64,000 nucleotides of DNA from Microbispora corallina (GTDB lineage Bacteria > Actinomycetota > Actinomycetes > Streptosporangiales > Streptosporangiaceae). The notes under the pieces are model-generated. The model worked only from the letters and a program-made list of their open reading frames with translations. It did not search any database and was not told where the DNA came from. Below are positions 1 through 64,000 of this stretch, piece by piece; the stretch's first letter is position 1, and every line of letters starts with the position of its first letter. Where the stretch lies: contig NZ_BOOC01000015.1 in the NCBI RefSeq assembly GCF_016863035.1, forward strand, positions 1-64,000, read 5' to 3'. The position numbers and the translations under genes were made by a program.

Positions 1-182
1 CGGGGACCGGCCTCGCGCCGCTGGTGGCCGGGACGGCGGTGTCCTTCGTCGTCGCCTACGCCTCGATCGCCTGGCTGCTTCGGTACGTCGCCCGCCACTC
101 CTTCACCGTCTTCGTGGTCTACCGGATCGCCGCCGGTGTGCTCCTGCTCGCCCTGCTCGGCGCCGGAGCGATCACCGCGTGA
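1..182 (+). CDS. uppP: Undecaprenyl-diphosphatase, C-terminal end (partial)
   Basis: This is the last 59 codons of a gene that begins left of the window. The visible part reads as membrane helices ending in FVVYRIAAGVLLLALL, matching the conserved F-x-YRI-x-G end of the BacA/UppP family. The enzyme dephosphorylates undecaprenyl diphosphate at the membrane, recycling the lipid carrier for cell-wall synthesis and giving bacitracin tolerance. It is housekeeping and probably unrelated to the biosynthetic genes that follow. The identification rests on the C-terminus only. Confidence 0.75.
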   Translation, partial: GTGLAPLVAGTAVSFVVAYASIAWLLRYVARHSFTVFVVYRIAAGVLLLALLGAGAITA

Positions 183-237
183 CCCCTGCCGGGCCCGTGA
201 TCCAGGCAGGAAGGGCCGGGCCACACACCGGCAAGCG

Positions 238-1428
238 CTAGACGCGCCTGGCGGCCGACACGACGACCGACGTGAGGACCACGAGCCCCGCGGCGGCCCA
301 CAGCACGCCGGTCACGGTGACCGTGCCCACGATGAGGCTGCCGAACAGGGCCCCCAGCGCGATGGCCAGGTTGAACATGCAGGTGTTGAGCCCGGTGGCG
401 GCCTCGACGCCCTGGGGCGCCGCCTTGATGATCCAGGTCTGCACGCTCACCGGCAGGCCGCCGAACGCGAGACCCCACAGGATCAGCAGGATCGACCCGG
501 TCACGGGGCTGCCGCCGAGGAACGGGAACAGCGCCAGTACCGCCGCGAGCGTCAGGCTGACCGCGACGATGGTGGCGCGGACGTCGCGGCCCGCCCACGA
601 TCCGGCGACGAGGTTGCCGGCCATGCCGGCCACGCCGTACGCGAGCAGCAGCGGACCGACGAACGTGGCGTCCACGCCGGAGACGTCCTGCAGGACCGGG
701 CTGACGAACGTGAACGCGCCGTAGTGCCCGGCCACGAGCAGGAAGGTGGCGACGACCCCGACCCGTACGGCCGGTGTGCGGAGCTGGTCGGCCAGCGTGC
801 GCAGTCGGACCGGCTCGGTGGCGGGCATCCGGGGGAGCAGCACGGACAGCGCGGCGACCAGCAGGAGCGCGATCGCGGCGACCGCGGCGAACGCGAGGCG
901 CCAGCCGGCGAACTCGCCGAGGACCGTGCCCGCGGGGACGCCGAGGACGTTGGCCGCCATTGCCCCGAAGAAGATCAGCGATGTCGCCCTGGCCACGTGC
1001 GACGGGGGGACCAGCCGTACGCCGAGACCAGCGGCGAGCGACCAGAAGCCGCCGATGCTGACGCCCACGAACAGACGCGCCACCATCAGCACGGCGTATC
1101 CCGGCGTCAGCGCCGACACCACGTTGGCCGCCATCGCCAGGAGGATCAGCCCGAGCAGGACCACCCGCCGGTCCAGCCCCCGGATCGCCACGGGGAGCAG
1201 CGGCGCGGTGACCGCGGCGACCAGGCCGGACACGGTCACCATGAGGCCCACCTCGCCGTCGGAGACGTGCAGGCCCCCGCCGATCGCGGTGAGAAGTCCC
1301 ATGGGCAGGTTCTCGACGGTGACCACCAGGAAGGTCCCCAGCGCGACGGCGACCATCGCGATCCAGTTCCTGAGGGGCACCCGCTCCGGCGTGGGGACCG
1401 GGGCGGGGACGGACTCGACCTGCGTCAT
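238..1428 (-). CDS. MFS transporter, DHA1 (drug:H+ antiporter) type
   Basis: A 396-residue protein with about 12 hydrophobic segments, beginning around RNWIAMVAVALGTFLVV and holding the usual loop GLDRRVVLLGLILLAMAAN between helices 2 and 3. The family exports small molecules or drugs using the proton gradient. I chose ATG 1428 because a GAGGAG lies just upstream; the frame stays open for 43 more codons but that extension is low-complexity. The gene is divergent from the TrpF/UPRT/IndC run and shares its 430-bp upstream region. Export of the locus product is therefore a reasonable guess, but nothing in the sequence gives the substrate. Confidence 0.8.
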   Translation of the reverse strand: MTQVESVPAPVPTPERVPLRNWIAMVAVALGTFLVVTVENLPMGLLTAIGGGLHVSDGEVGLMVTVSGLVAAVTAPLLPVAIRGLDRRVVLLGLILLAMAANVVSALTPGYAVLMVARLFVGVSIGGFWSLAAGLGVRLVPPSHVARATSLIFFGAMAANVLGVPAGTVLGEFAGWRLAFAAVAAIALLLVAALSVLLPRMPATEPVRLRTLADQLRTPAVRVGVVATFLLVAGHYGAFTFVSPVLQDVSGVDATFVGPLLLAYGVAGMAGNLVAGSWAGRDVRATIVAVSLTLAAVLALFPFLGGSPVTGSILLILWGLAFGGLPVSVQTWIIKAAPQGVEAATGLNTCMFNLAIALGALFGSLIVGTVTVTGVLWAAAGLVVLTSVVVSAARRV

Positions 1429-1856
1429 GGGGATCGCTCCTCTGCTCTCGGGCCTCGGAATTGCATTTCTCACCGCCGTTTCTCGCGCACGCGCCGCGGA
1501 CGCCTCGGCAACGGACGTTAGATTCGAATTCCGTGCGCGGTCAACGCGCATTCCCAAGAATCGGGGACGAGCTCTTTTCTTTCAGGGGGGAAGCGGGGTT
1601 GCCGCCGGGGCGCGGGCATTTGTGTCGGAGAAGTACGGTTATGCCCTATATCGTCCTGCTCTGCAGTGGGGGGCGTTAGGGGTTGTGAGAAAGTGCGCCC
1701 GCCGCGAATTCTGAATATGTCCGGCTGGCCGAGAGGGTGAATTCCCTGGCACCGGGACCGTGCTGTCACGGGGCTGTTCACGGTATTCGTTCCCCGGCCG
1801 GGTGCAATTCGCTCCCAACCGATGCCGGCCGACGCCGGCGGGAAAGGCGGGTCACC
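1429..1856. promoter_or_regulatory. Divergent intergenic region between MFS gene and trpF-like gene
   Basis: This 428-bp gap separates the exporter and the biosynthetic run and must hold both promoters. It is less GC-rich than the genes and has GAATTC three times (near 1526, 1706 and 1740), but I see no palindrome convincing enough to call an operator and no clear -35/-10 pair. I see no gene in it. Confidence 0.4.
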
Positions 1857-2549
1857 ATGCATGGACTGATTCAAGTGGCCGGTGTGATCGACCAGGCCGA
1901 GGCGGACCTGATCGTCGAGGAGGGCGCCGACTGGCTGGGCTTCGCGTTGCGGCTCCCGGCCAAGAACGAGGACCTGTCCGAGGCGGACGCCGCGGCGATC
2001 ATCAAGGAGATCCAGCCGGAGCACCGGGGCGTCGTGATCACCTACCTGACGGAGGCCGAGGAGATCAAGGCGTTCTGCGGGGAGCTGGGCGTCACCGCCA
2101 TCCAGCTGCACGGCGACGTGACGCCCGGCGAGCTGCGGACCCTCCGCCGCATCGCCCCCGACCTGTACGTGCTCAAGAGCCTCGTGGTCAAGCAGGACAA
2201 CGTCGACGAGCTGGCCGGGATCGTGGACGAGGCGGCCGAGTGGGTCGACATGTTCATCACCGACAGCTTCAACCCGGCCACCGGCGCCAAGGGCGCCACC
2301 GGGCTCCTGCACGACTGGTCGATCAGTGCCGAGCTGGTGCGGATCTCGCCGCGGCCGCTGATGCTGGCGGGCGGGCTGAACCCGGGCAACGTGGCGGCGG
2401 CGATCGCGGAGGTCCGCCCGGCCGCCGTCGACGCGCACACCGGTCTGGAGGACCCGGTCACCCGGCGGAAGGACCGCGTGAAGGTGCGCACGTTCGTGGC
2501 CGAGGCCCGCAGGGCCTTCGCCGAGCTGGGGACGGGTGTGGTCGTATGA
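1857..2549 (+). CDS. Phosphoribosylanthranilate isomerase-like (TrpF-like) protein lacking the catalytic Cys
   Basis: A 230-residue TIM-barrel protein. Family landmarks are present: GADWLGFAL near residue 23, IQLHGD, TDSFNPATGAKGATG with the Asp that acts as general acid in TrpF, LAGGLNPGNV, and the phosphate-site end DAHTGLEDP followed by KD. The N-terminal motif that should read KICGLT instead reads QVAGVI, so the Cys general base is missing. A standard role in tryptophan synthesis is thus unlikely. ATG 1857 follows GGAAAGGCGGG. The stop overlaps the next start by ATGA, so the protein is probably co-produced with the UPRT-like enzyme. A role in handling a phosphoribosyl intermediate, or a structural role, is inference. 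Confidence 0.7.
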   Translation: MHGLIQVAGVIDQAEADLIVEEGADWLGFALRLPAKNEDLSEADAAAIIKEIQPEHRGVVITYLTEAEEIKAFCGELGVTAIQLHGDVTPGELRTLRRIAPDLYVLKSLVVKQDNVDELAGIVDEAAEWVDMFITDSFNPATGAKGATGLLHDWSISAELVRISPRPLMLAGGLNPGNVAAAIAEVRPAAVDAHTGLEDPVTRRKDRVKVRTFVAEARRAFAELGTGVVV

Positions 2550-3217
2550 CCACCGCGACGGCGGCGGGGGTCGGCACCGTCCGCCTGCTGCCGCAGACCC
2601 GGGCCCTGCGGGCGCTGCACACGGTCATGCGCGACCGGCACGCCGGCCGCGACGAGTTCGTCACCTCGTCGGGCCGCGTCATCCGGCAGCTGATCGAGAC
2701 GGCGCTCGACCTCCTCCCGTTCGAGCCGCGCGAGGTCTGCACACCGGTGGGGCGCACCTATCGCGGGTTGCGGATGACGCCGCACATCTGCGGCGTGTCC
2801 GTCCTGCGGGCCGGGGACAGCATGGAGTCCGAGCTGCGGGCGATCGCCCCGGGGGTGCGGATCGGCAAGATCCTCATCCAGCGGGACAAGGTCACGAAAC
2901 TTCCGCACCTGTACTACGCGGCGCTGCCCGCGGACATCGACCGGCGGCACGTGCTGCTGCTGGACCCGATGCTGGCCACCGGCGGGACCGCGCTGGCCGC
3001 CATCGAGGTCCTGCTCGGCCAGGGCGTCGAGGAGGACGCCATCGTGTTCGTCACCCTGCTGTCCTCCCCGGAGGGCATCAAGGCGGTCCACGAGCGCCAC
3101 CCGCGCGTACGGATCGTCACGTCGGCCGTCGAGGAACGGCTCAACGAGAACGCGTACATGATCCCCGGAATCGGCGACTTCGGCGACCGCTACTTCGGCA
3201 CCGACGTCGTGCGATGA
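2546..3217 (+). CDS. Uracil phosphoribosyltransferase-like protein
   Basis: A 223-residue type-I phosphoribosyltransferase. The PRPP loop LLLDPMLATGGTA (about residue 135) and the uracil-binding end IPGIGDFGDRYFGTD are complete. UPRT makes UMP from uracil and PRPP. The FGDRYFGTD ending looks more like eukaryotic-type UPRT than the bacterial GDAGDR form. It is coupled by ATGA to the TrpF-like gene and sits just before the IndC-type NRPS. As I recall, a UPRT homologue in the minimycin pathway takes part in self-protection, so a pathway role is more likely than housekeeping salvage. I cannot exclude simple uracil salvage. Confidence 0.8.
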   Translation: MTTATAAGVGTVRLLPQTRALRALHTVMRDRHAGRDEFVTSSGRVIRQLIETALDLLPFEPREVCTPVGRTYRGLRMTPHICGVSVLRAGDSMESELRAIAPGVRIGKILIQRDKVTKLPHLYYAALPADIDRRHVLLLDPMLATGGTALAAIEVLLGQGVEEDAIVFVTLLSSPEGIKAVHERHPRVRIVTSAVEERLNENAYMIPGIGDFGDRYFGTDVVR

Positions 3218-3348
3218 GGGGACGCGTTCCACCAACCGGCGCCCTGGTCGTCGTCGCAGCCGTCGTGCTCGCCCGGACCGGGCCGGCCGCATCCACGGCC
3301 GGGCACGGCGGAGCTCCGGCGGCGCCGGGGAGGACGGTCTCCCCGTAA
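3214..3348 (+). CDS. Possible small hydrophobic ORF (44 aa)
   Basis: An ATG overlaps the stop of the UPRT gene as ATGA and opens a 44-codon frame with a hydrophobic stretch GALVVVAAVVLA near its N-terminus, so it could be a small membrane or secreted peptide. It has no recognisable motif and no Shine-Dalgarno of its own. High-GC DNA gives such frames by chance, so it is listed with low confidence. Confidence 0.2.
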   Translation: MRGRVPPTGALVVVAAVVLARTGPAASTAGHGGAPAAPGRTVSP

Positions 3349-3380
3349 CCCTCCTTATCCGTCCCATGCAGGGGGAGTAA

Positions 3381-6300
3381 ATGAACACTCCACGCACTGA
3401 AGCGCGGCGGAAAGCACCAGACAACACCTGCCTTCCCGATCTGCTCGACGCGCAGGTCCGCATGCGCCCACAGGACACGGCGGTCGTCTGCGGAGACGGC
3501 CGGCTGACCTTCCGGGAGCTCGCGGACGGCAGCGCGGCGCTCGGCGGCTACCTGCGAGAGCTCGGCGTCGCCCCCGACGACCGGGTGGGGCTCTTCGTGG
3601 AGCCCTCGCTCGACCTGATGGTCGGCGTGTGGGGAATCCTGTACGCCGGCGGGGCGTACCTGCCGCTGTCCCCGGAGTATCCCGAGGAGCGGCTGCGGTA
3701 CATGCTGGAGGACGCCCGCGTCCGGGTCGTCGTCACCCAGGACGAGCTCGTGTCCAGGCTGGCCGAGCTGGCGCCCGCCGGGACGAGGATCGTCACGCTG
3801 AAGGACGCCGACCGGCTCACCGGGCCGCCGGGAACCCACCCGGACCTGCGCCCCGGACACCTGGCGTACGTCATCTACACCTCCGGCAGCACCGGGAAAC
3901 CGAAGGGGGTGATGATCGAGCACCGCAGCATCGTCAGCCAGATGCGGTGGCTGAAGGCCGCCTACGGCATCGACCACGAGAAGACCGTCGTGCAGAAGAC
4001 GCCGATGAGCTTCGACGCGGCGCAGTGGGAGATCCTCGCGCCGGCGTGCGGCTCGGTGGTCGCCGTGGGACCGCCCGGCGTGTACCGGGACGCCGAGCGG
4101 CTGATCGACGTCATCAGGACGCACGAGGTCACCACGCTGCAGTGCGTCCCGACGCTGCTGACGGCGCTGCTGGACACCGACGAGCTGCAGACCTGCCGGT
4201 CGCTGACGCAGGTCTTCACCGGCGGCGAGGTCCTGTCCAAGACGCTCGCGACGAACTTCCTCGAGACCCTGTCCCGCTGCGAGCTGATCAACCTGTACGG
4301 GCCGACCGAGTGCACGATCAACTCGTCGGCGTACACCGTGGACCGCGCCACCGTCGGGGAGGGCCCGAACGCGATCTCGATCGGCGCCCCGGTCGACCAC
4401 ACCGAGTACCACATCCTCGACGTCGGCGGGGCGCCGGCGGCGGTCGGCGAGATCGGCGAGCTGTACATCGGAGGCGTCCAGATCGCCCGCGGCTACCTGC
4501 ACCGTCCGGAGCTGACCGCGGAGCGGTTCGTGCCGAACCGGTTCGGCGAGGGCAGGCTGTTCAAGACCGGCGACCTCGCGTACTGGAACGCCGACGGCAC
4601 GGTGCAGTTCGTCGGCCGGGCGGACAACCAGGTCAAGCTGCGCGGCTTCCGGGTCGAGCTGGACGAGATCAAGCTCGCGATCGAGACCCACGACTGGGTC
4701 AAGCACGCCGCGGTCATCGTGAAGAACGACCCGCGCACCGGGTTCCAGAATTTGATCGCCTGCGTCGAGCTGAACCCCAAGGAAGCGGCCCTGATGGACC
4801 AGGGCAACCACGGCGCGCACCACCAGTCCAAGGAGAGCAGGCTCCAGGTCAGGGCGCAGCTGTCGAACGCCGGGGCCCGGGACGACGAGGACCTCGCCGG
4901 CAGGCCGGTGATCGACCTGCCCGGCAGGGAGGCGACCGCGAGGCAGCGCGCGCTGGCGTTCGCCCGCAAGACCTACCGGTTCTACGAGGGCGGGCAGACC
5001 AGCCGCGGCGACATCCTGAAACTGCTGGCCAGGCAGGTGACGGGCGCGCCCTCCCGCGGGCTCGGCACCCTGGGCCTGGAGGAGCTCGGCGAGATCCTGC
5101 GGCACTTCGGGCAGCACCTCAGCGAGGAGCGGCTGCTGCCGAAGTACGCGTACGCCTCGCCCGGCGCGCTGTACGCGACCCAGCTGTACCTCGAGGTCGA
5201 CCGGGTCGGCGGCCTCGCCCCCGGCCTCTACTACCACCACCCGGTGCACCACCGGCTCGTGCTGCTCAGGCCGGCGGCCGAGGGGCCGGAGCCGCGGGTG
5301 AAGCTGCACTTCGTCGGCAAGAAGCGGGCGATCGAACCGGTCTACAAGAACAACATCCGCGAGGTCCTCGAGATCGAGACCGGGCACATGGTCGGCCTGT
5401 TCGAGGAGGTGCTGCCCGAGTACGGCCTGGACATCAGGGCCCTGGAGTACGCGCCGGCCACGAAGGAGCGCCTGGGCTGCGCCGAAGAGGACGACTACAT
5501 CGGCACGTTCGAGCTGGTCCCCTACGCGGGGCCCCGCACGGACGAGGTCGACGTCTACGTCCAGGCGCATCCCGGCAAGGTCCCCGACCTGCAGGCCGGC
5601 CAGTACGCCTACGAGAACGGGCGGCTGCGGCTGATCTCCGAGGAGCTCATCCTCAAGAAGCACGTCATCGCCATCAACCAGCAGGTCTACGACCGGGCCG
5701 GCATCGGCGTCTCGGTGGTCAGCAGGAACGGCGAGGACTGGCTGCGCTACATCGACCTGGGCCGCACGCTGCAGCACCTGTCGATGAACGACCTCAACTT
5801 CGGGTTCATGTCGTCCGGGTACAGCTCGAAGACCGGCGATGACCTGCCCTCAGCGCGCCGGATCGACGCCATCCTGCGCAGTTGCGGCCGGCCCACCGGC
5901 CCGTCGTACTTCTTCGTCGGCGGCCGTGTGAGCGACGCGCAGCGGCTGAGCGAGGGGATGAAGGAGGACGCGGTCCACATGCGGGGCCCGGCGGAAATGA
6001 TCAGGGACGACCTGATCAACTTCCTGCCGGACTACATGATCCCCAACAAGGTCGTCGTGCTGGACCGGCTGCCGTTCACGGCCAACGGCAAGATCGACGT
6101 CAAGGCCCTGGCCGCGTCGGACAAGACGAACGCGGACACCTCCGACCAGCCGTTCGTCGCGCCGCGGACCGTCACCGAGCGCCGGATCGCCGAGCTGTGG
6201 AAGAAGGCGATGAAGCGGGAGACGGTCTCGGTGCGGGACGACTTCTTCGCCTCCGGCGGGAACTCGCTCATCGCGGTCGGCCTGATCAACAGGATCAACC

Positions 6301-7454
6301 GGGAGTTCTGCGCCTCCGTGCCGCTGCAGGCGCTGTTCGAGTGCCCCACGGTGGAGAAGCTCGCCCGGCTGGTCGACGGGCGCGAGCAGGAGGAGTGCAC
6401 GCGGCTGGTGCCGTTGCAGCGGGAGGGGGCGGACAACCCCGTCTACTGCTGGCCCGGTCTCGGCGGCTACCCCCTCAACCTGCGCCTGCTGGCCGGCGAG
6501 ATGGGCGCCGAGCGGCCCTTCTACGGCGTGCAGGCGTACGGCATCAACGCCGGCGAGGTCCCGTACGCGACCATCGTGGAGATGGCGGCCGAGGACGTCC
6601 GGATGATCAGGCGGCGCCAGCCGGCCGGTCCGTACACGCTGTGGGGGTACTCGTTCGGCGCGCGCGTCGCGTTCGAGGCCGCCTACCAGCTGGAGCAGGC
6701 CGGCGAACAGGTGGACCACCTGTTCCTGATCGCGCCGGGCTCGCCCAAGGTCGACGCCGGGGACCCCGCGCACGCGCACGAGGCCGGCTACCACAACAGG
6801 GCGTACCTGACGATCCTCTTCTCGGTCTTCGCGGGCACGATCAGCGGGCCGCTGCTGGAGCGGTGCCTGGCCGAGGTCCGGGACGAGGACGGCTTCGCCG
6901 CCTTCATCCACCGCCACTTCCCCGACCTGGACGTCGACCTGGTGCGCCGCATCATGCGGGTGGTGGGCCAGACCTTCGAGTTCACGTACACCTTCCGCGA
7001 GCTGACCCGGCGGCGCATCCAGGCGCCGATGACGGTGTTCAAGGCGAGGGGTGACGACTACTCGTTCCTGGAGAACAGCAGCGGTTACTCGGCCACGCCC
7101 CCGGTCGTCGTCGATCTGGAGGCCGACCACTACGCCCTGCTCAGGGAGCAGGGGATCGGCGAGCTGACCGCCGCCATCCGGGACCGTCTCGGCGCCGACA
7201 AGGAGATCATCATGCCGCACGTCAGCATCAAGCACTTCCCGGTGTCCCTCACCGAGCAGCAGCACTCCGACCTGGTCGCGGCCGTGACCGCGGCGATGAC
7301 GAGCGCCTTCGGCTGCGACGAGGGCGCGGTGTCGATCATCCTGGAGCCGGTCGCGAAGGAGCTGTGGGACCAGCAGGTCTACATCCCCGAGATCGTCAAC
7401 CGCAGGCACGAGCTGGGCAAGCTGCCGAACTACGGCCCCGCGGCCTCGAACTGA
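3381..7454 (+). CDS. indC: Indigoidine synthetase-type NRPS (A-Ox-T-TE) with C-terminal PptA-like tautomerase domain
   Basis: A 1357-residue single-module NRPS. Order: adenylation domain with [12 protein letters not shown] near residue 165; an FMN oxidase domain (about 490-830) inserted inside it, opened by the stretch [18 protein letters not shown] typical of BpsA/IndC; adenylation end [14 protein letters not shown] near 897; carrier protein GGNSL with Ser962 for phosphopantetheine; thioesterase GYSFG with Ser1091. IndC enzymes activate L-glutamine, cyclise and oxidise it, and two units give blue indigoidine. BpsA-type proteins end near residue 1280; here about 79 residues follow, starting [10 protein letters not shown], closely matching the PptA/4-oxalocrotonate tautomerase family. 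GGGGGA precedes ATG 3381. The downstream IndA-type gene starts 10 nt after the stop. Confidence 0.92.
7200..7214 (+). promoter_or_regulatory. Internal ribosome binding site and start codon for a free tautomerase
   Basis: Within indC, AAGGAG (7200-7205) is followed by six bases and an in-frame ATG (7212) whose next codon is Pro. Initiation here would give an 80-residue protein, [10 protein letters not shown] onwards, the usual size of PptA. Tautomerases of this family use an N-terminal proline exposed by removal of Met as catalytic base. The fused domain alone could not provide that, but an internally initiated product could. The signal is seen directly; its use is inference. Confidence 0.5.
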
Positions 7455-7464
7455 GGGAGTGACG

Positions 7465-8412
7465 ATGACTGGAGATCGGCACGGGGGCATCCCGCTGGTG
7501 TACGCCGAGGAGGTCGCGGACGCCCTCGCCGAGGGCCGGCCCGTGGTGGCGCTGGAGTCGAACGTCATCACCCACGGACTGCCGTACCCGGACAACGCCG
7601 CGACGGCCAGGAAGGTCGAGGAGGCGGTCCGCGCGGGCGGCGCCGTCCCGGCCACGATCTGCCTGGAGGACGGCCGGATCAAGGTCGGCATGACCGACCG
7701 GGACGTCGACCGGTTCGCCTCGACCGGCGGCATCCCCAAGGTCAGCAGCCGGGACATGCCGGTGGTCCTGGCCCAGGGCGGGCCCGGCGCGCTGACGGTC
7801 GCCAGCTCGGTCGTGGCGGCCGAGCTGGCCGGCATCCCGTTCTTCGCGTCGGCCGGCATCGGCGGGGTGCACCGGGGCGCCGAGAAGACGATGGACATCT
7901 CCTCCGACCTGATCCAGTTCACCCGGTCGAAGGTGGCGGTCGTCTGCGCCGGGGCCAAGAGCATCCTCGACCTGGCCCTGACCCTGGAGTACCTGGAGAC
8001 CCACTGTGTCCCGGTGGTGTCCTACCGGTCGGACGACTTCCCCGCGTTCTACTGCGTGTCCAGCGGCATCCGCAGCCCCCAGCGGCTGGACGACGAGCGG
8101 GTGATCGCCCGGGCGGTGGAGAGCCACTGGGCGCTCGGCAACCGGAGCGCGTTCCTGATCACCACTCCCGTGCGGGAGGAGGACGCGATCGACACCGCCG
8201 ACGTGGACGCGGCCATCGCCGGGGCGACGGCGGCGGCGGAACGCGACGGCGTGCGCGGCAACGCGATCACGAAGTACCTGATGCGCGCGGTCGACGCCGC
8301 CACCGAGGGCCGGTCCTCCCGGGCCAACATGTCCGTGCTCGTCAGCACGGCCGAGGTGGGCGGCCGGCTGGCCGCCGCGCACGCGCGGTACCTCCGGGAG
8401 ACCGGAGCGTGA
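7465..8412 (+). CDS. indA: Pseudouridine-5'-phosphate glycosidase family protein (IndA/PsuG type)
   Basis: A 315-residue protein of the PsuG/IndA family, which reversibly makes or breaks the C-glycosidic bond between ribose 5-phosphate and a pyrimidine-like base. All known active-site positions of E. coli PsuG have counterparts: Glu31 (VALESN), Lys92 (GIPKVSS), Asp148 (SSDL), Lys165 (CAGAKSILD, the Schiff-base lysine) and Asn266 (RGNAITK). It should be active. AGGGAG sits five bases before ATG 7465; a GTG six bases earlier is the less likely start. It follows the NRPS directly. In indigoidine loci IndA is an accessory gene, and in C-nucleoside pathways such as minimycin this family joins ribose 5-phosphate to the NRPS product. 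Confidence 0.9.
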
Positions 8413-8427
8413 GTTCTCGTGGGACTG

Positions 8428-8457
8428 GAGCCCCGGATCCGCGCGGGTCCGGGGCTC
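8428..8457. terminator. Hairpin between convergent indA and tryptophan-catabolic operon
   Basis: A perfect 10-bp stem (GAGCCCCGGA / TCCGGGGCTC) with a 10-nt loop lies 16 nt after the indA stop and 18 nt from the end of the convergent operon. It has no U-run, as is common in high-GC actinomycetes, and could stop transcription from both sides. Confidence 0.65.
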
Positions 8458-8475
8458 CTCCATCGGCCCGGAGGC

Positions 8476-9666
8476 TCACCCCGACGCCGCGGGCGCGGTT
8501 TCCCCTGGCCGCAGCCGACGGTCCATCTCGGCGACCGTGGCCGCCCAGATGTCCGAATCGGGATCGATGACCGCGAAGTGGTCTCCCGCCTGCTCGATGT
8601 AGGTCACGTCGTCGCCGGCCCCGCGCGCCCGGGTGACGTAGCGGCGGTTGAAGTCGACCAGGTCGAGATCGTCGCCGAGCCCCTGGACGACGAGCTGCGG
8701 GACGCCCATCGGGAGGCGGCTCATCGGATCGGCGGCCGCGTACACCTCGGGGACCTCGGCCCGCGGGCCGCCGAGGGCGGGGGGGACGGCGCCCGTCCCG
8801 ACCCGTCGCCGTTCCCCCTCGGCGAGGTCGACCACGCCGGCCAGCGAGACCGCGAGCGCGACGCCGGCGCCGTCGGCCGCCGCGCGCAGGGCGAGCTGGC
8901 CGCCCGCCGAGTGTCCGGCGACCGCGACACGGGCGAGGTCGAGCGGGAGATCGCCGGCCACGGCCGCCAGGCGGGAGATTCCCGCCGCGACGTCCGCGGT
9001 GGTGGCGTCCCAGCCGTGCCGGTCCGGGCGGCGGTATTCGAGGTTCCATGTGGCGTACCCGCGGCTGGCCAGGTCGACGGCGAGCGCGTCCATCAGGTCG
9101 GCGGCCCAGATCGACCGCCAGTAGCCCCCGTGGACGAGCACCGCCACGGGCAGCGGCCGGCCGTCGTGGTCCGGCGGCAGGCGCAGCTCGCCCCACTGCT
9201 CGTCGCCCGGGCCGTACGGGACTCGGCGCGCCGGGTGCCGCAGACGGTGCACGGCGTGCCGGACGGCCCACGCGAGGCCCCCGAGGCCGCGGCCGTGGAG
9301 ATGCGCGGCGCCGCCCGCGGGCTCGACCGGCCCGGTGACGGCCATGTCGTACCACACGGTCCGCGGCCCGGGAAGGGGATCGGAGATCAGCCGGCGGGCG
9401 CCGGCGTCGGGGCCGGGCAGGGCCACGACCGCGCACGACTCGTCCCGGGCCGCCTCGCCGAGCACGTCCCGCAGCCCCTCCGCGTCGGCCACGGCCACCA
9501 GCGACCCCGGGACGCCCAGCCGTTCCCATTCGGTCTCGGCGACCCGCCGGACCAGCGCGGAGTCCGCCACCAGCCCGGGGCCCGCCACCACGAGGACGCG
9601 CACCGCCGCCCTGTCGCCACCCGTCACATCGGTTCCTCTTCCGGTCGGCCGCCGCGGCCCGCTCAT
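8476..9666 (-). CDS. Alpha/beta hydrolase, probable kynurenine formamidase
   Basis: A 396-residue protein. The C-terminal two thirds is an alpha/beta hydrolase with oxyanion motif HGGYW (about residue 177) and nucleophile elbow GHSAGG (about 252), the pattern of HGG-type kynurenine formamidases, which hydrolyse N-formylkynurenine to kynurenine. It is the last gene of the tryptophan operon and supplies the only otherwise missing step. The first ~130 residues (RVLVVAGPGLV ... HLHGRGLGGLAWAVRHAV) look like a degenerate flavodoxin-like or type II dehydroquinase-like domain. ATG 9666 overlaps the upstream stop as ATGA. GTG 9627, preceded by AGAGGA, is an alternative that gives 383 residues. Confidence 0.75.
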   Translation of the reverse strand: MSGPRRPTGRGTDVTGGDRAAVRVLVVAGPGLVADSALVRRVAETEWERLGVPGSLVAVADAEGLRDVLGEAARDESCAVVALPGPDAGARRLISDPLPGPRTVWYDMAVTGPVEPAGGAAHLHGRGLGGLAWAVRHAVHRLRHPARRVPYGPGDEQWGELRLPPDHDGRPLPVAVLVHGGYWRSIWAADLMDALAVDLASRGYATWNLEYRRPDRHGWDATTADVAAGISRLAAVAGDLPLDLARVAVAGHSAGGQLALRAAADGAGVALAVSLAGVVDLAEGERRRVGTGAVPPALGGPRAEVPEVYAAADPMSRLPMGVPQLVVQGLGDDLDLVDFNRRYVTRARGAGDDVTYIEQAGDHFAVIDPDSDIWAATVAEMDRRLRPGETAPAASG

Positions 9667-10697
9667 CGGGGCGCCGTCGCCACGTCGCCCGTCCCGTCCC
9701 TCCCGAGGAACCGCAGCGCGTTGCCGCCCAGCAGCTTCGCGCGCTGCCCCTCGTCGAGGAAGTCCGCCGCGCGGACCACCCGCCCGGCCGGGCGCTCTCC
9801 CAGCGGGTAGGGGTAGTCGCTGCCGAGGAGGATACGGTCCTCGCCCATCGTGTCCACGAGCAGGCGCAACGCGGCGGGGTCGAACACCACGCTGTCGACG
9901 TGGAAGCGGTCGACGTAGTGGCTCGGGGGAAAGGACGACCGGCCGCGGACCAGGTCGCCGCGGCGGTGCCAGGCGTTGTCCGCCCGCCCCAGCCAGAAGG
10001 GGAAGCTGCCGCCGCCGTGGGCGAAGCAGATGCGCAGCGAGGACGGCACCCGGTCCAGCACGCCGCCGAGGATGAGCGCCAGGACGGACAGGTGCGTCTC
10101 CGCCGGCATGCCGGTCAGCCAGCGGGCCATCCAGCGGTCGAGCCGCGGCCCGCCGGGCATGTCCCACGGGTGCACGAAGACGGGCGCGCCCACCTCGGCG
10201 CAGTGCCGCAGGAACGCCTCGACGCCCGCGTCGTCGAGGTCTTTGTCGCCGACGTGGTTGCCGATCTCGACGCCCGCGTGGCCGGCGGCGAGGCAGCGGT
10301 CCAGCTCCGCGCAGGCCGCGTCGGGGTCCTGCAGCGGCACCTGGCAGAACGGCACCAGCCGATCCCCGCCGCCCGCGGTCACCTCCAGCGTCAGGTCGTT
10401 GAAGATCCTCGACACCTTGACGGCCTGGTCCGGCGAGCGCTCGTAGGAGAAGAACACCGGCGTGGGGGACACCACCTGCACGTCCACGCCGTCGGCGTCC
10501 ATGTCGGCCAGGCGCGTCTCCGGGTCCCAGCACTCGGCGCCGACGGGCCGGAACTCGGCGTCGCCGATCATGATCATGGCGGCCCGCTCCGAGTCGACGC
10601 GCAGCCAGGGCCAGCCGGAGCCGCCGCACCGGGCGGACAGCTCCGGCCACCCCTTCGGCACGACGTGCGTGTGCACGTCGACGACCGGCCCCGGCAT
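9663..10697 (-). CDS. nbaD: 2-amino-3-carboxymuconate-6-semialdehyde decarboxylase
   Basis: A 344-residue amidohydrolase-fold enzyme matching ACMSD, which decarboxylates the ring-opened product of 3-hydroxyanthranilate to 2-aminomuconate semialdehyde. Zinc-site motifs are all visible: DVHTHVVP at the N-terminus, FVHPWDM, CFAHGGGSFPFWLGR and LLGSDYPYP. The start shares one base with the dioxygenase stop (TGATG), so it follows the preceding enzyme of the pathway directly. Sending flux through ACMSD means the route leads to catabolism rather than to quinolinate and NAD. Confidence 0.92.
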   Translation of the reverse strand: MPGPVVDVHTHVVPKGWPELSARCGGSGWPWLRVDSERAAMIMIGDAEFRPVGAECWDPETRLADMDADGVDVQVVSPTPVFFSYERSPDQAVKVSRIFNDLTLEVTAGGGDRLVPFCQVPLQDPDAACAELDRCLAAGHAGVEIGNHVGDKDLDDAGVEAFLRHCAEVGAPVFVHPWDMPGGPRLDRWMARWLTGMPAETHLSVLALILGGVLDRVPSSLRICFAHGGGSFPFWLGRADNAWHRRGDLVRGRSSFPPSHYVDRFHVDSVVFDPAALRLLVDTMGEDRILLGSDYPYPLGERPAGRVVRAADFLDEGQRAKLLGGNALRFLGRDGTGDVATAPR

Positions 10698-11221
10698 CAG
10701 CCCCTGCCCGGGTGCAGGGCTCCGCACGCGGCGCAGGTGCGGGCGGCCTCGTCGCCGTAGAACGCCTGGAACACCGGCGGCAGGTCGGTGACGATGTCCC
10801 GCACCTGCAGTTCCACCTCGTGCACGAGGCCGCCGCAGGCGGGGCAGTACCACTGGAACCTCTCCAGCGTGCCCTCCTCGCGGACCCGCTCGACCACCAT
10901 GCCGATCGAGCCCGCCTGCGGCCGCTGCGGCGAGTGCGGCACGTTCCCCGGCAGCATCCACATCTGGCCCTCGCGGATGTGCACCGTGCGCGGTCCGCCG
11001 GGCGTCATCAGGTTGACGTGCATGTCGCCCTTGATCTGGTAGAAGAACTCCTCGTACGGGTCGACGTGGTAGTCGGTGCGCTGGTTGGGGCCGCCCACCA
11101 CCTGCACGATGAAGTCCGCCCCGCCCGGGAACATCTCCTTGTTGCCGACCGGCGGCTTCAGCAGGTGCCGGTTCTCCTCGATCCAGCCCGGAAAGCTCAC
11201 CGGCTCCGCGATGTCGCTCAT
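10697..11221 (-). CDS. nbaC: 3-hydroxyanthranilate 3,4-dioxygenase
   Basis: A 174-residue cupin. It opens the aromatic ring of 3-hydroxyanthranilate using Fe(II) and O2. The iron ligands are recognisable in [12 protein letters not shown] (His, Glu) and [10 protein letters not shown] (His). The C-terminus carries two CxxC pairs, CPACGGLV and CAACGALH, the rubredoxin-like second iron site typical of the bacterial enzyme. ATG 11221 overlaps the upstream deaminase stop by ATGA. Confidence 0.95.
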
Positions 11222-11643
11222 TTCCTGACTCCTTCCGGCAGTAGCGCCACGGCCTGTATCTCGATCAGCAGATGGGGGTGGGGGAGCTGGTGCACCGCCA
11301 CCGTGGTGCGGGCGGGTCCGGCCTCGTCGAAGTACTCCGCGTAGACCTCGTTGTAGCCGCCGAAGTCGTTCATGTTCACCAGGTAGGCGGTGACCTGCAC
11401 CAGGTCGGACAGGTCGGCCCCGACGGCCCGCAGGATGTCCCGGATGTTCTCGATCACGGCGCGGGTCTGCGCGCGTATGTCGAGCGAGGTGGTGCCCATC
11501 GGGTCGGCCTCGGCGCCCGCGATCGTGTTGTCGGGCCGGCGGCTCGACGTGCCGGAGACGAAGGCGAAGCCGCCGGCGACCTTGACGTGCGGGAAGCGGC
11601 CGCGCGGAGCGGCCTTGCCCGGCACCGTCCGCGCCCCGCTCAC
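11218..11643 (-). CDS. nbaF: RidA-family 2-aminomuconate deaminase
   Basis: A 141-residue YjgF/YER057c/UK114 (RidA) protein, with the family signatures [28 protein letters not shown] and a C-terminal LLIEIQAVA strand. In this operon its job should be to deaminate 2-aminomuconate to 4-oxalocrotonate with release of ammonia, as for NbaF/AmnD. GTG 11643 overlaps the stop of the decarboxylase gene (GTGA). Assignment to the deaminase rather than a general imine hydrolase rests on context. Confidence 0.85.
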
Positions 11644-12422
11644 GACGCCGCCCTCAGCGAGGCGGTGCCCAGCCGCTCGACCACGGCCCGCACGTGATCC
11701 CCGGCCCGCAGGGGGACCGCGGCGGTCGCCGCCCCGGCGAGGACGACCCACCCCTCCCGCAGCCGGACGCCCCGCCGGCCGGCCAGCCGGACCGCGGCGT
11801 CGAGGGCGCGGCGCGGATCGCCGAGGATCGCCGCCGTCGAGCCGGTCTGCACGACCCGGCCGCCGACCTCCAGCAGCACGCCGAGGTTGTCCAGCCCGTC
11901 CGGCACCGGCCGCCAGGGGCCGACGACGAAGCCCGCCGCCGAGGTGTTGTCGGCGATCACGTCCGGCAGCGAGAAGGAGAAGCCGTCGTAGCGCGAGTCG
12001 ATCAGCTCGATCGCCGGGGCGACCGCCCGCACCGCCGAGGCGAGGTCGCCGACCGGCTCCCCGGGCTCCGGGCTGCGCGACATGAGGAAGGCCACCTCGG
12101 GCTCCACCCGCGGATGGATGTAGCGGCCCAGGTCCACCAGGCCGCCGTCGTCGACCCGCATCCCGTCGGTGAGCCGGCCCCAGATGACCTCGTCGACGCC
12201 GACCTGCGCCATCTTGGCGCGGCTCGTCAGCCCCATCTTCAGGCCGACGAGCCGCTCGCCGCGGGCGAGCCGCCGCTCGACGAGCGCCTCCTGCACCGCG
12301 TACGCGGCGGCGGGGCCGACGCCGGCCGCCGCGGCGAGCCGGGGGATCGGCGCGGCCTTCGCCGCCGCCTCGTCGAGCCGGTCGGCGAGCTCCTCGACGT
12401 CGGGTGGCGTCTGTCCGGTCAT
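11640..12422 (-). CDS. nbaG: 4-oxalocrotonate decarboxylase
   Basis: A 260-residue member of the hydratase/decarboxylase family. The sequence [17 protein letters not shown] with WGRLTDGM is the form seen in DmpH/XylI/NbaG decarboxylases, as opposed to the hydratase paralogue encoded at 14346. Metal-site PRVEPEVAF is present. It converts 4-oxalocrotonate to 2-oxopent-4-enoate and normally works in a complex with the hydratase. It overlaps the aldolase gene by ATGA. Confidence 0.85.
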
Positions 12423-13432
12423 CGGGATCCTCCCCGCGCGAGGTCGAGCGCGACGTCGACGATCATGTCCTCCTGGCCGCCGACCATCCGGCGCCGGCCC
12501 AGCTCGACCAGGATCTCCCGGACGTCCACGCCGTACCGCTCCGAGGCGCGCTCGGCGTGGCGCAGGAAACTGGAGTAGACGCCCGCGTAGCCGAGGGACA
12601 GCGTCTCCCTGTCGACGCGCACGGGCCGGTCCTGCAGTGGCCGCACGATGTCGTCGGCGGCGTCCATCAGTGCGAAGACGTCGCAGCCGTGGCGCCAGCC
12701 GTACAGGTCGGCGACGGCGGCGAAGACCTCCAGCGGCGCGTTGCCCGCCCCGGCGCCCTGCCCGGCCAGCGAGGCGTCGACCCGGGTGGCGCCGTGCTCG
12801 ACGGCGACCACGCTGTTGGCCACGCCCAGCGACAGGTTGTGGTGCGCGTGGACGCCCACCTCGGTGGCGTCGTCGAGCACCTGACGGTAGGCGTCGACCC
12901 GCTCGGCGACGTCGCGCATCAACAGCCGGCCGCCCGAGTCGGTGACGTAGACGCAGTGCGCGCCGTACGACTCCATCAGTTTCGCCTGCGCGGCGAGGCC
13001 GGCCGGGTCGTTCATGTGCGCCATCATCAGGAAGCCGGACACGTCCATGCCGTTCTCCCGGGCCCACGAGATGTGCTGGGCGGAGATGTCGGCCTCGGTG
13101 CAGTGGGTGGCGATCCGCACGCTCGTCACGCCGAGGTCGCGGGCGGCCCTCAGATCGGCGATCGTGCCGATGCCGGGCAGCAGCAGCGTGGTGAGCCGCG
13201 CGTTCCGCACGACGGACGCGGCGGCGGCGATCCACTCCGCGTCCGCGGCGGCGCCGTGGCCGTAGGTGACGCTCGATCCCGCGAGCCCGTCGCCGTGGGC
13301 CACCTCGATGGCGTCGACCCCGGCGGCGTCGAGGACGGCGGCGATCTCGCGGACCTGGTCCACCGTGTACCTGTGGGCGATGGCGTGCATCCCGTCGCGG
13401 AGCGTCACGTCCTGGATGTAGAGCCCGTTCAT
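12419..13432 (-). CDS. mhpE: 4-hydroxy-2-oxovalerate aldolase
   Basis: A 337-residue DRE-TIM/HMGL-like aldolase. Substrate and metal residues are clear: [10 protein letters not shown] at the N-terminus and the [14 protein letters not shown] metal motif. It splits 4-hydroxy-2-oxovalerate into pyruvate and acetaldehyde and channels acetaldehyde to the dehydrogenase encoded immediately upstream. Overlaps are ATGA on both sides. Length matches DmpG/MhpE/BphI. Confidence 0.95.
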
Positions 13433-14349
13433 GCGCGTCGCACCTCCACGAGCCGCTCGGCCGTCCGCAGCGCGGCCGACGTCATGATGTCGAGGTTGCC
13501 GGCGTATTCGGGCAGGTGGTGCCCGGCGCCGGAGACCTCCAGGAAGACGGACACCTGGAGCCCGGAGAACGTCCGGCCCAGCGCCGGCACGTACGCCTCG
13601 ACCGGGTCGAACTGCACCTCCTGCTTGAGGCGGTAGCCGGGCACGTACTCGCGCACCGCGTCCACCATGGCGGCCACCGACCGCGCGACGGCCGTACGGT
13701 CCGCGCCGGCGTCGGGACACAGGCAGTAGACGGTGTCCCGCATGAGCGGCGGAGGGTCCGCGGGGTTGAGCACGATGATCGCCTTGCCGCGTCCGGCGCC
13801 GCCGACCACCTCGATCGCCCGCGCCGTGGTCTCGGTGAACTCGTCGATGTTCGCCCGGGTGCCCGGCCCCGCCGACCTCGACGCGATCGAGGCGACGATC
13901 TCGCCGTACGCGACCGGGGTGACCCGGCCGACGGCGGCGACGATCGGCACGGTCGCCTGGCCGCCGCACGTGACCATGTTGACGTTCGGTTCGGCGAGAT
14001 GCCGGTCGAGGTTGACCGGCGGCACGACGTACGGCCCGACGGCGGCCGGCGTGAGATCGACGACGGTCCTCCCGTGGGCGCGCAGCGCCGCGTCGTTGTC
14101 CCGATGGGCGCCGGCCGAGGTGGCGTCGAACACGAGGCGGACGTCGGCGAACTCCGGCATCGCGATCAGCCCCTCGACGCCCTTGTCGGTGGTGGCCACC
14201 CCGAGCCTGCGGGCGCGGGCCAGGCCGTCGGAGGCGGGGTCGATTCCGGCCATGGCGACCATCCGCAGCGACGCCGACAGGCGCATGATCTTGATCATCA
14301 GGTCGGTGCCGATGTTGCCCGACCCGATGACGGCCACACCGGTGCTCAT
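13429..14349 (-). CDS. mhpF: Acetaldehyde dehydrogenase (acylating)
   Basis: A 306-residue partner of the aldolase. The NAD-binding loop [18 protein letters not shown], the catalytic Cys in [11 protein letters not shown], and the [18 protein letters not shown] segment are all typical of DmpF/MhpF/BphJ. It converts acetaldehyde, CoA and NAD+ to acetyl-CoA, completing the pathway into central metabolism. It overlaps its neighbours by 4 nt on each side. Confidence 0.95.
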
Positions 14350-15146
14350 GACGTCTCCTCCCGATCGCCGAAGCGGGTCCGGACGGACCCGAGGCCGGAT
14401 ATCCGCGCCTCGTAGGCGGCGCCGGGCGTCACCGGCACCATCGGTCCGAGCGCCCCGGACAGCACGACGTCGCCGGCGCGCAGCGGACGCCCGGCCGCGG
14501 CCAGGGTCGCGGCCAGCCACGCCACGGCGTGAGCCGGGTTGCCGAGGCAGGCGGCGCCGGCGCCGACCGAGACGGGCTCGCCCGCGTGTTCGAGGACCGC
14601 CCCGCACAGCCGCAGGTCGACGTCCGCGATCCGGCGAGGTGTCGTGCCGAGCACGAACAGGCCGCTGGAGGCGTTGTCGGCGACGGTGTCCACGATGGAG
14701 ATGTCCCAGCCCGCGACCCGCGAGTCGACGATCTCGATCGCGGGCAGCAGGTGGTCGGTCGCGCGGATCACGTCGGCCACCGTCACCTGCTCGTACGGCA
14801 GGTCCGTGCCGAGCACGAACGCGATCTCCGCCTCCACCCGCGGCTGCAGCAGCCGGCCGAGGTCCGCCTCGGCGCCGTCGTCCACGGCCATGTCCGCGAA
14901 GAGCACGCCGAAGTCGGGCTGGTAGACGCCCAGCGACGCCTGCACGGCGGGGTTGGTCAGGCCGATCTTCGCGCCGACCGGCCGGCGGCCCTCCCTCGTC
15001 CAGTGCCGCACCTGCGCCTGCTGCACGGCGTACGCCGCGTCGACGTCCCCCTCGGGAAGCAGGCCGCCCCGCAGCGGCGGGCACGGCGTCGCCGTGTCGT
15101 ACGCCTCGCGCAGGACGCTCGCCGCCTGTTCGATGTCGACGGTCAT
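14346..15146 (-). CDS. mhpD: 2-keto-4-pentenoate hydratase
   Basis: A 266-residue paralogue of the decarboxylase at 11640, with the hydratase-like sequence [17 protein letters not shown], the metal motif PRVEAEIAF and AIEIVDSR. It adds water to 2-oxopent-4-enoate to give 4-hydroxy-2-oxovalerate. The two paralogues share order and spacing with other 3-hydroxyanthranilate and catechol meta-cleavage operons, where they form a complex. ATG 15146 overlaps the aldehyde dehydrogenase stop. Confidence 0.85.
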
Positions 15147-16651
15147 GACAGGTCCACGCAGACGTTGGTGAGTTCCGAGTAGAAGCCGAGCGAGTGGGCG
15201 CCGCCCTCCCGGCCGACGCCCGACGCCTTGACGCCGCCGAACGGGGTGCGCAGGTCGCGGAGGAACCAGGTGTTGACCCAGACGACGCCCGCGTCCAGCC
15301 CGGCGCCCGCCCGGTGCGCCCGGCCGACGTCCCGCGTCCAGACCGCCGCCGCGAGCCCGTACGCGCTGTCGTTGGCGAGCGCGAACGCCTCGTCCTCGTC
15401 GTCGAACGGCGCGACGTGGCAGACCGGGCCGAAGATCTCCTCCCGGTTGGTCCGCGCGTCCTGCCCGAGGCCCGTGAGCACGGTCGGCTCCACGTACGCC
15501 CCGCCGTCGCGCGCGTCGCCGAAGACCGGCACGCCCCCGCCGGCGAGCACCGTGGCGCCCTCCGCGCGGGCCAGGTCGTAGTGGCCGAGCACCTTGGCGC
15601 GGTGCTGCGCGGAGATCAGCGGCATGGTGGCGGTCGCCTCGTCGTACGGCCAGCCGAAGGCGAGCTCGCCGGCGCGCTTGGCCAGCCGCTCGGCGAACTC
15701 GTCGAACACCGGCCGCTGCACGTAGAGGCGCTCCGTGCACAGGCAGACCTGGCCGCCGTTGGCGAAGCTCGACCGGACCGAGCCCTCCACCGCCGCGTCG
15801 AGGTCGGCGTCGGCGAACACCAGGCCGGCGTTCTTGCCGCCCAGCTCGAACGACACGGCCTTCACGCCGTCCGCGGCGGCGCGCATGATCGCGCCGCCGG
15901 TCGCGGACTCCCCGGTGAAGGTGATCGCGTCGACCCCCGGGTGACGGGTGAGGAACTCTCCCGCCGAGCCGGGGCCGAAGCCGTGCACGAGGTTGAACAC
16001 CCCGTCGGGGACGCCGGCCGCCGCCATCACCTCGGCGAGCAGGGTGGCCGACGAGGGGGTCTCCTCGGACGGCTTGACGACGACCGCGTTCCCGCACGCG
16101 AGCGCGGGGGCGACCTTCCACGTCAGCAGCAGCAGCGGCAGGTTCCAGGGGACGATGATCGCGACGACGCCGACGGGCTTGCGCACGGCGTAGTTGAGCG
16201 CCCTGCCGCCGTTCGCGGTGACCGTGGTGAACGACTCCGTGGGTGCGGCCGCGATCTCCGCGAAGGCCCGGAAGTTCGCGGCCCCCCGGGGGATGTCCAG
16301 CGTCCTCGCCTGTGAGACCGGCTTGCCCGTGTCGGCGACCTCGGCGGCCACCAGGTCGTCGAAGCGCCGATCGAGCTCTGCCGCGATCGCACGCAGCATC
16401 CCGGCGCGCTCCTGCTCGCCCATCCGGCCCCACGGGCCGCGCAGCGCCCGGCGGGCGGCGCCGACCGCCGCGTCCACCGTGCCGGCGTCGGCCTCGGCCA
16501 CCTCGAAGAGCGTCTCCCCGGTGACCGGGCTGACCTTGGAGAACGTCGTCCCTGGGGCGACGAACGCGCCGTCGACGAAGTTGCGCAGCAGGCCCGGCGC
16601 GCCGGCCGGACGGCCGGCCATCAGCTCCGGCGTCCACAGCGTGGGGCTCAC
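15143..16651 (-). CDS. nbaE: 2-aminomuconate semialdehyde dehydrogenase
   Basis: A 502-residue NAD-dependent aldehyde dehydrogenase. Seen: [13 protein letters not shown], the Glu motif [10 protein letters not shown] and the catalytic Cys in [13 protein letters not shown], where the C-x-C form is common in the AMSDH/HMSDH group. It oxidises 2-aminomuconate semialdehyde to 2-aminomuconate. Start is GTG 16651, overlapping the monooxygenase stop (GTGA). Substrate is assigned from its place between ACMSD and deaminase genes. Confidence 0.88.
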
Positions 16652-17982
16652 GGGTTCCTCCTTCCGTTGACGAGGGCGGCGCCGAGCGCGCCGAGCAGCA
16701 GCGCCGACCCGGCGATCGCGGCGCCGAGCACCCGGTGCTGGCGGCGCACCCGGCGCTGCACCTCCGCGTACGGCACGGTGGAGAACGACACCAGCTCGTA
16801 GCGGGAGACGTACCTGCCGGGCAGGAGCCGTTCCAGCGCGTGCTCGACCTTCCTGCCGATCTGGAACAGCGGAGAGGCGACCTTGTCGCGCATCTCCACG
16901 AAGTTCGCCAGCGCCATCCGCGCGATGGCCTCGGTGTTCTCGCGCCGCCGCGACTCGAACAGCGGCAGCGCCGCCGCCCAGTCGCCGCCGGTCTCGTCGA
17001 GGCAGCGGTCCAGCTCCACCACGTCCTCGAAGGCGCAGTTGGCGCCCTGCCCGTAGAAGGGCACGATCGCGTGGGCGGCGTCGCCGACCAGCCCCACCCG
17101 GCCGTTGACCTGCCAGGGCCCGCAGCGCACGGTCCCGAGCATCCCGACCGGGTTGCGGAGGTAGTCGTCGACCAGGGTGGGGGACAGCGACAGCAGATCG
17201 GGGTAGTGCTCGGCGAAGTGGCGCTCGATCGCGGCCGGGCTGCTGAGCGACGCGAAGCTGGCGGTGCCGCCCGTCGGCCAGAACAGCGTGCAGGTGAACG
17301 AGCGGTCCGGGTTGGGCAGCGCGATCATCATGGACGTGCCGCGCGGCCAGATGTGCAGGGCGCCCGGATCGAGGGCGAACTCCCCGTCACGCGGCGGGAT
17401 GCTCAGCTCCTTGTACCCGTAGTCGAGGAAGTCGAGGCTCTCGGTGAGCGAGCCGTACGCGAGCAGCCGCCCCCGCACGGCGGACCCGGCGCCGTCCGCG
17501 CCGAGCACGACCGCCGCGCGGGCCCGGACCTCGCCCTCCGGGGTCTCGAAGGTCATGCCGCCGGTGTCCGGGTCGAGGCCGGTCAGCCGGCGACCGAAGG
17601 CGACCCGCACGCCGGGGAGCCCCTCCGCGGCGTCGAGCAGCGCGGCGTTGAGGGCCGACCGGCTGATCGAGTTGATCGCCCGCTCGCCGTCGAAGCTGTA
17701 CGGCTGGAAGTCGGGGTTCCCGTGCACCGGGTGGATCACCCGTCCGCGCATCGGCAGCGCCTGGGCCATGACCTGCTTGTCCAGGCCGATCCGGCGCAGC
17801 GCGTCGAGCCCGCGCTCGGACAGGGCCAGGTTGATCGACCGGCCGCGCTCCGCCGTCCCGGCACGGGGGTCGGGACGGCGCTCGTACAGGGCGACCCGGA
17901 GGCCGCGCCGGGCCAGGAAGCAGGCGAGCAGGCAGCCGGCCAGGCCGGCGCCGACGACGGCAACCTCGTCCATGTCACTCAT
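16648..17982 (-). CDS. kmo: Kynurenine 3-monooxygenase
   Basis: A 444-residue FAD monooxygenase. N-terminal GAGLAGCLLACFLARRG binds FAD; AERGRSINLALSERG and GDAAHAIVPFYGQGANCAFED are strongly diagnostic of KMO. It hydroxylates kynurenine with NADPH and O2. The last ~25 residues hold a hydrophobic helix, AAIAGSALLLGALGAALV, resembling the C-terminal membrane anchor of eukaryotic KMO. ATG 17982 overlaps kynU by ATGA; a second in-frame ATG three codons on is a minor alternative. Confidence 0.95.
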   Translation of the reverse strand: MSDMDEVAVVGAGLAGCLLACFLARRGLRVALYERRPDPRAGTAERGRSINLALSERGLDALRRIGLDKQVMAQALPMRGRVIHPVHGNPDFQPYSFDGERAINSISRSALNAALLDAAEGLPGVRVAFGRRLTGLDPDTGGMTFETPEGEVRARAAVVLGADGAGSAVRGRLLAYGSLTESLDFLDYGYKELSIPPRDGEFALDPGALHIWPRGTSMMIALPNPDRSFTCTLFWPTGGTASFASLSSPAAIERHFAEHYPDLLSLSPTLVDDYLRNPVGMLGTVRCGPWQVNGRVGLVGDAAHAIVPFYGQGANCAFEDVVELDRCLDETGGDWAAALPLFESRRRENTEAIARMALANFVEMRDKVASPLFQIGRKVEHALERLLPGRYVSRYELVSFSTVPYAEVQRRVRRQHRVLGAAIAGSALLLGALGAALVNGRRNP

Positions 17983-19256
17983 CGGGCCTCCTCCACCGTT
18001 CGCGCGAGCGCGTCGGCGAAACGCCAGCAGTCGTGGTAGGTCGAGTACAGCGGCGCCGGCGCGGCCCGCAGGATGTTCGGCTCCCGCGCGTCGGCGATCA
18101 CCCCGTGCTCGTGGCGCAGCCGCTTGGCCAGCTCGCCCGCGCTGCCGGTACCGAGCCGCAGCGACAGCTGGCTGCCCCGCCGGGCCGGGTCGCGCGGCGT
18201 GATCAGCGTGATCGGCCGCGTGGGCGCGACCTCGTCCAGCAGTGCCTCCAGGTAGCCGGTGAGCCGTTCGCTGCGGGCCCGCAGCGCGGCCATGCCGACC
18301 CTGTCGAAGATCTCGAGAGAGGTGCGGACCGGGCCCATCGCGTAGATCGGCGGGTTGGAGACCTGCCACGCGTCGGCCCGGGCCGGGGGACGGGAGACCG
18401 GGGCCATCTCGAAGCGGGTGGCCGGCTCGGTGCTCCACCAGCCCTCGAACCGCGGGACGGCGGGGTCGCCGAGGTGGCGCTCGTGGACGAACGCGCCCGC
18501 GAGCGCCCCCGGTCCCGCGTTCAGGTACTTGTACGAGCACCAGGCCGCGAAGTCGACCCCCCACTCGTGCAGCCGGAGCGGGACGTTGCCGGCGGCGTGG
18601 GCGAGGTCCCAGCCGACGAGGGCGCCGGCGGCCCGGCCCGCGTCGGTGATCGCCGGGATGTCCATGAGCTCGCCGGTGAGGTAGTTGACCCCGCCGAGCA
18701 GGAGGAGGGCGATCCCGTCCCCCTCCCGGCGGACGAGGTCCACGACGTCCTCGGTCCGCAGGGTGTCCTCGCCCGGCCGCGGGCGGAGGCGCACCACCGT
18801 CTCGTCCGGGTCGAGCCCGTGGAAGCGGGTCTGGCTGCGCACCGCGTAACTGTCCGAGGGGAAGGCGGTGTCCTCGATGACGATGCGGGTGCGCGCGCCG
18901 GCGGGCCGGTAGAACGACACCATGAGCAGGTGCAGGTTGACCGTCAGCGAGTTCATCACGACGGTCTCCGCGGGCAGCGCCCCGACCAGCCGGGCCGCGG
19001 CGTCCGTCAGCAGTTCGTGGTAGGGCAGCCAGGGGCGCTCCGCCTCCAGATGTCCCTCGACGCCGAGCCTCGCCCAGGCGTCCAGGTCGTCGAGCAGGTC
19101 GTCCCGGGTGGCCCGGGGCTGCAGGCCCAGGGAGTTCCCGGCCAGGTAGGCGACCTCGCCGTACCGGCCGCCCTCCGCGGGAGGGACGTGGAAGAGATCG
19201 CGGTGGCCGGGGTCGGCCGCGTCGCGCCGTCGCGCGTCGTCCTCGGTGAACGTCAT
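17979..19256 (-). CDS. kynU: Kynureninase
   Basis: A 425-residue PLP enzyme. YLAGNSLGLQP near the N-terminus, GWDLAHAAGNVPL with the PLP-ring Asp, and WCSYKYLNAGPGA with the Schiff-base Lys243 are all typical. It cleaves 3-hydroxykynurenine to 3-hydroxyanthranilate and alanine. It begins 14 nt after the dioxygenase gene, the only true gap in the operon, so its translation may start independently. Confidence 0.95.
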   Translation of the reverse strand: MTFTEDDARRRDAADPGHRDLFHVPPAEGGRYGEVAYLAGNSLGLQPRATRDDLLDDLDAWARLGVEGHLEAERPWLPYHELLTDAAARLVGALPAETVVMNSLTVNLHLLMVSFYRPAGARTRIVIEDTAFPSDSYAVRSQTRFHGLDPDETVVRLRPRPGEDTLRTEDVVDLVRREGDGIALLLLGGVNYLTGELMDIPAITDAGRAAGALVGWDLAHAAGNVPLRLHEWGVDFAAWCSYKYLNAGPGALAGAFVHERHLGDPAVPRFEGWWSTEPATRFEMAPVSRPPARADAWQVSNPPIYAMGPVRTSLEIFDRVGMAALRARSERLTGYLEALLDEVAPTRPITLITPRDPARRGSQLSLRLGTGSAGELAKRLRHEHGVIADAREPNILRAAPAPLYSTYHDCWRFADALARTVEEAR

Positions 19257-19270
19257 CGACTCCGCCTCGC

Positions 19271-20173
19271 TCAGATGACGGTCCTGGCGGACCAGATTTC
19301 CGGGAAGACCACCCGGGCCATGCTGCGCCGCAGCCAGGTGAGGCCCGCCGAGCCCCCGCTGCCCGGCTTCTCGCCCATGGTCCGCTGGACCGCCTTCACG
19401 TGCTGGTAGCGCCAGTCGCCGAACTGCTCCGCGAGCTCGGTCAGCGCCTCCGCGAGCATCCTGAGGTGGTTGTCGGGGGTGTCGGTCCGGTAGATCTCCA
19501 CCCAGGACGCCTCCACCGCGGGATGCGCCTCGTGCTCCTCGGCGACGTCACGCGTCAGCAGGACGCGCGGGATGTCGAAGCCCCGCCGCGCCAGCAGCGC
19601 GACGACGTCGTCCCACAGGCTCGGCGCGCGCAGGGTCTCGGCGAGCGCCGCGTGGACCTCCGGCTGCCGGTGGAACGGGCGCATCAGCGCGGCGTTCCTG
19701 AGGCCGAGGAGGAACTCCAGCTGCCGGTACATCGCGGACTGGAACCCCGAGGCCTCCCCGAGCAGGTCCCGGAAGCGGTTGAAGTCGGCCGGCGTCATCC
19801 AGCGCAGTCCCCGCCAGGCGGCGTTGAGCCCTTCGACGTGGAGCGCGGCCCGCCGCAGCGGGGTGAGCGCCCCCCACACGTCGTCCTCGCGTAACAGCTT
19901 CTGCGCCTCGCGCAGCTCGAAACAGGTCAGGCCGAAGTACAGCTCCATGATCTGGCTGATCATGAGGAAGGACATCTCGCCCGTGTCCTCGCTCACGGTC
20001 CGCTGCAAGGAGTGCAGCGTGCTCGCGCGCACGTACATGTCGTACGGCAGGCCGTCGGCGAACTCCAGGGTGGGTTCGCCCGCGTTGCCGGCCGCCCTCG
20101 TCGTACGATCCTCGGCGTTTGACGGGCGCAGCGTCGCGGTGCCCGTCCGCGCGCCCCTATCGGTGCTCTCCAC
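19271..20173 (-). CDS. kynA: Tryptophan 2,3-dioxygenase
   Basis: A 300-residue heme enzyme and first gene of the operon. Signatures: LPYDMYVRASTLHSLQ, EMSFLMISQIMELYF, and the C-terminal heme-His region RYQHVKAVQRTMGEKPGSGG. It opens the indole ring of L-tryptophan to N-formylkynurenine. GTG 20173 is supported by GAGGGGAG seven bases upstream. The divergent Lrp/AsnC gene 160 bp away is the obvious candidate regulator. Confidence 0.95.
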   Translation of the reverse strand: MESTDRGARTGTATLRPSNAEDRTTRAAGNAGEPTLEFADGLPYDMYVRASTLHSLQRTVSEDTGEMSFLMISQIMELYFGLTCFELREAQKLLREDDVWGALTPLRRAALHVEGLNAAWRGLRWMTPADFNRFRDLLGEASGFQSAMYRQLEFLLGLRNAALMRPFHRQPEVHAALAETLRAPSLWDDVVALLARRGFDIPRVLLTRDVAEEHEAHPAVEASWVEIYRTDTPDNHLRMLAEALTELAEQFGDWRYQHVKAVQRTMGEKPGSGGSAGLTWLRRSMARVVFPEIWSARTVI

Positions 20174-20333
20174 GTGTCGGCTCCCCTCAACAGGCGTGAT
20201 TTATGCGCCCTGAGTGACCCAATGGTCCCTCAACGGGGCAGACACCCGGAAGGAGCAGTTAACGGTACGATGCGCGACAAACCTACAGATGTACGGCCAA
20301 ATTGCCCGGACGCTTAACGAACCGAAGGTGGTC
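20174..20333. promoter_or_regulatory. Divergent promoter region of kynA operon and lrp-type gene
   Basis: This 160-bp gap must carry the promoter of the 12-gene catabolic operon and that of the regulator. It is locally AT-richer than the genes. I find no strong palindrome; TTAACG occurs twice (near 20259 and 20312) and TACAGATGTA near 20284, but neither is convincing as an Lrp box. Confidence 0.45.
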
Positions 20334-20810
20334 ATGGACGATATGGACTGGGCGCTCCTGCGCGAGTTGCAGGTCGACGCCCGGCTCTCCTTCAGCGAGC
20401 TGTCGCGCCGGGTGCACCTGTCGCCGCCCGCGGTGGCCGAGCGGGTCCGGCGGCTGGAGGAGTCGGGCGTCATCTCCGGCTACCACGCCCGGGTGGACCT
20501 GACGAGGACCGGCTGGCCGGTGATGGCCATCATCCGGATGTCCTGCTACGGCTCCCGCTGCATGCTGCGCGATCCGGCCGTGGGGGAGTGGCCGGAGATC
20601 CTGGAGATCCACCGGATCACCGGCGACGCCTGCTGCATCCTGAAGGTCGCCGCCCAGTCGATGGACGCCTTCGAGCGGGTCATCGACCGGCTCGCGCCCT
20701 ACGGGCAGCCGTCGAGCACGATGGTCCTGTCGACTCCGCTCTCGTGGCATCCGGTCACCCCTCCGGCGTCGCGGGCCGGCGACCCGCTGGGGCAGTCACG
20801 GGGCGACTGA
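20334..20810 (+). CDS. Lrp/AsnC family regulator, probable regulator of tryptophan catabolism
   Basis: A 158-residue regulator. The N-terminal winged helix reads MDDMDWALLRELQVDARLSF then LSRRVHLSPPAVAERVRRLE, the classic Lrp HTH, followed by a RAM ligand-binding domain. Lrp relatives sense amino acids. Divergent orientation from kynA suggests it senses tryptophan or kynurenine and switches the operon; that is inference. ATG 20334 has GAAGG upstream; longer in-frame starts lie in the intergenic DNA and lack homology. Its 3' end overlaps the convergent LLM gene by 15 bp. Confidence 0.9.
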   Translation: MDDMDWALLRELQVDARLSFSELSRRVHLSPPAVAERVRRLEESGVISGYHARVDLTRTGWPVMAIIRMSCYGSRCMLRDPAVGEWPEILEIHRITGDACCILKVAAQSMDAFERVIDRLAPYGQPSSTMVLSTPLSWHPVTPPASRAGDPLGQSRGD

Positions 20811-21857
20811 CGCCGGCGCCGGCTCCCGGCGCAGCAGCGGCAGCACCGCGGAGCCGAGCAGGTCCACGCCGCGCATGTCGGCGAGCCCGTGCGGCGTGCC
20901 GAACTCGACCCTGCGCACCCCGGCGTCGATGAGTGCCTGCGCCTGCGCGGCGACCTGTTCCGGGGTGCCGGAGAAGGCGAACAGGTCGAGCAGGTCGTCG
21001 GGGACGAGCCGGCCCGCGTCCCGGTGCCGGCCCGCGCCGACCAGCTCCCGCACCCGGGCGAGCAGGTCCGCGGGGATCTCGACGGTCGGATCCAGCTCGG
21101 CCACCACGGCGAGGTACATGGCGACCTCGGCGCGTGCCCGGTCCCGCGCCGCCGCCCCGTCGGCGTCCACCACGGTGACCGCTCCGAACACGATCCCGAC
21201 CTCTTCGCCGGCGCGGCCGGCGGCCAGCGCCCCGGCCCGCACGCGGTCCCGGATCACCGCCACCATGGCGGGGTTGGCGCTGCCGCCCACCTTGATCTCG
21301 TCGGCGATCCGGCCGGCGAGCGCCGCCCCCTTCGGCCCCCACGCGCCGATCAGCAGCGGCGGGTCGGGCCGGCGCACGGGGTACCGCAGGGCGGTGCCGG
21401 GGAGCAGCCGGAACACCCTGCCCTCGTAGCCGCCGGAGTCGCCCCGCAGCAGGCGGTAGACGACCTCGGCCGCCTCCTCGATGGCGGTCAGCGGCCGCGG
21501 CTGGCCGATGCCGACCGCGCCCAGCCAGGTCCCCCTGGCCAGGCCCAGGTACGCGCGGCCGTCCGACGCGAGGTCGAGCGCGGCGACCTGCCCGGCGATC
21601 TCGTAGGGCGCCATGGAGAAGGGGTTGAGGCAGGCCGCCCCCAGGCGCACGCGTCCGGTGACGGCGGCCATCTCGAGCAGGGGGAAGATCGGCGGCTGGT
21701 ACATCAGGTCGCCGAACACGGTCAGGACGTCGAAGCCGTGCTCCTCGGCGCCACGTGCCAGCCTGGCGTAGTCGCCGGCCCGCTTGTCGCTCTGCAGCCC
21801 GAGCCCGATCTCGACGTCGTTCGCCACGGGTTCTCCTCGCACGGTCAGGTCGGTCAT
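20796..21857 (-). CDS. LLM-class flavin/F420-dependent oxidoreductase
   Basis: A 353-residue luciferase-like TIM barrel. Seen: ARGAEEHGFDVLTVFGDLMYQP, TGRVRLGAACLNPFSMAPYE, DLASDGRAYLGLARGTW and a PDPPLLIGAWGPKGAALAGR strand, the usual cofactor-site segments of the group with F420- or FMN-dependent members. The substrate is unknown. It follows the TIGR04076 gene with only a few bases between, and the pair trails the XRE-cupin regulator. It is a distant paralogue of the LLM gene at 34082. Confidence 0.85.
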   Translation of the reverse strand: MTDLTVRGEPVANDVEIGLGLQSDKRAGDYARLARGAEEHGFDVLTVFGDLMYQPPIFPLLEMAAVTGRVRLGAACLNPFSMAPYEIAGQVAALDLASDGRAYLGLARGTWLGAVGIGQPRPLTAIEEAAEVVYRLLRGDSGGYEGRVFRLLPGTALRYPVRRPDPPLLIGAWGPKGAALAGRIADEIKVGGSANPAMVAVIRDRVRAGALAAGRAGEEVGIVFGAVTVVDADGAAARDRARAEVAMYLAVVAELDPTVEIPADLLARVRELVGAGRHRDAGRLVPDDLLDLFAFSGTPEQVAAQAQALIDAGVRRVEFGTPHGLADMRGVDLLGSAVLPLLRREPAPASVAP

Positions 21858-21863
21858 GTCAGG

Positions 21864-22205
21864 TCAGGTCAGGTCGGCGGAGTTCAGCCGGCGCCTGCAG
21901 GTGCGCTCCACCCGCATGACCAGGCGCTCCTCGGGGTCGGGGCAGGCGAACAGCGCGTCCTGGGCCAGCCAGTCTCCTGAGGCGAGGTCGCGCTGCTTGG
22001 CGGCCAGGAACGGCAGCACGGAGGCCAGGGCGTACACGCAGAAGTGGCGGCCCTCGGGGAGGCGCAGGTGGGCGCTGTCGGTCAGCTCGAAGTAGTCGCC
22101 GGGCGCCATGCCGCAGACCGACCGTCCCTCGATGTGGTCGACGCTCACCCGCAGGTCGTAGAGCTCCATGTCGCCGGCGCCCTCGGCGCCGTCGTGGTCG
22201 GCCAT
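21864..22205 (-). CDS. TIGR04076 family protein
   Basis: A 113-residue protein with GMAPGDYFEL, CVYALASVLPFLAAKQRDL and ACPDPEERLVMRVER, the spacing that defines the TIGR04076 family of unknown function. AGGAAGGAA precedes ATG 22205. It lies between the XRE regulator and the LLM oxidoreductase and is probably co-transcribed with both. A TCAGG direct repeat (three to four units) spans its stop codon and the next start. No biochemical role is known to me. Confidence 0.75.
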   Translation of the reverse strand: MADHDGAEGAGDMELYDLRVSVDHIEGRSVCGMAPGDYFELTDSAHLRLPEGRHFCVYALASVLPFLAAKQRDLASGDWLAQDALFACPDPEERLVMRVERTCRRRLNSADLT

Positions 22206-22233
22206 GCCGGTTCCTTCCGTCAGCGACCGGCGC

Positions 22234-22770
22234 TCAGGGCGTCGGCGGGTTGATGGCGAGCACGATCTCCGCGGGCGCGCCGGACGTGTTGCGGTAGCGG
22301 TGCGGCTGGCTGGAGTCGAACGTGATGCTCTCGCCCGCGGCGACGCTGTGCGTCACCCGCTCGAACTCGACGGTCAGCGTCCCCGCGACCACGTACGCGC
22401 ACTCCAGCGACGGGTGGCTCCACAGGTCCTCACTGGAGACCTCGCCGGGGGCGAGGACCGCGCGCAGCACCTCGAGCTGACCGTTGCCGGGGGTGAGCCG
22501 TTCGTACCGGATCTGGCCGTTGGGCGCGCCCAGGGTCGTCCGCTCGCCGGGCCTGCTGATCCACACCGACGGGGCGGCGGGATCCTCGAACAGCGAGGCG
22601 ATGGACTCGCCGAAGACGCCGGCGAGCCGGCGGAGGGTCGTCAGGCTGGGCTCGGTGACTCCCCGCTCCACCTGGCTGAGCAGCGTCGCGGACACCCCCG
22701 CCTGCTCGGCGAGGACGCGAAGGCTCATGCCCCGCGCCGTGCGCAGCTCGCGCAAGCGGTCTCCGATCAC
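22234..22770 (-). CDS. XRE-family regulator with C-terminal cupin domain
   Basis: A 178-residue regulator: N-terminal HTH_3 (LRTARGMSLRVLAEQAGVSA, then SQVERG and PSLTTLRRLA) and a cupin_2 sensor domain (ECAYVVAGTLTVEF, AGESITFDSSQPHRYRN) as in PuuR-like repressors. A palindrome CGTGCAG-N5-CTGCACG lies 33 bp upstream of its start and again upstream of the divergent transporter pair. It probably represses both directions and is released by the transported compound. Confidence 0.9.
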   Translation of the reverse strand: MIGDRLRELRTARGMSLRVLAEQAGVSATLLSQVERGVTEPSLTTLRRLAGVFGESIASLFEDPAAPSVWISRPGERTTLGAPNGQIRYERLTPGNGQLEVLRAVLAPGEVSSEDLWSHPSLECAYVVAGTLTVEFERVTHSVAAGESITFDSSQPHRYRNTSGAPAEIVLAINPPTP

Positions 22771-22802
22771 CCACGCCGCCCTTTCTTACCATCGCCGTGT
22801 CA

Positions 22803-22821
22803 CGTGCAGGTTAACTGCACG
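22803..22821. promoter_or_regulatory. Operator 1 for XRE-cupin regulator
   Basis: Perfect inverted repeat CGTGCAG-GTTAA-CTGCACG, 7-bp arms and 5-bp spacer, just upstream of the regulator gene. An identical-arm copy is found at 22946-22964. Confidence 0.75.
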
Positions 22822-22945
22822 CGTGGCATGCACCGTAGGGGGAGGCGGGGCCCACGTCAACGGCATGTTGGGCGGGCTTTCTGGCGGTTTGTCACAATTA
22901 GGGCCTTGACGGGGCTGCGGCGGAGACCCTAGCGTGCCCGCTCAA

Positions 22946-22964
22946 CGTGCAGTGAAGCTGCACG
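22946..22964. promoter_or_regulatory. Operator 2 for XRE-cupin regulator
   Basis: Perfect inverted repeat CGTGCAG-TGAAG-CTGCACG with arms and spacing identical to the site at 22803-22821. It lies about 46 bp before the DUF3311/symporter pair, where binding would block its promoter. Confidence 0.75.
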
Positions 22965-23009
22965 ATCGGGGTCGGCGGCCACGCCGCCGCTCGCACCTTC
23001 AGGAGAGTC

Positions 23010-23297
23010 ATGACATCGCTCCCTCCCCCCGAGCGAGCCCCGGCACGCCGGTCCACCGCTCATCGATGGCTGCTCGTGATCCCGTTCGTCTGGCAGGTCG
23101 CGCTCGTGCCGGTCGTCAACGACGTGCGGGCGACGCCACTGGAGATCCCGTTCCCCATGTTCTGGCAGATGCTCGGCATCGTCGCCACCTCCGTCGTCAT
23201 CGCGGCCGTGGTACGGCTCGACCGGGCGGCGGGCGTCGACGAGGAGGAGCGCCGGTTCGAGGCGGCCACCGAGACGACCGCGGGCGAGCCGGCATGA
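23010..23297 (+). CDS. DUF3311-type small membrane subunit of a solute symporter
   Basis: A 95-residue protein with two hydrophobic segments (LLVIPFVWQVALVPVVND and FWQMLGIVATSVVIAAVV) in the DUF3311 pattern. Such proteins are usually encoded just before a sodium:solute symporter and are thought to be small partner subunits. AGGAGA precedes ATG 23010, and the stop overlaps the symporter start (ATGA). Confidence 0.8.
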   Translation: MTSLPPPERAPARRSTAHRWLLVIPFVWQVALVPVVNDVRATPLEIPFPMFWQMLGIVATSVVIAAVVRLDRAAGVDEEERRFEAATETTAGEPA

Positions 23298-24811
23298 AGC
23301 TCGCCATCGTGCTGGTGATCGTGCTGGGCACCGCGGCCGGGGCCGTCGGGTACGGCCGCCGCGCCGCCGGGACGGCCAGCGTCAGCGAATGGGCGGTCGG
23401 CGGCCGGCGCCTCGGCACCCTGATCTTCTGGTTCATGAACGCCGGAGAGGTCTACACGACGTTCGCCGTCCTCGGCATCTCCGGCTACGCCTGGGCCCTC
23501 GGCGCCCCCGCCTACCTGGCCTTCTGCTCGGTCTCGCTGAGCTACGCGCTGGGCTACTGGCTGATGCCCAAGATCTGGCGCGCCGGCCGCGCGCACGGCC
23601 TGATCACCCAGGCCGACTTCTTCACCGCACGCTTCGGCGCTCCGTGGCTCGGCGTGGTCGCCGGCCTGGTCGGCATCGCCGCCCTGGTCGTCTACGTGCA
23701 GATCCAGCTGGTGAGCCTGAGCCTGATCGTGCAGCTCGCGCTCGGCGGGACCCTGTCGGCGACGGCGGCCGTCGTCGTCGCGGCGCTCGTCATGCTCGCC
23801 TTCGTCTATCTGGCCGGTCTCCGCTCGGCGGCGTTCGCCGCCGCCGTCAAGGACGTCCTCATGGTCGTCGTGGTGGTCCTGCTGTCGGCCACGGTGGCAG
23901 CGAAGGTGGGCGCCGCGTCGCTGTCCGACGTGTTCCGCCTCGCGGAGCGGGCGCATCCCGGCATAGGCAGGCTGCCCGGGCTCGACCCCGCGTCACCGAC
24001 CGGGCCGGTGTGGCTGATGACCTCGGCCCTCAATGTGGCCCTGGGCAACTGGGTGTTCCCGCACCTGTTCCAGGTCTCGTACGCGGCGCGGAGCGGGCGG
24101 GCGATCCGGCGCAACGCCGTCTGGCAGCCGCTGTACTCGCTCGCGTACTTCTTCGTCATCCTGCTCGGCTTCGCCGCGCTGACGGCCGGCACCGCCCCCG
24201 GCGGCGGCAACCCGAACGCGGCGCTGCTGCAGTTCGTCACCGACCGGTACCCGGCGTGGACCGTGGGCCTGGTCGCCGGTACCGGCTTCCTGCTCGCCCT
24301 CGCCCCCGGGTCGGTCCTGCTGCTGACCTGCGGCTCGCTGTTCGCCCGCAACGTCGTGGCGCCGCTGCGGAAGGGCCTCGACGACCGGCGGGCGCTGCTG
24401 CTGTCCAAGGTGTCGATGATCGGCTTCGCCGCGATCGCGGTGTGGCTGACGCTCGGCCGCAGCGAGTCGCTGGTCACGATCCTGCTCTACGCGTACTCCG
24501 CGATCGGGATGCTCGCACCCGCGGTGTTCCTCGCGTTCCTGTGGCGGCGCACCACGGCGATCGGCGTGCTGGCCGGCATCGTGGCCGGTTTCACCGCCCT
24601 GCTCGCCCCCTTCGCGAAGGACTTCTGGGCCGCGCACCTGCCCGACTGGGAGCCTGGACTGCTCGCCATGGCCGTCAACCTGGTGGTCGTCGTCGTGGTG
24701 AGCCTGGTGACGCCGCGACCCGGCGAGCGCGCCGTCGCGGTGGGGCTGGCGCTCGGCGCCGACGACGTCGCCGCAGGGGGACCGCCGGAGGTGGTCGCCG
24801 GCCGCGCCTGA
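23294..24811 (+). CDS. Sodium:solute symporter (SSS family)
   Basis: A 505-residue transporter with about 13 membrane segments. Family features include VSEWAVGGRRLGTLIFWF near the N-terminus, QADFFTARFG, and a long loop before LLAYAYSAIG-like helix 11-12 (here LLYAYSAIGMLAPAVFLAFL). SSS proteins import organic acids, amino acids or sugars with sodium. It is coupled to the DUF3311 subunit and under the XRE-cupin operator. The substrate cannot be read from sequence. Confidence 0.88.
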   Translation: MKLAIVLVIVLGTAAGAVGYGRRAAGTASVSEWAVGGRRLGTLIFWFMNAGEVYTTFAVLGISGYAWALGAPAYLAFCSVSLSYALGYWLMPKIWRAGRAHGLITQADFFTARFGAPWLGVVAGLVGIAALVVYVQIQLVSLSLIVQLALGGTLSATAAVVVAALVMLAFVYLAGLRSAAFAAAVKDVLMVVVVVLLSATVAAKVGAASLSDVFRLAERAHPGIGRLPGLDPASPTGPVWLMTSALNVALGNWVFPHLFQVSYAARSGRAIRRNAVWQPLYSLAYFFVILLGFAALTAGTAPGGGNPNAALLQFVTDRYPAWTVGLVAGTGFLLALAPGSVLLLTCGSLFARNVVAPLRKGLDDRRALLLSKVSMIGFAAIAVWLTLGRSESLVTILLYAYSAIGMLAPAVFLAFLWRRTTAIGVLAGIVAGFTALLAPFAKDFWAAHLPDWEPGLLAMAVNLVVVVVVSLVTPRPGERAVAVGLALGADDVAAGGPPEVVAGRA

Positions 24812-24908
24812 CAACCGCCGATCTTCCCGGCGTCCCCCGTGCGGATCTACACTCCGGGCACCCGTCGCTTCGCTAACTGCTTTGCTAACTGGCGGGGAGG
24901 CGCGAATT

Positions 24909-24925
24909 GTGAGAACGTTTGCGCA
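24909..24925. promoter_or_regulatory. LacI-type operator upstream of lacI-family gene
   Basis: The site GTGAGAACGTTTGCGCA is centred on AACGTT, the usual LacI-family core. It matches the site at 26039-26055 at 14 of 17 positions and lies 41 bp before the regulator start, so autoregulation is likely. Confidence 0.65.
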
Positions 24926-24965
24926 TCTTCGGCTCGGGTCAGCGACGCAAGTGGGAGGACGCAGC

Positions 24966-25985
24966 GTGGTCGTGGACCTTCGCAAGGTCGCCGCGGCGAG
25001 CGGGGTCTCCCTCAGCACGGCCTCCCGCGCGCTGTCGGGCTCCGGGCGGGTGAGCGCGGCCACCCGGGAGCGGGTCCGCCAAGTGGCGGAGGACCTGGGC
25101 TACCGGCCCAACGCGCTCGCCCGCGGCCTGCGCACGAACCACTCCCGGCTGATCGGGCTGGTCATCACGAACCTGGTCAACGCGTCCCTGCACGTGATCG
25201 CGGAGGTCGTGCACGACCGGCTCAAGGCGTCCGGCTACCACCTCGTGCTGTGCATCACCGGCGACGACGCCGGCGAGGAGCGCGCGTACGTGGAGACCCT
25301 GCGCGACCACAACGTGGACGGGGTCCTCGTCGTCGGGTCCGACGACGAGGCGGTCCAGTCGCTGCGGGAGACGGACATCCCCGCGATCCACCTCGCCCGG
25401 CGGCCGCGCCGCCCGGCGGGCGACTGCGTGCTGGGCGCCGACATCGAGGGGGCCCGGGAGGCCACCCGCTACCTGCTGGGGCTCTCCCATCAGCGGATCG
25501 CGGTGGTGGCCGGGCCGCCGGCGGTGACGTCCGGCTACGAGCGGCTCGCGGGGCACCGCCTGGCGCTGGACGAGGCAGGCGTCCCCTACCGCGACGACCT
25601 GGTCTTCCAGGGGCCGCTGGAGCCCGCGTGGGGCGCGGAGGCGGCCGCGCGCATGCTCGCGCTCCCCGAGGGGAGGCGGCCGACGGCGGTGCTGGTCACC
25701 AACCACGAGGCGGCCTTCGGGCTGCTGCCCGCGCTGCGCGAGCGCGGCGTGCGGATCCCCGGCGAGCTCAGCGTGCTCTGCTACGAGGACGCCGACATGC
25801 TGCGCTGGTGGGACCCGGGGATCACGGTGATGGACAACAACGCGGCCAGGATGGGCGACCTGGCGGTGAGCCTGCTCCTCGACCGCATCGTCGCGAACCC
25901 CGGCTCGACGGGGCAGACGCCGACCGAGTACCGCGTCGGCGCGCAACTGGTGATCCGCCAGTCATGCGTCATAGCCGAATCGTGA
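24966..25985 (+). CDS. LacI family transcriptional regulator
   Basis: A 339-residue repressor. The N-terminal HTH, VDLRKVAAASGVSLSTASRA, is followed by the hinge YRPNALARGLR and a periplasmic-binding-protein-like sensor domain (SRLIGLVITNLVNASLHVIA, AVVAGPPAVTSGYERL). GGGAGGA six bases upstream supports GTG 24966. It precedes the ABC transporter operon, and the same operator occurs in front of both, so it should control uptake of the transported compound. LacI sensors usually bind sugars, but not always. Confidence 0.9.
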   Translation: MVVDLRKVAAASGVSLSTASRALSGSGRVSAATRERVRQVAEDLGYRPNALARGLRTNHSRLIGLVITNLVNASLHVIAEVVHDRLKASGYHLVLCITGDDAGEERAYVETLRDHNVDGVLVVGSDDEAVQSLRETDIPAIHLARRPRRPAGDCVLGADIEGAREATRYLLGLSHQRIAVVAGPPAVTSGYERLAGHRLALDEAGVPYRDDLVFQGPLEPAWGAEAAARMLALPEGRRPTAVLVTNHEAAFGLLPALRERGVRIPGELSVLCYEDADMLRWWDPGITVMDNNAARMGDLAVSLLLDRIVANPGSTGQTPTEYRVGAQLVIRQSCVIAES

Positions 25986-25992
25986 CCTTTCG

Positions 25993-26028
25993 ACCGGCCG
26001 GAACACCCTTGACACCGGATCGGCCGGT
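25993..26028. promoter_or_regulatory. Inverted repeat with embedded -35-like TTGACA
   Basis: Arms ACCGGCCG and CGGCCGGT (8 bp, perfect) flank 20 bases that contain TTGACA at 26009-26014. The repeat could end the lacI transcript or frame the ABC operon promoter. The expected -10 region (near 26032-26038) is weak, and the LacI site begins right after it. Confidence 0.4.
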
Positions 26029-26038
26029 GCAGGAAGTT

Positions 26039-26055
26039 GTGGAAACGTTTGCTCA
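26039..26055. promoter_or_regulatory. LacI-type operator upstream of ABC transporter operon
   Basis: The site GTGGAAACGTTTGCTCA, core AACGTT, is the second copy of the motif at 24909-24925. It lies 57 bp before the binding-protein start and just after the candidate promoter, a position suited to repression. Confidence 0.65.
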
Positions 26056-26112
26056 CGGCGGCCCGGACGACCGCCCTGCAACTCCCTCCGTAGTCCGGCC
26101 TTGGAGACCCGC

Positions 26113-27696
26113 ATGAAGATCCGGTCTGCCGGTTTGCTCACAGCGGCCATCGCGCTGTCGAGCCTGCTCGCCGCGTGCGGCGGCGGCTCGACCCCCACCT
26201 CGACGAGTTCGCAGGCGGGCGGCGGCACCCTCGTAATCGACACCGCGTTCCAGCTGAAGACCGCCGACCCCGGCCGCATGTTCGAGCCGACCGGGCTGAT
26301 GGTCGACGAGTCCATCTACGACACGCTGCTCACGTTCAAGGGCAGCGACGTGACGAAGCCGGTCCCGGCGCTCGCGGAGTCCTACACCGCGGCCCCGGAC
26401 GGCAAGACCTTCACGTTCAAGCTCCGCACCGGCGCCACGTTCTCCGACGGCTCGCCCGTCACGGCGGCCGACGTCGTCTTCTCGCTCAACCGGGTGAAGA
26501 ACCTGAAGGGCAACCCGTCGTTCCTCATGGACGGGCTGACGGTCGCCGCCCCGGACCCGGGCACCGTGGTCATCACCAGCGAGAAGGCGAACGCCGCCGT
26601 CCCGTTCATCCTGCCCAACCCCGCGCTCGGGATCCTCAACTCGGCCGTGGCCAAGCAGCACGGCGCCACCGACGCGGAGGGCGCCGACAAGTCCGACACC
26701 GCGGAGAGCTTCCTCAACTCGCAGTCCCTCGGCAGCGGCCCGTACACCCTCAGCAGCTTCAGCACCACCACGCAGGTCGTGCTGACCGCGAACGAGAAGT
26801 ACTGGGGCACGAAGCCGGCGTACTCCAAGGTGGTCGTGCGCAACGTGCAGGCCAACGTGCAGCGGCTCAACGTCCTCAAGGGCGAGTCGCAGATCGCGGT
26901 GGACCTGTCGCCCGACCAGGCCAAGGGCCTCGACCAGCTCCAGGTCGTGAACGGCGCCTCGCCGAACGTGTTCTTCCTGTTCACGAACAACAACCCGGAC
27001 ATCTCGAAGACCTCCTCGAACGCCAAGTTCCAGGAGGCCGTCCGCTACGGGATCGACTACAAGGGCCTGCTCGACCTCGCCGGGCAGGGAGCCGTCCAGG
27101 CGCCGGGGATCGTCCCGTCGATCTTCCTCGGCGCGCTCGCGGACACCGACGCGGTCGTGCGCGACGTCGCCAGGGCCAAGGCGGCGCTGGCCGCGTCCGG
27201 CGTGCAGAACCCCACCGTGAAGCTGAGCTACCCGAGCGACATCCAGGTCAACGGGCTCAACTTCGGCGACCTCGCGGCGCGGGTGCAGGCCAACCTCAAG
27301 GAGGTCGGCATCACGGTGAACCTGGCGCCCGCGTCGGTGCAGACCGCTCTGGACACCTACCGCGGCGGCAAGGAGGAGCTCGGCCTGTGGGAGTGGGGTC
27401 CCGACTACCCCGACCCGAGCGACTACCTCAACTTCCTGCCGGGCCAGCTCGTCGGCCTGCGCGCGGGCTGGGCGAAGGGCACGGACGCCGCGCTGGAGAA
27501 GCTCGGCGAGCAGGCCGCGTCGACCATCGACGACCAGCAGCGGGCCGCGCTGTACAAGCAGATCCAGCAGTCCATGAACGAGTCGGGGCCGATCATGCCG
27601 CTGATCCAGCCGGCCCAGATCCTCGTGGGCGCGAAGTCGCTGAAGAACCTGCAGTCCAACGCTCTGTGGCAGGTCAACGTCCGTGAGCTCGGCTAA
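26113..27696 (+). CDS. ABC transporter substrate-binding lipoprotein (SBP_bac_5)
   Basis: A 527-residue extracellular binding protein of the peptide/nickel/opine class. The signal ends in the lipobox LLAAC (Cys about residue 23), so it is lipid-anchored. Family segments: PALAESYTAAPDGKTFTFKL, DGSPVTAADVVFSLNRV, FQEAVRYGID and WGPDYPDPSDYL. GGAG lies before ATG 26113. It heads a complete Opp/Dpp-type operon. The family binds peptides but also sugars or other solutes; together with a LacI regulator the ligand is uncertain. Confidence 0.9.
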   Translation: MKIRSAGLLTAAIALSSLLAACGGGSTPTSTSSQAGGGTLVIDTAFQLKTADPGRMFEPTGLMVDESIYDTLLTFKGSDVTKPVPALAESYTAAPDGKTFTFKLRTGATFSDGSPVTAADVVFSLNRVKNLKGNPSFLMDGLTVAAPDPGTVVITSEKANAAVPFILPNPALGILNSAVAKQHGATDAEGADKSDTAESFLNSQSLGSGPYTLSSFSTTTQVVLTANEKYWGTKPAYSKVVVRNVQANVQRLNVLKGESQIAVDLSPDQAKGLDQLQVVNGASPNVFFLFTNNNPDISKTSSNAKFQEAVRYGIDYKGLLDLAGQGAVQAPGIVPSIFLGALADTDAVVRDVARAKAALAASGVQNPTVKLSYPSDIQVNGLNFGDLAARVQANLKEVGITVNLAPASVQTALDTYRGGKEELGLWEWGPDYPDPSDYLNFLPGQLVGLRAGWAKGTDAALEKLGEQAASTIDDQQRAALYKQIQQSMNESGPIMPLIQPAQILVGAKSLKNLQSNALWQVNVRELG

Positions 27697-28762
27697 CCCG
27701 ACCGCCGCCGCCTCCGGAGCGGGCCAGAGGGCCCGCTCCGGAAGGGGGCTGCTGCGGTTCCTCGCCCGGCGCCTCGCGGCCGCCGTGCTGCTGTGCGCAG
27801 GGATCACGCTGGTCGCGTTCGTCCTGACGCAGCTGGTGCCGGGCGACCCCGCCACGGCGAACCTCGGGCAGCGGGCCATCGGCGACCCCGCCGCCGTCGC
27901 GGCGTTCCGGGCCAAGTACGGCCTCGACCGGCCGGTCCCGCTGCAGTACCTGACCTACCTCGGCAACCTGCTGCAGGGCAACCTCGGGATGTCCCAGCAG
28001 AGCCACCGGGCGGTGGCGCAGGACCTCGCGGAGTACGTGCCGGCCACGATCGAGCTCGCGCTGTTCGCGATCGTGCTCTCCCTGCTCGTCGGCGTGGCCC
28101 TCGGCGTCGTCGCCGCCGTCAACCGGGACCGCTGGCCCGACCAGGTCCTGCGCGTGGTGAGCCTCGGCGGCGTGTCGATGCCGACGTTCTGGGTCGCGCT
28201 CGTCGCCTTCTACCTGCTGTTCTTCAAGTTCGGGCTGCTGCCGGGCGGCGGCCGCCTCGACCCCGGCATGAACGCCCCGCCGCACCTGACGGGCTTCTAC
28301 ACGGTGGACGCGGCGCTCGGCGGGCAGTGGGACGTCTGGTGGTCGGCGGTGCGGCACCTCGTGCTGCCGTCGCTCGTGCTGGCCGTCTACACCGTGGGCA
28401 TGCTGATGCGCTTCACCCGCGCGTCCGTGCTGGAGATCCTCGGCAACGACTACGTCCGCGCGGCCCGGGCCAAGGGTCTTCCGGAGCGGGTCGTCATCAT
28501 GCGGCACGTCCTGCGCCCCGCGATGGTGGCCATCATCACCGTGGCCGGCGTCGCCTTCGGCAGCCTGCTGTCGGGCGCGGTCCTCGTGGAGAACATCTTC
28601 TCCTGGCCGGGCCTCGGGCAGTACGCCTACCACAGCGCCGTCAACCTCGACCTGCCCGCCATCATGGGCGTCAGCGTCGTCGTCGCGGCCGTCTACATCG
28701 TCATGAACCTGCTCGTCGACCTCCTCTACGGGGTCATCGACCCGAGGATCAGACTGACGTGA
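27683..28762 (+). CDS. ABC transporter permease (DppB/OppB type)
   Basis: A 359-residue inner-membrane permease with six expected helices. Typical features are FVLTQLVPGDPATANLG and RQ-type coupling loop NDYVRAARAKGLPERVVIMRHVLR. Start GTG 27683 overlaps the end of the binding-protein gene by 14 bp, indicating tight translational linkage. Confidence 0.9.
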   Translation: MSSANPTAAASGAGQRARSGRGLLRFLARRLAAAVLLCAGITLVAFVLTQLVPGDPATANLGQRAIGDPAAVAAFRAKYGLDRPVPLQYLTYLGNLLQGNLGMSQQSHRAVAQDLAEYVPATIELALFAIVLSLLVGVALGVVAAVNRDRWPDQVLRVVSLGGVSMPTFWVALVAFYLLFFKFGLLPGGGRLDPGMNAPPHLTGFYTVDAALGGQWDVWWSAVRHLVLPSLVLAVYTVGMLMRFTRASVLEILGNDYVRAARAKGLPERVVIMRHVLRPAMVAIITVAGVAFGSLLSGAVLVENIFSWPGLGQYAYHSAVNLDLPAIMGVSVVVAAVYIVMNLLVDLLYGVIDPRIRLT

Positions 28763-29643
28763 CAGTGACCGAATCCGTGCCGGCGGCCCCCGCCGGAGGC
28801 GCCCGCCGCGACCGGGCCGCCCGATCGCCGTGGCGGCAGCCGCTCGCGCTCGTGGGCGGCGCGCTCGTCGTCCTGTGGGTGCTGATCGCCGTCCTGGCGC
28901 CGCTGCTGGCCCCCCAGGGGCCGCTCGACCAGCTCTCGCCGAAGCTGTTGGAGCCGTCCGGGCAGCACCTGTTCGGCACCGACGAGCTCGGCCGGGACGT
29001 GCTGAACCGGGTGATCTACGGCTCCCGCGTCTCGTTGCCGCTGGCGTTCCTGCTGGTGGCGCTCGCCGCCGTGCTCGGATCCGTCGTGGGGACGGTGGCG
29101 GGCTTCTTCGGCGGCTGGGTCGACGGCGCGTTGATGCGGCTGGCCGACCTGGTGTTCGCCTTCCCCGGCATCATCCTGGCGATGGCCGTGGCCGCGGCGC
29201 TCGGGCCCCAGCTCCGCAACGCCGTCCTCGCGGTGGTCGTGGTGTCGTGGCCCTCGTACGCGCGGTTGGTGCGCGGCCTCGTGCTGTCCGCCAGGAACTC
29301 GGAGTACGTCGCGGCCAGCCGCCTGCTCGGGTCGTCGGCCTTCCGGACGATGGTCGTGGACCTGCGGCCCAACATCGCCGGGCCGGTGCTGGTGATGGCC
29401 GCGCTCGACGTCGGCAACGCCGTCCTGCTGCTGTCCGGCCTGTCGTTCCTCGGGCTCGGCGCCCAGCCGCCCACCGCGGAGTGGGGCGCCATGGTCGCGG
29501 CCGGCGCGGCGAACTTCGACCGCTGGTGGGTGGGCCTGTTCCCCGGGCTGGCCATCCTCACGGTCGTGCTCGCCTTCAACTTCGTGGGCGACACCCTGCG
29601 GGACGCCCTCGACCCGCGCACCGCGCGCGCCATCAGGGAGTGA
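28759..29643 (+). CDS. ABC transporter permease (DppC/OppC type)
   Basis: A 294-residue permease with the N-terminal signature HLFGTDELGRDVLNRVIYGS and the coupling loop SEYVAASRLLGSSAFRTMV. It pairs with the preceding permease to form the channel. GTG 28759 overlaps the previous stop (GTGA). Confidence 0.9.
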   Translation: MTVTESVPAAPAGGARRDRAARSPWRQPLALVGGALVVLWVLIAVLAPLLAPQGPLDQLSPKLLEPSGQHLFGTDELGRDVLNRVIYGSRVSLPLAFLLVALAAVLGSVVGTVAGFFGGWVDGALMRLADLVFAFPGIILAMAVAAALGPQLRNAVLAVVVVSWPSYARLVRGLVLSARNSEYVAASRLLGSSAFRTMVVDLRPNIAGPVLVMAALDVGNAVLLLSGLSFLGLGAQPPTAEWGAMVAAGAANFDRWWVGLFPGLAILTVVLAFNFVGDTLRDALDPRTARAIRE

Positions 29644-29645
29644 TC

Positions 29646-30620
29646 ATGGGAGTGCTCCTGGAAGTCGAGAACCTCACCGTGTGGCTCGCCACCCGGCGGG
29701 GCCCGCGCAAGGCCGTCGACGATTTGTCGTTCCGGGTCGACAGCGGGGAGATCTTCGGCATCGCCGGAGAGAGCGGCAGCGGCAAGACGATGACCGCCAT
29801 GGCGCTGCTCGGCCTGCTCCCGCACGCCGCGCGGACCAGCGGCAGAGCGGTGTTCGAGGGACGCGACCTGCTCGCGATGTCCCCGGGGGAACTGCGGGCG
29901 GTGCGCGGCCGCCGGATCGCGATGGTGTCCCAGGACCCGTCGACGAGCCTGCACCCGATGCTCAGCATCGAGACGCAGCTGACCGAGCACATGCGCCACC
30001 ACCTCGGGCTGAGCGGGTCGCAGGCGCGCGGGCGGGCCGTCGAGCTGCTCGCCACGGTGCGCATCCCGGACCCCGAGCGGGCGCTCGGCGCGCACCCGGC
30101 CCAGTTCTCCGGCGGCATGCGGCAGCGCATCGCCATCGCCGTGGCGCTCGCCTGCGAGCCGCGCCTGCTCCTGGCCGACGAGCCCACGACCGCGCTGGAC
30201 GTCACCGTCCAGGCGGGGATCCTGCGGCTGCTCGACAGGCTGCGCCGCGAACAGGACCTCGCCGTCGTCGTGATCACGCACGATCTCGGCGTGATGTCGG
30301 CCGTGGCCGACCGGATCTGCGTCATGTACGGCGGCCGGGTGGCGGAGGTCGGCCCGAGGCGGGACGTGCTGACCCGGCCCCGCCACCCCTACACCAAGGG
30401 CCTGCTCGACGCGCTGCCGCACCCGGAGAGCGGAGCCGCGGCGCTCCGGCCGATCCCGGGCGGTCCGCCGCCCCTCGGCGAGGTGCCCGAGGGATGTCCC
30501 TTCCACCCCCGCTGCGGGTTCGCCGTCCCGGAGTGCCGGACAGATCGCCCCGTGCCGGCCCTCGTCGAACCGGCGCACGAGTCGGCCTGCCCGCCCGACC
30601 CACTGGGAGGCGCCGCGTGA
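29646..30620 (+). CDS. ABC transporter ATP-binding protein (DppD/OppD type)
   Basis: A 324-residue ATPase with Walker A GESGSGKT at 41-48, signature FSGGMRQR and Walker B LLLADEPTTALD. The C-terminal oligopeptide/dipeptide extension has the Cys-containing GCPFHPRCGFAVPEC motif typical of OppD/DppD, which can hold an Fe-S cluster. ATG 29646 lies 2 bp after the permease stop. Confidence 0.92.
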   Translation: MGVLLEVENLTVWLATRRGPRKAVDDLSFRVDSGEIFGIAGESGSGKTMTAMALLGLLPHAARTSGRAVFEGRDLLAMSPGELRAVRGRRIAMVSQDPSTSLHPMLSIETQLTEHMRHHLGLSGSQARGRAVELLATVRIPDPERALGAHPAQFSGGMRQRIAIAVALACEPRLLLADEPTTALDVTVQAGILRLLDRLRREQDLAVVVITHDLGVMSAVADRICVMYGGRVAEVGPRRDVLTRPRHPYTKGLLDALPHPESGAAALRPIPGGPPPLGEVPEGCPFHPRCGFAVPECRTDRPVPALVEPAHESACPPDPLGGAA

Positions 30621-31615
30621 GCACGCTGCTGGAGGCGACGGGAGTCGCCGTCGAGTACCACAGGCGCGGGGCGTCCGCGCTGCGCGCGGTCGACGGGGTC
30701 GACCTGAGCCTCGGACGGGGTGAGATCCTCGGGCTCGTCGGCGAGTCGGGCTGCGGCAAGTCGACGCTCGGGCGCGCCCTCGTCGGGCTGCAGCCGGCCG
30801 CCGCCGGCGCGGTCCGTTTCGACGGCCGCGACGTCACGCCCCTGGGCAGGCGGCGGCGCGAGCCGGGGCTGCGCGGCCTGCAGATGGTCTTCCAGGATCC
30901 GTACGCGTCGCTCAACCCGCGGCGGCGGATCGGCGACCAGGTCGGCGACGGGTACGTCCTCGGCGGGACCGGCCGCCCGGAGGCCGCGCGCAGGGCGGGG
31001 GAGCTGCTCGAACGCGTCGGGCTGCCGGCGGACGCCGCGAGGCGGTACCCGCACGAGTTCAGCGGCGGGCAGCGCCAGCGCATCGCGATCGCCAGGACGC
31101 TGGCCACCGACCCGAGCTGCATCGTCGCCGACGAGCCGATCAGCGCGCTCGACGCCTCGGCGCAGGCGTCCGTCGCCAACCTGCTCGTCGCGCTCGTGCG
31201 CGAGCTCGACATGGGCATGGTGTTCATCTCCCACGACCTGTCGGTCGTCCGGCAGATCGCCGACCGCACCGCGGTCATGTACCTGGGGCGCGTCGTCGAG
31301 GTGGGCCCGACCCGGGAGATCTGGTCCTCGCCCGCCCACCCCTACACGCGGGCGCTGATCTCGGCCGTGCCGCGTGCCGACGGGGCCGGCGTCCTGCCGG
31401 TCGAGCTCCCGGGCGACGTCCCCGACCCGGCGCGGCCGCCCGGCGGCTGCCGGTTCCACCCGCGCTGCCCCCTGGCGCTGCCGGAGTGCTCCCGGCAGGA
31501 CCCGCCGCTCGCCGTCCTGCGGGACGGCCGGTCGGCCGCGTGCGTCCTGCAGAGCCCCGGCGAGCCGCCGCGTCCGCTGCCGGAGCCGCGGGAGGCGGCG
31601 CCGGCGGCCGACTGA
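30617..31615 (+). CDS. ABC transporter ATP-binding protein (DppF/OppF type)
   Basis: A 332-residue ATPase: Walker A GESGCGKS at 43-50, signature FSGGQRQR, Walker B CIVADEPISALDAS and the same Cys-rich C-terminal tail (GGCRFHPRCPLALPEC). It is the second ATPase of the transporter. GTG 30617 overlaps the previous stop (GTGA). The next gene follows after 40 bp with its own GGAAGG, so the operon probably continues. Confidence 0.92.
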   Translation: MSTLLEATGVAVEYHRRGASALRAVDGVDLSLGRGEILGLVGESGCGKSTLGRALVGLQPAAAGAVRFDGRDVTPLGRRRREPGLRGLQMVFQDPYASLNPRRRIGDQVGDGYVLGGTGRPEAARRAGELLERVGLPADAARRYPHEFSGGQRQRIAIARTLATDPSCIVADEPISALDASAQASVANLLVALVRELDMGMVFISHDLSVVRQIADRTAVMYLGRVVEVGPTREIWSSPAHPYTRALISAVPRADGAGVLPVELPGDVPDPARPPGGCRFHPRCPLALPECSRQDPPLAVLRDGRSAACVLQSPGEPPRPLPEPREAAPAAD

Positions 31616-31655
31616 CCCACATCCCCACGGCACGGCCCCTATGGAAGGACGCGAC

Positions 31656-34085
31656 ATGACCGATCCCAGGTCGGTTCTCACCGATCTGACCGAGCGGTTC
31701 TGGACCTGGCGGCTCGCCACCACCCCGCGCACGCGCGACGACATCCCGCGCGTGACCCGGCCGGCCGGGTGGCGCCCGGCGTGGGACGCCGCCACCGTGA
31801 ACGAGGGCCTGCGCTTTCTGGCCGGCGTCGAGAGCGGGCTGGCTGCCGTGGCGCCGTCGGAGGACCCCGCCGTCGAGGTGCCCCGGCGGCTGCTGGGCTC
31901 GGCGACGGCCCGGGTGCGCTGGGAGCTCGAGATCGTGCGGAGCTGGCGGCGCGACCCCTGGTTCTACCTCGACCAGACCATCGGCCACGTCTTCGACGCC
32001 CTGCTATCCCCGGCCCCCTTCGACGCGGCGCGCAGCGCGGACGTCGTCGAGCGGCTGCGCTGGATCCCCGCCACCCTCGGCACCGCGCGGGACAACCTCG
32101 AGGCGACCGCGACCCGCGAGTTCGCCGAGCTCGCGCTGCGCGACAGCGCCGGGGCGCCCGAGCAGCTCCGCGCCTCCATCGGGCTGCTCGCCCCGCTGCT
32201 CGACGGCGACTGGCGGGAGGCCGCCCTGAGCGCCGCCGAGGACGCCTCGCAGGCGCTCGCGGCATGGCGCTCCTGGCTGGCCGACTGTGTTCCCACGTTC
32301 GCCCCGCACCGTCCCGTGGGCCGGGAGGCCTTCGGGTTCTTCCTGCATCGTGTCGCCCTGCTGCCCTGGTCGGCCGCGGAGATCCTCAACCTCGCCGCGC
32401 AGGAGCGGGACCGGGCCGAGGCGTTCGAGCTGTTCGAACGGGCGAGGTCCGGGCCCCCCGAGTGGCCGCCCCCTCCCGCCACGGCCGAGGAGCAGTGCGC
32501 GACGGAGCGGGCCGCCGAGCTCGACGTGCGCGCGTTCTACGAGGAGCGCGGGCTGCTCTCGCAGCCGGCCTCGCTGCGGCACTACCGCAACCTGCCGCGG
32601 CCCGCCTACCTGGAGCCGCTGCGCTGGCTCGGGGTGAGCGACGACCTCACCGACGAGGACCGGCTGGCCGAGGACGGCGTCAGCTACGTCCCCGCGCCGG
32701 GCCCCGGCCTGCCGTACTTCTACCGCGCGAACGCGGCCGACCCGAGGGCCGGCATCATCCACGAGGGGGTGCACTACCAGCAGCTCGCGCTCACCTGGCG
32801 GCACCCCGACCCGGCGCATCGGCGGTTCTACGACTCCGTGCCGAACGAGGGGATCGCCTTCTACAACGAGGAGATGGTCCTGCAGGCGGGGCTGTTCGAC
32901 GACGCGCCGCTCACCCGCGCCATCGTCTACAACTTCATGCGGCTGCGGGCGATCCGGGTGGAGGTGGACGTCAGGCTCGCGCTCGGCGAGATCGACATCG
33001 ACGGCGCCGCGCGCATGCTCAACGACCTCGTGCCGCTCGACCTCGACACCGCGAGGGAGGAGGCCGCCTTCTTCGCGGCGACCCCCGGGCAGGGCCTCTC
33101 GTACCAGGTGGGAAAGGTCCAGGTGATGCGGCTGCTCGCCGACGCCGCCCGGCGCGCCCGCGACGGCTTCGACCTGCGGGCCTTCCACGACGCCCTGTGG
33201 TCCGACGGCAACGTGCCGCTGGCCGTGCAGCGGCTGCAGCTCCTTGACGACGCGGGCGACCTGCGGCGGGCCGACGCCCTCGCCGACGCCTCCGTCGACA
33301 TGCGCCGGTACGCCGAGGACCTCGTCGACGCCATCGCCTCCGGCGACCTGGCGCGGCTCGACCGGTTGTACGCCGAGGACATCCGGGTGTGGCACAACCA
33401 CGACGGCGTGGCGCGGGACAAGGCGGAGAGCCTCGACGCCGTCCGCCGCATCGCCGCGCACTACGACGGATTCCACGCCACCGATCTGCGCGTCGACCCG
33501 CTGCCGGACGGCTACGTGCAGCGGTGCGTGTACCGCGGCCGCGAGCGGGCCACGGGCGCGGAGCTCGCGGTCGACGCGATGATGCGCGTCGAGGTCCGGG
33601 ACGGCCGGGTCGTGCGGATCGAGGAGTACACCGACCCGGCGCAGGGCTCCGTCCCGGAGGCCGGCGGCTCCCCGGGCGAAGCGGACACGCCCCCGCCCGG
33701 TCCGCGGTTCCGCGACGGGACGGGGTGGGAGGAGCAGGCGGGGTACTCCCGCGCGGCCCGGCAGGGCGACGGCATCGCGGTGAGCGGGACGACGGCGCAC
33801 GGGCCGGACGGCTCGGCGCTGCACCCGGGCGACACCTACGCGCAGACCCTCGAGTGCCTGCGCAGGGCCGTGGCGGCCGTCGAGGAGCTGGGCGGCGCCC
33901 GCACGTCGGTGCTGCGCACCCGCCTGCTGCTGGCGCCGGGGGCCGACTGGCGGGAGGCGTCGCGCGCCCACGCCGAGGTGCTCGGCGACGTGGCGCCCGC
34001 CAACAGCACCTACGTGGTCGGCTCGCTGATCGGTCCCGATTTCCTCGTCGAGGTCGAGGTCGACGCGCAGGCGGTCCGCCGATGA
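31656..34085 (+). CDS. Three-domain fusion: DUF885 metallohydrolase - SnoaL/NTF2-like - RidA-like
   Basis: An 809-residue protein with no frame interruption. Residues 1-545 resemble DUF885 proteins, putative zinc peptidases: HEGVHYQQ (His369, Glu370, His373) followed by NEGIAFYNEEM, which supplies a candidate third ligand. Residues about 546-665 form a SnoaL/NTF2-like fold (DMRRYAEDLVDAIASGDLAR to RVVRIEEYTDP). Residues about 680-809 form a RidA-like domain (GDGIAVSGTTAHGPDG to LVEVEVDAQAV). GGAAGG precedes ATG 31656. It overlaps the following LLM oxidoreductase gene by ATGA. A hydrolytic step plus imine or enamine handling would fit, but the substrate is unknown. I do not recognise this architecture. 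Confidence 0.75.
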   Translation: MTDPRSVLTDLTERFWTWRLATTPRTRDDIPRVTRPAGWRPAWDAATVNEGLRFLAGVESGLAAVAPSEDPAVEVPRRLLGSATARVRWELEIVRSWRRDPWFYLDQTIGHVFDALLSPAPFDAARSADVVERLRWIPATLGTARDNLEATATREFAELALRDSAGAPEQLRASIGLLAPLLDGDWREAALSAAEDASQALAAWRSWLADCVPTFAPHRPVGREAFGFFLHRVALLPWSAAEILNLAAQERDRAEAFELFERARSGPPEWPPPPATAEEQCATERAAELDVRAFYEERGLLSQPASLRHYRNLPRPAYLEPLRWLGVSDDLTDEDRLAEDGVSYVPAPGPGLPYFYRANAADPRAGIIHEGVHYQQLALTWRHPDPAHRRFYDSVPNEGIAFYNEEMVLQAGLFDDAPLTRAIVYNFMRLRAIRVEVDVRLALGEIDIDGAARMLNDLVPLDLDTAREEAAFFAATPGQGLSYQVGKVQVMRLLADAARRARDGFDLRAFHDALWSDGNVPLAVQRLQLLDDAGDLRRADALADASVDMRRYAEDLVDAIASGDLARLDRLYAEDIRVWHNHDGVARDKAESLDAVRRIAAHYDGFHATDLRVDPLPDGYVQRCVYRGRERATGAELAVDAMMRVEVRDGRVVRIEEYTDPAQGSVPEAGGSPGEADTPPPGPRFRDGTGWEEQAGYSRAARQGDGIAVSGTTAHGPDGSALHPGDTYAQTLECLRRAVAAVEELGGARTSVLRTRLLLAPGADWREASRAHAEVLGDVAPANSTYVVGSLIGPDFLVEVEVDAQAVRR

Positions 34086-35080
34086 CGTACTCCCTGCGGG
34101 TGAACAACGATCTCGACGTCGCGACCCTCGTCGACCTGGCCCAGCGGGCGGAGCGGCACGGTTTCGACCAGCTCTGGGTGTCCAACGACCTGTTCCTGCG
34201 GTCGGCCCCGGTGCTCCTCGGGGTGCTCGCGGCGAAGACGGAGCGGATCAGGCTGGGCGTCGGGATCATGAATCCGTACTCGGTCCACGTCGCCGAGATC
34301 GCGATGATGGCGGCGACCATGCAGGAGGCGACCGGCGGCCGGTTCCTGCTCGGCCTCGCGGCCGGCTCCGCCGAGTTCCTCGCGTGGGCGGGGATCGACC
34401 GGCCGCGCCCCCTCACGAGGACGGCGGAGGCGGTGACGGCGGCCCGGGCCCTGCTGGGCGCCCGCGACGTGCGGGGGGAGCTGCCCGAGTGGTTCGGGCC
34501 GTCGGCGGAGCTGCGCGTCCCCCCGGGCGCGCCGGTGCCCGTCTACGTCGGGGGCATGAGCCCGAAGATGCTGGAGATGGCGGGGAGGCTGGCGGACGGC
34601 GTGCTGCCGCTGCTCTACCCGCCGGAGCACTTCGCGGACGCCAGGGCGCAGGTGCTCCGGGGGGCCGAGGACGCCCGGCGGTCGCCGGACGAGATCGACA
34701 TCCCCGCCTGCTTCTGGGTGTCGGTGGCCGACGACGCCGAGGAGGCGCGGCTCGCCCTTGCGGCGAAGATCGCCTACTACGGGCCGTCCTTCGCGCCGTA
34801 CCTGCTGACCAGGGCCGGGCTCGCGATCGAGGACTTCGCCCCGGTGACGGCGGCGCTGGAGGGCGAGGGCCTGGACGCCGCCGCCAGGCTGGTCGACGAC
34901 AGGATGCTGGCGCTGGGCGTCACGGGCAGCGTGGCGCAGGTGGTCGAGAGGTGCCGGTCGCTGCGCGAGATGGGCGCCACCCACCTGTCGTTCGGGCCGC
35001 CCCTCGGCCCTGACGTGCGGCAGGCGGTCGACGTGCTCGGCACGGAGGTCCTGCCGGCCCTGGCCGCGGTGCCGCGGTGA
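34082..35080 (+). CDS. LLM-class flavin/F420-dependent oxidoreductase
   Basis: A 332-residue luciferase-like barrel: AQRAERHGFDQLWVSNDLFL, RIRLGVGIMNPYSVHVAEIA, GGRFLLGLAAGSAEFLAWAG and VPVYVGGMSPKMLEMAGRLA. Such enzymes use FMNH2 or F420 and often act in degradation of heterocycles or amines. It overlaps the upstream fusion gene by ATGA and the following 38-aa ORF by GTGA, so it belongs to one catabolic operon. Confidence 0.87.
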   Translation: MTYSLRVNNDLDVATLVDLAQRAERHGFDQLWVSNDLFLRSAPVLLGVLAAKTERIRLGVGIMNPYSVHVAEIAMMAATMQEATGGRFLLGLAAGSAEFLAWAGIDRPRPLTRTAEAVTAARALLGARDVRGELPEWFGPSAELRVPPGAPVPVYVGGMSPKMLEMAGRLADGVLPLLYPPEHFADARAQVLRGAEDARRSPDEIDIPACFWVSVADDAEEARLALAAKIAYYGPSFAPYLLTRAGLAIEDFAPVTAALEGEGLDAAARLVDDRMLALGVTGSVAQVVERCRSLREMGATHLSFGPPLGPDVRQAVDVLGTEVLPALAAVPR

Positions 35081-35193
35081 CCGGCGGGCACGGCGACGCC
35101 GGGATCGCGACCGCGGCGCGGAGCGGCGTCGCCGAGGGCCGCGCCTGGGCCGAGGCGGCCCGCGAACTCTACGGACAGGAGTGGATCTCATGA
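35077..35193 (+). CDS. Small coupled ORF (38 aa), unknown function
   Basis: A GTG overlaps the LLM stop (GTGA) and opens a 38-codon frame whose own stop overlaps the amidohydrolase ATG (ATGA). The frame thus exactly bridges two genes with 4-nt overlaps on both sides, the same coupling as the rest of the operon. The peptide has a likely helix (SGVAEGRAWAEAARELYGQE) and a Gly-rich start, with no signal or membrane segment. I do not recognise it. It could be a small subunit or a coupling peptide that carries ribosomes to the next start. Confidence 0.55.
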   Translation: MTGGHGDAGIATAARSGVAEGRAWAEAARELYGQEWIS

Positions 35194-36458
35194 ACGCCGC
35201 GGCTCACGCGGAACCGCCCGGGATCGTGCTGACCGGGTGCACGGTGGTCGACGGCCGGGTCCTGGACGGCGTCGGCCCGCTGCCCGGCGCCGCCGTGTGG
35301 GTGCGCGGGGAGCGCATCGCGGCGGTCGGGCCCGCCGCCGAGGTGCTCGCGGCGGCGGAAGCGGCCGGCGAGTTCCGGCGGGTCGACCTGGCCGGCGCGT
35401 ACGTGACCCCGGGGCTGGTGAACATGCACACCCACCTGTCCCTGTCCCTGCCGGGCCAGGGCGGCGACGCCGTCAAGGGGATGGGCGCGCACGAGCTCGC
35501 CCTCTACATGGCCGACGGCGCCCGGCGCACGCTGCTGTGCGGGGTGACCACCGTCCGGTGCGTGGCCGAGAAGGACCACGCCGACTTCGCGCTGCGCCGC
35601 GCGATCACGTCGGGACGGGTGACCGGCCCGCGGATCTTCACCGCCGGCCGGGCGCTCGTCTGCACCGGCGGCCACGGGCACGAGGGCACGGACACCCTGG
35701 AGTGCGACGGCGTCGACGGCTTCCGCCGCGGGGTGCGCAGCCAGGTCAGGGCCGGAGCCGACCTGATCAAGGTGATGATCTCCGGGGGCATCGCCGGCGA
35801 GCACGAGGCGATCCACACGCGGCAGCTCTTCGGCGACGAGCTGGCCGCCGTGATCGAGACGGCGCACGCCTGGGGCCGGAAGGTCACCGCGCACGCCGGG
35901 CCCGCGCCGGTCATCGCCGAGGCGGTCGGCCTGGGGCTGGACTGCGTCGAGCACGGCTACCAGCTCACCCCGGAGGTCGCGGCGCTGATGGCGGAACGGG
36001 GAACCGCCCTGGTGCCGACCCTGCTCGTCACCCGCTGCAAGGAGTTCTTCGACGAGCTCGGAGTGCCGGAGTGGATGCAGCGCCGCTCGCTCGGGGCGGG
36101 CCCCCGGCACCTGGAGAGCTACGCCATGGCCCTCGCCGCCGGGGTGGAGGTGCTGCTCGGCAGCGACATGCCGCCGTTCTGGGGGTTCGAGGGCACCAAC
36201 GCCTCCGTACGGGAGCTGGAGCACATGTCCGGGGCCGGCCTCGGCCCGGCACGCGCCCTGTACGCCGGCACGCTCGGCCCGATCCGGTGGCTCGGCGCGG
36301 AGGCCGACCTCGGCAGCGTCGAACCCGGCAAGTTCGCCGACCTGATCGCGATGGACGGCGACCCCCTCGCGGACACCTCGGCGTTCCGGGGCGTGCGCTG
36401 GGTGATGGCGGGCGGCCGGATCGTCCGCGACGACCGGGCGGGAATGGAGGCGGCATGA
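35190..36458 (+). CDS. Amidohydrolase (imidazolonepropionase / Xaa-Pro dipeptidase-like group)
   Basis: A 422-residue metal-dependent hydrolase. Metal-site motifs are complete: NMHTHLSLS, DLIKVMISGG with the bridging Lys, TAHAG, CVEHGY and LLGSDMPPF. The closest known groups hydrolyse cyclic amides or N-acyl/Xaa-Pro dipeptides. CAGGAG eight bases upstream selects ATG 35190 over an in-frame GTG nine bases earlier. It lies downstream of a peptide-type importer and two putative catabolic enzymes, which fits hydrolysis of an imported amide; inference. Confidence 0.85.
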   Translation: MNAAAHAEPPGIVLTGCTVVDGRVLDGVGPLPGAAVWVRGERIAAVGPAAEVLAAAEAAGEFRRVDLAGAYVTPGLVNMHTHLSLSLPGQGGDAVKGMGAHELALYMADGARRTLLCGVTTVRCVAEKDHADFALRRAITSGRVTGPRIFTAGRALVCTGGHGHEGTDTLECDGVDGFRRGVRSQVRAGADLIKVMISGGIAGEHEAIHTRQLFGDELAAVIETAHAWGRKVTAHAGPAPVIAEAVGLGLDCVEHGYQLTPEVAALMAERGTALVPTLLVTRCKEFFDELGVPEWMQRRSLGAGPRHLESYAMALAAGVEVLLGSDMPPFWGFEGTNASVRELEHMSGAGLGPARALYAGTLGPIRWLGAEADLGSVEPGKFADLIAMDGDPLADTSAFRGVRWVMAGGRIVRDDRAGMEAA

Positions 36459-36859
36459 CGGGACAGGACGCGGCCGGCGCGGTCGCGGCGGGCATCGAGG
36501 ACATGTACGACGCCTTCCTCGCCGGCGACCGCCGCCGTTTCGACGCCCACCTGCACCCCGAGGTGACCACGTGGGAGACGCACCTGCCGGGCCCGCTGCG
36601 CGACCGCGCCGACCTCGACGCCTACCGGTCGCAGCGGGACGCGGCCGGGGCCCGGCCGGCCCTGGCGTCGCTCACGGCCCGCGACATGCGGGTCGACGTG
36701 TGGGACGACACCGCCGCGGCCCGCTACGTGCTGGTCGCGGTCCCGGCCGGCGGCGGCGCACCCGAGGAGACCCGGGTCACCGACGTGCTGCGGCGCTCGG
36801 CGGAGGGCTGGCTCATCGTCCATCATCACGCCGAGCTGGTACGGCCCGGGCAGGGGTGA
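36455..36859 (+). CDS. SnoaL/DUF4440-like (NTF2-fold) protein
   Basis: A 134-residue NTF2-fold protein: IEDMYDAFLAGDRRRFDAHL, VTTWETHLPG and the C-terminal strand GWLIVHHHAELV. Members act as small isomerases, hydrolases or binding proteins. It overlaps the amidohydrolase stop by ATGA and is the last gene before a terminator-like hairpin. A related domain forms the middle of the fusion protein at 31656, so the pathway carries this fold twice. Confidence 0.75.
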   Translation: MTGQDAAGAVAAGIEDMYDAFLAGDRRRFDAHLHPEVTTWETHLPGPLRDRADLDAYRSQRDAAGARPALASLTARDMRVDVWDDTAAARYVLVAVPAGGGAPEETRVTDVLRRSAEGWLIVHHHAELVRPGQG

Positions 36860-36863
36860 ATCC

Positions 36864-36881
36864 GGCCCCAAGCCTGGGGCC
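36864..36881. terminator. Hairpin ending the ABC/catabolic operon
   Basis: GGCCCC-AAGCCT-GGGGCC forms a 6-bp GC stem with a 6-nt loop, starting 5 nt after the SnoaL stop codon. There is no U-run. It is the likely end of the long operon. Confidence 0.5.
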
Positions 36882-36894
36882 CTCGGCAGCACTA

Positions 36895-36911
36895 ATACGG
36901 TGGAGGGGTAT
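36895..36911. promoter_or_regulatory. Candidate copper-responsive palindrome upstream of copA
   Basis: The sequence ATACGGTGGAGGGGTAT has inverted ATAC/GTAT ends around a G-rich centre, reminiscent of actinobacterial CsoR sites (ATACCC...GGGTAT). It sits in the 219-bp gap before the copper ATPase. No csoR gene is seen nearby, so the regulator would act in trans. Low confidence. Confidence 0.3.
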
Positions 36912-37078
36912 AGTCGACGATATGACCTGGGGGACCGCGGCGGCTCCGCGACGTCCGTCAAGGGGGAAACAGGGCGGGCGCGCCGCGTACCCTCGGTGGA
37001 CGTCGGCGGGCTCGCCGGCCGCGACGCCCGCAGGAGCGTCCCCCGCCGGGGACGAGCAGCTTGCCGAGAGGAGAGGTG

Positions 37079-39331
37079 ATGACCTCCGTCACCGATGACA
37101 GGCGGCCCACCGCGAGCGCCGGCGTCGAGCTCTCGATCAGCGGAATGACCTGCGCGTCCTGCGCCAACCGGATCGAGCGCAAGCTCAACAGGCTGGAGGG
37201 CGTGTCCGCCACGGTCAACTACGCCACGGAGAAGGCGAAGGTGACCTTCCCCGAGGGGCTGGACCCGCACGTGCTCGTCGCCGAGGTGGAGAAGGCCGGC
37301 TACGGGGCGAGGCTCCCCGAGCCTCCCGCGCCCGAGCCCGGCACGGGGCCACGGGACGCGGACGACGAGCTCGGCTCCCTGCGCACCCGCTTATACGTCT
37401 CCGTCGCGCTCGCCGTGCCGGTCGTGGCGATGGCGATGATCCCCGTGCTGCAGTTCACCTACTGGCAGTGGCTGTCGCTCACCCTCGCCGCCCCGGTCGT
37501 GGTGTACGGCGGTCTGCCCTTCCACCGGGCCGCCTGGACCAACCTGCGTCACGGCGCGGCGACCATGGACACCCTGGTGTCGCTCGGCACCGTCGCGGCC
37601 CTCGGCTGGTCGGTGTGGGCGCTGTTCTTCGGCGCCGCGGGCATGCCCGGCATGACCCACGGGTTCGACCTGACCATGTCGCGGGGCGACGGGTCGGGGA
37701 ACATCTATCTGGAGGCGGCCGCCGGGGTGACCGCGTTCATCCTGGCCGGACGCTATTTCGAGGCCCGGTCCAAGCGCCGGGCGGGCGCCGCCCTGCGCGC
37801 CCTGCTGGAGCTCGGCGCCAAGGACGTCACGGTGCTCCGCGACGGCCGGCAGGTCCGCGTGCCCGCCGGCGAGCTGAGGGTGGGCGACCGCTTCGTCGTA
37901 CGGCCCGGGGAGAAGATCGCAACGGACGGCGTGATCGAGGAGGGCGGCTCGGCGGTCGACGCCTCGATGCTCACGGGGGAGTCGGTCCCGGTCGAGGTGC
38001 GGCCCGGCGACTCGGTGACCGGAGCGACCGTGAACGCCGGCGGCCGGCTGGTGGTGCGGGCGACCCGGGTCGGGGCCGACACCCAGCTCGCCCAGATGGC
38101 GCGGCTGGTGGAGGAGGCCCAGACCGGCAAGGCCCAGGTGCAGCGGCTGGCCGACCGCATCTCGGGAGTCTTCGTCCCGATCGTCATCGCGCTGTCGGCG
38201 GCGACGCTGGGGTTCTGGCTGGGCACGGGGGAGGGCGCAGGCGCCGCCTTCACCGCCGCGGTGGCGGTGCTGATCATCGCCTGCCCCTGCGCGCTGGGGC
38301 TGGCCACGCCGACCGCGCTGCTGGTCGGCACCGGCCGCGGCGCCCAGCTCGGCATCCTGATCAGGGGTCCGGAGGTCCTCGAGTCGACCCGCCGGATCGA
38401 CACGATCGTGCTCGACAAGACCGGCACGGTGACCCGTGGGGAGATGAGCCTGGTCGAGGTGCGCGTCGCCGAGGGCACGGCCGAGGAGGAGGTCCTCCGC
38501 CTGGCCGGCGGCCTGGAGCACGCCTCGGAGCACCCGATCGCGCAGGCGATCGCCCGAGGCGCCGCCGAGCGCGTGGGCGCGCTGCCCACGCCGGAGGACT
38601 TCGCCAACCTCGAGGGCCGAGGCGTGCGGGGCGTCGTGGACGGGCACGCCGTCCTGGTGGGACGGCCGGCGCTGCTCGCCGAGTCGTCGCAGCATCTGCC
38701 CCGGGACCTCGAACGGGCGCTTGACGAGGCGCGGGCGGCCGGCCGTACGGCGGTGGCGGTGGGGTGGGACGGCGCGGCCCGCGCGGTCCTGACTGTGGCC
38801 GACACCGTCAAGCCGACCAGCGCCGAGGCCGTCGACCGGTTCCGCGCTCTGGGCCTGACGCCGGTCCTGCTCACTGGCGACAACGAGGCGGCCGCGCGGG
38901 CGGTCGCCGCCGAGGTGGGCATCACGGAGGTGATCGCCGAGGTGCTCCCGGCGGACAAGGTGGCCGTCGTGAAGCGGCTGCAGTCTCAGGGCAGGACGGT
39001 GGCCATGGTCGGCGACGGCGTGAACGACGCCGCGGCGCTGGCCCAGGCCGACCTCGGGCTCGCGATGGGCACCGGCGCCGATGTGGCGATCGAGGCGGCC
39101 GATCTGACCCTGGTCCGGGGCGACCTTCGGGTGGCCGCCGACGCGATCCGGCTGTCGCGCCGGACTCTGCGCACCATCAAGGGCAACCTGTTCTGGGCGT
39201 TCGCCTACAACGTGGCGGCGCTGCCGCTGGCGGCGCTCGGGCTGCTCAACCCCATGATCGCCGGGGCGGCCATGGCGTTCTCCAGCGTCTTCGTCGTCAG
39301 CAACAGCCTGCGCCTGCGCCGCTTCAGGTGA
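37079..39331 (+). CDS. copA: Copper-translocating P-type ATPase
   Basis: A 750-residue P1B-type ATPase that exports Cu(I). One N-terminal heavy-metal domain, [10 protein letters not shown] (Cys25, Cys28); membrane CPC motif (Cys402-Pro-Cys404) in [13 protein letters not shown]; phosphorylation site DKTGT with Asp446; HP motif in [18 protein letters not shown] hinge. AGGAGAGG precedes ATG 37079; GTG 37076 is an alternative. No copZ or csoR gene lies beside it. Its 3' end overlaps a small convergent gene by 8 bp. Confidence 0.93.
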
Positions 39332-39515
39332 CCTCCCGGCTTCCGGAAGGCGGCGGGCCCGGCGGCTCGTCGCGTCGTGGAAGCGGCACCGGGGCGTAGA
39401 CGTGCGGGCAGTCGTGGCCGGACGGCAGGACGCAACGCCGGCCGGACTCGAGCGTCGCGCATCGCCTGGCGGTGTCCCGCTGCGGCAGGTCCGGCGATGG
39501 GGTGGTCTCGTTCAT
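39324..39515 (-). CDS. Small Cys/His-containing hypothetical protein (63 aa)
   Basis: A 63-residue frame, convergent with copA. It holds [20 protein letters not shown], three Cys and two His close together, which could bind a metal ion; the C-terminal half is Pro-rich and probably disordered. GGGAA precedes ATG 39515 weakly. The same frame is open further upstream without homology. I do not recognise the family. Its position next to a copper ATPase invites a metal-related guess, nothing more. Confidence 0.4.
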
Positions 39516-39685
39516 GATGGTTCCCGACGGACGGGTGACGGGTGCCCGCTCCCGGGGGTGGGAGCGGGTCCGCACGGCGGGGCTGCCGGCCCCGCGCTTC
39601 AGATGGTACAAGGGGAACATTTGGAGCAGATGTAACAATCCGGACCGCAAGGGCTCGGGATGTTCCGCGTCCACGGGGGCCCCGA

Positions 39686-39704
39686 AGTAGTTAGGCTTAC
39701 CTAA
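39686..39704. promoter_or_regulatory. Iron box (DmdR/IdeR-type operator)
   Basis: The 19 bases AGTAGTTAGGCTTACCTAA match the actinomycete iron-box consensus TTAGGTTAGGCTCACCTAA at 14 positions, with a perfect core palindrome GTTAGG-CTTA-CCTAAC. It lies 22 bp before the siderophore-interacting protein gene, so that gene should be repressed by iron. Confidence 0.8.
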
Positions 39705-39726
39705 CAAGACGATGAAGGGAAACCGT

Positions 39727-40587
39727 ATGGCGACGACCGAACCGGTACGGCGCACGCGCCCCGTGACGACCGGCGTGGTGCTGCGCACCGAGCGGCTGAC
39801 CCCGCACATGATCCGCGTGGTGCTGGGCGGTGAGGGACTCGCCGGGTTCGGCGCGGGAGAGTTCACCGATCACTATGTGAAGCTGCTGTTCCCGGTGCCG
39901 GGGGTGGACTACCCCGAGCCGTTCGACATGGGGGTGATCCGCGCCGAGCTGCCGCGCGACCAGTGGCCGAGGACGCGGACCTACACGGTGCGCTCCTGGG
40001 ACCCGGCGGCGCTGGAGCTGGCCGTCGACTTCGTCTACCACGGCGACGAGGGCCTGGCCGGGCCGTGGGCGCTGCGGGCGCGCCCGGGCGACGTGATCCG
40101 CTTCATGGGCCCGGGCGGCGCCTACGCGCCGAGCGCCGAGGCGGACTGGCACCTGCTCGCCGGGGACGAGAGCGCGCTGCCCGCGATCGGCGCGGCTCTG
40201 GAACGGCTCCCGGCAGGGGCGCCGGCCCACGTCTTCGTGGAGGTGGAGGGCCCCGAGGAGGAGCAGAAGCTGCCGACCGCCAGCAGCGCGGAGATCGTGT
40301 GGCTGCACCGCGGCGGCGGGCAGGTGGGCGAGGCGCTCGTCCGGGCGGTGCGGGGGCTCGACTTCCCCGAGGGCGTCGTGCACGCCTTCGTCCACGGGGA
40401 GGCGACCTTCGTCAAGGAACTGCGGCGGTATCTGCGCGTGGAGCGCGGCCTGCCGATGGAGCGGCTGTCGATCTCCGGCTACTGGCGGCGCGGCCGGGAC
40501 GAGGACGGCTGGCAGTCCTCCAAGCGGGAGTGGAACCAGCGGATCGAGGAGGAGGAGGCCGAGGCCCTCGGCGTGAGCGGCTCCTAG
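39727..40587 (+). CDS. Siderophore-interacting protein (FAD/NAD(P)H ferric-siderophore reductase)
   Basis: A 286-residue ViuB/YqjH-family protein. The FAD motif RTYTVRSWD, the segment HGDEGLAGPWALRARPGD and the C-terminal YWRRGRDEDGW are diagnostic. These enzymes reduce ferric siderophores in the cytoplasm to release iron. AAGGGA six bases upstream supports ATG 39727. An iron box directly upstream shows how it is regulated. It stands alone: no siderophore synthesis or uptake genes are in the window. Confidence 0.93.
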   Translation: MATTEPVRRTRPVTTGVVLRTERLTPHMIRVVLGGEGLAGFGAGEFTDHYVKLLFPVPGVDYPEPFDMGVIRAELPRDQWPRTRTYTVRSWDPAALELAVDFVYHGDEGLAGPWALRARPGDVIRFMGPGGAYAPSAEADWHLLAGDESALPAIGAALERLPAGAPAHVFVEVEGPEEEQKLPTASSAEIVWLHRGGGQVGEALVRAVRGLDFPEGVVHAFVHGEATFVKELRRYLRVERGLPMERLSISGYWRRGRDEDGWQSSKREWNQRIEEEEAEALGVSGS

Positions 40588-40609
40588 ACGAGTAGTTCCG
40601 ATGTGGTTC

Positions 40610-40740
40610 GTGGTCGAATACGGTCAGGGACCGCAGGACGGGGGCGCCGAACTTGTGGTTGTGCCAGATCGCGGCGGCCATCGCGAGAATGCGCTGGGCG
40701 ACGCGGAGGCAACGCCCTTGAGGGTCCGTCCACCGTGCCG
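40610..40740 (-). pseudogene. Transposase C-terminal remnant
   Basis: Reading the minus strand, the fragment gives RHGGRTLKGV, then after a one-base frame change RVAQRILAMAAAIWHNHKFG and APVLRSLTVFDH. This is the C-terminus of an actinobacterial DDE transposase (IS982-like, which usually ends RSLIAYDH and stop). There is no N-terminal part, the frame is broken and the stop is lost, so it is a dead remnant. It marks a past insertion beside the two frameshifted genes that follow. Confidence 0.65.
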
Positions 40741-40786
40741 TTGCCGGCCACGGACACGGACTGCGGGCGAACCGCAGCTGAGCTGG

Positions 40787-40822
40787 GGCGTCAGGCATCG
40801 CGGTATCGCGATGCCAGACGCC
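40787..40822. terminator. Long hairpin next to transposase remnant
   Basis: Two 16-nt arms (GGCGTCAGGCATCGCG and CGCGATGCCAGACGCC, one mismatch) surround a GTAT loop. It lies 30 nt after the end of the MFS pseudogene and could be its terminator, or a residue of the inserted element's end. Confidence 0.55.
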
Positions 40823-40851
40823 TGACGGATGATCCGCCAGTCGTTACGCGG

Positions 40852-42461
40852 TCACCGGACGGCGACGGTCTCCGTGGTCTCCGTCTCGTCCGCGATGGCG
40901 GGGTCTGAGCCCTTCGGCCCGCGAAGAGCGACGTAGACGAGCAGCACGCCCATGACGGCGACGCCTGCCCACATGGCCTGCTGCCAGCCGTCGACGAAGG
41001 ACTGCTGCGCGGCGTGGATCAGGTCCTGAGCATGGCTGCCAGTGCTCGGAGCCACTTCGACGGCGTTGGCGATTCCTTCGCGTGCGGTGTCCGCGGCCCC
41101 CTGGGGGATGCCGCCGAGCTTGTCGTCAATGGCGCTGCGGTAGCCGTTTGCCAGGAGCGCGCCGAGCATCGCGACGCCCAGGGCGGTGCCGAATTCGCGG
41201 TTGACGTCGTTGAGGGCCGAGGCAACGCCCTGCTTGGCGCGGGGCAGGGAACTGGTGATGGCCTCGGTGGAGGGCGTCATAGACAGACCCATGCCGATGC
41301 CCATGGCGAGCATGCCGGCGAGGATGGACAGGTAGCCGCCGTCGACGGAGACGAACAGCGCCATCAACGCCAGGCCGAGGGCGGACAGGGCGATGCCCAA
41401 GGTCATGGTGGAGCGGGCGCCGATCTTGGCGGCCACCTTGGGGGCCAGGCCGGACGTCATCATCATCATGATGGCCATGGGCATCATCGCCACGGTCGAC
41501 AGCAGGCCCGACCAGCCCAGCACGGCCTGGAAGAACGGGAAGAGCACAACGGCGATACCGGCCTGGACGCCGAAGACGACGAGCAGCGTGATGGAGCCGC
41601 CGGCCAGGCCGCGCTCACGGAAGAGGCGTACGTCCAGCAGGGATGCGTCGCGGCGGTGCAGCTCCCAGGCCACGAAGGCGATGGCGGCGACCACGCCGAC
41701 GGCCAGGCTGATCAGGGAGACGGGATCGGTCCAGCCGCGCTCGGGGCCTTCCTGCAGGACGAAAATGAGTCCGACCACGGCGATCGTGGACACCAATGCG
41801 CCGATGGTGTCGAAGGAATAGGTGGAGCGTTCGCGGGAGTCGGGCACCGACTTCAGGGTCATCGCCAGCGCGACGACGACCAGTACCACGGGCAGCACGA
41901 ACAGCCACCGCCAGGCCGCGATGTCCACGAGGAACGCGGAGAGGAACATGCCCAGGATGCCGCCGCCTCCGGCGACGCCGGTCCATACACCGATCCCCTT
42001 GCCCCGTTCCTCCTCGGGAAACGTGGAGGTGATGACGGCCAGCGTGATGGGCATGATCATCGCAGCGCTGATGCCCGCGCCCACGCGGGCGCCGATCATC
42101 ACTGCGGCCGACGGGGCGAGCCCGGCGACGACGCCGGCCGCGCCGAAGATGATCAGTCCGATGATCAGCATGGGCTTGCGGCCCAATCGGTCACCGATCG
42201 CACCGAGCGGCAGCAGAAGGGCGGCCAGGGCAAGGGTGTAACATTGATGATCCACAGGACAGCAGTCTGTGAGGCGCCCCACTCGACGGCCATGTGGGTC
42301 TGGGCGACGTTCAGGCCGGATACCGACGCGATGACGGCCATCAGCGCGATCGACACGGCGGTCAGGATCGCGCGCAGCTGACGCGCATCCGGCGTACCCC
42401 CGCCACCTACTGTCGCGGCCGCTGTCGCGGCCGCCGCATGGGGAGGCTGGTTGCTACTCAT
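40852..42461 (-). pseudogene. MFS multidrug transporter (DHA2, EmrB/QacA type), frameshifted
   Basis: Start ATG 42461 (GAGAGGAAATC upstream) reads MSSNQPPHAAAA through AVLWIINV, then the frame is lost; homology resumes one frame over with YTLALAALLLPLGAIGDRLG and runs to 40852. One missing base at 42239-42243 (GTAACAT where GTAAACAT is expected on the plus strand) restores a 536-residue, 14-helix exporter. It is either a recent pseudogene or a sequencing indel. It is encoded just after the flavoprotein gene, which is broken the same way; both diverge from the XRE-cupin regulator. Confidence 0.8.
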
Positions 42462-42570
42462 GATTTCCTCTCAGAAAGGGCATGCAGAATCAGCGCCCGG
42501 ACAGGGCCGGTCGCCGAAGAGGGGGGAACAAGGGCTCGTCGCGCGGACCGCCGGCTGCGGTCCGCGTGGA

Positions 42571-43591
42571 TCAGGCCGAGGGTCGGGCGGGGGTGTTCGC
42601 GGCCTGGGCGGCGGCGAGGGCCGTGTCGGTATCGGCGGTGGCCAGCAGAGCGTTGATGTGGGATCCGGCCAGGGCGCCGGCCGCGGCGGACGCACCGACC
42701 TGCGCGGTCAGATCGGTGGCGTTGCCCGCCACCCACACGCCGGGGACGTCGGTGATGCCGGCCATGCCGGAGGCGAAGCGGCAGCCCATGTCGTCGGGCA
42801 GGTCCTCCATCGGCAGCTTCAGCCCGTCCAGGCCCTCGGTGCGGGCCTGCAACCGCGTGGCCACCGTGATCACGCGCCGGGCGACGAAGGTGCCGTCCAT
42901 CAGGCGCAAACCGGCCAGGGCGCCGTCCCTCTCGACGACTTCCTGTACTTCGGTCTCGACGATGCGGATGTGGCGGGCGGCGAACCGGGCGCGCGTGCCC
43001 TCGTCCAGGTCCGCGCCATCGGTGAAGTACACGAGGTCGTCGGTCAGCTGACGGAACAGCAGTGCGTGGTGGAGGGAAGCGGGGCTGGTGGCGAGGATGC
43101 CGATGGGCTCGTCGCGCACTTCCCAGCCGTGGCAGTAGGGGCAGTGCACGACGCTGTGGCCCCAGTACTCGGCCAGGCCTGGGACCTCGGGCAGTACGTC
43201 GCGCAGGCCGGTGGCCACCAGGAGGCGGCGCGCGGTCACGCTGCGGCCGGCGGTGAGGGTGACGGTGAACCGCAGATCACCCTCGACCGGTTCGGCGGGC
43301 TCGGCGGAGGCGACTTCACCGAAGACGATCTGCCCGCCGTATTCACGGACCTGCCGGCGTCCGCGCTTGAGGATCTCGGGTGGCGGGGTACCGTCCAGGA
43401 CGATGAAGCCGTGCATCACCGCGGCAGGTGCGTTGCGCGGGGTGCCGCTGTCGATCACGATGAACCGACCGGCGCGAGCGTGCGAGCATCAGCGCGCCGT
43501 TCAGGCCCGCGGGACCGCCGCCGATCACTACCACGTCCACGGTCTCGGCGGGGATGGCGTCGCTCTCGTAGCGGGAAGTCTGCGCAGACAT
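42571..43591 (-). pseudogene. Thioredoxin reductase-like FAD oxidoreductase, frameshifted
   Basis: ATG 43591 starts MSAQTSRYESDAI and the FAD motif VVVIGGGPAGLNGALMLARS. After RSV the frame shifts, and the protein continues one frame over as IVIDSGTPRNAPAAVMHGF to 42571. Removing one extra A at 43463-43464 gives a continuous 339-residue protein with the redox pair HCPYCHGWE and the second nucleotide-binding region GVWVAGNATDLTAQVG. The family reduces small disulfides or quinone-like substrates. Either a pseudogene or a base-calling error. Confidence 0.8.
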
Positions 43592-43673
43592 GTCGCGCCC
43601 TTTCGTCGTACCTGGCCCCGGGGCTGGACCATCTGTATTCGACGTTAAGCCCGCATTGCAGCAGAGGCATACC

Positions 43674-44288
43674 ATGTTGCCTATGACGCAAGAAGATGGG
43701 GGGCTGGACAGCCTCGTACGCAAACGGATCCGCGCACTGCGCGTCGCACAGGGCTGGTCCCTGGAAGAGCTGGCCACCCGCGCCAACCTCAGCCAGTCCT
43801 CGCTGAGCCGGATCGAGAACGGACAGCGCCGCCTCGCCCTGGACCAGCTCGTCACCCTCGCCCGCGCCCTGGACACCACCCTCGACCAGCTCGTGGAGAA
43901 CGCCGCCGACGACGTCGTCATCAGCCCGATGATCGACGGCGCCCACGGCCTGATGCGCTGGCCCATCAAGGGCGACCCCGGCATGAGCGTCGTGCTTCAG
44001 CGCATGACCGAACCTCCGCCCGACAATCCCGCCCGCATGCGCGCCCACCCCGGCCGCGAATGGCTCGTCGTGCTCTCCGGCACCGCGATCCTCATGCTCG
44101 GCCACCGCCGGTTCCGCATCGAGACCCACCAGGCCGCCGAGTTCCCCACCATGATGCCGCACGCGATCGGGGTCGGGGGCGGCCCGTGCGAGATCATGGG
44201 TATCTTCGACCGCGACGCCCGCCGCGGCCACCGACGCGACGCAGGCGAGACCGGCGAGTGCGACGGCGCGCAGGGCCCCTGCGAGTAG
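43674..44288 (+). CDS. XRE-family regulator with cupin domain
   Basis: A 204-residue regulator: HTH_3 (VAQGWSLEELATRANLSQSS, then LSRIENGQRRLALDQLVTLA) and a C-terminal cupin (REWLVVLSGTAILMLGHRRF, EFPTMMPHAIGV). It is divergent from the flavoprotein/MFS pair and probably represses it. AGAGG six bases upstream favours ATG 43674; ATG 43683 is possible. Unlike its neighbours it is intact. Confidence 0.85.
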   Translation: MLPMTQEDGGLDSLVRKRIRALRVAQGWSLEELATRANLSQSSLSRIENGQRRLALDQLVTLARALDTTLDQLVENAADDVVISPMIDGAHGLMRWPIKGDPGMSVVLQRMTEPPPDNPARMRAHPGREWLVVLSGTAILMLGHRRFRIETHQAAEFPTMMPHAIGVGGGPCEIMGIFDRDARRGHRRDAGETGECDGAQGPCE

Positions 44289-44527
44289 CACCCTCGCAAG
44301 CAGGGAGTTCCGCCACCACATCAGGGATGATCTTGCGCGGCGGCCATCAGCAGAGCTCCGCCCGCCCCCGCCGCCCGTGCGGCCAGGCCGGGCCGGTGAC
44401 CGCGGCCGGTCGCCCGTCCGGGCTCGGGCACCATGACCTGGCGTCGGGCGGCCGGCCGCGAGGAGAACGACGCGGGCGGCCGGGCGCGAGACGCGCCCGG
44501 CCGCCCGGACCGGTCAGCGGTCGATCG
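44289..44527. other. Gene-free gap between XRE gene and GH87-like gene
   Basis: A 239-bp gap between two convergent genes. It holds the strong hairpin at 44474-44506; I see no gene or other signal in the rest. Confidence 0.5.
44474..44506. terminator. Perfect 15-bp hairpin downstream of GH87-like gene
   Basis: Arms GGGCGGCCGGGCGCG and CGCGCCCGGCCGCCC pair without mismatch around an AGA loop. It lies 21 nt beyond the end of the large minus-strand hydrolase gene and probably terminates it. Confidence 0.75.
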
Positions 44528-47500
44528 CTAGCTGTTCCAGACCTGGAAGCCGGAGATCTGCCCGGCGGGCCAGCCGGTGTTCGCCGTGATGGTCAGCCGG
44601 AAGTACCGCTGGGTCGTCGCGGGGAACGTGATGGTCACCGTGTTGCCGCCGGCCGGGTCGAAGGAGTAGGTGGTGGAGCCCACGACCGTGGTGAAGCTCG
44701 TCCCGTCCGTGCTCCCCTGGACCGTCAGCGTCTCCTTGCGCGCCTCCCAGGACGCGGGGAGCTGCAGGACGATCCTGCCGGCGCTCTGGGCCGAGCCGAG
44801 GTCGACCTGGACCCACTGCGGGAAGGCGTTGTTGGCGCTCTCCCAGTAGGTGTTCTGGTCGGAGTCCGTCACGTTGCCCGACCCGTAGGTCTGCGTGTGG
44901 CTCGACTCGCCGGTGGGCTTGCCCGCCGCCAGGTTGGTGCTCGTCCCGCCGGCGCCGGTCCCGGTCAGGGCTACCGTCACCGGGCTGTTCGACGCGTTGC
45001 CGGTGACGGTCAGCGTGCCGGTGCGGGTGCCGGAGGCGGTCGGCCGGAAGGTGACGCTGACGGTGCAGGACGCGCCGGCCGTGAGAGTGCCGCAGGTGTT
45101 GGTCTGGGCGAAGTCGCCCGAGACCGTGACGCCCGAGATCGAGCCGGAGGCGTCACCCGTGTTGGTGACCGTGACCGTCTTGGCCGCGCTCGTGGTGGTG
45201 AGCGCCTGGCTCGCGAAGGTCAGCGAGGTGGGGTTGGCGCTCAGGGTGGCCGAGCCGGACGAGCCGCCGCTCGGGTACACCTCGAACTCCGACACCTGGC
45301 CCGCCGGCCAGCCGGTGTTGGCGGTGATGTTGAGCCGGACGTACCGGGCGTTCGTCCCCGGGACCGTGATGGAGACGACGTTGGACGGCGAGGTGAACGT
45401 GTAGTTCGCCGAGCCGACGGCCGTGCTGAAGGTGGTGCCGTCCGTCGACGTCTGCACCGACAGGGTCTGGGTGCGGGTGCCCCAGGCCGAGGACGGCGGC
45501 AGCTTCAGCGTCACCTTGCCGATGCCGTACTGCGCGCCCAGGTCGACCTGGAGCCACTGCGGGAAGGCGTTGTTGGCGCTCTCCCAGTAGGTGTTCGCGT
45601 CGCCGTCGGTGGCCGTGGCCGCACTCTGCGTCCCGTTCACCTGGCTGCTCGCCGTGGCCGGCCGGCCACGCGCGATGTTGGTGGTGCTGCCGACGCCGCT
45701 GCCCGACAGGGAGATCGTGGCCGGGCTGTTGTTGGCGTTGCCGGTGATCGTGACCGTGCCGGTGCGCGTGCCCGAGGCGGTCGGGGTGAACCGTACCGTC
45801 ACCGTGCACGACGCGTTCACCGCCAGGGTGCCGCAGGTGTTGGTCTGGCTGAAGTCGCCGCTCGCCGAGACCCCGGAGACGGTCGCCCCCGTCGTCCCGG
45901 TGTTCGTCACGGTCACGGTCTGGGTGGCGGAGGAGCTGCCGACGACGGTCCCGGGGAAGGACAGGCTCGTCGGGTTCGGGGTGAGGATCGGCCCGGGCGC
46001 CACACCCGTGCCCGACAGCGCGACCGTGCTCGTGACGCCGGACGCGGTGATGGTGAGCGTGCCGGACCGGGATCCGGACGCGGTCGGCGTGAACGTGACG
46101 TTGACCGTGCACGAGGCGCCCGCGGCGATGCTGCCGCCGCAGGTGTTGGTCTGGCCGAAGTCGCCGGAGGCGGTGATCGAGCCGACCGGCGCCGCGGAGC
46201 TGCCGGTGTTGGTCACCGTGACCGCCTGGGCGGCGCTCGACGAGCCGGTGGCCACGGTGCCGAAGCCGAGCGTGCTCGGGCTGATCGACAGCTGCGAGCC
46301 GTTGTCCGGCAGGTACGGCGGGAACGCGGGGGTGGTGATGTTCTGGCAGGCCGTGGGGCCGGTCACGCCGGAGTTGCCGCCGCCGTCGGTCAGCGTGAAG
46401 CCGACGCCGCAGTTGTAGACCGGCGCGGGGGCCTGGGTGCCGGTCGCGGTGCTGTTGGAGATGGTGGCCGACCCGCCGACCTGCTCCTGGACGACCCAGG
46501 TGCCGGTGTTCTGGATGGTCGCGTTGTTGATCTTCACGTTGGTGATGCCGGAGCCCGAGACGAACTGGACGGCCTCGAACGGGCTCTGCTGGATCAGGAT
46601 GTTGTCCACGTTGGTCAGGCCGCTCATCGCCGCGTCGCGCGCGTCGAACCAGAGCGCGCCGACCCCGAAGTTCCAGTTGGGGTCGAGGCTGCCGTCGCGG
46701 ATCAGCGTGTTGCGCAGCACGTCGGTGCGGCCCAGCGGGGTGGAGGCGAAGCGCTGCGCGACGTGGATGCCGCCGCCCTGGGTTAGGCCCGAGTCGATGA
46801 CCCGGTTGTCGGCGACGACGTTGTCGTGGCCGCCGTAGATGGCGATGCCGTTGGCGAGGATCGGGTACTGCACGGTGTTGTGGTCGAAGGAGTTGCCGGC
46901 GTCCGCGCCGATCGCCTGGTCCGACCAGGTGGCGAGCCCGTCGTCGCCGAGGTTGCGCAGGTCGCTGTTGGTCACCTTCGAGTTCGTGACGCCGCCGTGG
47001 AAGTTGACGCCGTCCGCGGTGGTGTTGCGGATCCGCATGCCGCTGAACACGAGGTTGTCGAACGGCCCGTCCATCCAGGCGCCGACCTTCTCGTGCTCGA
47101 TCCACAGGCGGTCGACGGTCGAGTTGCTCATCGCGCCGCCGATGCCGTTGACCTGCGCGCCGTCGTTGCGCTCCTGGACGTCGCCGAAGACGGCGAAGTC
47201 GGCCAGGTGGACGCCGCCGCTGCCGTTCGGCGCGTTGTTGCCGTAGAAGCCGGGGGCGGCGCCGGTGACCGTGGAGCGCCACATGCCGGCGCCCCGGATG
47301 GTCACGTTGTTGACCATGATGTGGCCGGGCACCCGGTACGTCCCCGGCGGGATCCACACCGTGCCGCCCGCGCCGGCGGCGCTGATGGCCGAGGTGAACG
47401 CGGCGGTCGAGTCGGCCGAGCCGGACGCGTCGGCGCCGTAGCTGGCGATGGACACCGAGCCGGCCGGCTGCGACAGCGCGCCGCCGACGTTCTCGAAGTC

Positions 47501-48088
47501 GGCGAAGTCGATGGTGTACGACGAGGCGGTGTCCTCGGGGTCGACCTGCAGCCGGAACTTCGTCCCCGCCGGGTAGGTCGTGGTGAACAGCCGGTGCGCC
47601 TCGTCGTAGAAGTGGTGCGGGTTGCCGCCCGGCGAGTTGGTGAACGGGTAGCCGCCGTAGTACCAGCTGTAGGCGTTGGTGAGGGTGAAGTTGCTCTGCT
47701 TGGTCCCGTTGACGTACAGCGACAGCTGGGTCGTGTAGACGGATCCGCCGGAGCTGTCCGGGATGCTGTACCGGAAGACGATCGAGTTGGTCGCCGCGGG
47801 CGTGGTGAACTCGACGTACTTGCCGCCGCCCTGCAGCGTCACCGCCTTGCGGTAGGACGCCTCGGCGGGCAGCGTCCCGTAGACGGCGCTCGGGCCGATG
47901 ACGGTGCCGTTGGTGGTCGAGTTCTCCGCCTGCACCTCCACGTACGGGAGGGAGGCGCCGACGCCGCCGGTCGCGGCCGCGGAGGCGGGACCGGCCTGGA
48001 CGACGGCGGCGACACCGGCCGCGGCCAGCGCGGCGCTCGCCACGAGAACGCGGGCCAGCGGCCCGCGCGGTGGACGGGGGATGGACAT
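44528..48088 (-). CDS. Secreted modular GH87-like polysaccharide hydrolase A
   Basis: An 1186-residue exported protein. Signal peptide 1-38 (LVASAALAAAGVAAVVQAGPASA). Residues about 45-205 form a beta-sandwich-like start (LPYVEVQAENS). Residues about 205-590 are a right-handed beta-helix; DGVNFHGG (about 358) and NLGDDGLATWS (about 380) carry the Asp cluster expected for GH87 alpha-1,3-glucanases/mycodextranases. Then come Ig-like choice-of-anchor-D domains (about 594-695 and 699-796), an F5/8C domain (796-948), a third Ig-like domain (948-1045) and a second F5/8C (1045-1186). The family call is from motif pattern; a pectin- or other glycan-active beta-helix is possible. Divergent from a relative at 48558. 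Confidence 0.7.
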   Translation of the reverse strand: MSIPRPPRGPLARVLVASAALAAAGVAAVVQAGPASAAATGGVGASLPYVEVQAENSTTNGTVIGPSAVYGTLPAEASYRKAVTLQGGGKYVEFTTPAATNSIVFRYSIPDSSGGSVYTTQLSLYVNGTKQSNFTLTNAYSWYYGGYPFTNSPGGNPHHFYDEAHRLFTTTYPAGTKFRLQVDPEDTASSYTIDFADFENVGGALSQPAGSVSIASYGADASGSADSTAAFTSAISAAGAGGTVWIPPGTYRVPGHIMVNNVTIRGAGMWRSTVTGAAPGFYGNNAPNGSGGVHLADFAVFGDVQERNDGAQVNGIGGAMSNSTVDRLWIEHEKVGAWMDGPFDNLVFSGMRIRNTTADGVNFHGGVTNSKVTNSDLRNLGDDGLATWSDQAIGADAGNSFDHNTVQYPILANGIAIYGGHDNVVADNRVIDSGLTQGGGIHVAQRFASTPLGRTDVLRNTLIRDGSLDPNWNFGVGALWFDARDAAMSGLTNVDNILIQQSPFEAVQFVSGSGITNVKINNATIQNTGTWVVQEQVGGSATISNSTATGTQAPAPVYNCGVGFTLTDGGGNSGVTGPTACQNITTPAFPPYLPDNGSQLSISPSTLGFGTVATGSSSAAQAVTVTNTGSSAAPVGSITASGDFGQTNTCGGSIAAGASCTVNVTFTPTASGSRSGTLTITASGVTSTVALSGTGVAPGPILTPNPTSLSFPGTVVGSSSATQTVTVTNTGTTGATVSGVSASGDFSQTNTCGTLAVNASCTVTVRFTPTASGTRTGTVTITGNANNSPATISLSGSGVGSTTNIARGRPATASSQVNGTQSAATATDGDANTYWESANNAFPQWLQVDLGAQYGIGKVTLKLPPSSAWGTRTQTLSVQTSTDGTTFSTAVGSANYTFTSPSNVVSITVPGTNARYVRLNITANTGWPAGQVSEFEVYPSGGSSGSATLSANPTSLTFASQALTTTSAAKTVTVTNTGDASGSISGVTVSGDFAQTNTCGTLTAGASCTVSVTFRPTASGTRTGTLTVTGNASNSPVTVALTGTGAGGTSTNLAAGKPTGESSHTQTYGSGNVTDSDQNTYWESANNAFPQWVQVDLGSAQSAGRIVLQLPASWEARKETLTVQGSTDGTSFTTVVGSTTYSFDPAGGNTVTITFPATTQRYFRLTITANTGWPAGQISGFQVWNS
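44801..44860 (-). repeat. F5/8C segment repeat, copy 1
   Basis: It encodes TYWESANNAFPQWVQVDLG. It matches the plus-strand copy at 51351-51410 at 57 of 60 bases, including a 41-base identical run, in opposite orientation. A further copy is at 45542-45600. Confidence 0.85.
45542..45600 (-). repeat. F5/8C segment repeat, copy 2
   Basis: Second copy within the same gene, encoding TYWESANNAFPQWLQVDLG; nearly identical at DNA level to copies at 44801 and 51351. Confidence 0.8.
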
Positions 48089-48557
48089 CTGCTGCTCACT
48101 TTCAGCGCTGCGGGGGGAACAGGCCCGGAGAGCGATGGGATCGATGTACCTGGGACCGTAACCTCCAGGACATCTCTCCGCAATAACCGAACTGTGCCGT
48201 GATTGCAGCTCAATTTTTGCTGCAAATTTTCGTCATTCTTGACAACGGCAGGCGCAAGCGACGTTGAGAGCCCGGTGGTGCCGGGTGGGCGAGCCGGGCC
48301 GTCCATGCCTGCGTGACCGTGCCGGGCCGCCTGGAGACGTCCTCTTGACGGACGCATTACAGAGGCGTTTCATCTTCCTGATAAACGGCCGCGAATTGCT
48401 TGCCAGAATCTGGAAATCTCCGACACACTCTGAGCCGCCACCATCCCACACGCGCTGTCCGCGCACGAGCCGTACCGCCGGGTCCGCATGCCGGGCTCCC
48501 CCTCATCGACGCGGCGGCGGGGGGACCGCTCCGTACCGCGGTCTGAGGAGGAAACGC
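48089..48557. promoter_or_regulatory. Divergent promoter region between the two GH87-like genes
   Basis: A 469-bp gap with an AT-rich island at about 48180-48250, unusual for this DNA. It holds the palindrome at 48203-48225 and a TTGACA at 48239-48244; a second TTGACG occurs at about 48344 facing the plus-strand gene. Shared control of both secreted enzymes is likely. I see no gene. Confidence 0.5.
48203..48225. promoter_or_regulatory. Candidate operator between divergent hydrolase genes
   Basis: Inverted repeat TTGCAGC-N9-GCTGCAA with perfect 7-bp arms and an AT-rich spacer, placed 115 bp from the minus-strand start and just before TTGACA on the plus strand. Confidence 0.5.
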
Positions 48558-51500
48558 ATGCGCCACCATCCCCGTGCCGTCTTACGCCGCCTGACGGGCG
48601 CGGCCGCCGCGGCCGTCGTGGCCGGCACCGCGCTGGCCGCGGTCGTGACCGCCCCGGCCGGGGCCGCCACCACGACCGGCACCACGGCAGCCGGCACGGC
48701 CGCCGCGGCCGCGACCACGGCCGGCGCCTCGCTGCCGTTCACGAGTTACGAGGCCGAGGCCGGGACGCCCGGCGGCGGGGCGACGACCGTCGCCCTGACC
48801 GCGCCGCCGACGACCCAGTACTCCAGCGCCGCACTGGAGGCGTCCGGGCACTCGTACGTCCAGCTCAACGGCACCGGGCAGAGCGTCCAGTGGACGAACG
48901 GCACGGGCCGGCCGATCAGCGCGATCACCGTGCGGGTGAGCATCCCCGACTCCGCCGGGGGCGGCGGGCAGACCGGCACGCTCGACCTGTACGTCGACAA
49001 CACCTTCCGGCAGACGCTGAACCTCAACTCCAGGCAGAGCTGGCTCTACGAGGGCAACGACAACTACAACGGCAACAGCCAGAACCCGGCCAACGGCAAC
49101 CCGCGGGTCTTCTTCGACGAGGCGCGGACGTTCGTCACCGGCACGGCGATCGCGCCCGGCAGCACGTTCGCGCTGAAGAAGGACGGGTCCAACACCGCGG
49201 CCTTCTACTACGTCGACGTCGTCGACGTGGAGAACCCGCCCGGGCCGCTGAGCCAGCCGGCCGGCTCCATCTCCATCACCGGCTGCGGCGCCGTCTCCGA
49301 CGACACCCCGACGAACGGCGCCGGCGACGGCGGCGCCGTCGACAGCACGGCCGCCATCCAGAACTGCATCAACCAGGCCCAGTCGCAGAACAAGGTCCTG
49401 TGGATCCCGCCAGGGACGTTCTACCTGAAGGGCACCCGGGGCCTGGACGCCAGGGGCATCACCATCGCCGGCGCCGGCATGTGGTACAGCACGATCTACC
49501 GCGACGTCCCGCTGCCGAACAGCGTCCCGCTGCCCGCCCTGTTCAACCTCACCTCGTGCACGGTCCAGAACCTCCACCTGGACTCGAGCGCAACGAGCCG
49601 CGCGAGCGTGGACGGCGCCGGCGGCGCCATGGACACCACCGGCACCGACTGGGTCGCCGACGGCATCTGGAGCCAGCACGTCCTGTCCGGGTTCTGGGCC
49701 TCCGGCACCGGCGGCACCGTCCGCAACAGCCGTCTCACCTCGATCTGGGCCGACGGCGTCAACCTCAACAACGTGTCGCTGAACAGCTCCGTCGGGTCGG
49801 GCCTGACCGCGACGAACAACTTCGTCCGCGGCACCGGCGACGACGGCATGGCCATCAACTCGGTCCACTACAACACCGACTTCGCCGGCAACAGGACCTA
49901 CTACACGCCGATGTCGCACATCACGCTGACGAACAACACGATCGTCGCGCCGTGGGGCGGCAAGGGCATCGGCATCTACGGCGGCAGCGCCCAGGACGTG
50001 GAGTACAACTACATCTCCGACACCGCCCGCTACATCGGCCTCGGCGCCGGACGGTTCGGCGTCAACGGCGACGACCTGCTCTCGGCCACCGTCAACGGCA
50101 ACGTCGTCGTCAGGTCGGGCGGCAACGCCTACAACCAGGGCCAGCCCGCGCTGCACATCGGCAACGGCGGCGACGGGCAGAACACCGGCGTCGTCGACCA
50201 CGTCACCGCCACGAACAACACGGTCGGCGACTCCCTGTACGACGGCATCGGGTTCTCCACCTCGACGAACACGCTCCTGCAGGGCAACACGGTCACCTCG
50301 CCGTGGCGCAACGGCGTGGTCGTCGCCCCGCCGTTCTACCCCGCGCCGAGCGGGTCGGCCACCATCACCGGCACCACCGTCACCGGCCTGCGCTCAGGGA
50401 CGACGGCGTACGTCAACAACTCCGGCGGCTTCACCGCGACGGTCACCGGCAACAGCTGGCAGAGCGGGGGAGGGACCGGAGGCCCGTACGGCGGAACGCC
50501 CGCGGCCGTCCCGGGCACCGTGCAGGCGGAGAACTACGACACCGGCGGCCAGGGCGTCGCGTACGGCGTCTCCTCGGTCAACGGCACGGCGAACGGCTAC
50601 CGCTCCGACGGCGTCGACCTGGAGACCACGTCGGACACCGGCGGCGGCTACAACATCGGCTGGACGTCGGCAGGGCAGTGGTTCCACTACACGGTGGACG
50701 TGGCGTCGGCCGGTACGTACACGCTCGGCCTGCGGGTGGCCGCGCCCGCCGCGGTGACGGGGGCGTTGCACGTCGCCGGCGCCTCGGGCGGCAACCTCAC
50801 CGGCGCCGTGACCATCCCGGCCACCGGAGGCTGGCAGACGTGGACCACGGTCACGGCCCAGCTGACCCTGCCGGCCGGGCGGCAGACGCTCACCGCCTAC
50901 CAGGACAACGGTGGCTGGAACATCAACAGCCTGCAGTTCACCGCCGCCGGCGGGGGGACCGCCACGCTCACCGCCGCTCCTTCGTCGCTGACGTTCGGCG
51001 GTCAGGCGGTCGGCACGACGAGCGCGGCGCAGGCGGTGACGGTGCGGAACACGGGCACGGCGGCGGCGTCCATCGGCTCCGTCGCCGCGTCGGGCGACTT
51101 CGCCCAGACGAACACCTGCGGCGGCTCGATCGCGGCGAACGCGTCGTGCACGGTCAACGTCACCTTCCGCCCCACCGCGACCGGCGGCCGCACCGGATCG
51201 CTCACGATCACGAGCACCGCGTCCAACAGCCCCACCGTCGTCGCGCTGTCGGGCACCGGCGGAACCGCCTCCGCGAACCTCGCCGCGGGCAGGCCGACCG
51301 CCGAGTCGTCGCACACCGACGTGTACCCGTCCTCGAAGACGACGGACGGCGACCAGAACACCTACTGGGAGAGCGCCAACAACGCCTTCCCCCAGTGGGT
51401 GCAGGTGGACCTCGGATCGGCGCAGCAGGCGAGCCGCGTGGTGCTGCAACTGCCCGCGTCGTGGGGCGCCCGCGACCAGACGCTGTCGCTGCTCGGCTCC

Positions 51501-51683
51501 ACCGACGGCACCACCTTCACCACCGTGAAGGCGTCGGCCGCCTACACGTTCTCGCCGTCGTCCGGCAACACCGTCACGATCACCTTCCCGGCGAGCACCC
51601 AGCGGTACTGGCGGGTCACCGTCACCGCCAACACCGGCTGGCCCGCCGGCCAGGTCTCCGAGTTCCAGGTCTGGAACCAGTAG
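48558..51683 (+). CDS. Secreted modular GH87-like polysaccharide hydrolase B
   Basis: A 1041-residue exported protein with signal peptide to about residue 37 (AVVAGTALAAVVTAPAGA) and a Thr/Ala linker. Residues about 60-640 repeat the plan of its divergent neighbour: N-terminal beta-sandwich-like part, then a beta-helix with WADGVNLNN (about 397) and GTGDDGMAINS (Asp428, Asp429). Then CBM6 (about 650-795, VQAENYDTGGQGVAY), one Ig-like domain (about 799-901) and F5/8C (905-1041). GAGGAGGAAA precedes ATG 48558. Shared architecture and near-identical DNA in the F5/8C part suggest duplication. Likely substrate: alpha-glucan or a related wall polysaccharide; inference. Confidence 0.7.
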   Translation: MRHHPRAVLRRLTGAAAAAVVAGTALAAVVTAPAGAATTTGTTAAGTAAAAATTAGASLPFTSYEAEAGTPGGGATTVALTAPPTTQYSSAALEASGHSYVQLNGTGQSVQWTNGTGRPISAITVRVSIPDSAGGGGQTGTLDLYVDNTFRQTLNLNSRQSWLYEGNDNYNGNSQNPANGNPRVFFDEARTFVTGTAIAPGSTFALKKDGSNTAAFYYVDVVDVENPPGPLSQPAGSISITGCGAVSDDTPTNGAGDGGAVDSTAAIQNCINQAQSQNKVLWIPPGTFYLKGTRGLDARGITIAGAGMWYSTIYRDVPLPNSVPLPALFNLTSCTVQNLHLDSSATSRASVDGAGGAMDTTGTDWVADGIWSQHVLSGFWASGTGGTVRNSRLTSIWADGVNLNNVSLNSSVGSGLTATNNFVRGTGDDGMAINSVHYNTDFAGNRTYYTPMSHITLTNNTIVAPWGGKGIGIYGGSAQDVEYNYISDTARYIGLGAGRFGVNGDDLLSATVNGNVVVRSGGNAYNQGQPALHIGNGGDGQNTGVVDHVTATNNTVGDSLYDGIGFSTSTNTLLQGNTVTSPWRNGVVVAPPFYPAPSGSATITGTTVTGLRSGTTAYVNNSGGFTATVTGNSWQSGGGTGGPYGGTPAAVPGTVQAENYDTGGQGVAYGVSSVNGTANGYRSDGVDLETTSDTGGGYNIGWTSAGQWFHYTVDVASAGTYTLGLRVAAPAAVTGALHVAGASGGNLTGAVTIPATGGWQTWTTVTAQLTLPAGRQTLTAYQDNGGWNINSLQFTAAGGGTATLTAAPSSLTFGGQAVGTTSAAQAVTVRNTGTAAASIGSVAASGDFAQTNTCGGSIAANASCTVNVTFRPTATGGRTGSLTITSTASNSPTVVALSGTGGTASANLAAGRPTAESSHTDVYPSSKTTDGDQNTYWESANNAFPQWVQVDLGSAQQASRVVLQLPASWGARDQTLSLLGSTDGTTFTTVKASAAYTFSPSSGNTVTITFPASTQRYWRVTVTANTGWPAGQVSEFQVWNQ
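51351..51410 (+). repeat. F5/8C segment repeat, copy 3 (inverted relative to copies 1 and 2)
   Basis: It encodes TYWESANNAFPQWVQVDLG and is 57/60 identical to the minus-strand copy at 44801-44860, with 41 bases in a row the same. The pair forms a long-range inverted repeat about 6.5 kb apart. Confidence 0.85.
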
Positions 51684-51686
51684 CCC

Positions 51687-51726
51687 GCGACGGCGCCGCC
51701 GGGCCCGCGCCCGGCGGCGCCGTCGC
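51687..51726. terminator. Perfect 18-bp hairpin downstream of GH87-like gene B
   Basis: Arms GCGACGGCGCCGCCGGGC and GCCCGGCGGCGCCGTCGC pair without mismatch around a 4-nt loop, starting 3 nt after the stop codon. A very strong terminator-like structure. Confidence 0.8.
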
Positions 51727-51764
51727 AGCAGCACGCCGCGTTCTCCGCCGGCGGCGACCGGATC

Positions 51765-51793
51765 GAAACTTTCTCTGCCAAACATAAAGTTTC
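51765..51793. promoter_or_regulatory. Orphan palindrome GAAACTTT/AAAGTTTC
   Basis: Perfect 8-bp arms with a 13-bp spacer in locally AT-rich DNA. GAAACTTTC-like boxes are, as I recall, found before xylanase genes in actinomycetes; no such gene follows here. Confidence 0.45.
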
Positions 51794-51875
51794 TCCTCGA
51801 TGACCGAGGTTGTTGATCGGGCATTATGCTCCTGGGCGCCCCGAGGCGTCGGGGATTGGGGCTTGCGCGCTCGCA

Positions 51876-51900
51876 ATGTTTCGGAGAAACTTCGAAACAT
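51876..51900. promoter_or_regulatory. Orphan palindrome ATGTTTCG/CGAAACAT
   Basis: Perfect 8-bp arms around GAGAAACTT, 83 bp after the first palindrome and sharing its GAAAC/GTTTC element. Likely bound by the same regulator. Confidence 0.45.
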
Positions 51901-52112
51901 CCGGTCGGCGCGGGACGCGGGGATCGCCGTGCCGGCCGGCCGGGAGGACCGCTACTCGGGTTCGGTCAGGCGTGCCGCCGTCGGCGGTCCCTCGACATCC
52001 TCCGTACGGGGACCGTGCGCGCGCAGCTCGGCGGCGGCGCCCGGGTGGCGGCCCTCCGCGACCTCCGGCCGCTCGCCCCCGTCAGGACAGGTCCCGCCCC
52101 GGGTGGCCGCTG

Positions 52113-53039
52113 TCATCGGGCCCAGGACGGGAGCCAGGTCGTCTCGGGGAGGGGGGCCAGGCTTCCGAAGTGGTGGACGATCGCCCGTAGTCCTGGGTGC
52201 GGATTCGTCCTGGGCAGGATGAGCGAGATCGGGTAGGCGATCACCGGGTCCACGATCGGGATGCGCCGCAGGTCGTGGCCCGCCGGCCAGACGTACCGGT
52301 CGCGCGAGCCGACGAGCGTGGCCACGTCGGCGGAGTCCGCGAGGGTGTCGAGGAGCACCTCGTCGCCGAAGTGCGGGCCGGCGGCGTCGACGCGGAGATC
52401 GAACTCGGCGGTGAGCTGATCGTAGAACTCGGCCCACTCGCTCCGCGGCGCGATGCCCGGCACCCAGATCCGGTGCCGCCGCAGGTGGGCCGGCGTCAGT
52501 GCTCGCGCGGAGGCGAGTGGATGGCGGGGGCCGACGAGGAGTTCCAGCGGAGAGTCGAACGCCCGGATCATCTCGAGCTCGCGCGGCAGCGCGGCGGGGT
52601 CGGTGATCGTGCGGAACGTCGCGTCGACGTCGCCCGTCTGGACGGCGGCGACCGCCACGCCCGGGTCGTCGACCCTGAGGGTCACCACGTCGAGCTCCAC
52701 GCCGGGATGCGACCGCCAGTAGTCGTGCAGGATCACGGCCTGGGCGGACCGGAGGCCGAGAACGTCGATCCGCAGGGCCCGCGACCCCGGCCTGATCGCG
52801 GTGACGGCGCGGTCGACACCCGCGACGATGCTCCGGGCGTGCGGGAGGAACGCCTGGCCGTCGAGCGTGAGCAGGACCCCTCGGGGGGTGCGGGTGAACA
52901 GGCGGACGCCGACCTCGCGCTCGAGGGCGGCGATCCGCTTGGAGACGGCCTGCTGCGTCACGCCGAGCTCGTCCGCCGCCTGTTGCAGCTGTCCGAGCTC
53001 GGCGGCGCGGACGAACGATCGCACCGCCTCGGTATCCAC
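52113..53039 (-). CDS. LysR family transcriptional regulator
   Basis: A 308-residue regulator: N-terminal HTH (MDTEAVRSFVRAAELGQLQQ, then AADELGVTQQAVSKRIAALE) and a PBP2-type effector domain (LRIDVLGLRSAQAVILHDYW). Start is GTG 53039. It is divergent from an MFS gene 121 bp away, and the gap holds ACAACC-GAT-GGTTGT plus a further half site, as expected for a LysR-type pair. It probably activates the exporter in response to the exported compound. Confidence 0.9.
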   Translation of the reverse strand: MDTEAVRSFVRAAELGQLQQAADELGVTQQAVSKRIAALEREVGVRLFTRTPRGVLLTLDGQAFLPHARSIVAGVDRAVTAIRPGSRALRIDVLGLRSAQAVILHDYWRSHPGVELDVVTLRVDDPGVAVAAVQTGDVDATFRTITDPAALPRELEMIRAFDSPLELLVGPRHPLASARALTPAHLRRHRIWVPGIAPRSEWAEFYDQLTAEFDLRVDAAGPHFGDEVLLDTLADSADVATLVGSRDRYVWPAGHDLRRIPIVDPVIAYPISLILPRTNPHPGLRAIVHHFGSLAPLPETTWLPSWAR

Positions 53040-53058
53040 CGACGCAGCCTACGGGCCT

Positions 53059-53073
53059 ACAACCGATGGTTGT
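53059..53073. promoter_or_regulatory. LysR-type binding palindrome
   Basis: ACAACC-GAT-GGTTGT, perfect 6-bp arms, lies 20 bp upstream of the LysR start. CATCGGTTGT at 53138-53147, 14 bp before the MFS start, is an inverted copy of ten of its bases. A recognition site plus activation site is the likely arrangement. Confidence 0.6.
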
Positions 53074-53160
53074 GGGGGCCGGGCAGCCGGTTGTTTGATC
53101 CCGCTCCCGGGCGGCTGGTGTGATTCACCGATCTGGACATCGGTTGTCGCAAGGAGTCGC

Positions 53161-54408
53161 ATGCGCGTGCGGTTGGAACGCGGTTTCGGGTGGCTGTGGT
53201 CGGCCTACGCGGTGAGCACGTACGGCACGTGGATCGCCTTCGGAGCGTTCCCGCTGATCGCGGTGCGGGTGCTGCACTCGCCGGCGTTCGCCGTCTCGCT
53301 CCTGGAGGCCGCCGGCCTCGCCGTCGCGGCGGTCGTCGCGGTCCCGCTCGGCCCGTGGATCGACCACCGGGCCAAACGCCCGGTGATGATCGGCATGGAC
53401 ATGGTCCGCTTCCTGGCCATGGCGAGCGTCCCGATCGCGTACCTCCTCGGGCTGCTGTCCTACGGCCACCTCCTCGTTGTCTCGGTCATCTCGGGAACCG
53501 CGGGCATCGTGTTCACCGCCGCCTCCGGCGCGTACCTGAAGCACCTCGTCCGCGGCGATCACCTCCTCGCCGCGAACGCGAGGTTCGAGGGCACGACCTG
53601 GGTGGCCACCGCGGCGGGACCGCCGCTCGGCGGCGCGCTCATCGGGCTGCTCGGCCCGGTCGTCACCGTCGCGGCGGACGCCGTCAGCTACCTGCTCTCC
53701 GCGCTCGGGGTCCTCCGCATCCGCGGAACCGACGTCGTGGTGGCGCGCGACCCCGCGAGCAGGATTCGGGCCGCCGACTTCCTGGCCGGGTGGCGATTCA
53801 TCCTCCACGACCGCGTGATGCGGCGCCTGTTCCTCAACCAGATGACCGTCAACGGCCTGATCATGGCCACCGGCCCCCTCCTGGCCGTCCTCCTTCTCGG
53901 CCGGTACCACTTCCCGGCCTGGCAGTACGGTCTCGCCTTCGGCGTCCCGGCGCTCGGAGGCCTCGCGGGGGCCCGCCTGTCCGCGCGCCTCGCCGCCCGC
54001 TACGGCCGGCACCGTGTCATGATCGTCACCGGCTGGCTGCGCTCGATCTTCCCGCTCGGCCTCGCCTTCACCCGTCCCGGCGTCCCCGGCCTTCTCACCG
54101 TGATCGTCGTGGAGGGCCTGCTGATCGTCTGCATGGGCGTCTTCAACCCCATCAGCGCGACGGAACGCCTGCGACGCGCTCCCGCCGATCACGCCGCCCG
54201 GGTCCTCAGCGCGTGGAGCATCAGCAGCAGACTCGCCCAGGCCACCCTCATGGTGGTATGGGGCGTGCTCGCGACACTCATCGGCCCGCTCGCCGCGATC
54301 ACCGTCTCCGGCGTCCTCCTGCTCGGCACCCCGCTCCTGCTGCCCGGGCGGGCGGCCGCGCCCGACCCGGTGGCGGCACGCCCGTCGGAAGGCGTCCGAC
54401 CGGCATGA
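53161..54408 (+). CDS. MFS transporter
   Basis: A 415-residue major facilitator of the MFS_3/enterobactin-exporter-like group, with YAVSTYGTWIAFGAFPLIAV at the start, the loop PWIDHRAKRPVMIGMDMVRF after helix 2 and GARLSARLAARYGRHRVM mid-protein. AAGGAG lies directly upstream of ATG 53161. It is divergent from and probably controlled by the LysR regulator. The substrate is not deducible. Confidence 0.88.
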   Translation: MRVRLERGFGWLWSAYAVSTYGTWIAFGAFPLIAVRVLHSPAFAVSLLEAAGLAVAAVVAVPLGPWIDHRAKRPVMIGMDMVRFLAMASVPIAYLLGLLSYGHLLVVSVISGTAGIVFTAASGAYLKHLVRGDHLLAANARFEGTTWVATAAGPPLGGALIGLLGPVVTVAADAVSYLLSALGVLRIRGTDVVVARDPASRIRAADFLAGWRFILHDRVMRRLFLNQMTVNGLIMATGPLLAVLLLGRYHFPAWQYGLAFGVPALGGLAGARLSARLAARYGRHRVMIVTGWLRSIFPLGLAFTRPGVPGLLTVIVVEGLLIVCMGVFNPISATERLRRAPADHAARVLSAWSISSRLAQATLMVVWGVLATLIGPLAAITVSGVLLLGTPLLLPGRAAAPDPVAARPSEGVRPA

Positions 54409-54424
54409 CCCGGCGGACTGGAGG

Positions 54425-54913
54425 TCAGTGATCGGATCCGACCGTGGAGAGGTCCCCGACGGCGTCGGCGTAGTAGACCGAGCCGGCCAGGTGGAACGCG
54501 ATCTGCCGGAACGTCCAGCCCTCGCCGGACGACCAGTCGAGCTGGTCCGGACTGAGCGCGGTCAGCCGATCGGCCCAGATCCGGCCCAGCCGGGTGAGCC
54601 GGCTTCCGGCCTCGTCCAGGTCCTGATCGGTGAAGGGCGCCAGATCGGCAGGGGTCGTGGCCGCCGACGCGTGCCAGCGATCAGGGATCGGGGAGCCGCC
54701 CGCCAGCCGTGCCTCCATCTCGGCGAGGTGATCGACGAGGTGATCGGCGACCCGGCGGATCGCCTTGTGCGGGGTGTAGACCCGCTCGTCCACACGCATC
54801 AGGCGACCGTCCCAGCTCGTCCAGGTCGCCGCCAGGCCGAGTACGTGGTCGATCATCGACACCACGACCAGCGCCGGTTCGCGGTCATCGGTGGTCGGAA
54901 CCTCATCGGACAT
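54425..54913 (-). CDS. DinB-superfamily protein
   Basis: A 162-residue four-helix protein with HKAIRRVADHLVDHLAEMEA and GWTFRQIAFHLAGSVYYADA, the spaced His pattern of DinB/mycothiol-dependent enzymes, which bind a metal and often act as thiol-dependent S-transferases. GGAGG six bases upstream supports ATG 54913; the frame extends 25 codons further without support. No partner gene is obvious. Confidence 0.65.
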   Translation of the reverse strand: MSDEVPTTDDREPALVVVSMIDHVLGLAATWTSWDGRLMRVDERVYTPHKAIRRVADHLVDHLAEMEARLAGGSPIPDRWHASAATTPADLAPFTDQDLDEAGSRLTRLGRIWADRLTALSPDQLDWSSGEGWTFRQIAFHLAGSVYYADAVGDLSTVGSDH

Positions 54914-55064
54914 CCTCGGCCTCCAGAGCAGTGCGTCACGTGATCGGACGGGGCACACGTACCGGCCCCATCCGCTGGAGACCGGCAACGGCTCCGGAAC
55001 GCACCCTAGGATTCGGACATCTCCACGGCCGTCGAAGCATGACGCGCGGTCCGGTCTGGAGCCC

Positions 55065-55799
55065 TCAGCCGGAGATCGCGATGCGCAGGCGGCGGAAGCC
55101 GCGTCCCTTGCTCTCGATCTTGGCGACCTTGATCCTGCCGATCTGCTTGGTCGACGCGACGTGCGTCCCGCCGTCGGCCTGCGTGTCCAGCCCGACGATG
55201 TCCACGATCCGCACCTCGGGGATGCCCTCCGGCACGAGGTTGGTCGCGGTGCGGATGATGTCGGGGATCGCGAAGGCCTCCTCGCGCGGCAGCACCCGCA
55301 CGTCGATGCGCCGGTCGGCCGCGATCTCGGCGTTGCAGGCGTCCTCGACCGCCTCCTTGAACCCGGGCGGCACCTCGGGGAGGTTGAAGTCCATCCGCGC
55401 GGTGAACGGCTCCATGTTCCCGCCGGTCACCAGCGCGCCGTAGTCGCGGAACACCACCCCGCACAGCACGTGCAGCCCGGAGTGGGTGCGCATGAGGGCC
55501 GAACGCCGCTCGTCGGCCACCGCCGCCCGCACGACGGTGCCGGCCGGGGGGATGGGATCGTCCTGCGCCGGGACGAGGTGGAGGTCGTCGCCCTTGCGGA
55601 CGCCCTCGATCCGGGTCTCCACCCCCTGCCACAGCAGGACGCCCTGGTCCGGGGGCTGGCCGCCGCCGCCGGGATAGAAGGCCGAGCGGTCCAGGACGAT
55701 GCCGTCCGGCGTCGCCTCCAGCACGACGGCCTCGAAGGATCGCAGCTCTTGGTCGGACAGCTCCAGACGCCTGGTCCGTCCGTGGAGGTCGAAGGTCAT
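55065..55799 (-). CDS. Alanyl-tRNA editing protein (AlaX-like)
   Basis: A 244-residue stand-alone editing domain that hydrolyses mischarged seryl- or glycyl-tRNA(Ala). Seen: AFYPGGGGQPPDQG, RTHSGLHVLCGV with the first two zinc His ligands, and ADGGTHVASTKQIG, where the usual CGGTH Cys ligand reads Asp. The C-terminal SKGRGFRRLRIAI closes the domain. ATG 55799 is the clear start. Single gene unit with short flanks. Confidence 0.88.
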   Translation of the reverse strand: MTFDLHGRTRRLELSDQELRSFEAVVLEATPDGIVLDRSAFYPGGGGQPPDQGVLLWQGVETRIEGVRKGDDLHLVPAQDDPIPPAGTVVRAAVADERRSALMRTHSGLHVLCGVVFRDYGALVTGGNMEPFTARMDFNLPEVPPGFKEAVEDACNAEIAADRRIDVRVLPREEAFAIPDIIRTATNLVPEGIPEVRIVDIVGLDTQADGGTHVASTKQIGRIKVAKIESKGRGFRRLRIAISG

Positions 55800-55861
55800 C
55801 TCCCGAGTCTAGGACCCGGGAGCTGCGCAGATCCGATCGCGGGCCGCACCGCGATCGGCCT

Positions 55862-56773
55862 TCACCGCCGGGAACGGATCGTGGCGACGGCGCCGGAGGC
55901 GAGGATCAGCACGCAGCCGGCCAGCTGGAGGGCGGAGGGGCGCTCGCCGAGGACGAGGGCGCCGAGCACGACCGCTCCGACGGGGGTGAGGAGCAGGAGG
56001 ACGGCGCCGACGTGGCTCGCGAGACGGGGGGTGGCGAGGGCGACGAGCAGCCACCCGAGAACCTGCCCGAAGAGCGCGACCAGGGCCAGCCAGCCGACGG
56101 CCGCCCAGCCGGGGGCCGGGTCGACGCCCTGCCAGAACGCGCCCACGACCAGCGAGACGACCGCGGCGGACGCCGTCACCCACAGGTAGGACTGGACCGG
56201 CCGCCCGTCCTGCCCCTCACGCCGGAGGAGGAACAGGAAGGCCGAGTAGCACAGGGCCGCGAGGATCGCGTGGACGGTGCCGAGGAGCGGGTCGCTCCCG
56301 CCGCCGCCCTTCTCGAACACGCCGCCCGCGAGGACCACGCCCACGAGGAGGAAGGGCACGGACGCCAGGAACCTGCGGGAGAGCGCCTCGCGGTCCACGA
56401 GCAGCGCGAGCAGCGGGACGATCACCACCTGGACGTTGACCAGCACGGTGGAGAGCCCGGCGCCGACCTCTGCGATGGCCGCCGTCCACAGCAGCATGTC
56501 GCCGGCGAACAGGGCTCCCGCGACGACGGTGACGAGCCGGCGGCGTCCCGGGATCCCGCCCTCCCGCCTCCGCTCGCCCAGCGCGAGCGGGATCAGCAGC
56601 GGCAGGGCCAGCAGGCACCGGTAGAAGGACGCGGTGCCCGGCGAGGCGCCCGACAGGTGGATGAGCACGGCCGAGGCCGACACGAACAGGGCTCCCACAG
56701 CCATGGACGCGGACGGGTGGCGGGTGGCCGGTTCGGTGACTCCGGCGGTCCGGTCCTCGCTCACACGGGTCAT
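55862..56773 (-). CDS. EamA family transporter (drug/metabolite superfamily)
   Basis: A 303-residue protein with ten hydrophobic segments in two homologous halves, each ending in the EamA pattern (VNVQVVIVPLLALLVDREAL and LLTPVGAVVLGALVLGERPS). These proteins export amino acids or other metabolites. ATG 56773 follows the divergent gap to the MEDS-STAS gene. No substrate can be assigned. Confidence 0.88.
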   Translation of the reverse strand: MTRVSEDRTAGVTEPATRHPSASMAVGALFVSASAVLIHLSGASPGTASFYRCLLALPLLIPLALGERRREGGIPGRRRLVTVVAGALFAGDMLLWTAAIAEVGAGLSTVLVNVQVVIVPLLALLVDREALSRRFLASVPFLLVGVVLAGGVFEKGGGGSDPLLGTVHAILAALCYSAFLFLLRREGQDGRPVQSYLWVTASAAVVSLVVGAFWQGVDPAPGWAAVGWLALVALFGQVLGWLLVALATPRLASHVGAVLLLLTPVGAVVLGALVLGERPSALQLAGCVLILASGAVATIRSRR

Positions 56774-56958
56774 GGGCGTCCCCCCGCCTCCGGCTTCGTG
56801 GCGACCCGACGCTCGCTACCCCGAGGACCCGGCTCCATGCCTCCTCGGGGCAGGGCCGCCCCACGGGGCGGGTGCCGGTCCGCCCACCTCGGACACGTCA
56901 TTACGATGAGTTTCCGCGGTGCGGTGGCGACGGCGGTCACGGTGAGGTGGTGGCGCGG

Positions 56959-57828
56959 GTGACGATCAGCGCGGAGGTTCAGATCACGGATCTGACCGCC
57001 AACGATCACGCCTGCCTGACCTTCGGCGAGCCCGAGGAGCTCCACGACCTGACCGCGGCGTTCGTCCGGGACGGATTGTCCGGGGGACTGCGCGTCGTCT
57101 GGCTGTGCGAGGAGCCGCAGGCGGCCCTGACCGAGCTGGGCCGCCGGGGCGTCGCCGTACGGCCCGCGACCGAGACCGGGCGGATGGACGTCGTCGCGTC
57201 GCATGAGGGCCTGCTGTCCGGGCAGTCCTTCAGCGTGGAGCACGCGATGGCGTGGCTGCGCTCCCAGATCGAGCTGACCTCGCGGGAGGGCTACGCGGGG
57301 CTGCGGGTGGCCCTCGACATGGGCTGGGCGCTGCGGCCCGTCAGCGGGGTCGAGCAGTTGCCGGCCTTCGAGAAGGAGATCGCCGCGGCGCTGTCGGGCA
57401 CCAGCGTGTCCGTCCTGTGCCAGTACGACCGCGACCGCTTCGACCCGGTCACCCTCGCGTCGGTGTCGCCCTTCCACACCCGCGCGGTCGCGGCGGCCAC
57501 CTACCACGACGACCCGCTGCTGCGCATCTGCCGCCAGTACGCCCCGGCCGGCATCCGCCTCGCGGGTCAGATCGACCGTTCGGCCGAGGACGCCCTGGCC
57601 CTCGCCCTGGCCGAGGCCATCCGCGTGGACGGCCACATCACGATCAACATGGCGGAGCTGTCCTTCATCGACCTCTCGTGCACCCGCATGATCATCGACG
57701 CGGCGCGGAGCCTGGTTCCGTCCCGCAGGGTGGTACTGCGCTGCAACCGGGGCATCGTGTCGAGGTTCGTCCTGCTGGGCGCCGACGGGGTGCACGGCAT
57801 CGATCTGGTGACCGCCGATGACCGATGA
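56959..57828 (+). CDS. MEDS-domain protein with C-terminal STAS domain
   Basis: About 289 residues. The N-terminal part (ANDHACLTFGEPEELHDLTA to SVLCQYDRDRFDPVTLASV) matches the MEDS/DcmR sensory domain, a degenerate RecA-like fold often found with sigma-factor regulators. The last ~90 residues are a STAS (anti-anti-sigma) domain, NMAELSFIDLSCTRMIID, with Ser240 as candidate phosphorylation site. The start is uncertain: GTGs at 56947, 56950 and 56959 are possible, the last with best spacing from GAGG. It overlaps the next gene by 11 bp. Confidence 0.82.
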   Translation: MTISAEVQITDLTANDHACLTFGEPEELHDLTAAFVRDGLSGGLRVVWLCEEPQAALTELGRRGVAVRPATETGRMDVVASHEGLLSGQSFSVEHAMAWLRSQIELTSREGYAGLRVALDMGWALRPVSGVEQLPAFEKEIAAALSGTSVSVLCQYDRDRFDPVTLASVSPFHTRAVAAATYHDDPLLRICRQYAPAGIRLAGQIDRSAEDALALALAEAIRVDGHITINMAELSFIDLSCTRMIIDAARSLVPSRRVVLRCNRGIVSRFVLLGADGVHGIDLVTADDR

Positions 57829-58645
57829 CCGGCCGATGGACACCCCGCCCGGCACGGCCGAGGCCTCCGGCGGGGGAGGAGGGCCGATGGGCGCCGGCGG
57901 GGCCGCGCCGATCCTCGACCAGCCGTTCGACCGCGACTCGCTCTACGCGCTGCGGGCCACCTTGGAGGCGCACGCCACGCACGCGGGCCTCCCGCACGGC
58001 CGGGCCACGGACCTGGTGCTCATCGTCCATGAACTGGCCACGAACGCGGTCTTCCACAGCGTGGGCACGGGACGGGTGCGGATCTGGCGGTCGGCGGGGT
58101 CGCTGCGGTGCGAGGTCAGCGACACGGGAGGTCCCGGCCCGGCCGGGCCGGACGCCGCCGCATGGCCCGTCCGCCACGGTCACGGTCTGTGGATCGCCCG
58201 CTACCTGACCGACGGGTTCACCATCGAATCCGGGACGGACGGCACCGTCGCCACGGCCGAGTTCGTCCTTCCGTCACCCGATCACCCCTCCGCCCGGACG
58301 CTCGACCGTCGCGACTCCTACCTCGTCCTCGCCCTGGAGGGCGCTCTGGACGGGCGGGCGGCCACCGAGATCGCCCTCGTCGTCCGCGGGCTCGTGTCGG
58401 ACACGAGCGCGCCGCGGCTGGTGGTGGACCTCTCCGGGGTCGCCTTCTGGGACAGCACCGGCATCACCGCGCTGATCAGCGCCCAGCAGCGGCTGGACCA
58501 GACGCCGGCGGGGATGATGGCCCTCTCCGGGCTCACGCCGGAGTTCGCGCACCGGCTCGACGGCCTCAGCCCCATTCCGTTCACCGTCGCCGACACGCCG
58601 GCCCAGGCCGCCGGCCGGTTCCCGGCTCGCCCGGACGCGGACTGA
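57818..58645 (+). CDS. Anti-sigma-type HATPase fused to a STAS domain
   Basis: A 275-residue protein. Residues about 30-150 are an RsbW/SpoIIAB-like GHKL kinase (VHELATNAVFHS N-box, EVSDTGGPGP G1 box, HGLWIARYLTDGF G2 box). Residues about 155-265 are a STAS domain (LVVDLSGVAFWDSTGITALI) with Ser213 at the usual phosphorylation position. Kinase and its typical substrate fold are thus in one chain. It overlaps the MEDS-STAS gene, so both should act in one partner-switching circuit; no sigma factor gene is nearby. Confidence 0.85.
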   Translation: MTDDRPMDTPPGTAEASGGGGGPMGAGGAAPILDQPFDRDSLYALRATLEAHATHAGLPHGRATDLVLIVHELATNAVFHSVGTGRVRIWRSAGSLRCEVSDTGGPGPAGPDAAAWPVRHGHGLWIARYLTDGFTIESGTDGTVATAEFVLPSPDHPSARTLDRRDSYLVLALEGALDGRAATEIALVVRGLVSDTSAPRLVVDLSGVAFWDSTGITALISAQQRLDQTPAGMMALSGLTPEFAHRLDGLSPIPFTVADTPAQAAGRFPARPDAD

Positions 58646-58726
58646 GACCGGACGGCGGCATTCGCGGGTGTAGCCCGGACCGCGCCGGGCAGCGGCTGGG
58701 AATCCCCTAGTCGAAAGGTGACGGCA

Positions 58727-59290
58727 GTGACCACCACCGGAGAGCACGACGTCGTCGACCTGCTGCTGGAGCAGCACACGCAGATCAAGACCCTGTTCGC
58801 GGACGTCGCCGCCGCCCGGGGCGAGCGCAGGCTCGAGTTGTTCCACGACCTCGTACGGCTGCTGGCCGTGCACGAGAGCGCGGAGGAGCAGGTCGTCCAC
58901 CCGGCCGCCCGGTCGAAGGCGGGCGACGCGGTCGTCGAGGCGCGGCTGCACGAGGAGGACGAGGCGAAGCACGCCCTGTCCGACCTGTACGACCTCGGGG
59001 TGGACCATCCCGCGTTCGACACCGGGCTCGCCACGCTGGCGCAGGCGGTCCTCGACCACGCCACCCACGAGGAGCAGGAGGAGTTCACGCGGCTGCGCCA
59101 GGAGACGTCCCCCGAGCAACTGCGCCGGATGGCCGGGGCCGTGCGGGCCGCCGAGGCGGTCTCACCCACCCGTCCGCACCCCGGCGCCGGGGAGTCCGCG
59201 CTCGCGAACATGCTGGTCGGGCCGCCCGTCGCGGTGTTCGACAAGGTCCGCGACGCCGTCCGCGACTGGCGGCAGTCGAACAGGGACTGA
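58727..59290 (+). CDS. Hemerythrin HHE domain protein
   Basis: About 187 residues with the iron-binding His/Glu pattern: DLLLEQHTQIKTLF, HESAEEQVVHP, HEEDEAKHALSDL and HATHEEQEEF. Such proteins carry a di-iron centre that binds O2, NO or handles oxidative stress. AAAGG eight bases upstream favours GTG 58727; GTG 58718 is the alternative. The C-terminal ~50 residues are a non-conserved tail. It lies 81 bp after the signalling pair and may be one of its targets; inference. Confidence 0.88.
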   Translation: MTTTGEHDVVDLLLEQHTQIKTLFADVAAARGERRLELFHDLVRLLAVHESAEEQVVHPAARSKAGDAVVEARLHEEDEAKHALSDLYDLGVDHPAFDTGLATLAQAVLDHATHEEQEEFTRLRQETSPEQLRRMAGAVRAAEAVSPTRPHPGAGESALANMLVGPPVAVFDKVRDAVRDWRQSNRD

Positions 59291-59452
59291 CGCTCCGCGC
59301 CCGGACGGGACCCGGGCCGCCCCGCCGGCGCCGCGAGCGTGGCGGAGCCCCGCGGTCCCGCCCGGAACCCCGGGCCGCCGTGTGCCGCCGTGCGTGACGG
59401 GGGCGAGACCGGTGCATGATCCCGGCGGTGGCGCGCGTGCGATGATCGTGAC

Positions 59453-60286
59453 ATGCCCCCGACGACGCTGATCCAGGTTCCCCAGTGGCAGGGCTCGGGC
59501 GCCCCCGACGCCCGCCGTCTGTCGCGTGGCGCCGAGGTGCTGGCCTCGTTCGTGCCGTCCCGGCGCACCGTGCGCGTGCCCGTCCCCGACGCCGAGGGCG
59601 TCGAGCGGGACGGCGTGCGCGGCCTCGACGCGCTCGTCGCCGTCGCGGCCGGGACCCGCGCCGCCCTCGCCGACACTGGACCGGAGACGGTGGTGACGGC
59701 CGGGGGAGACTGCGGGGTCGAGCTCGAGCCCGTGTCGGCCGCCCTGGCGCGGCACGGGGAGCGGCTCGCCGTCGTCTGGTTCGACGCCCACGGCGACCTC
59801 AACACGCCCGCGTCGTCGCCCTCGCACGCGTTCCACGGCATGGTCCTGCGCACGCTGCTGGGGGAGGGCCGCCCCGAGCTGGTCCCGGCGCGCCCGCTGC
59901 GGCCCGGGCAGGTGGTCCTCGCCGGCGTCCGCGCCCTGGACCCCTCGGAGGCGGCGTACGTCGCCGAGGCGGGGCTCGCCCGCCGCACCGTGGCCGAGCT
60001 GACGGCCGACCCGGCCGCGCTGGTCCCCGCGGTGTCCGACACCGGCGCCACGGCCGTGTACGTCCACATCGACCTGGACGTGCTCGACCCGGGGGAGTTC
60101 GGGTCCCTGAACCACCCCGAGGCCGGTGGCCTCGCCGTCTCCACGCTGCGCGCGGCCGTGCGGGCGCTCACGGCCGCGTTCACCCTGGCGGGCCTGGGGA
60201 TCACCGAGTACGCGCCGCGCCGCGACGAGGACCGGGCCACGCTGGCCGGGCTCGTCCCGGCGCTGCTGGGAGAGGAGAGCCGGTAG
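59453..60286 (+). CDS. Arginase/agmatinase family hydrolase
   Basis: A 277-residue ureohydrolase-fold protein. WFDAHGDLNTP and HIDLDVLDP, the two Asp-rich manganese motifs, are intact, but the first motif reads GGDCGVE where arginases have GGDHS, so one metal ligand His is Cys. It may be an arginase, agmatinase or formimidoylglutamase relative, or have lost one metal. It stands alone; no arginine-catabolic genes are nearby. Confidence 0.8.
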   Translation: MPPTTLIQVPQWQGSGAPDARRLSRGAEVLASFVPSRRTVRVPVPDAEGVERDGVRGLDALVAVAAGTRAALADTGPETVVTAGGDCGVELEPVSAALARHGERLAVVWFDAHGDLNTPASSPSHAFHGMVLRTLLGEGRPELVPARPLRPGQVVLAGVRALDPSEAAYVAEAGLARRTVAELTADPAALVPAVSDTGATAVYVHIDLDVLDPGEFGSLNHPEAGGLAVSTLRAAVRALTAAFTLAGLGITEYAPRRDEDRATLAGLVPALLGEESR

Positions 60287-60332
60287 GCGCCGGGCGACCG
60301 CGTACGGGCCGGCATCATGACGCGGAGGGCTG

Positions 60333-61529
60333 ATGGGGCGTAAGCCGAAACCCCTCGACCCCGGGCAGGGGCCGATCCAGAGGTTCGCCCACGACCTGCG
60401 GCGGTTGCGCGAGGACGCGGGGGAGCCGACGTACCGTCAGATGGCGGCCAGGGTGCACACCTCGGCCAGCGCCCTGTCGATCGCCGCGTCCGGCGACCGG
60501 CTGCCGAGCCTCATGGTCACGCTGGCCTACGTACGGGCCTGCGGCGGCGACCCCGCCGTCTGGGAGGCCCGCTGGCACGAGCTGTCCGCCACGCTCGCCG
60601 CCGAGCTCTCCGCCGGACGCGCGCCCGCCGCGCACGAGGGCGCGGACGAGGGCGCGGACGAGGGCGCGGACGAGGGCGCGGACGGCCCGCGCGAGGACGT
60701 GATGAACGGCCCGCGGGACGGCGCGGGCGTCAGGTCGGGCCGCACGGCCGCCGAGCGGACCGCCGCCGGGGAGGGCCGGGAGGCTGCCGGGGCCGGGCGG
60801 GCCGCCGCTGGCGCGGACCCGGCCACCGGGGCGGGGGCGGGAGCGGCGGGACGGCGTGGCCGGGGGATATTGGCCGCGGCGGCCGCTGGTGCGGACCCGG
60901 CCGTGCGGGCGGGGGCGGCGAGGCGGCGTGGCCCCGTGATGCTGGCCGCGGCGGCCGTGCTGGCCGTGGCCGCGTCGGCCGCCGCGGCGCTGGTCGCGTC
61001 CGGAGCGGGGACGACGTCCGGCCATGCCGGGTCCCCCGGCCGGTCCCTCGCCGCCGCCACACCGTCGGCGGCCGCAGTCGGCGGTGCGCGGCTGCTGGGC
61101 GCGCCCGACTGGGACGGGTACTGCCGGGCGACCGGCCAGGGGACGGCGCGGCTGACCGGCGCCGACGCCTACGGCTGGCGGTGCGCCGGCCAGAACGCGA
61201 CCGGCAACGGCGCGGCAGCCGTCTGCGCCTGGACCTACCACAGCGCCCAGGTGGCCGACAGGGTCGCCGACTTCTTCGACCCGCGCTCGTGGCAGTGCTG
61301 GCACGCCACCCGCAGACTCGGCGCCCTCGACTTCTCCGCCTACTGCCGGGCCCGCGGCCGCACCGGTGCGCGCTACGTCTCCGGGCGCGGGGCCTACGGG
61401 TGGTACTGCGCGGGTGAGACGTTCGGGATCGACACCCAGGCCGCCTGCCGGTGGCAGTACGGCGCCGACCCGCCCGTCAGCCGGTTCCAGGACTTCTACG
61501 ACAAGGACTCCTGGCAGTGCTGGGGGTGA
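60333..61529 (+). CDS. HTH membrane protein with duplicated Cys-rich extracellular domain
   Basis: A 398-residue protein. Residues about 15-90 are an XRE-like HTH region (GPIQRFAHDLRRLREDAGEP, then VHTSASALSIAASGDRLPSL). A low-complexity Ala/Gly/Asp linker with four EGAD units follows, then one membrane helix (VMLAAAAVLAVAASAAAALV, about 208-227). The outer part has two homologous ~70-residue repeats, each starting YCRA, with AYGW-x-CAG in the middle and ending SWQCW, with four conserved Cys apiece. A cytoplasmic DNA-binding head with an external sensor is implied. GGAGG precedes ATG 60333. Confidence 0.75.
   Translation: MGRKPKPLDPGQGPIQRFAHDLRRLREDAGEPTYRQMAARVHTSASALSIAASGDRLPSLMVTLAYVRACGGDPAVWEARWHELSATLAAELSAGRAPAAHEGADEGADEGADEGADGPREDVMNGPRDGAGVRSGRTAAERTAAGEGREAAGAGRAAAGADPATGAGAGAAGRRGRGILAAAAAGADPAVRAGAARRRGPVMLAAAAVLAVAASAAAALVASGAGTTSGHAGSPGRSLAAATPSAAAVGGARLLGAPDWDGYCRATGQGTARLTGADAYGWRCAGQNATGNGAAAVCAWTYHSAQVADRVADFFDPRSWQCWHATRRLGALDFSAYCRARGRTGARYVSGRGAYGWYCAGETFGIDTQAACRWQYGADPPVSRFQDFYDKDSWQCWG
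60636..60683 (+). repeat. Four tandem copies of a 12-bp unit
   Basis: GAGGGCGCGGAC is repeated four times without change inside the linker of the HTH membrane protein, coding for EGAD repeats. In-frame length change by slippage would alter only linker length. Confidence 0.9.
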
Positions 61530-61535
61530 CCCCCG

Positions 61536-61564
61536 AGGGTGGGCGGCCGGAGACCGCCCACCCT
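61536..61564. terminator. Hairpin between convergent genes
   Basis: AGGGTGGGCGG and CCGCCCACCCT form a perfect 11-bp stem with a 7-nt loop, 6 nt after the HTH membrane gene and 15 nt from the end of the convergent small secreted protein gene. Likely bidirectional. Confidence 0.7.
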
Positions 61565-61578
61565 GCTGCCGCGGACCG

Positions 61579-62049
61579 TCAGGACGTCGGGGTGAGGTTC
61601 GTGTAGGTGCCGGCCGGGTGGGGGAACGTGAAGTGGGCGCTGCAGCTCTGGGCGGGGCCCGAGGCGTTGAACGAGGTGCCGGGGATCCCGGCCTGCAGGA
61701 TGGCGTCGCCGTGGAAGTCGAGGGAGCGGCCGTTGTCGCGGATGGCGATGGAGGGCCGCCCGGTCCGTTCCACGGAGAGCACCTGCAGCCCGGTCAGGTA
61801 GGCGTCGCCGAACTGCTCGGCCGACCGCGCGGTGCCGTCGGGGTTGAGCTGGACGAGCAGGTCCCAGTTGATGAATCCGGCGCCGTTGAAGTCACGGCAG
61901 GTGAGCATGACCGGGTCGGGCGCGGAGGCGGCGGCGGCCGGGGCCGTCAAGCCGGCGACCGCCGCGAGGCCGGCGGCGAGCGTGGCGGCCGCCGTCGCGA
62001 GCCGGCGCCGTGCGGATCCCTGGACCGTGGTGCGGAGCGTGCGGTGCAT
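61579..62049 (-). CDS. Small secreted protein, unknown function
   Basis: A 156-residue protein with a clear signal peptide (LATAAATLAAGLAAVAGLTA, then PAAAA cleavage area). The mature ~115 residues contain two Cys (LTCRDFNG and QSCSAHFTF) that could form a disulfide, and no known domain that I recognise. AGGAGGAA lies seven bases before ATG 62049, a strong site. It is convergent with the HTH membrane protein. Confidence 0.7.
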   Translation of the reverse strand: MHRTLRTTVQGSARRRLATAAATLAAGLAAVAGLTAPAAAASAPDPVMLTCRDFNGAGFINWDLLVQLNPDGTARSAEQFGDAYLTGLQVLSVERTGRPSIAIRDNGRSLDFHGDAILQAGIPGTSFNASGPAQSCSAHFTFPHPAGTYTNLTPTS

Positions 62050-62193
62050 GTGCGCTTCCTCCTGATCGGATCGGCGGGGCCGGTCGTCGGCACGACCGGT
62101 CGCCCTCCTCCGATCTACGGCCCGGATTTTTGATCATCAACCTCTCTGAGCTGCGTGAACAACGAATCAACATCGCGGCGCCGGCGGGGCAGG

Positions 62194-63117
62194 TCAGCCC
62201 TTGGTGGAGCCGAGGGCCAGACCGGCGATGAACTGCCTCTGCAGGACCACGTACACGATCAGGGTGGGGATCGCCGCGATGAGGGCGGCCGCCGCGATCA
62301 TGTTCTGGTTGCTGACGAACTGTCCCTGGAGGTTGGCCAGGGCGGAGGTGATGGGGCGTTTGTCGCCACGCTGGATCAGCACGATGGCCCAGAAGAAGTC
62401 GTTGTAGATCCAGGTGGTCAGCAGCGTCGCCAGCGCCGCGAGCGCCGGGCGGCACAGCGGCAGGGTCAGCTTCCAGTAGCGCGTCCACAGGGAGGCGCCG
62501 TCCACGACGGCCGCCTCGTAGATCTCGTGCGGGATCGACTTCATGTAGTTGCTCAGCACGAACACGCAGAAGCCGAGCTGGAAGCAGACGTTGATCAGGA
62601 TGAGCCCGGCGTAGGAGTTGTACAGCAGGCCGTTCTCGCTGAGGAACTCGGGCACGGGGATGAGCAGGTACAGCCGGTAGAGCGGCGTGATGATGACCTG
62701 CTGGGGGAGCAGGTTGCCCGCGGTGAACAGGATCAGCAGGGTCAGGGTGTACCGCATCCGCACCCGGGACAGCACGAACGCCACGCTGGAGGCGAGCAGC
62801 AGCGTGACGAGCACGGCGGGCACGGTGACGATCACCGAGTTCAGGAAGTACCGCTGCATGTCCGACTGCGTCCACGCGTCGGTGAAGTTGCCCAGCGTGA
62901 GGTGGCGCGGCAGCGAGAAGTAGCCGCTCTGGGCGGTGTCCTCCACCGGGCGCAGGGACACGTACAGCGCGAACAGGATCGGGACGAGCCACAGCACCGT
63001 GGCCGTGATCATGAAGACGAGCGCCGCCACGCGGGCGGCGCGGCGGCTGCCGCGCGCGCGTCGGCGGCTCGCGGCGGCCACCGCCGGGGCCGTGGTGGAT
63101 CGGGCCTGTGCCGTCAC
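62194..63117 (-). CDS. Sugar ABC transporter permease (MalG type)
   Basis: A 307-residue permease with six helices; the coupling loop EIYEAAVVDGASLWTRYWKL with LPLCRPAL is the EAA motif of carbohydrate permeases. N-terminal residues 1-30 are basic and cytoplasmic. GTG 63117 overlaps the stop of its partner (GTGA). No ATPase gene is in view; such systems often use a shared MsiK-type ATPase. Confidence 0.92.
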   Translation of the reverse strand: MTAQARSTTAPAVAAASRRRARGSRRAARVAALVFMITATVLWLVPILFALYVSLRPVEDTAQSGYFSLPRHLTLGNFTDAWTQSDMQRYFLNSVIVTVPAVLVTLLLASSVAFVLSRVRMRYTLTLLILFTAGNLLPQQVIITPLYRLYLLIPVPEFLSENGLLYNSYAGLILINVCFQLGFCVFVLSNYMKSIPHEIYEAAVVDGASLWTRYWKLTLPLCRPALAALATLLTTWIYNDFFWAIVLIQRGDKRPITSALANLQGQFVSNQNMIAAAALIAAIPTLIVYVVLQRQFIAGLALGSTKG

Positions 63118-64000
63118 GGCCGCTCCTCCCGCCGGAAGGTCTGGTACAGGAACACCGAGATCGGGACGAGCGAGATGACCAGCAGCACGACCCCGAGGGC
63201 CGAGCCGTACCCGATGCGGGTCTGTTCGCCGAGGATGTTCTGGGTGACCAGGATCGACAGCAGTTCCAGGCCGGGGAGCACCGGGCCGTGGCTGTTGATG
63301 TAGACCAGGTCGTAGGCGCGCAGCGACTCGATCAGCGTCACGACGAGGATGACCACGTTGATCGGCTTCATCACCGGGAAGACCACCCGGAAGAAGGTCT
63401 GCCAGGCGTTGGACCCGTCGATCAGGGCCGCCTCCCGCAGGGAGGGGTCGACGGCCTTGAGCCCGGCCAGGTAGAGGATCATGACGTACCCCGCCTGCCG
63501 CCAGCAGGCCTCCACGAGGACGGCCCAGAGGTTGAGGTGGGGGTCGCCGAGCCAGTTGACGAGGTTGTCGTCGTGGTTGTGGCCGGTGATCGAGTTGATG
63601 AGGCCGTAGTTGGGGGAGTAGATGAGCTCCCAGATGATCCCGATGAGGGCGAGGGACAGCATCACGGGCAGGAACAGCACGCTCTGGTAGACGCGGCTGC
63701 CCTGGATGTTGCGGTCGATGATCACCGCGAACAGCATGCCGAGCGGCGTGGCGAGGCAGACGAAGACCAGCAGCCAGATCGCGTTGTGCTGCACGGCCGG
63801 CCAGAACTGCGGGTCGACCGTGGCCGCGATGCGGTAGTTCTCCACGCCGTACGGCTTGATCTGGTCGAGGCCGCCGATGCCGTTCCATCGGGTGAACGAC
63901 AGCACCACCGACGACAGCGCGGGGAACCAGACGAACGCCAGGTCGGCGAGCACCGGGATGCCGAGCATGAGCCCGACCAGCACCCGGTCGCGCGGGGTCA
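63114..64000 (-). CDS. Sugar ABC transporter permease (MalF type), partial
   Basis: At least 295 residues; the frame remains open to the window edge, so the first codons are missing. GTG 63983 is a possible internal start, but TPRDR upstream resembles a normal N-terminus. The EAA motif reads SLREAALIDGSNAWQTFFRV. It pairs with the MalG-type permease. The binding-protein gene is presumably beyond the right edge. Confidence 0.9.
   Translation of the reverse strand, partial: TPRDRVLVGLMLGIPVLADLAFVWFPALSSVVLSFTRWNGIGGLDQIKPYGVENYRIAATVDPQFWPAVQHNAIWLLVFVCLATPLGMLFAVIIDRNIQGSRVYQSVLFLPVMLSLALIGIIWELIYSPNYGLINSITGHNHDDNLVNWLGDPHLNLWAVLVEACWRQAGYVMILYLAGLKAVDPSLREAALIDGSNAWQTFFRVVFPVMKPINVVILVVTLIESLRAYDLVYINSHGPVLPGLELLSILVTQNILGEQTRIGYGSALGVVLLVISLVPISVFLYQTFRREERP

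Follow-up and report, generated by a model that had tools for sequence, protein, structure and literature searches.

A conserved internal start codon suggests that a fused indigoidine synthetase–tautomerase gene of Microbispora corallina also encodes a free tautomerase

Can a tautomerase that depends on a free N-terminal proline work as the tail of a nonribosomal peptide synthetase (NRPS), or does the gene for such a fusion also yield the tautomerase on its own? Members of the tautomerase superfamily use the amine of their N-terminal proline, Pro1, as catalytic base. Fusion of a tautomerase to the indigoidine synthetase IndC is itself already known, having been described for IndC of S. chromofuscus (PMC3992020), for the minimycin NRPS MinA, which has a 'Tau domain' (PMC8724604), and in a survey of Streptomyces and myxobacteria in which fused and discrete forms of tau both occur (PMC12766979). 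An NRPS-appended tautomerase also appears in an account that ties catalysis to the N-terminal proline (PMC5818174), and the indigoidine operon of Leisingera contains a separate 4-oxalocrotonate tautomerase (4-OT) gene (PMC5014874). In the portions of the published accounts available to us, tau is treated either as an NRPS domain or as a separate gene, with no mention of an internal start or of a free product from the fusion (PMC3992020, PMC12766979, PMC8724604), and a literature search whose coverage took in few subscription journals returned no report of an internal start in indC. The new element here is the conservation of an internal start across fused homologues.

The window, that is, the whole stretch of DNA analysed, comprises 64,000 nucleotides of the M. 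corallina genome (contig NZ_BOOC01000015.1, positions 1 to 64,000). Its ORF at 3381-7454 is predicted to encode a synthetase of the IndC/BpsA type with a PptA-like tautomerase (tau) at its C-terminus, and has the following features:

3381-7454, plus strand: fused indC-tau gene, encoding a 1357-aa NRPS with a C-terminal tautomerase (ORF and Pfam).
6438-7190, plus strand: thioesterase region of IndC (PF00975 from residue 1020; AlphaFold model).
7200-7205, plus strand: AAGGAG, the Shine-Dalgarno (SD) element of the predicted internal start (from the sequence; conserved in fused junctions).
7212-7214, plus strand: predicted internal ATG start of the free tautomerase (ATG, GTG or TTG in 59 of 59 fused homologues and in the additional locus L152).
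7215-7217, plus strand: CCG, the Pro1 codon (Pro invariant in alignments).
7212-7454, plus strand: tau, the predicted free PptA-like tautomerase (80 aa; 79 after Met removal, with Pro1 exposed).

The 149.9-kDa fused protein has Pfam matches to AMP-binding (residues 23-373), PP-binding (935-998), Thioesterase (1020-1128) and Tautomerase (1279-1329), the first three of which follow the single-module order A-(Ox)-T-TE of IndC/BpsA. The oxidase domain of IndC had no Pfam match in this ORF, and its presence is presumed from the family; the AMP-binding_C match at 872-904 is distant from the A domain, as fits an inserted oxidase. In an AlphaFold model of the thioesterase and tail (6384-7451; mean pLDDT 78.6), the last thioesterase helix (model residues 255-269) stops at 7190, just 5' of the linker; confidence is low at model residues 273-276, and pLDDT is below 50 at residues 331-356 of this monomer model. 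The preliminary description of the locus had placed AAGGAG, six bases and ATG-CCG precisely at the junction, which the sequence at 7200-7217 confirms: a six-base spacer (7206-7211) lies between AAGGAG and ATG, and AAGGAG, ATG, CCG and the TGA stop (7452-7454) share the reading frame that opens at 3381. The Met in question is residue 1278 of the fused protein, and the predicted internal product has 80 aa and a mass of 8.72 kDa, or 8.59 kDa without Met. A scan of 6900-7500 that covers actinomycete promoters only in part detected no sigma-70-like promoter or terminator-like site.

The PptA-like identity proposed earlier for the tail was borne out by profile and fold comparisons. PptA was the best-scoring NCBIfam model (E = 2.3e-18), although its 66.5 bits fall short of the curated cut-off of 83; the 4-OT model matched more weakly (E = 1.6e-5). 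Pfam Tautomerase PF01361 scored 28.1 bits, above its cut-off of 22. E. coli YdcE (PDB 1gyj) was the top PDB match of the tail in the profile search (E = 5.2e-14, residues 1-72) as well as in the fold comparison (Foldseek E = 1.4e-4, TM-score 0.80/0.83; mean pLDDT of the tail model, 80), the likeness consisting in a beta-alpha-beta fold with a proline at its start; this proline was invariant in our alignments A1 (9 rows) and A3 (31 rows). YdcE, however, is a free-standing protein, whereas here the same fold also forms the tail of a 150-kDa synthetase.

We consider it likely that this one gene is translated both into the fusion and into a separate 8.6-kDa tautomerase that begins with proline. 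Ribosomes starting at 3381 would make the 150-kDa indigoidine-type synthetase with its tautomerase tail, and those entering at AAGGAG/ATG in the junction would make the free PptA-like enzyme. Because the Pro1 amine exists only where proline comes first after Met removal, and the proline nitrogen inside the fusion is an amide, the free, internal-start product should be the active form; we infer that it is translated in the cell and active, and that the fused form is inactive. The superfamily also includes 346 sequences without Pro-1, of unknown function (PMC5818174), and the fused tail could therefore in principle act in another way. The direct results presented here are the site, its conservation, a constraint at the nucleotide level and, in relatives, a gene arrangement that could plausibly precede fusion.

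Homologues were collected with the tail as query, and the collection consists of tau-bearing loci. Tail searches, in overlapping sets, covered the class (394 genomes, hits in 11 at E 1e-6), the genus (15 genomes, hits in 10 at 1e-6), the order (345 genomes, hits in 23 at 1e-8) and a second genus, probably Streptomyces (392 genomes, hits in 39 at 1e-8); a profile search of the phylum, overlapping with these (396 genomes, hits in 11 at 1e-12), added no further fused locus. A scan of genome contigs, limited to the 80 best among 121 relatives, used a pattern beginning [MV]PH, so that a Met or Val residue was partly ascertained in those loci; by the description of the tool, any Val codon should have been admitted. 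Among 142 loci read by script, with exact duplicates excluded, 60 were fused, 48 were unfused with a thioesterase match within 1.5 kb, and 12 were free tau. One locus labelled as fused by the script, L036, has a thioesterase match divided between two frames and was set aside, leaving a main set of 59; with GTG and an SD-like AGGAAGG at its junction, this locus would fit the internal-start reading, which its removal therefore does not favour. Fourteen loci found later (L152-L165) stand outside the tree and the statistics; only L152 among them is fused, with ATG 5' of Pro. Nine matches from the second genus were fetched separately and none was fused, seven having indC nearby but out of frame or past a stop and two having no thioesterase match. 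The fused genes come from actinomycetes, a myxobacterium (Polyangium) and cyanobacteria.

Several long open frames were considered as fusions and rejected. In L143, L149 and L151, the thioesterase match is out of frame by its coordinates, and a scripted frame and stop check assigned these loci to the unfused class; in L160, L162 and L163, as in L161, tau is read in another frame than indC. L163 was not recovered by the scripted check for an overlapping TGA that caught L160-L162.

The junction of a single gene is weak evidence, but its recurrence in all fused homologues examined lifts it above chance. The codon 5' of Pro was a start codon in all 59 genes of the main set (32 ATG, 25 GTG and 2 TTG, the two TTG cases being sisters on the thioesterase tree), and in none of the 59 was it Ile, Ala or Leu-CTG. 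The 27 loci from whole-genome tail searches, which set no stated condition on the residue, had 15 ATG, 10 GTG and 2 TTG. Across the 25 GTG and 2 TTG genes of the main set taken together, GTC was more common than GTG overall (880 vs 422) and TTG made up 23 of 1,595 Leu codons; at the junction, Val was GTG in 25 of 25 and Leu was TTG in 2 of 2. Given Val or Leu and each gene's own codon usage, the joint log10 probability of GTG/TTG is -17.3 for all genes and -9.4 within the 27 unconditioned loci, both values being overstated by the treatment of rows as independent. Since these probabilities ignore kinship, we took a tree-aware test as the main test, on a rapidly built thioesterase-domain tree with many weak branches (114 rows: 59 fused and 55 labelled unfused). 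Among the fused genes, the residue at the junction codon (Met, Val or Leu) changed at least seven times on this tree, and the third base did not change at all. Eight other all-Val columns of the same 25 GTG genes had two to seven synonymous changes each, and among 69 columns restricted to M, V, L or I, the only ones besides the junction without third-base changes were two invariant-Met columns. The share of GTG/TTG was 100% at the junction and at most 64% elsewhere among 39 M/V/L-rich columns with at least 15 Val or Leu.

A comparable constraint extends to the SD element. Within -18 to -4, an SD match of at least four bases was present at 59 of 59 junctions vs 26% of background positions, for which we took the 28,497 codons lying in frame and upstream of the junction in the 59 fused genes. 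Matches of at least five bases marked 91.5% of the fused junctions (n = 59) and 79.6% of the separate tau starts (n = 54) vs 6.0% of the background, where matches of at least six occurred at 1.7%. ATG, GTG or TTG stood at 1,384 of the 28,497 positions, 3.7% of these with an SD match of at least six bases, and the two together were found at about 0.18% of background positions. Among 48 distinct fused junctions, A, G and G at -11, -10 and -9 were present in 45, 47 and 48, respectively; codon -4 was Lys or Gln in 39, and codon -3 encoded E, A, D or V, yet its first base was G in all 48. The linker varies in length and sequence across 24 aligned rows, although no junction of the main set lacks the SD-like match. 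Synonymous shuffling of the last seven codons (median rank of SD strength 0.58, with 4 of 59 genes under 0.1) was uninformative on this point, since Lys/Gln-Glu codons already contain the SD, and was replaced by comparison with in-gene positions and separate tau starts. Ranked by duplex energy against the other positions of its gene, the junction reached the top 10% in 39 of the 59 genes and the top 5% in 23, which is good, not extreme. Predicted mRNA folding from -21 to +15 was -4.6 vs a gene mean of -10.2 kcal/mol at 53 distinct fused junctions (Wilcoxon p = 1.2e-10, kinship uncorrected) and -5.8 vs -9.5 kcal/mol at 47 separate tau starts; fused junctions and separate tau genes are alike in how open their mRNA is. 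Start codon and SD are kept at the nucleotide level in the fused genes, as expected of a functional internal start.

The tail is not common to all IndC homologues: about half of the tau-bearing loci (55 of 114 rows, one of them, L036, doubtful) have tau as a gene of its own. The fused or unfused label changed at least nine times on the thioesterase tree, a count to which L036, labelled unfused, adds; two changes are forced by well-supported branches. In the unfused loci L160-L162, which belong to a genus within the same family as the genome of the window, the TGA of indC overlaps the ATG of tau (TGATG), and the SD of tau, AAGGAG or GAGGAG, lies within the last indC codons; the Lys/Gln-Glu of the fused junctions is therefore best read as a trace of this SD. 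The arrangement looks like a stage prior to the merging of frames. The fused gene would probably have originated from adjacent, overlapping indC and tau genes in this manner, with the tau start signal retained by selection because the free enzyme was still required.

The same junction could also be a relic, in which the old tau start survives a recent fusion and only the fused protein matters, its tail working, or not, without a free proline. The authors of the lmbN study interpret their own preserved internal start in this way (PMC4351081), a published scheme names tau a synthetase domain (PMC8724604), superfamily members without Pro1 exist (PMC5818174), and four-fold codons in nine ATG-clade genes are incompletely saturated (0.63 identical vs 0.49 expected). 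A recent origin is, however, difficult to reconcile with the range of fused genes over actinomycetes, Polyangium and cyanobacteria, with a mean amino-acid identity of 0.70 among the nine sampled ATG-clade genes, and with at least seven residue changes at the junction codon, each to another start codon and without synonymous drift, and we regard a relic as unlikely. Alternatively, the constraint may lie in the protein, if the linker requires a hydrophobic residue and Lys/Gln-Glu that by chance spell a start codon and a purine-rich SD. The confinement of junction residues to M, V and L and the Lys or Gln at codon -4 in most junctions (39 of 48) agree with this, but it does not account for a Val that is always GTG although GTC is twice as common, for a Leu that is rare TTG both times, for the lack of Ile, Ala and Leu-CTG in the 59 genes or for mRNA that is also unusually open, and it is very improbable on these grounds.

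Cleavage of the fused protein after Met would free Pro1 with no internal initiation at all, and the short, variable linker and the low model confidence at model residues 273-276 would suit a protease; the start codons, the conserved SD and the open mRNA would nonetheless be left unexplained, and no common cleavage motif was visible by eye in the linkers of 24 aligned rows, so that we give proteolysis very little credence. As to where the tail came from, window positions 9660-15084 hold, on the minus strand, what looks from the translations like a ring-cleavage operon, presumably with amidohydrolase/ACMSD-like, 3-hydroxyanthranilate dioxygenase-like, RidA-like, hydratase, aldolase and acetaldehyde dehydrogenase genes. 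A 4-OT drawn from this adjoining operon (about 9.6-15 kb), whose genes resemble ring-cleavage catabolism in our reading of the translations, might have become the tail; however, the same tail is fused to or located behind IndC in many genera and is nearer PptA than 4-OT (2.3e-18 vs 1.6e-5), and this origin, rejected here, is exceedingly improbable.

The reading put forward in the preliminary description, a fused NRPS and a free tautomerase from one gene, is the one that the comparative evidence supports, with start codon, SD and open mRNA kept while the surrounding protein drifts. The genes beside indC-tau bear on what the free enzyme might do:

1857-2549, plus strand: phosphoribosylanthranilate-isomerase-like (PRAI-like) gene, upstream (PF00697, E = 2.2e-18).
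2546-3217 (start provisional), plus strand: uracil phosphoribosyltransferase gene (MinD-like), upstream (PF14681, E = 1.3e-73).
7459-8412, plus strand: indA/minB-like gene (Indigoidine_A family), next downstream (PF04227, E = 2.5e-109).

The only match to PF14027, which we take to be the DUF4243 part of IndB/MinC-type proteins, in the same genome is partial and on another contig (L170, C32:78978-79184; 29.6 bits vs a cut-off of 27). As far as the available text of the sources goes, published fused-IndC systems have IndA-like and phosphoribosyltransferase neighbours, as here (PMC3992020, PMC12766979, PMC8724604), MinD being a uracil phosphoribosyltransferase (PMC8724604). In the minimycin scheme, the Tau domain tautomerises the released ring, after which MinB makes the C-glycosidic bond (PMC8724604). 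By analogy, free tau would likely tautomerise the glutamine-derived ring released by the synthetase, its inferred substrate, toward IndA/MinB-type C-glycosylation, a role taken from that scheme and assigned here to the free form. Since tautomerases of this family form oligomers, we tentatively suggest that free tau, with an open Pro1, might co-assemble with the blocked, tethered tau and so bring a functional tautomerase next to the exit of the thioesterase; the tethered copy would then serve as a scaffold, and the internal start would supply active subunits from one gene at a set ratio.

Two other tau loci were found in the same genome. Contig C21 holds a second fused gene (L002) with another linker and again an SD (AGGAGG) before ATGCCG. 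Its cluster (L166) includes IndA, ribose-phosphate pyrophosphokinase, FMN-reductase-like and PRAI-like genes, and PRAI-like genes stand beside both fused copies of this genome. A third tau (L003, contig C38) has no thioesterase match nearby; the locus (L003/L167) is without indC and adjoins ATP-grasp ligase-like genes. Congeners (L168, L014, L021, L022) have a similar tau behind an unfused indC, the order in L168 being a 1334-aa NRPS, tau and ATP-grasp/L-amino-acid-ligase-like genes. On C38, the synthetase may have been lost while tau remained.

If the two-product reading is correct, the active tautomerase is a hidden 9-kDa protein missed by annotation and not an NRPS domain, which would revise the view of a well-used pigment synthetase family and of the minimycin 'Tau domain'. 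Recoded genes in other hosts could silently lose the free tautomerase. A search rule also suggests itself, namely that fusions of enzymes requiring their own N-terminus should keep internal starts.

Among known systems, Cas11 small subunits reportedly arise by internal initiation within a larger cas gene; there too, an in-frame internal start gives a small protein of its own, required as a subunit, although it serves a CRISPR interference complex and is not an enzyme with an exposed N-terminal proline. A tail of this PptA/4-OT type on a synthetase of this kind is described, in the accessible parts of the sources, for IndC of S. chromofuscus, for the minimycin NRPS with its Tau domain and for Polyangium sp. 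y55x31 (PMC3992020, PMC12766979, PMC8724604). The closest precedent for the internal start is LmbN of lincomycin biosynthesis, a Streptomyces biosynthetic fusion gene that retains the ribosome-binding site of its downstream gene; there, a Western blot together with an early stop codon established the internal start, and both the full-length and the short protein were detected (PMC4351081). LmbN differs in joining a carrier protein ahead of a sugar isomerase within one gene (PMC4351081). In the available text, the LmbN start is read as the relic of a recent fusion, with no catalytic need for a free N-terminus invoked (PMC4351081); in indC-tau, by contrast, the need for a free N-terminal proline would provide a chemical reason for selection to keep the internal start after fusion.
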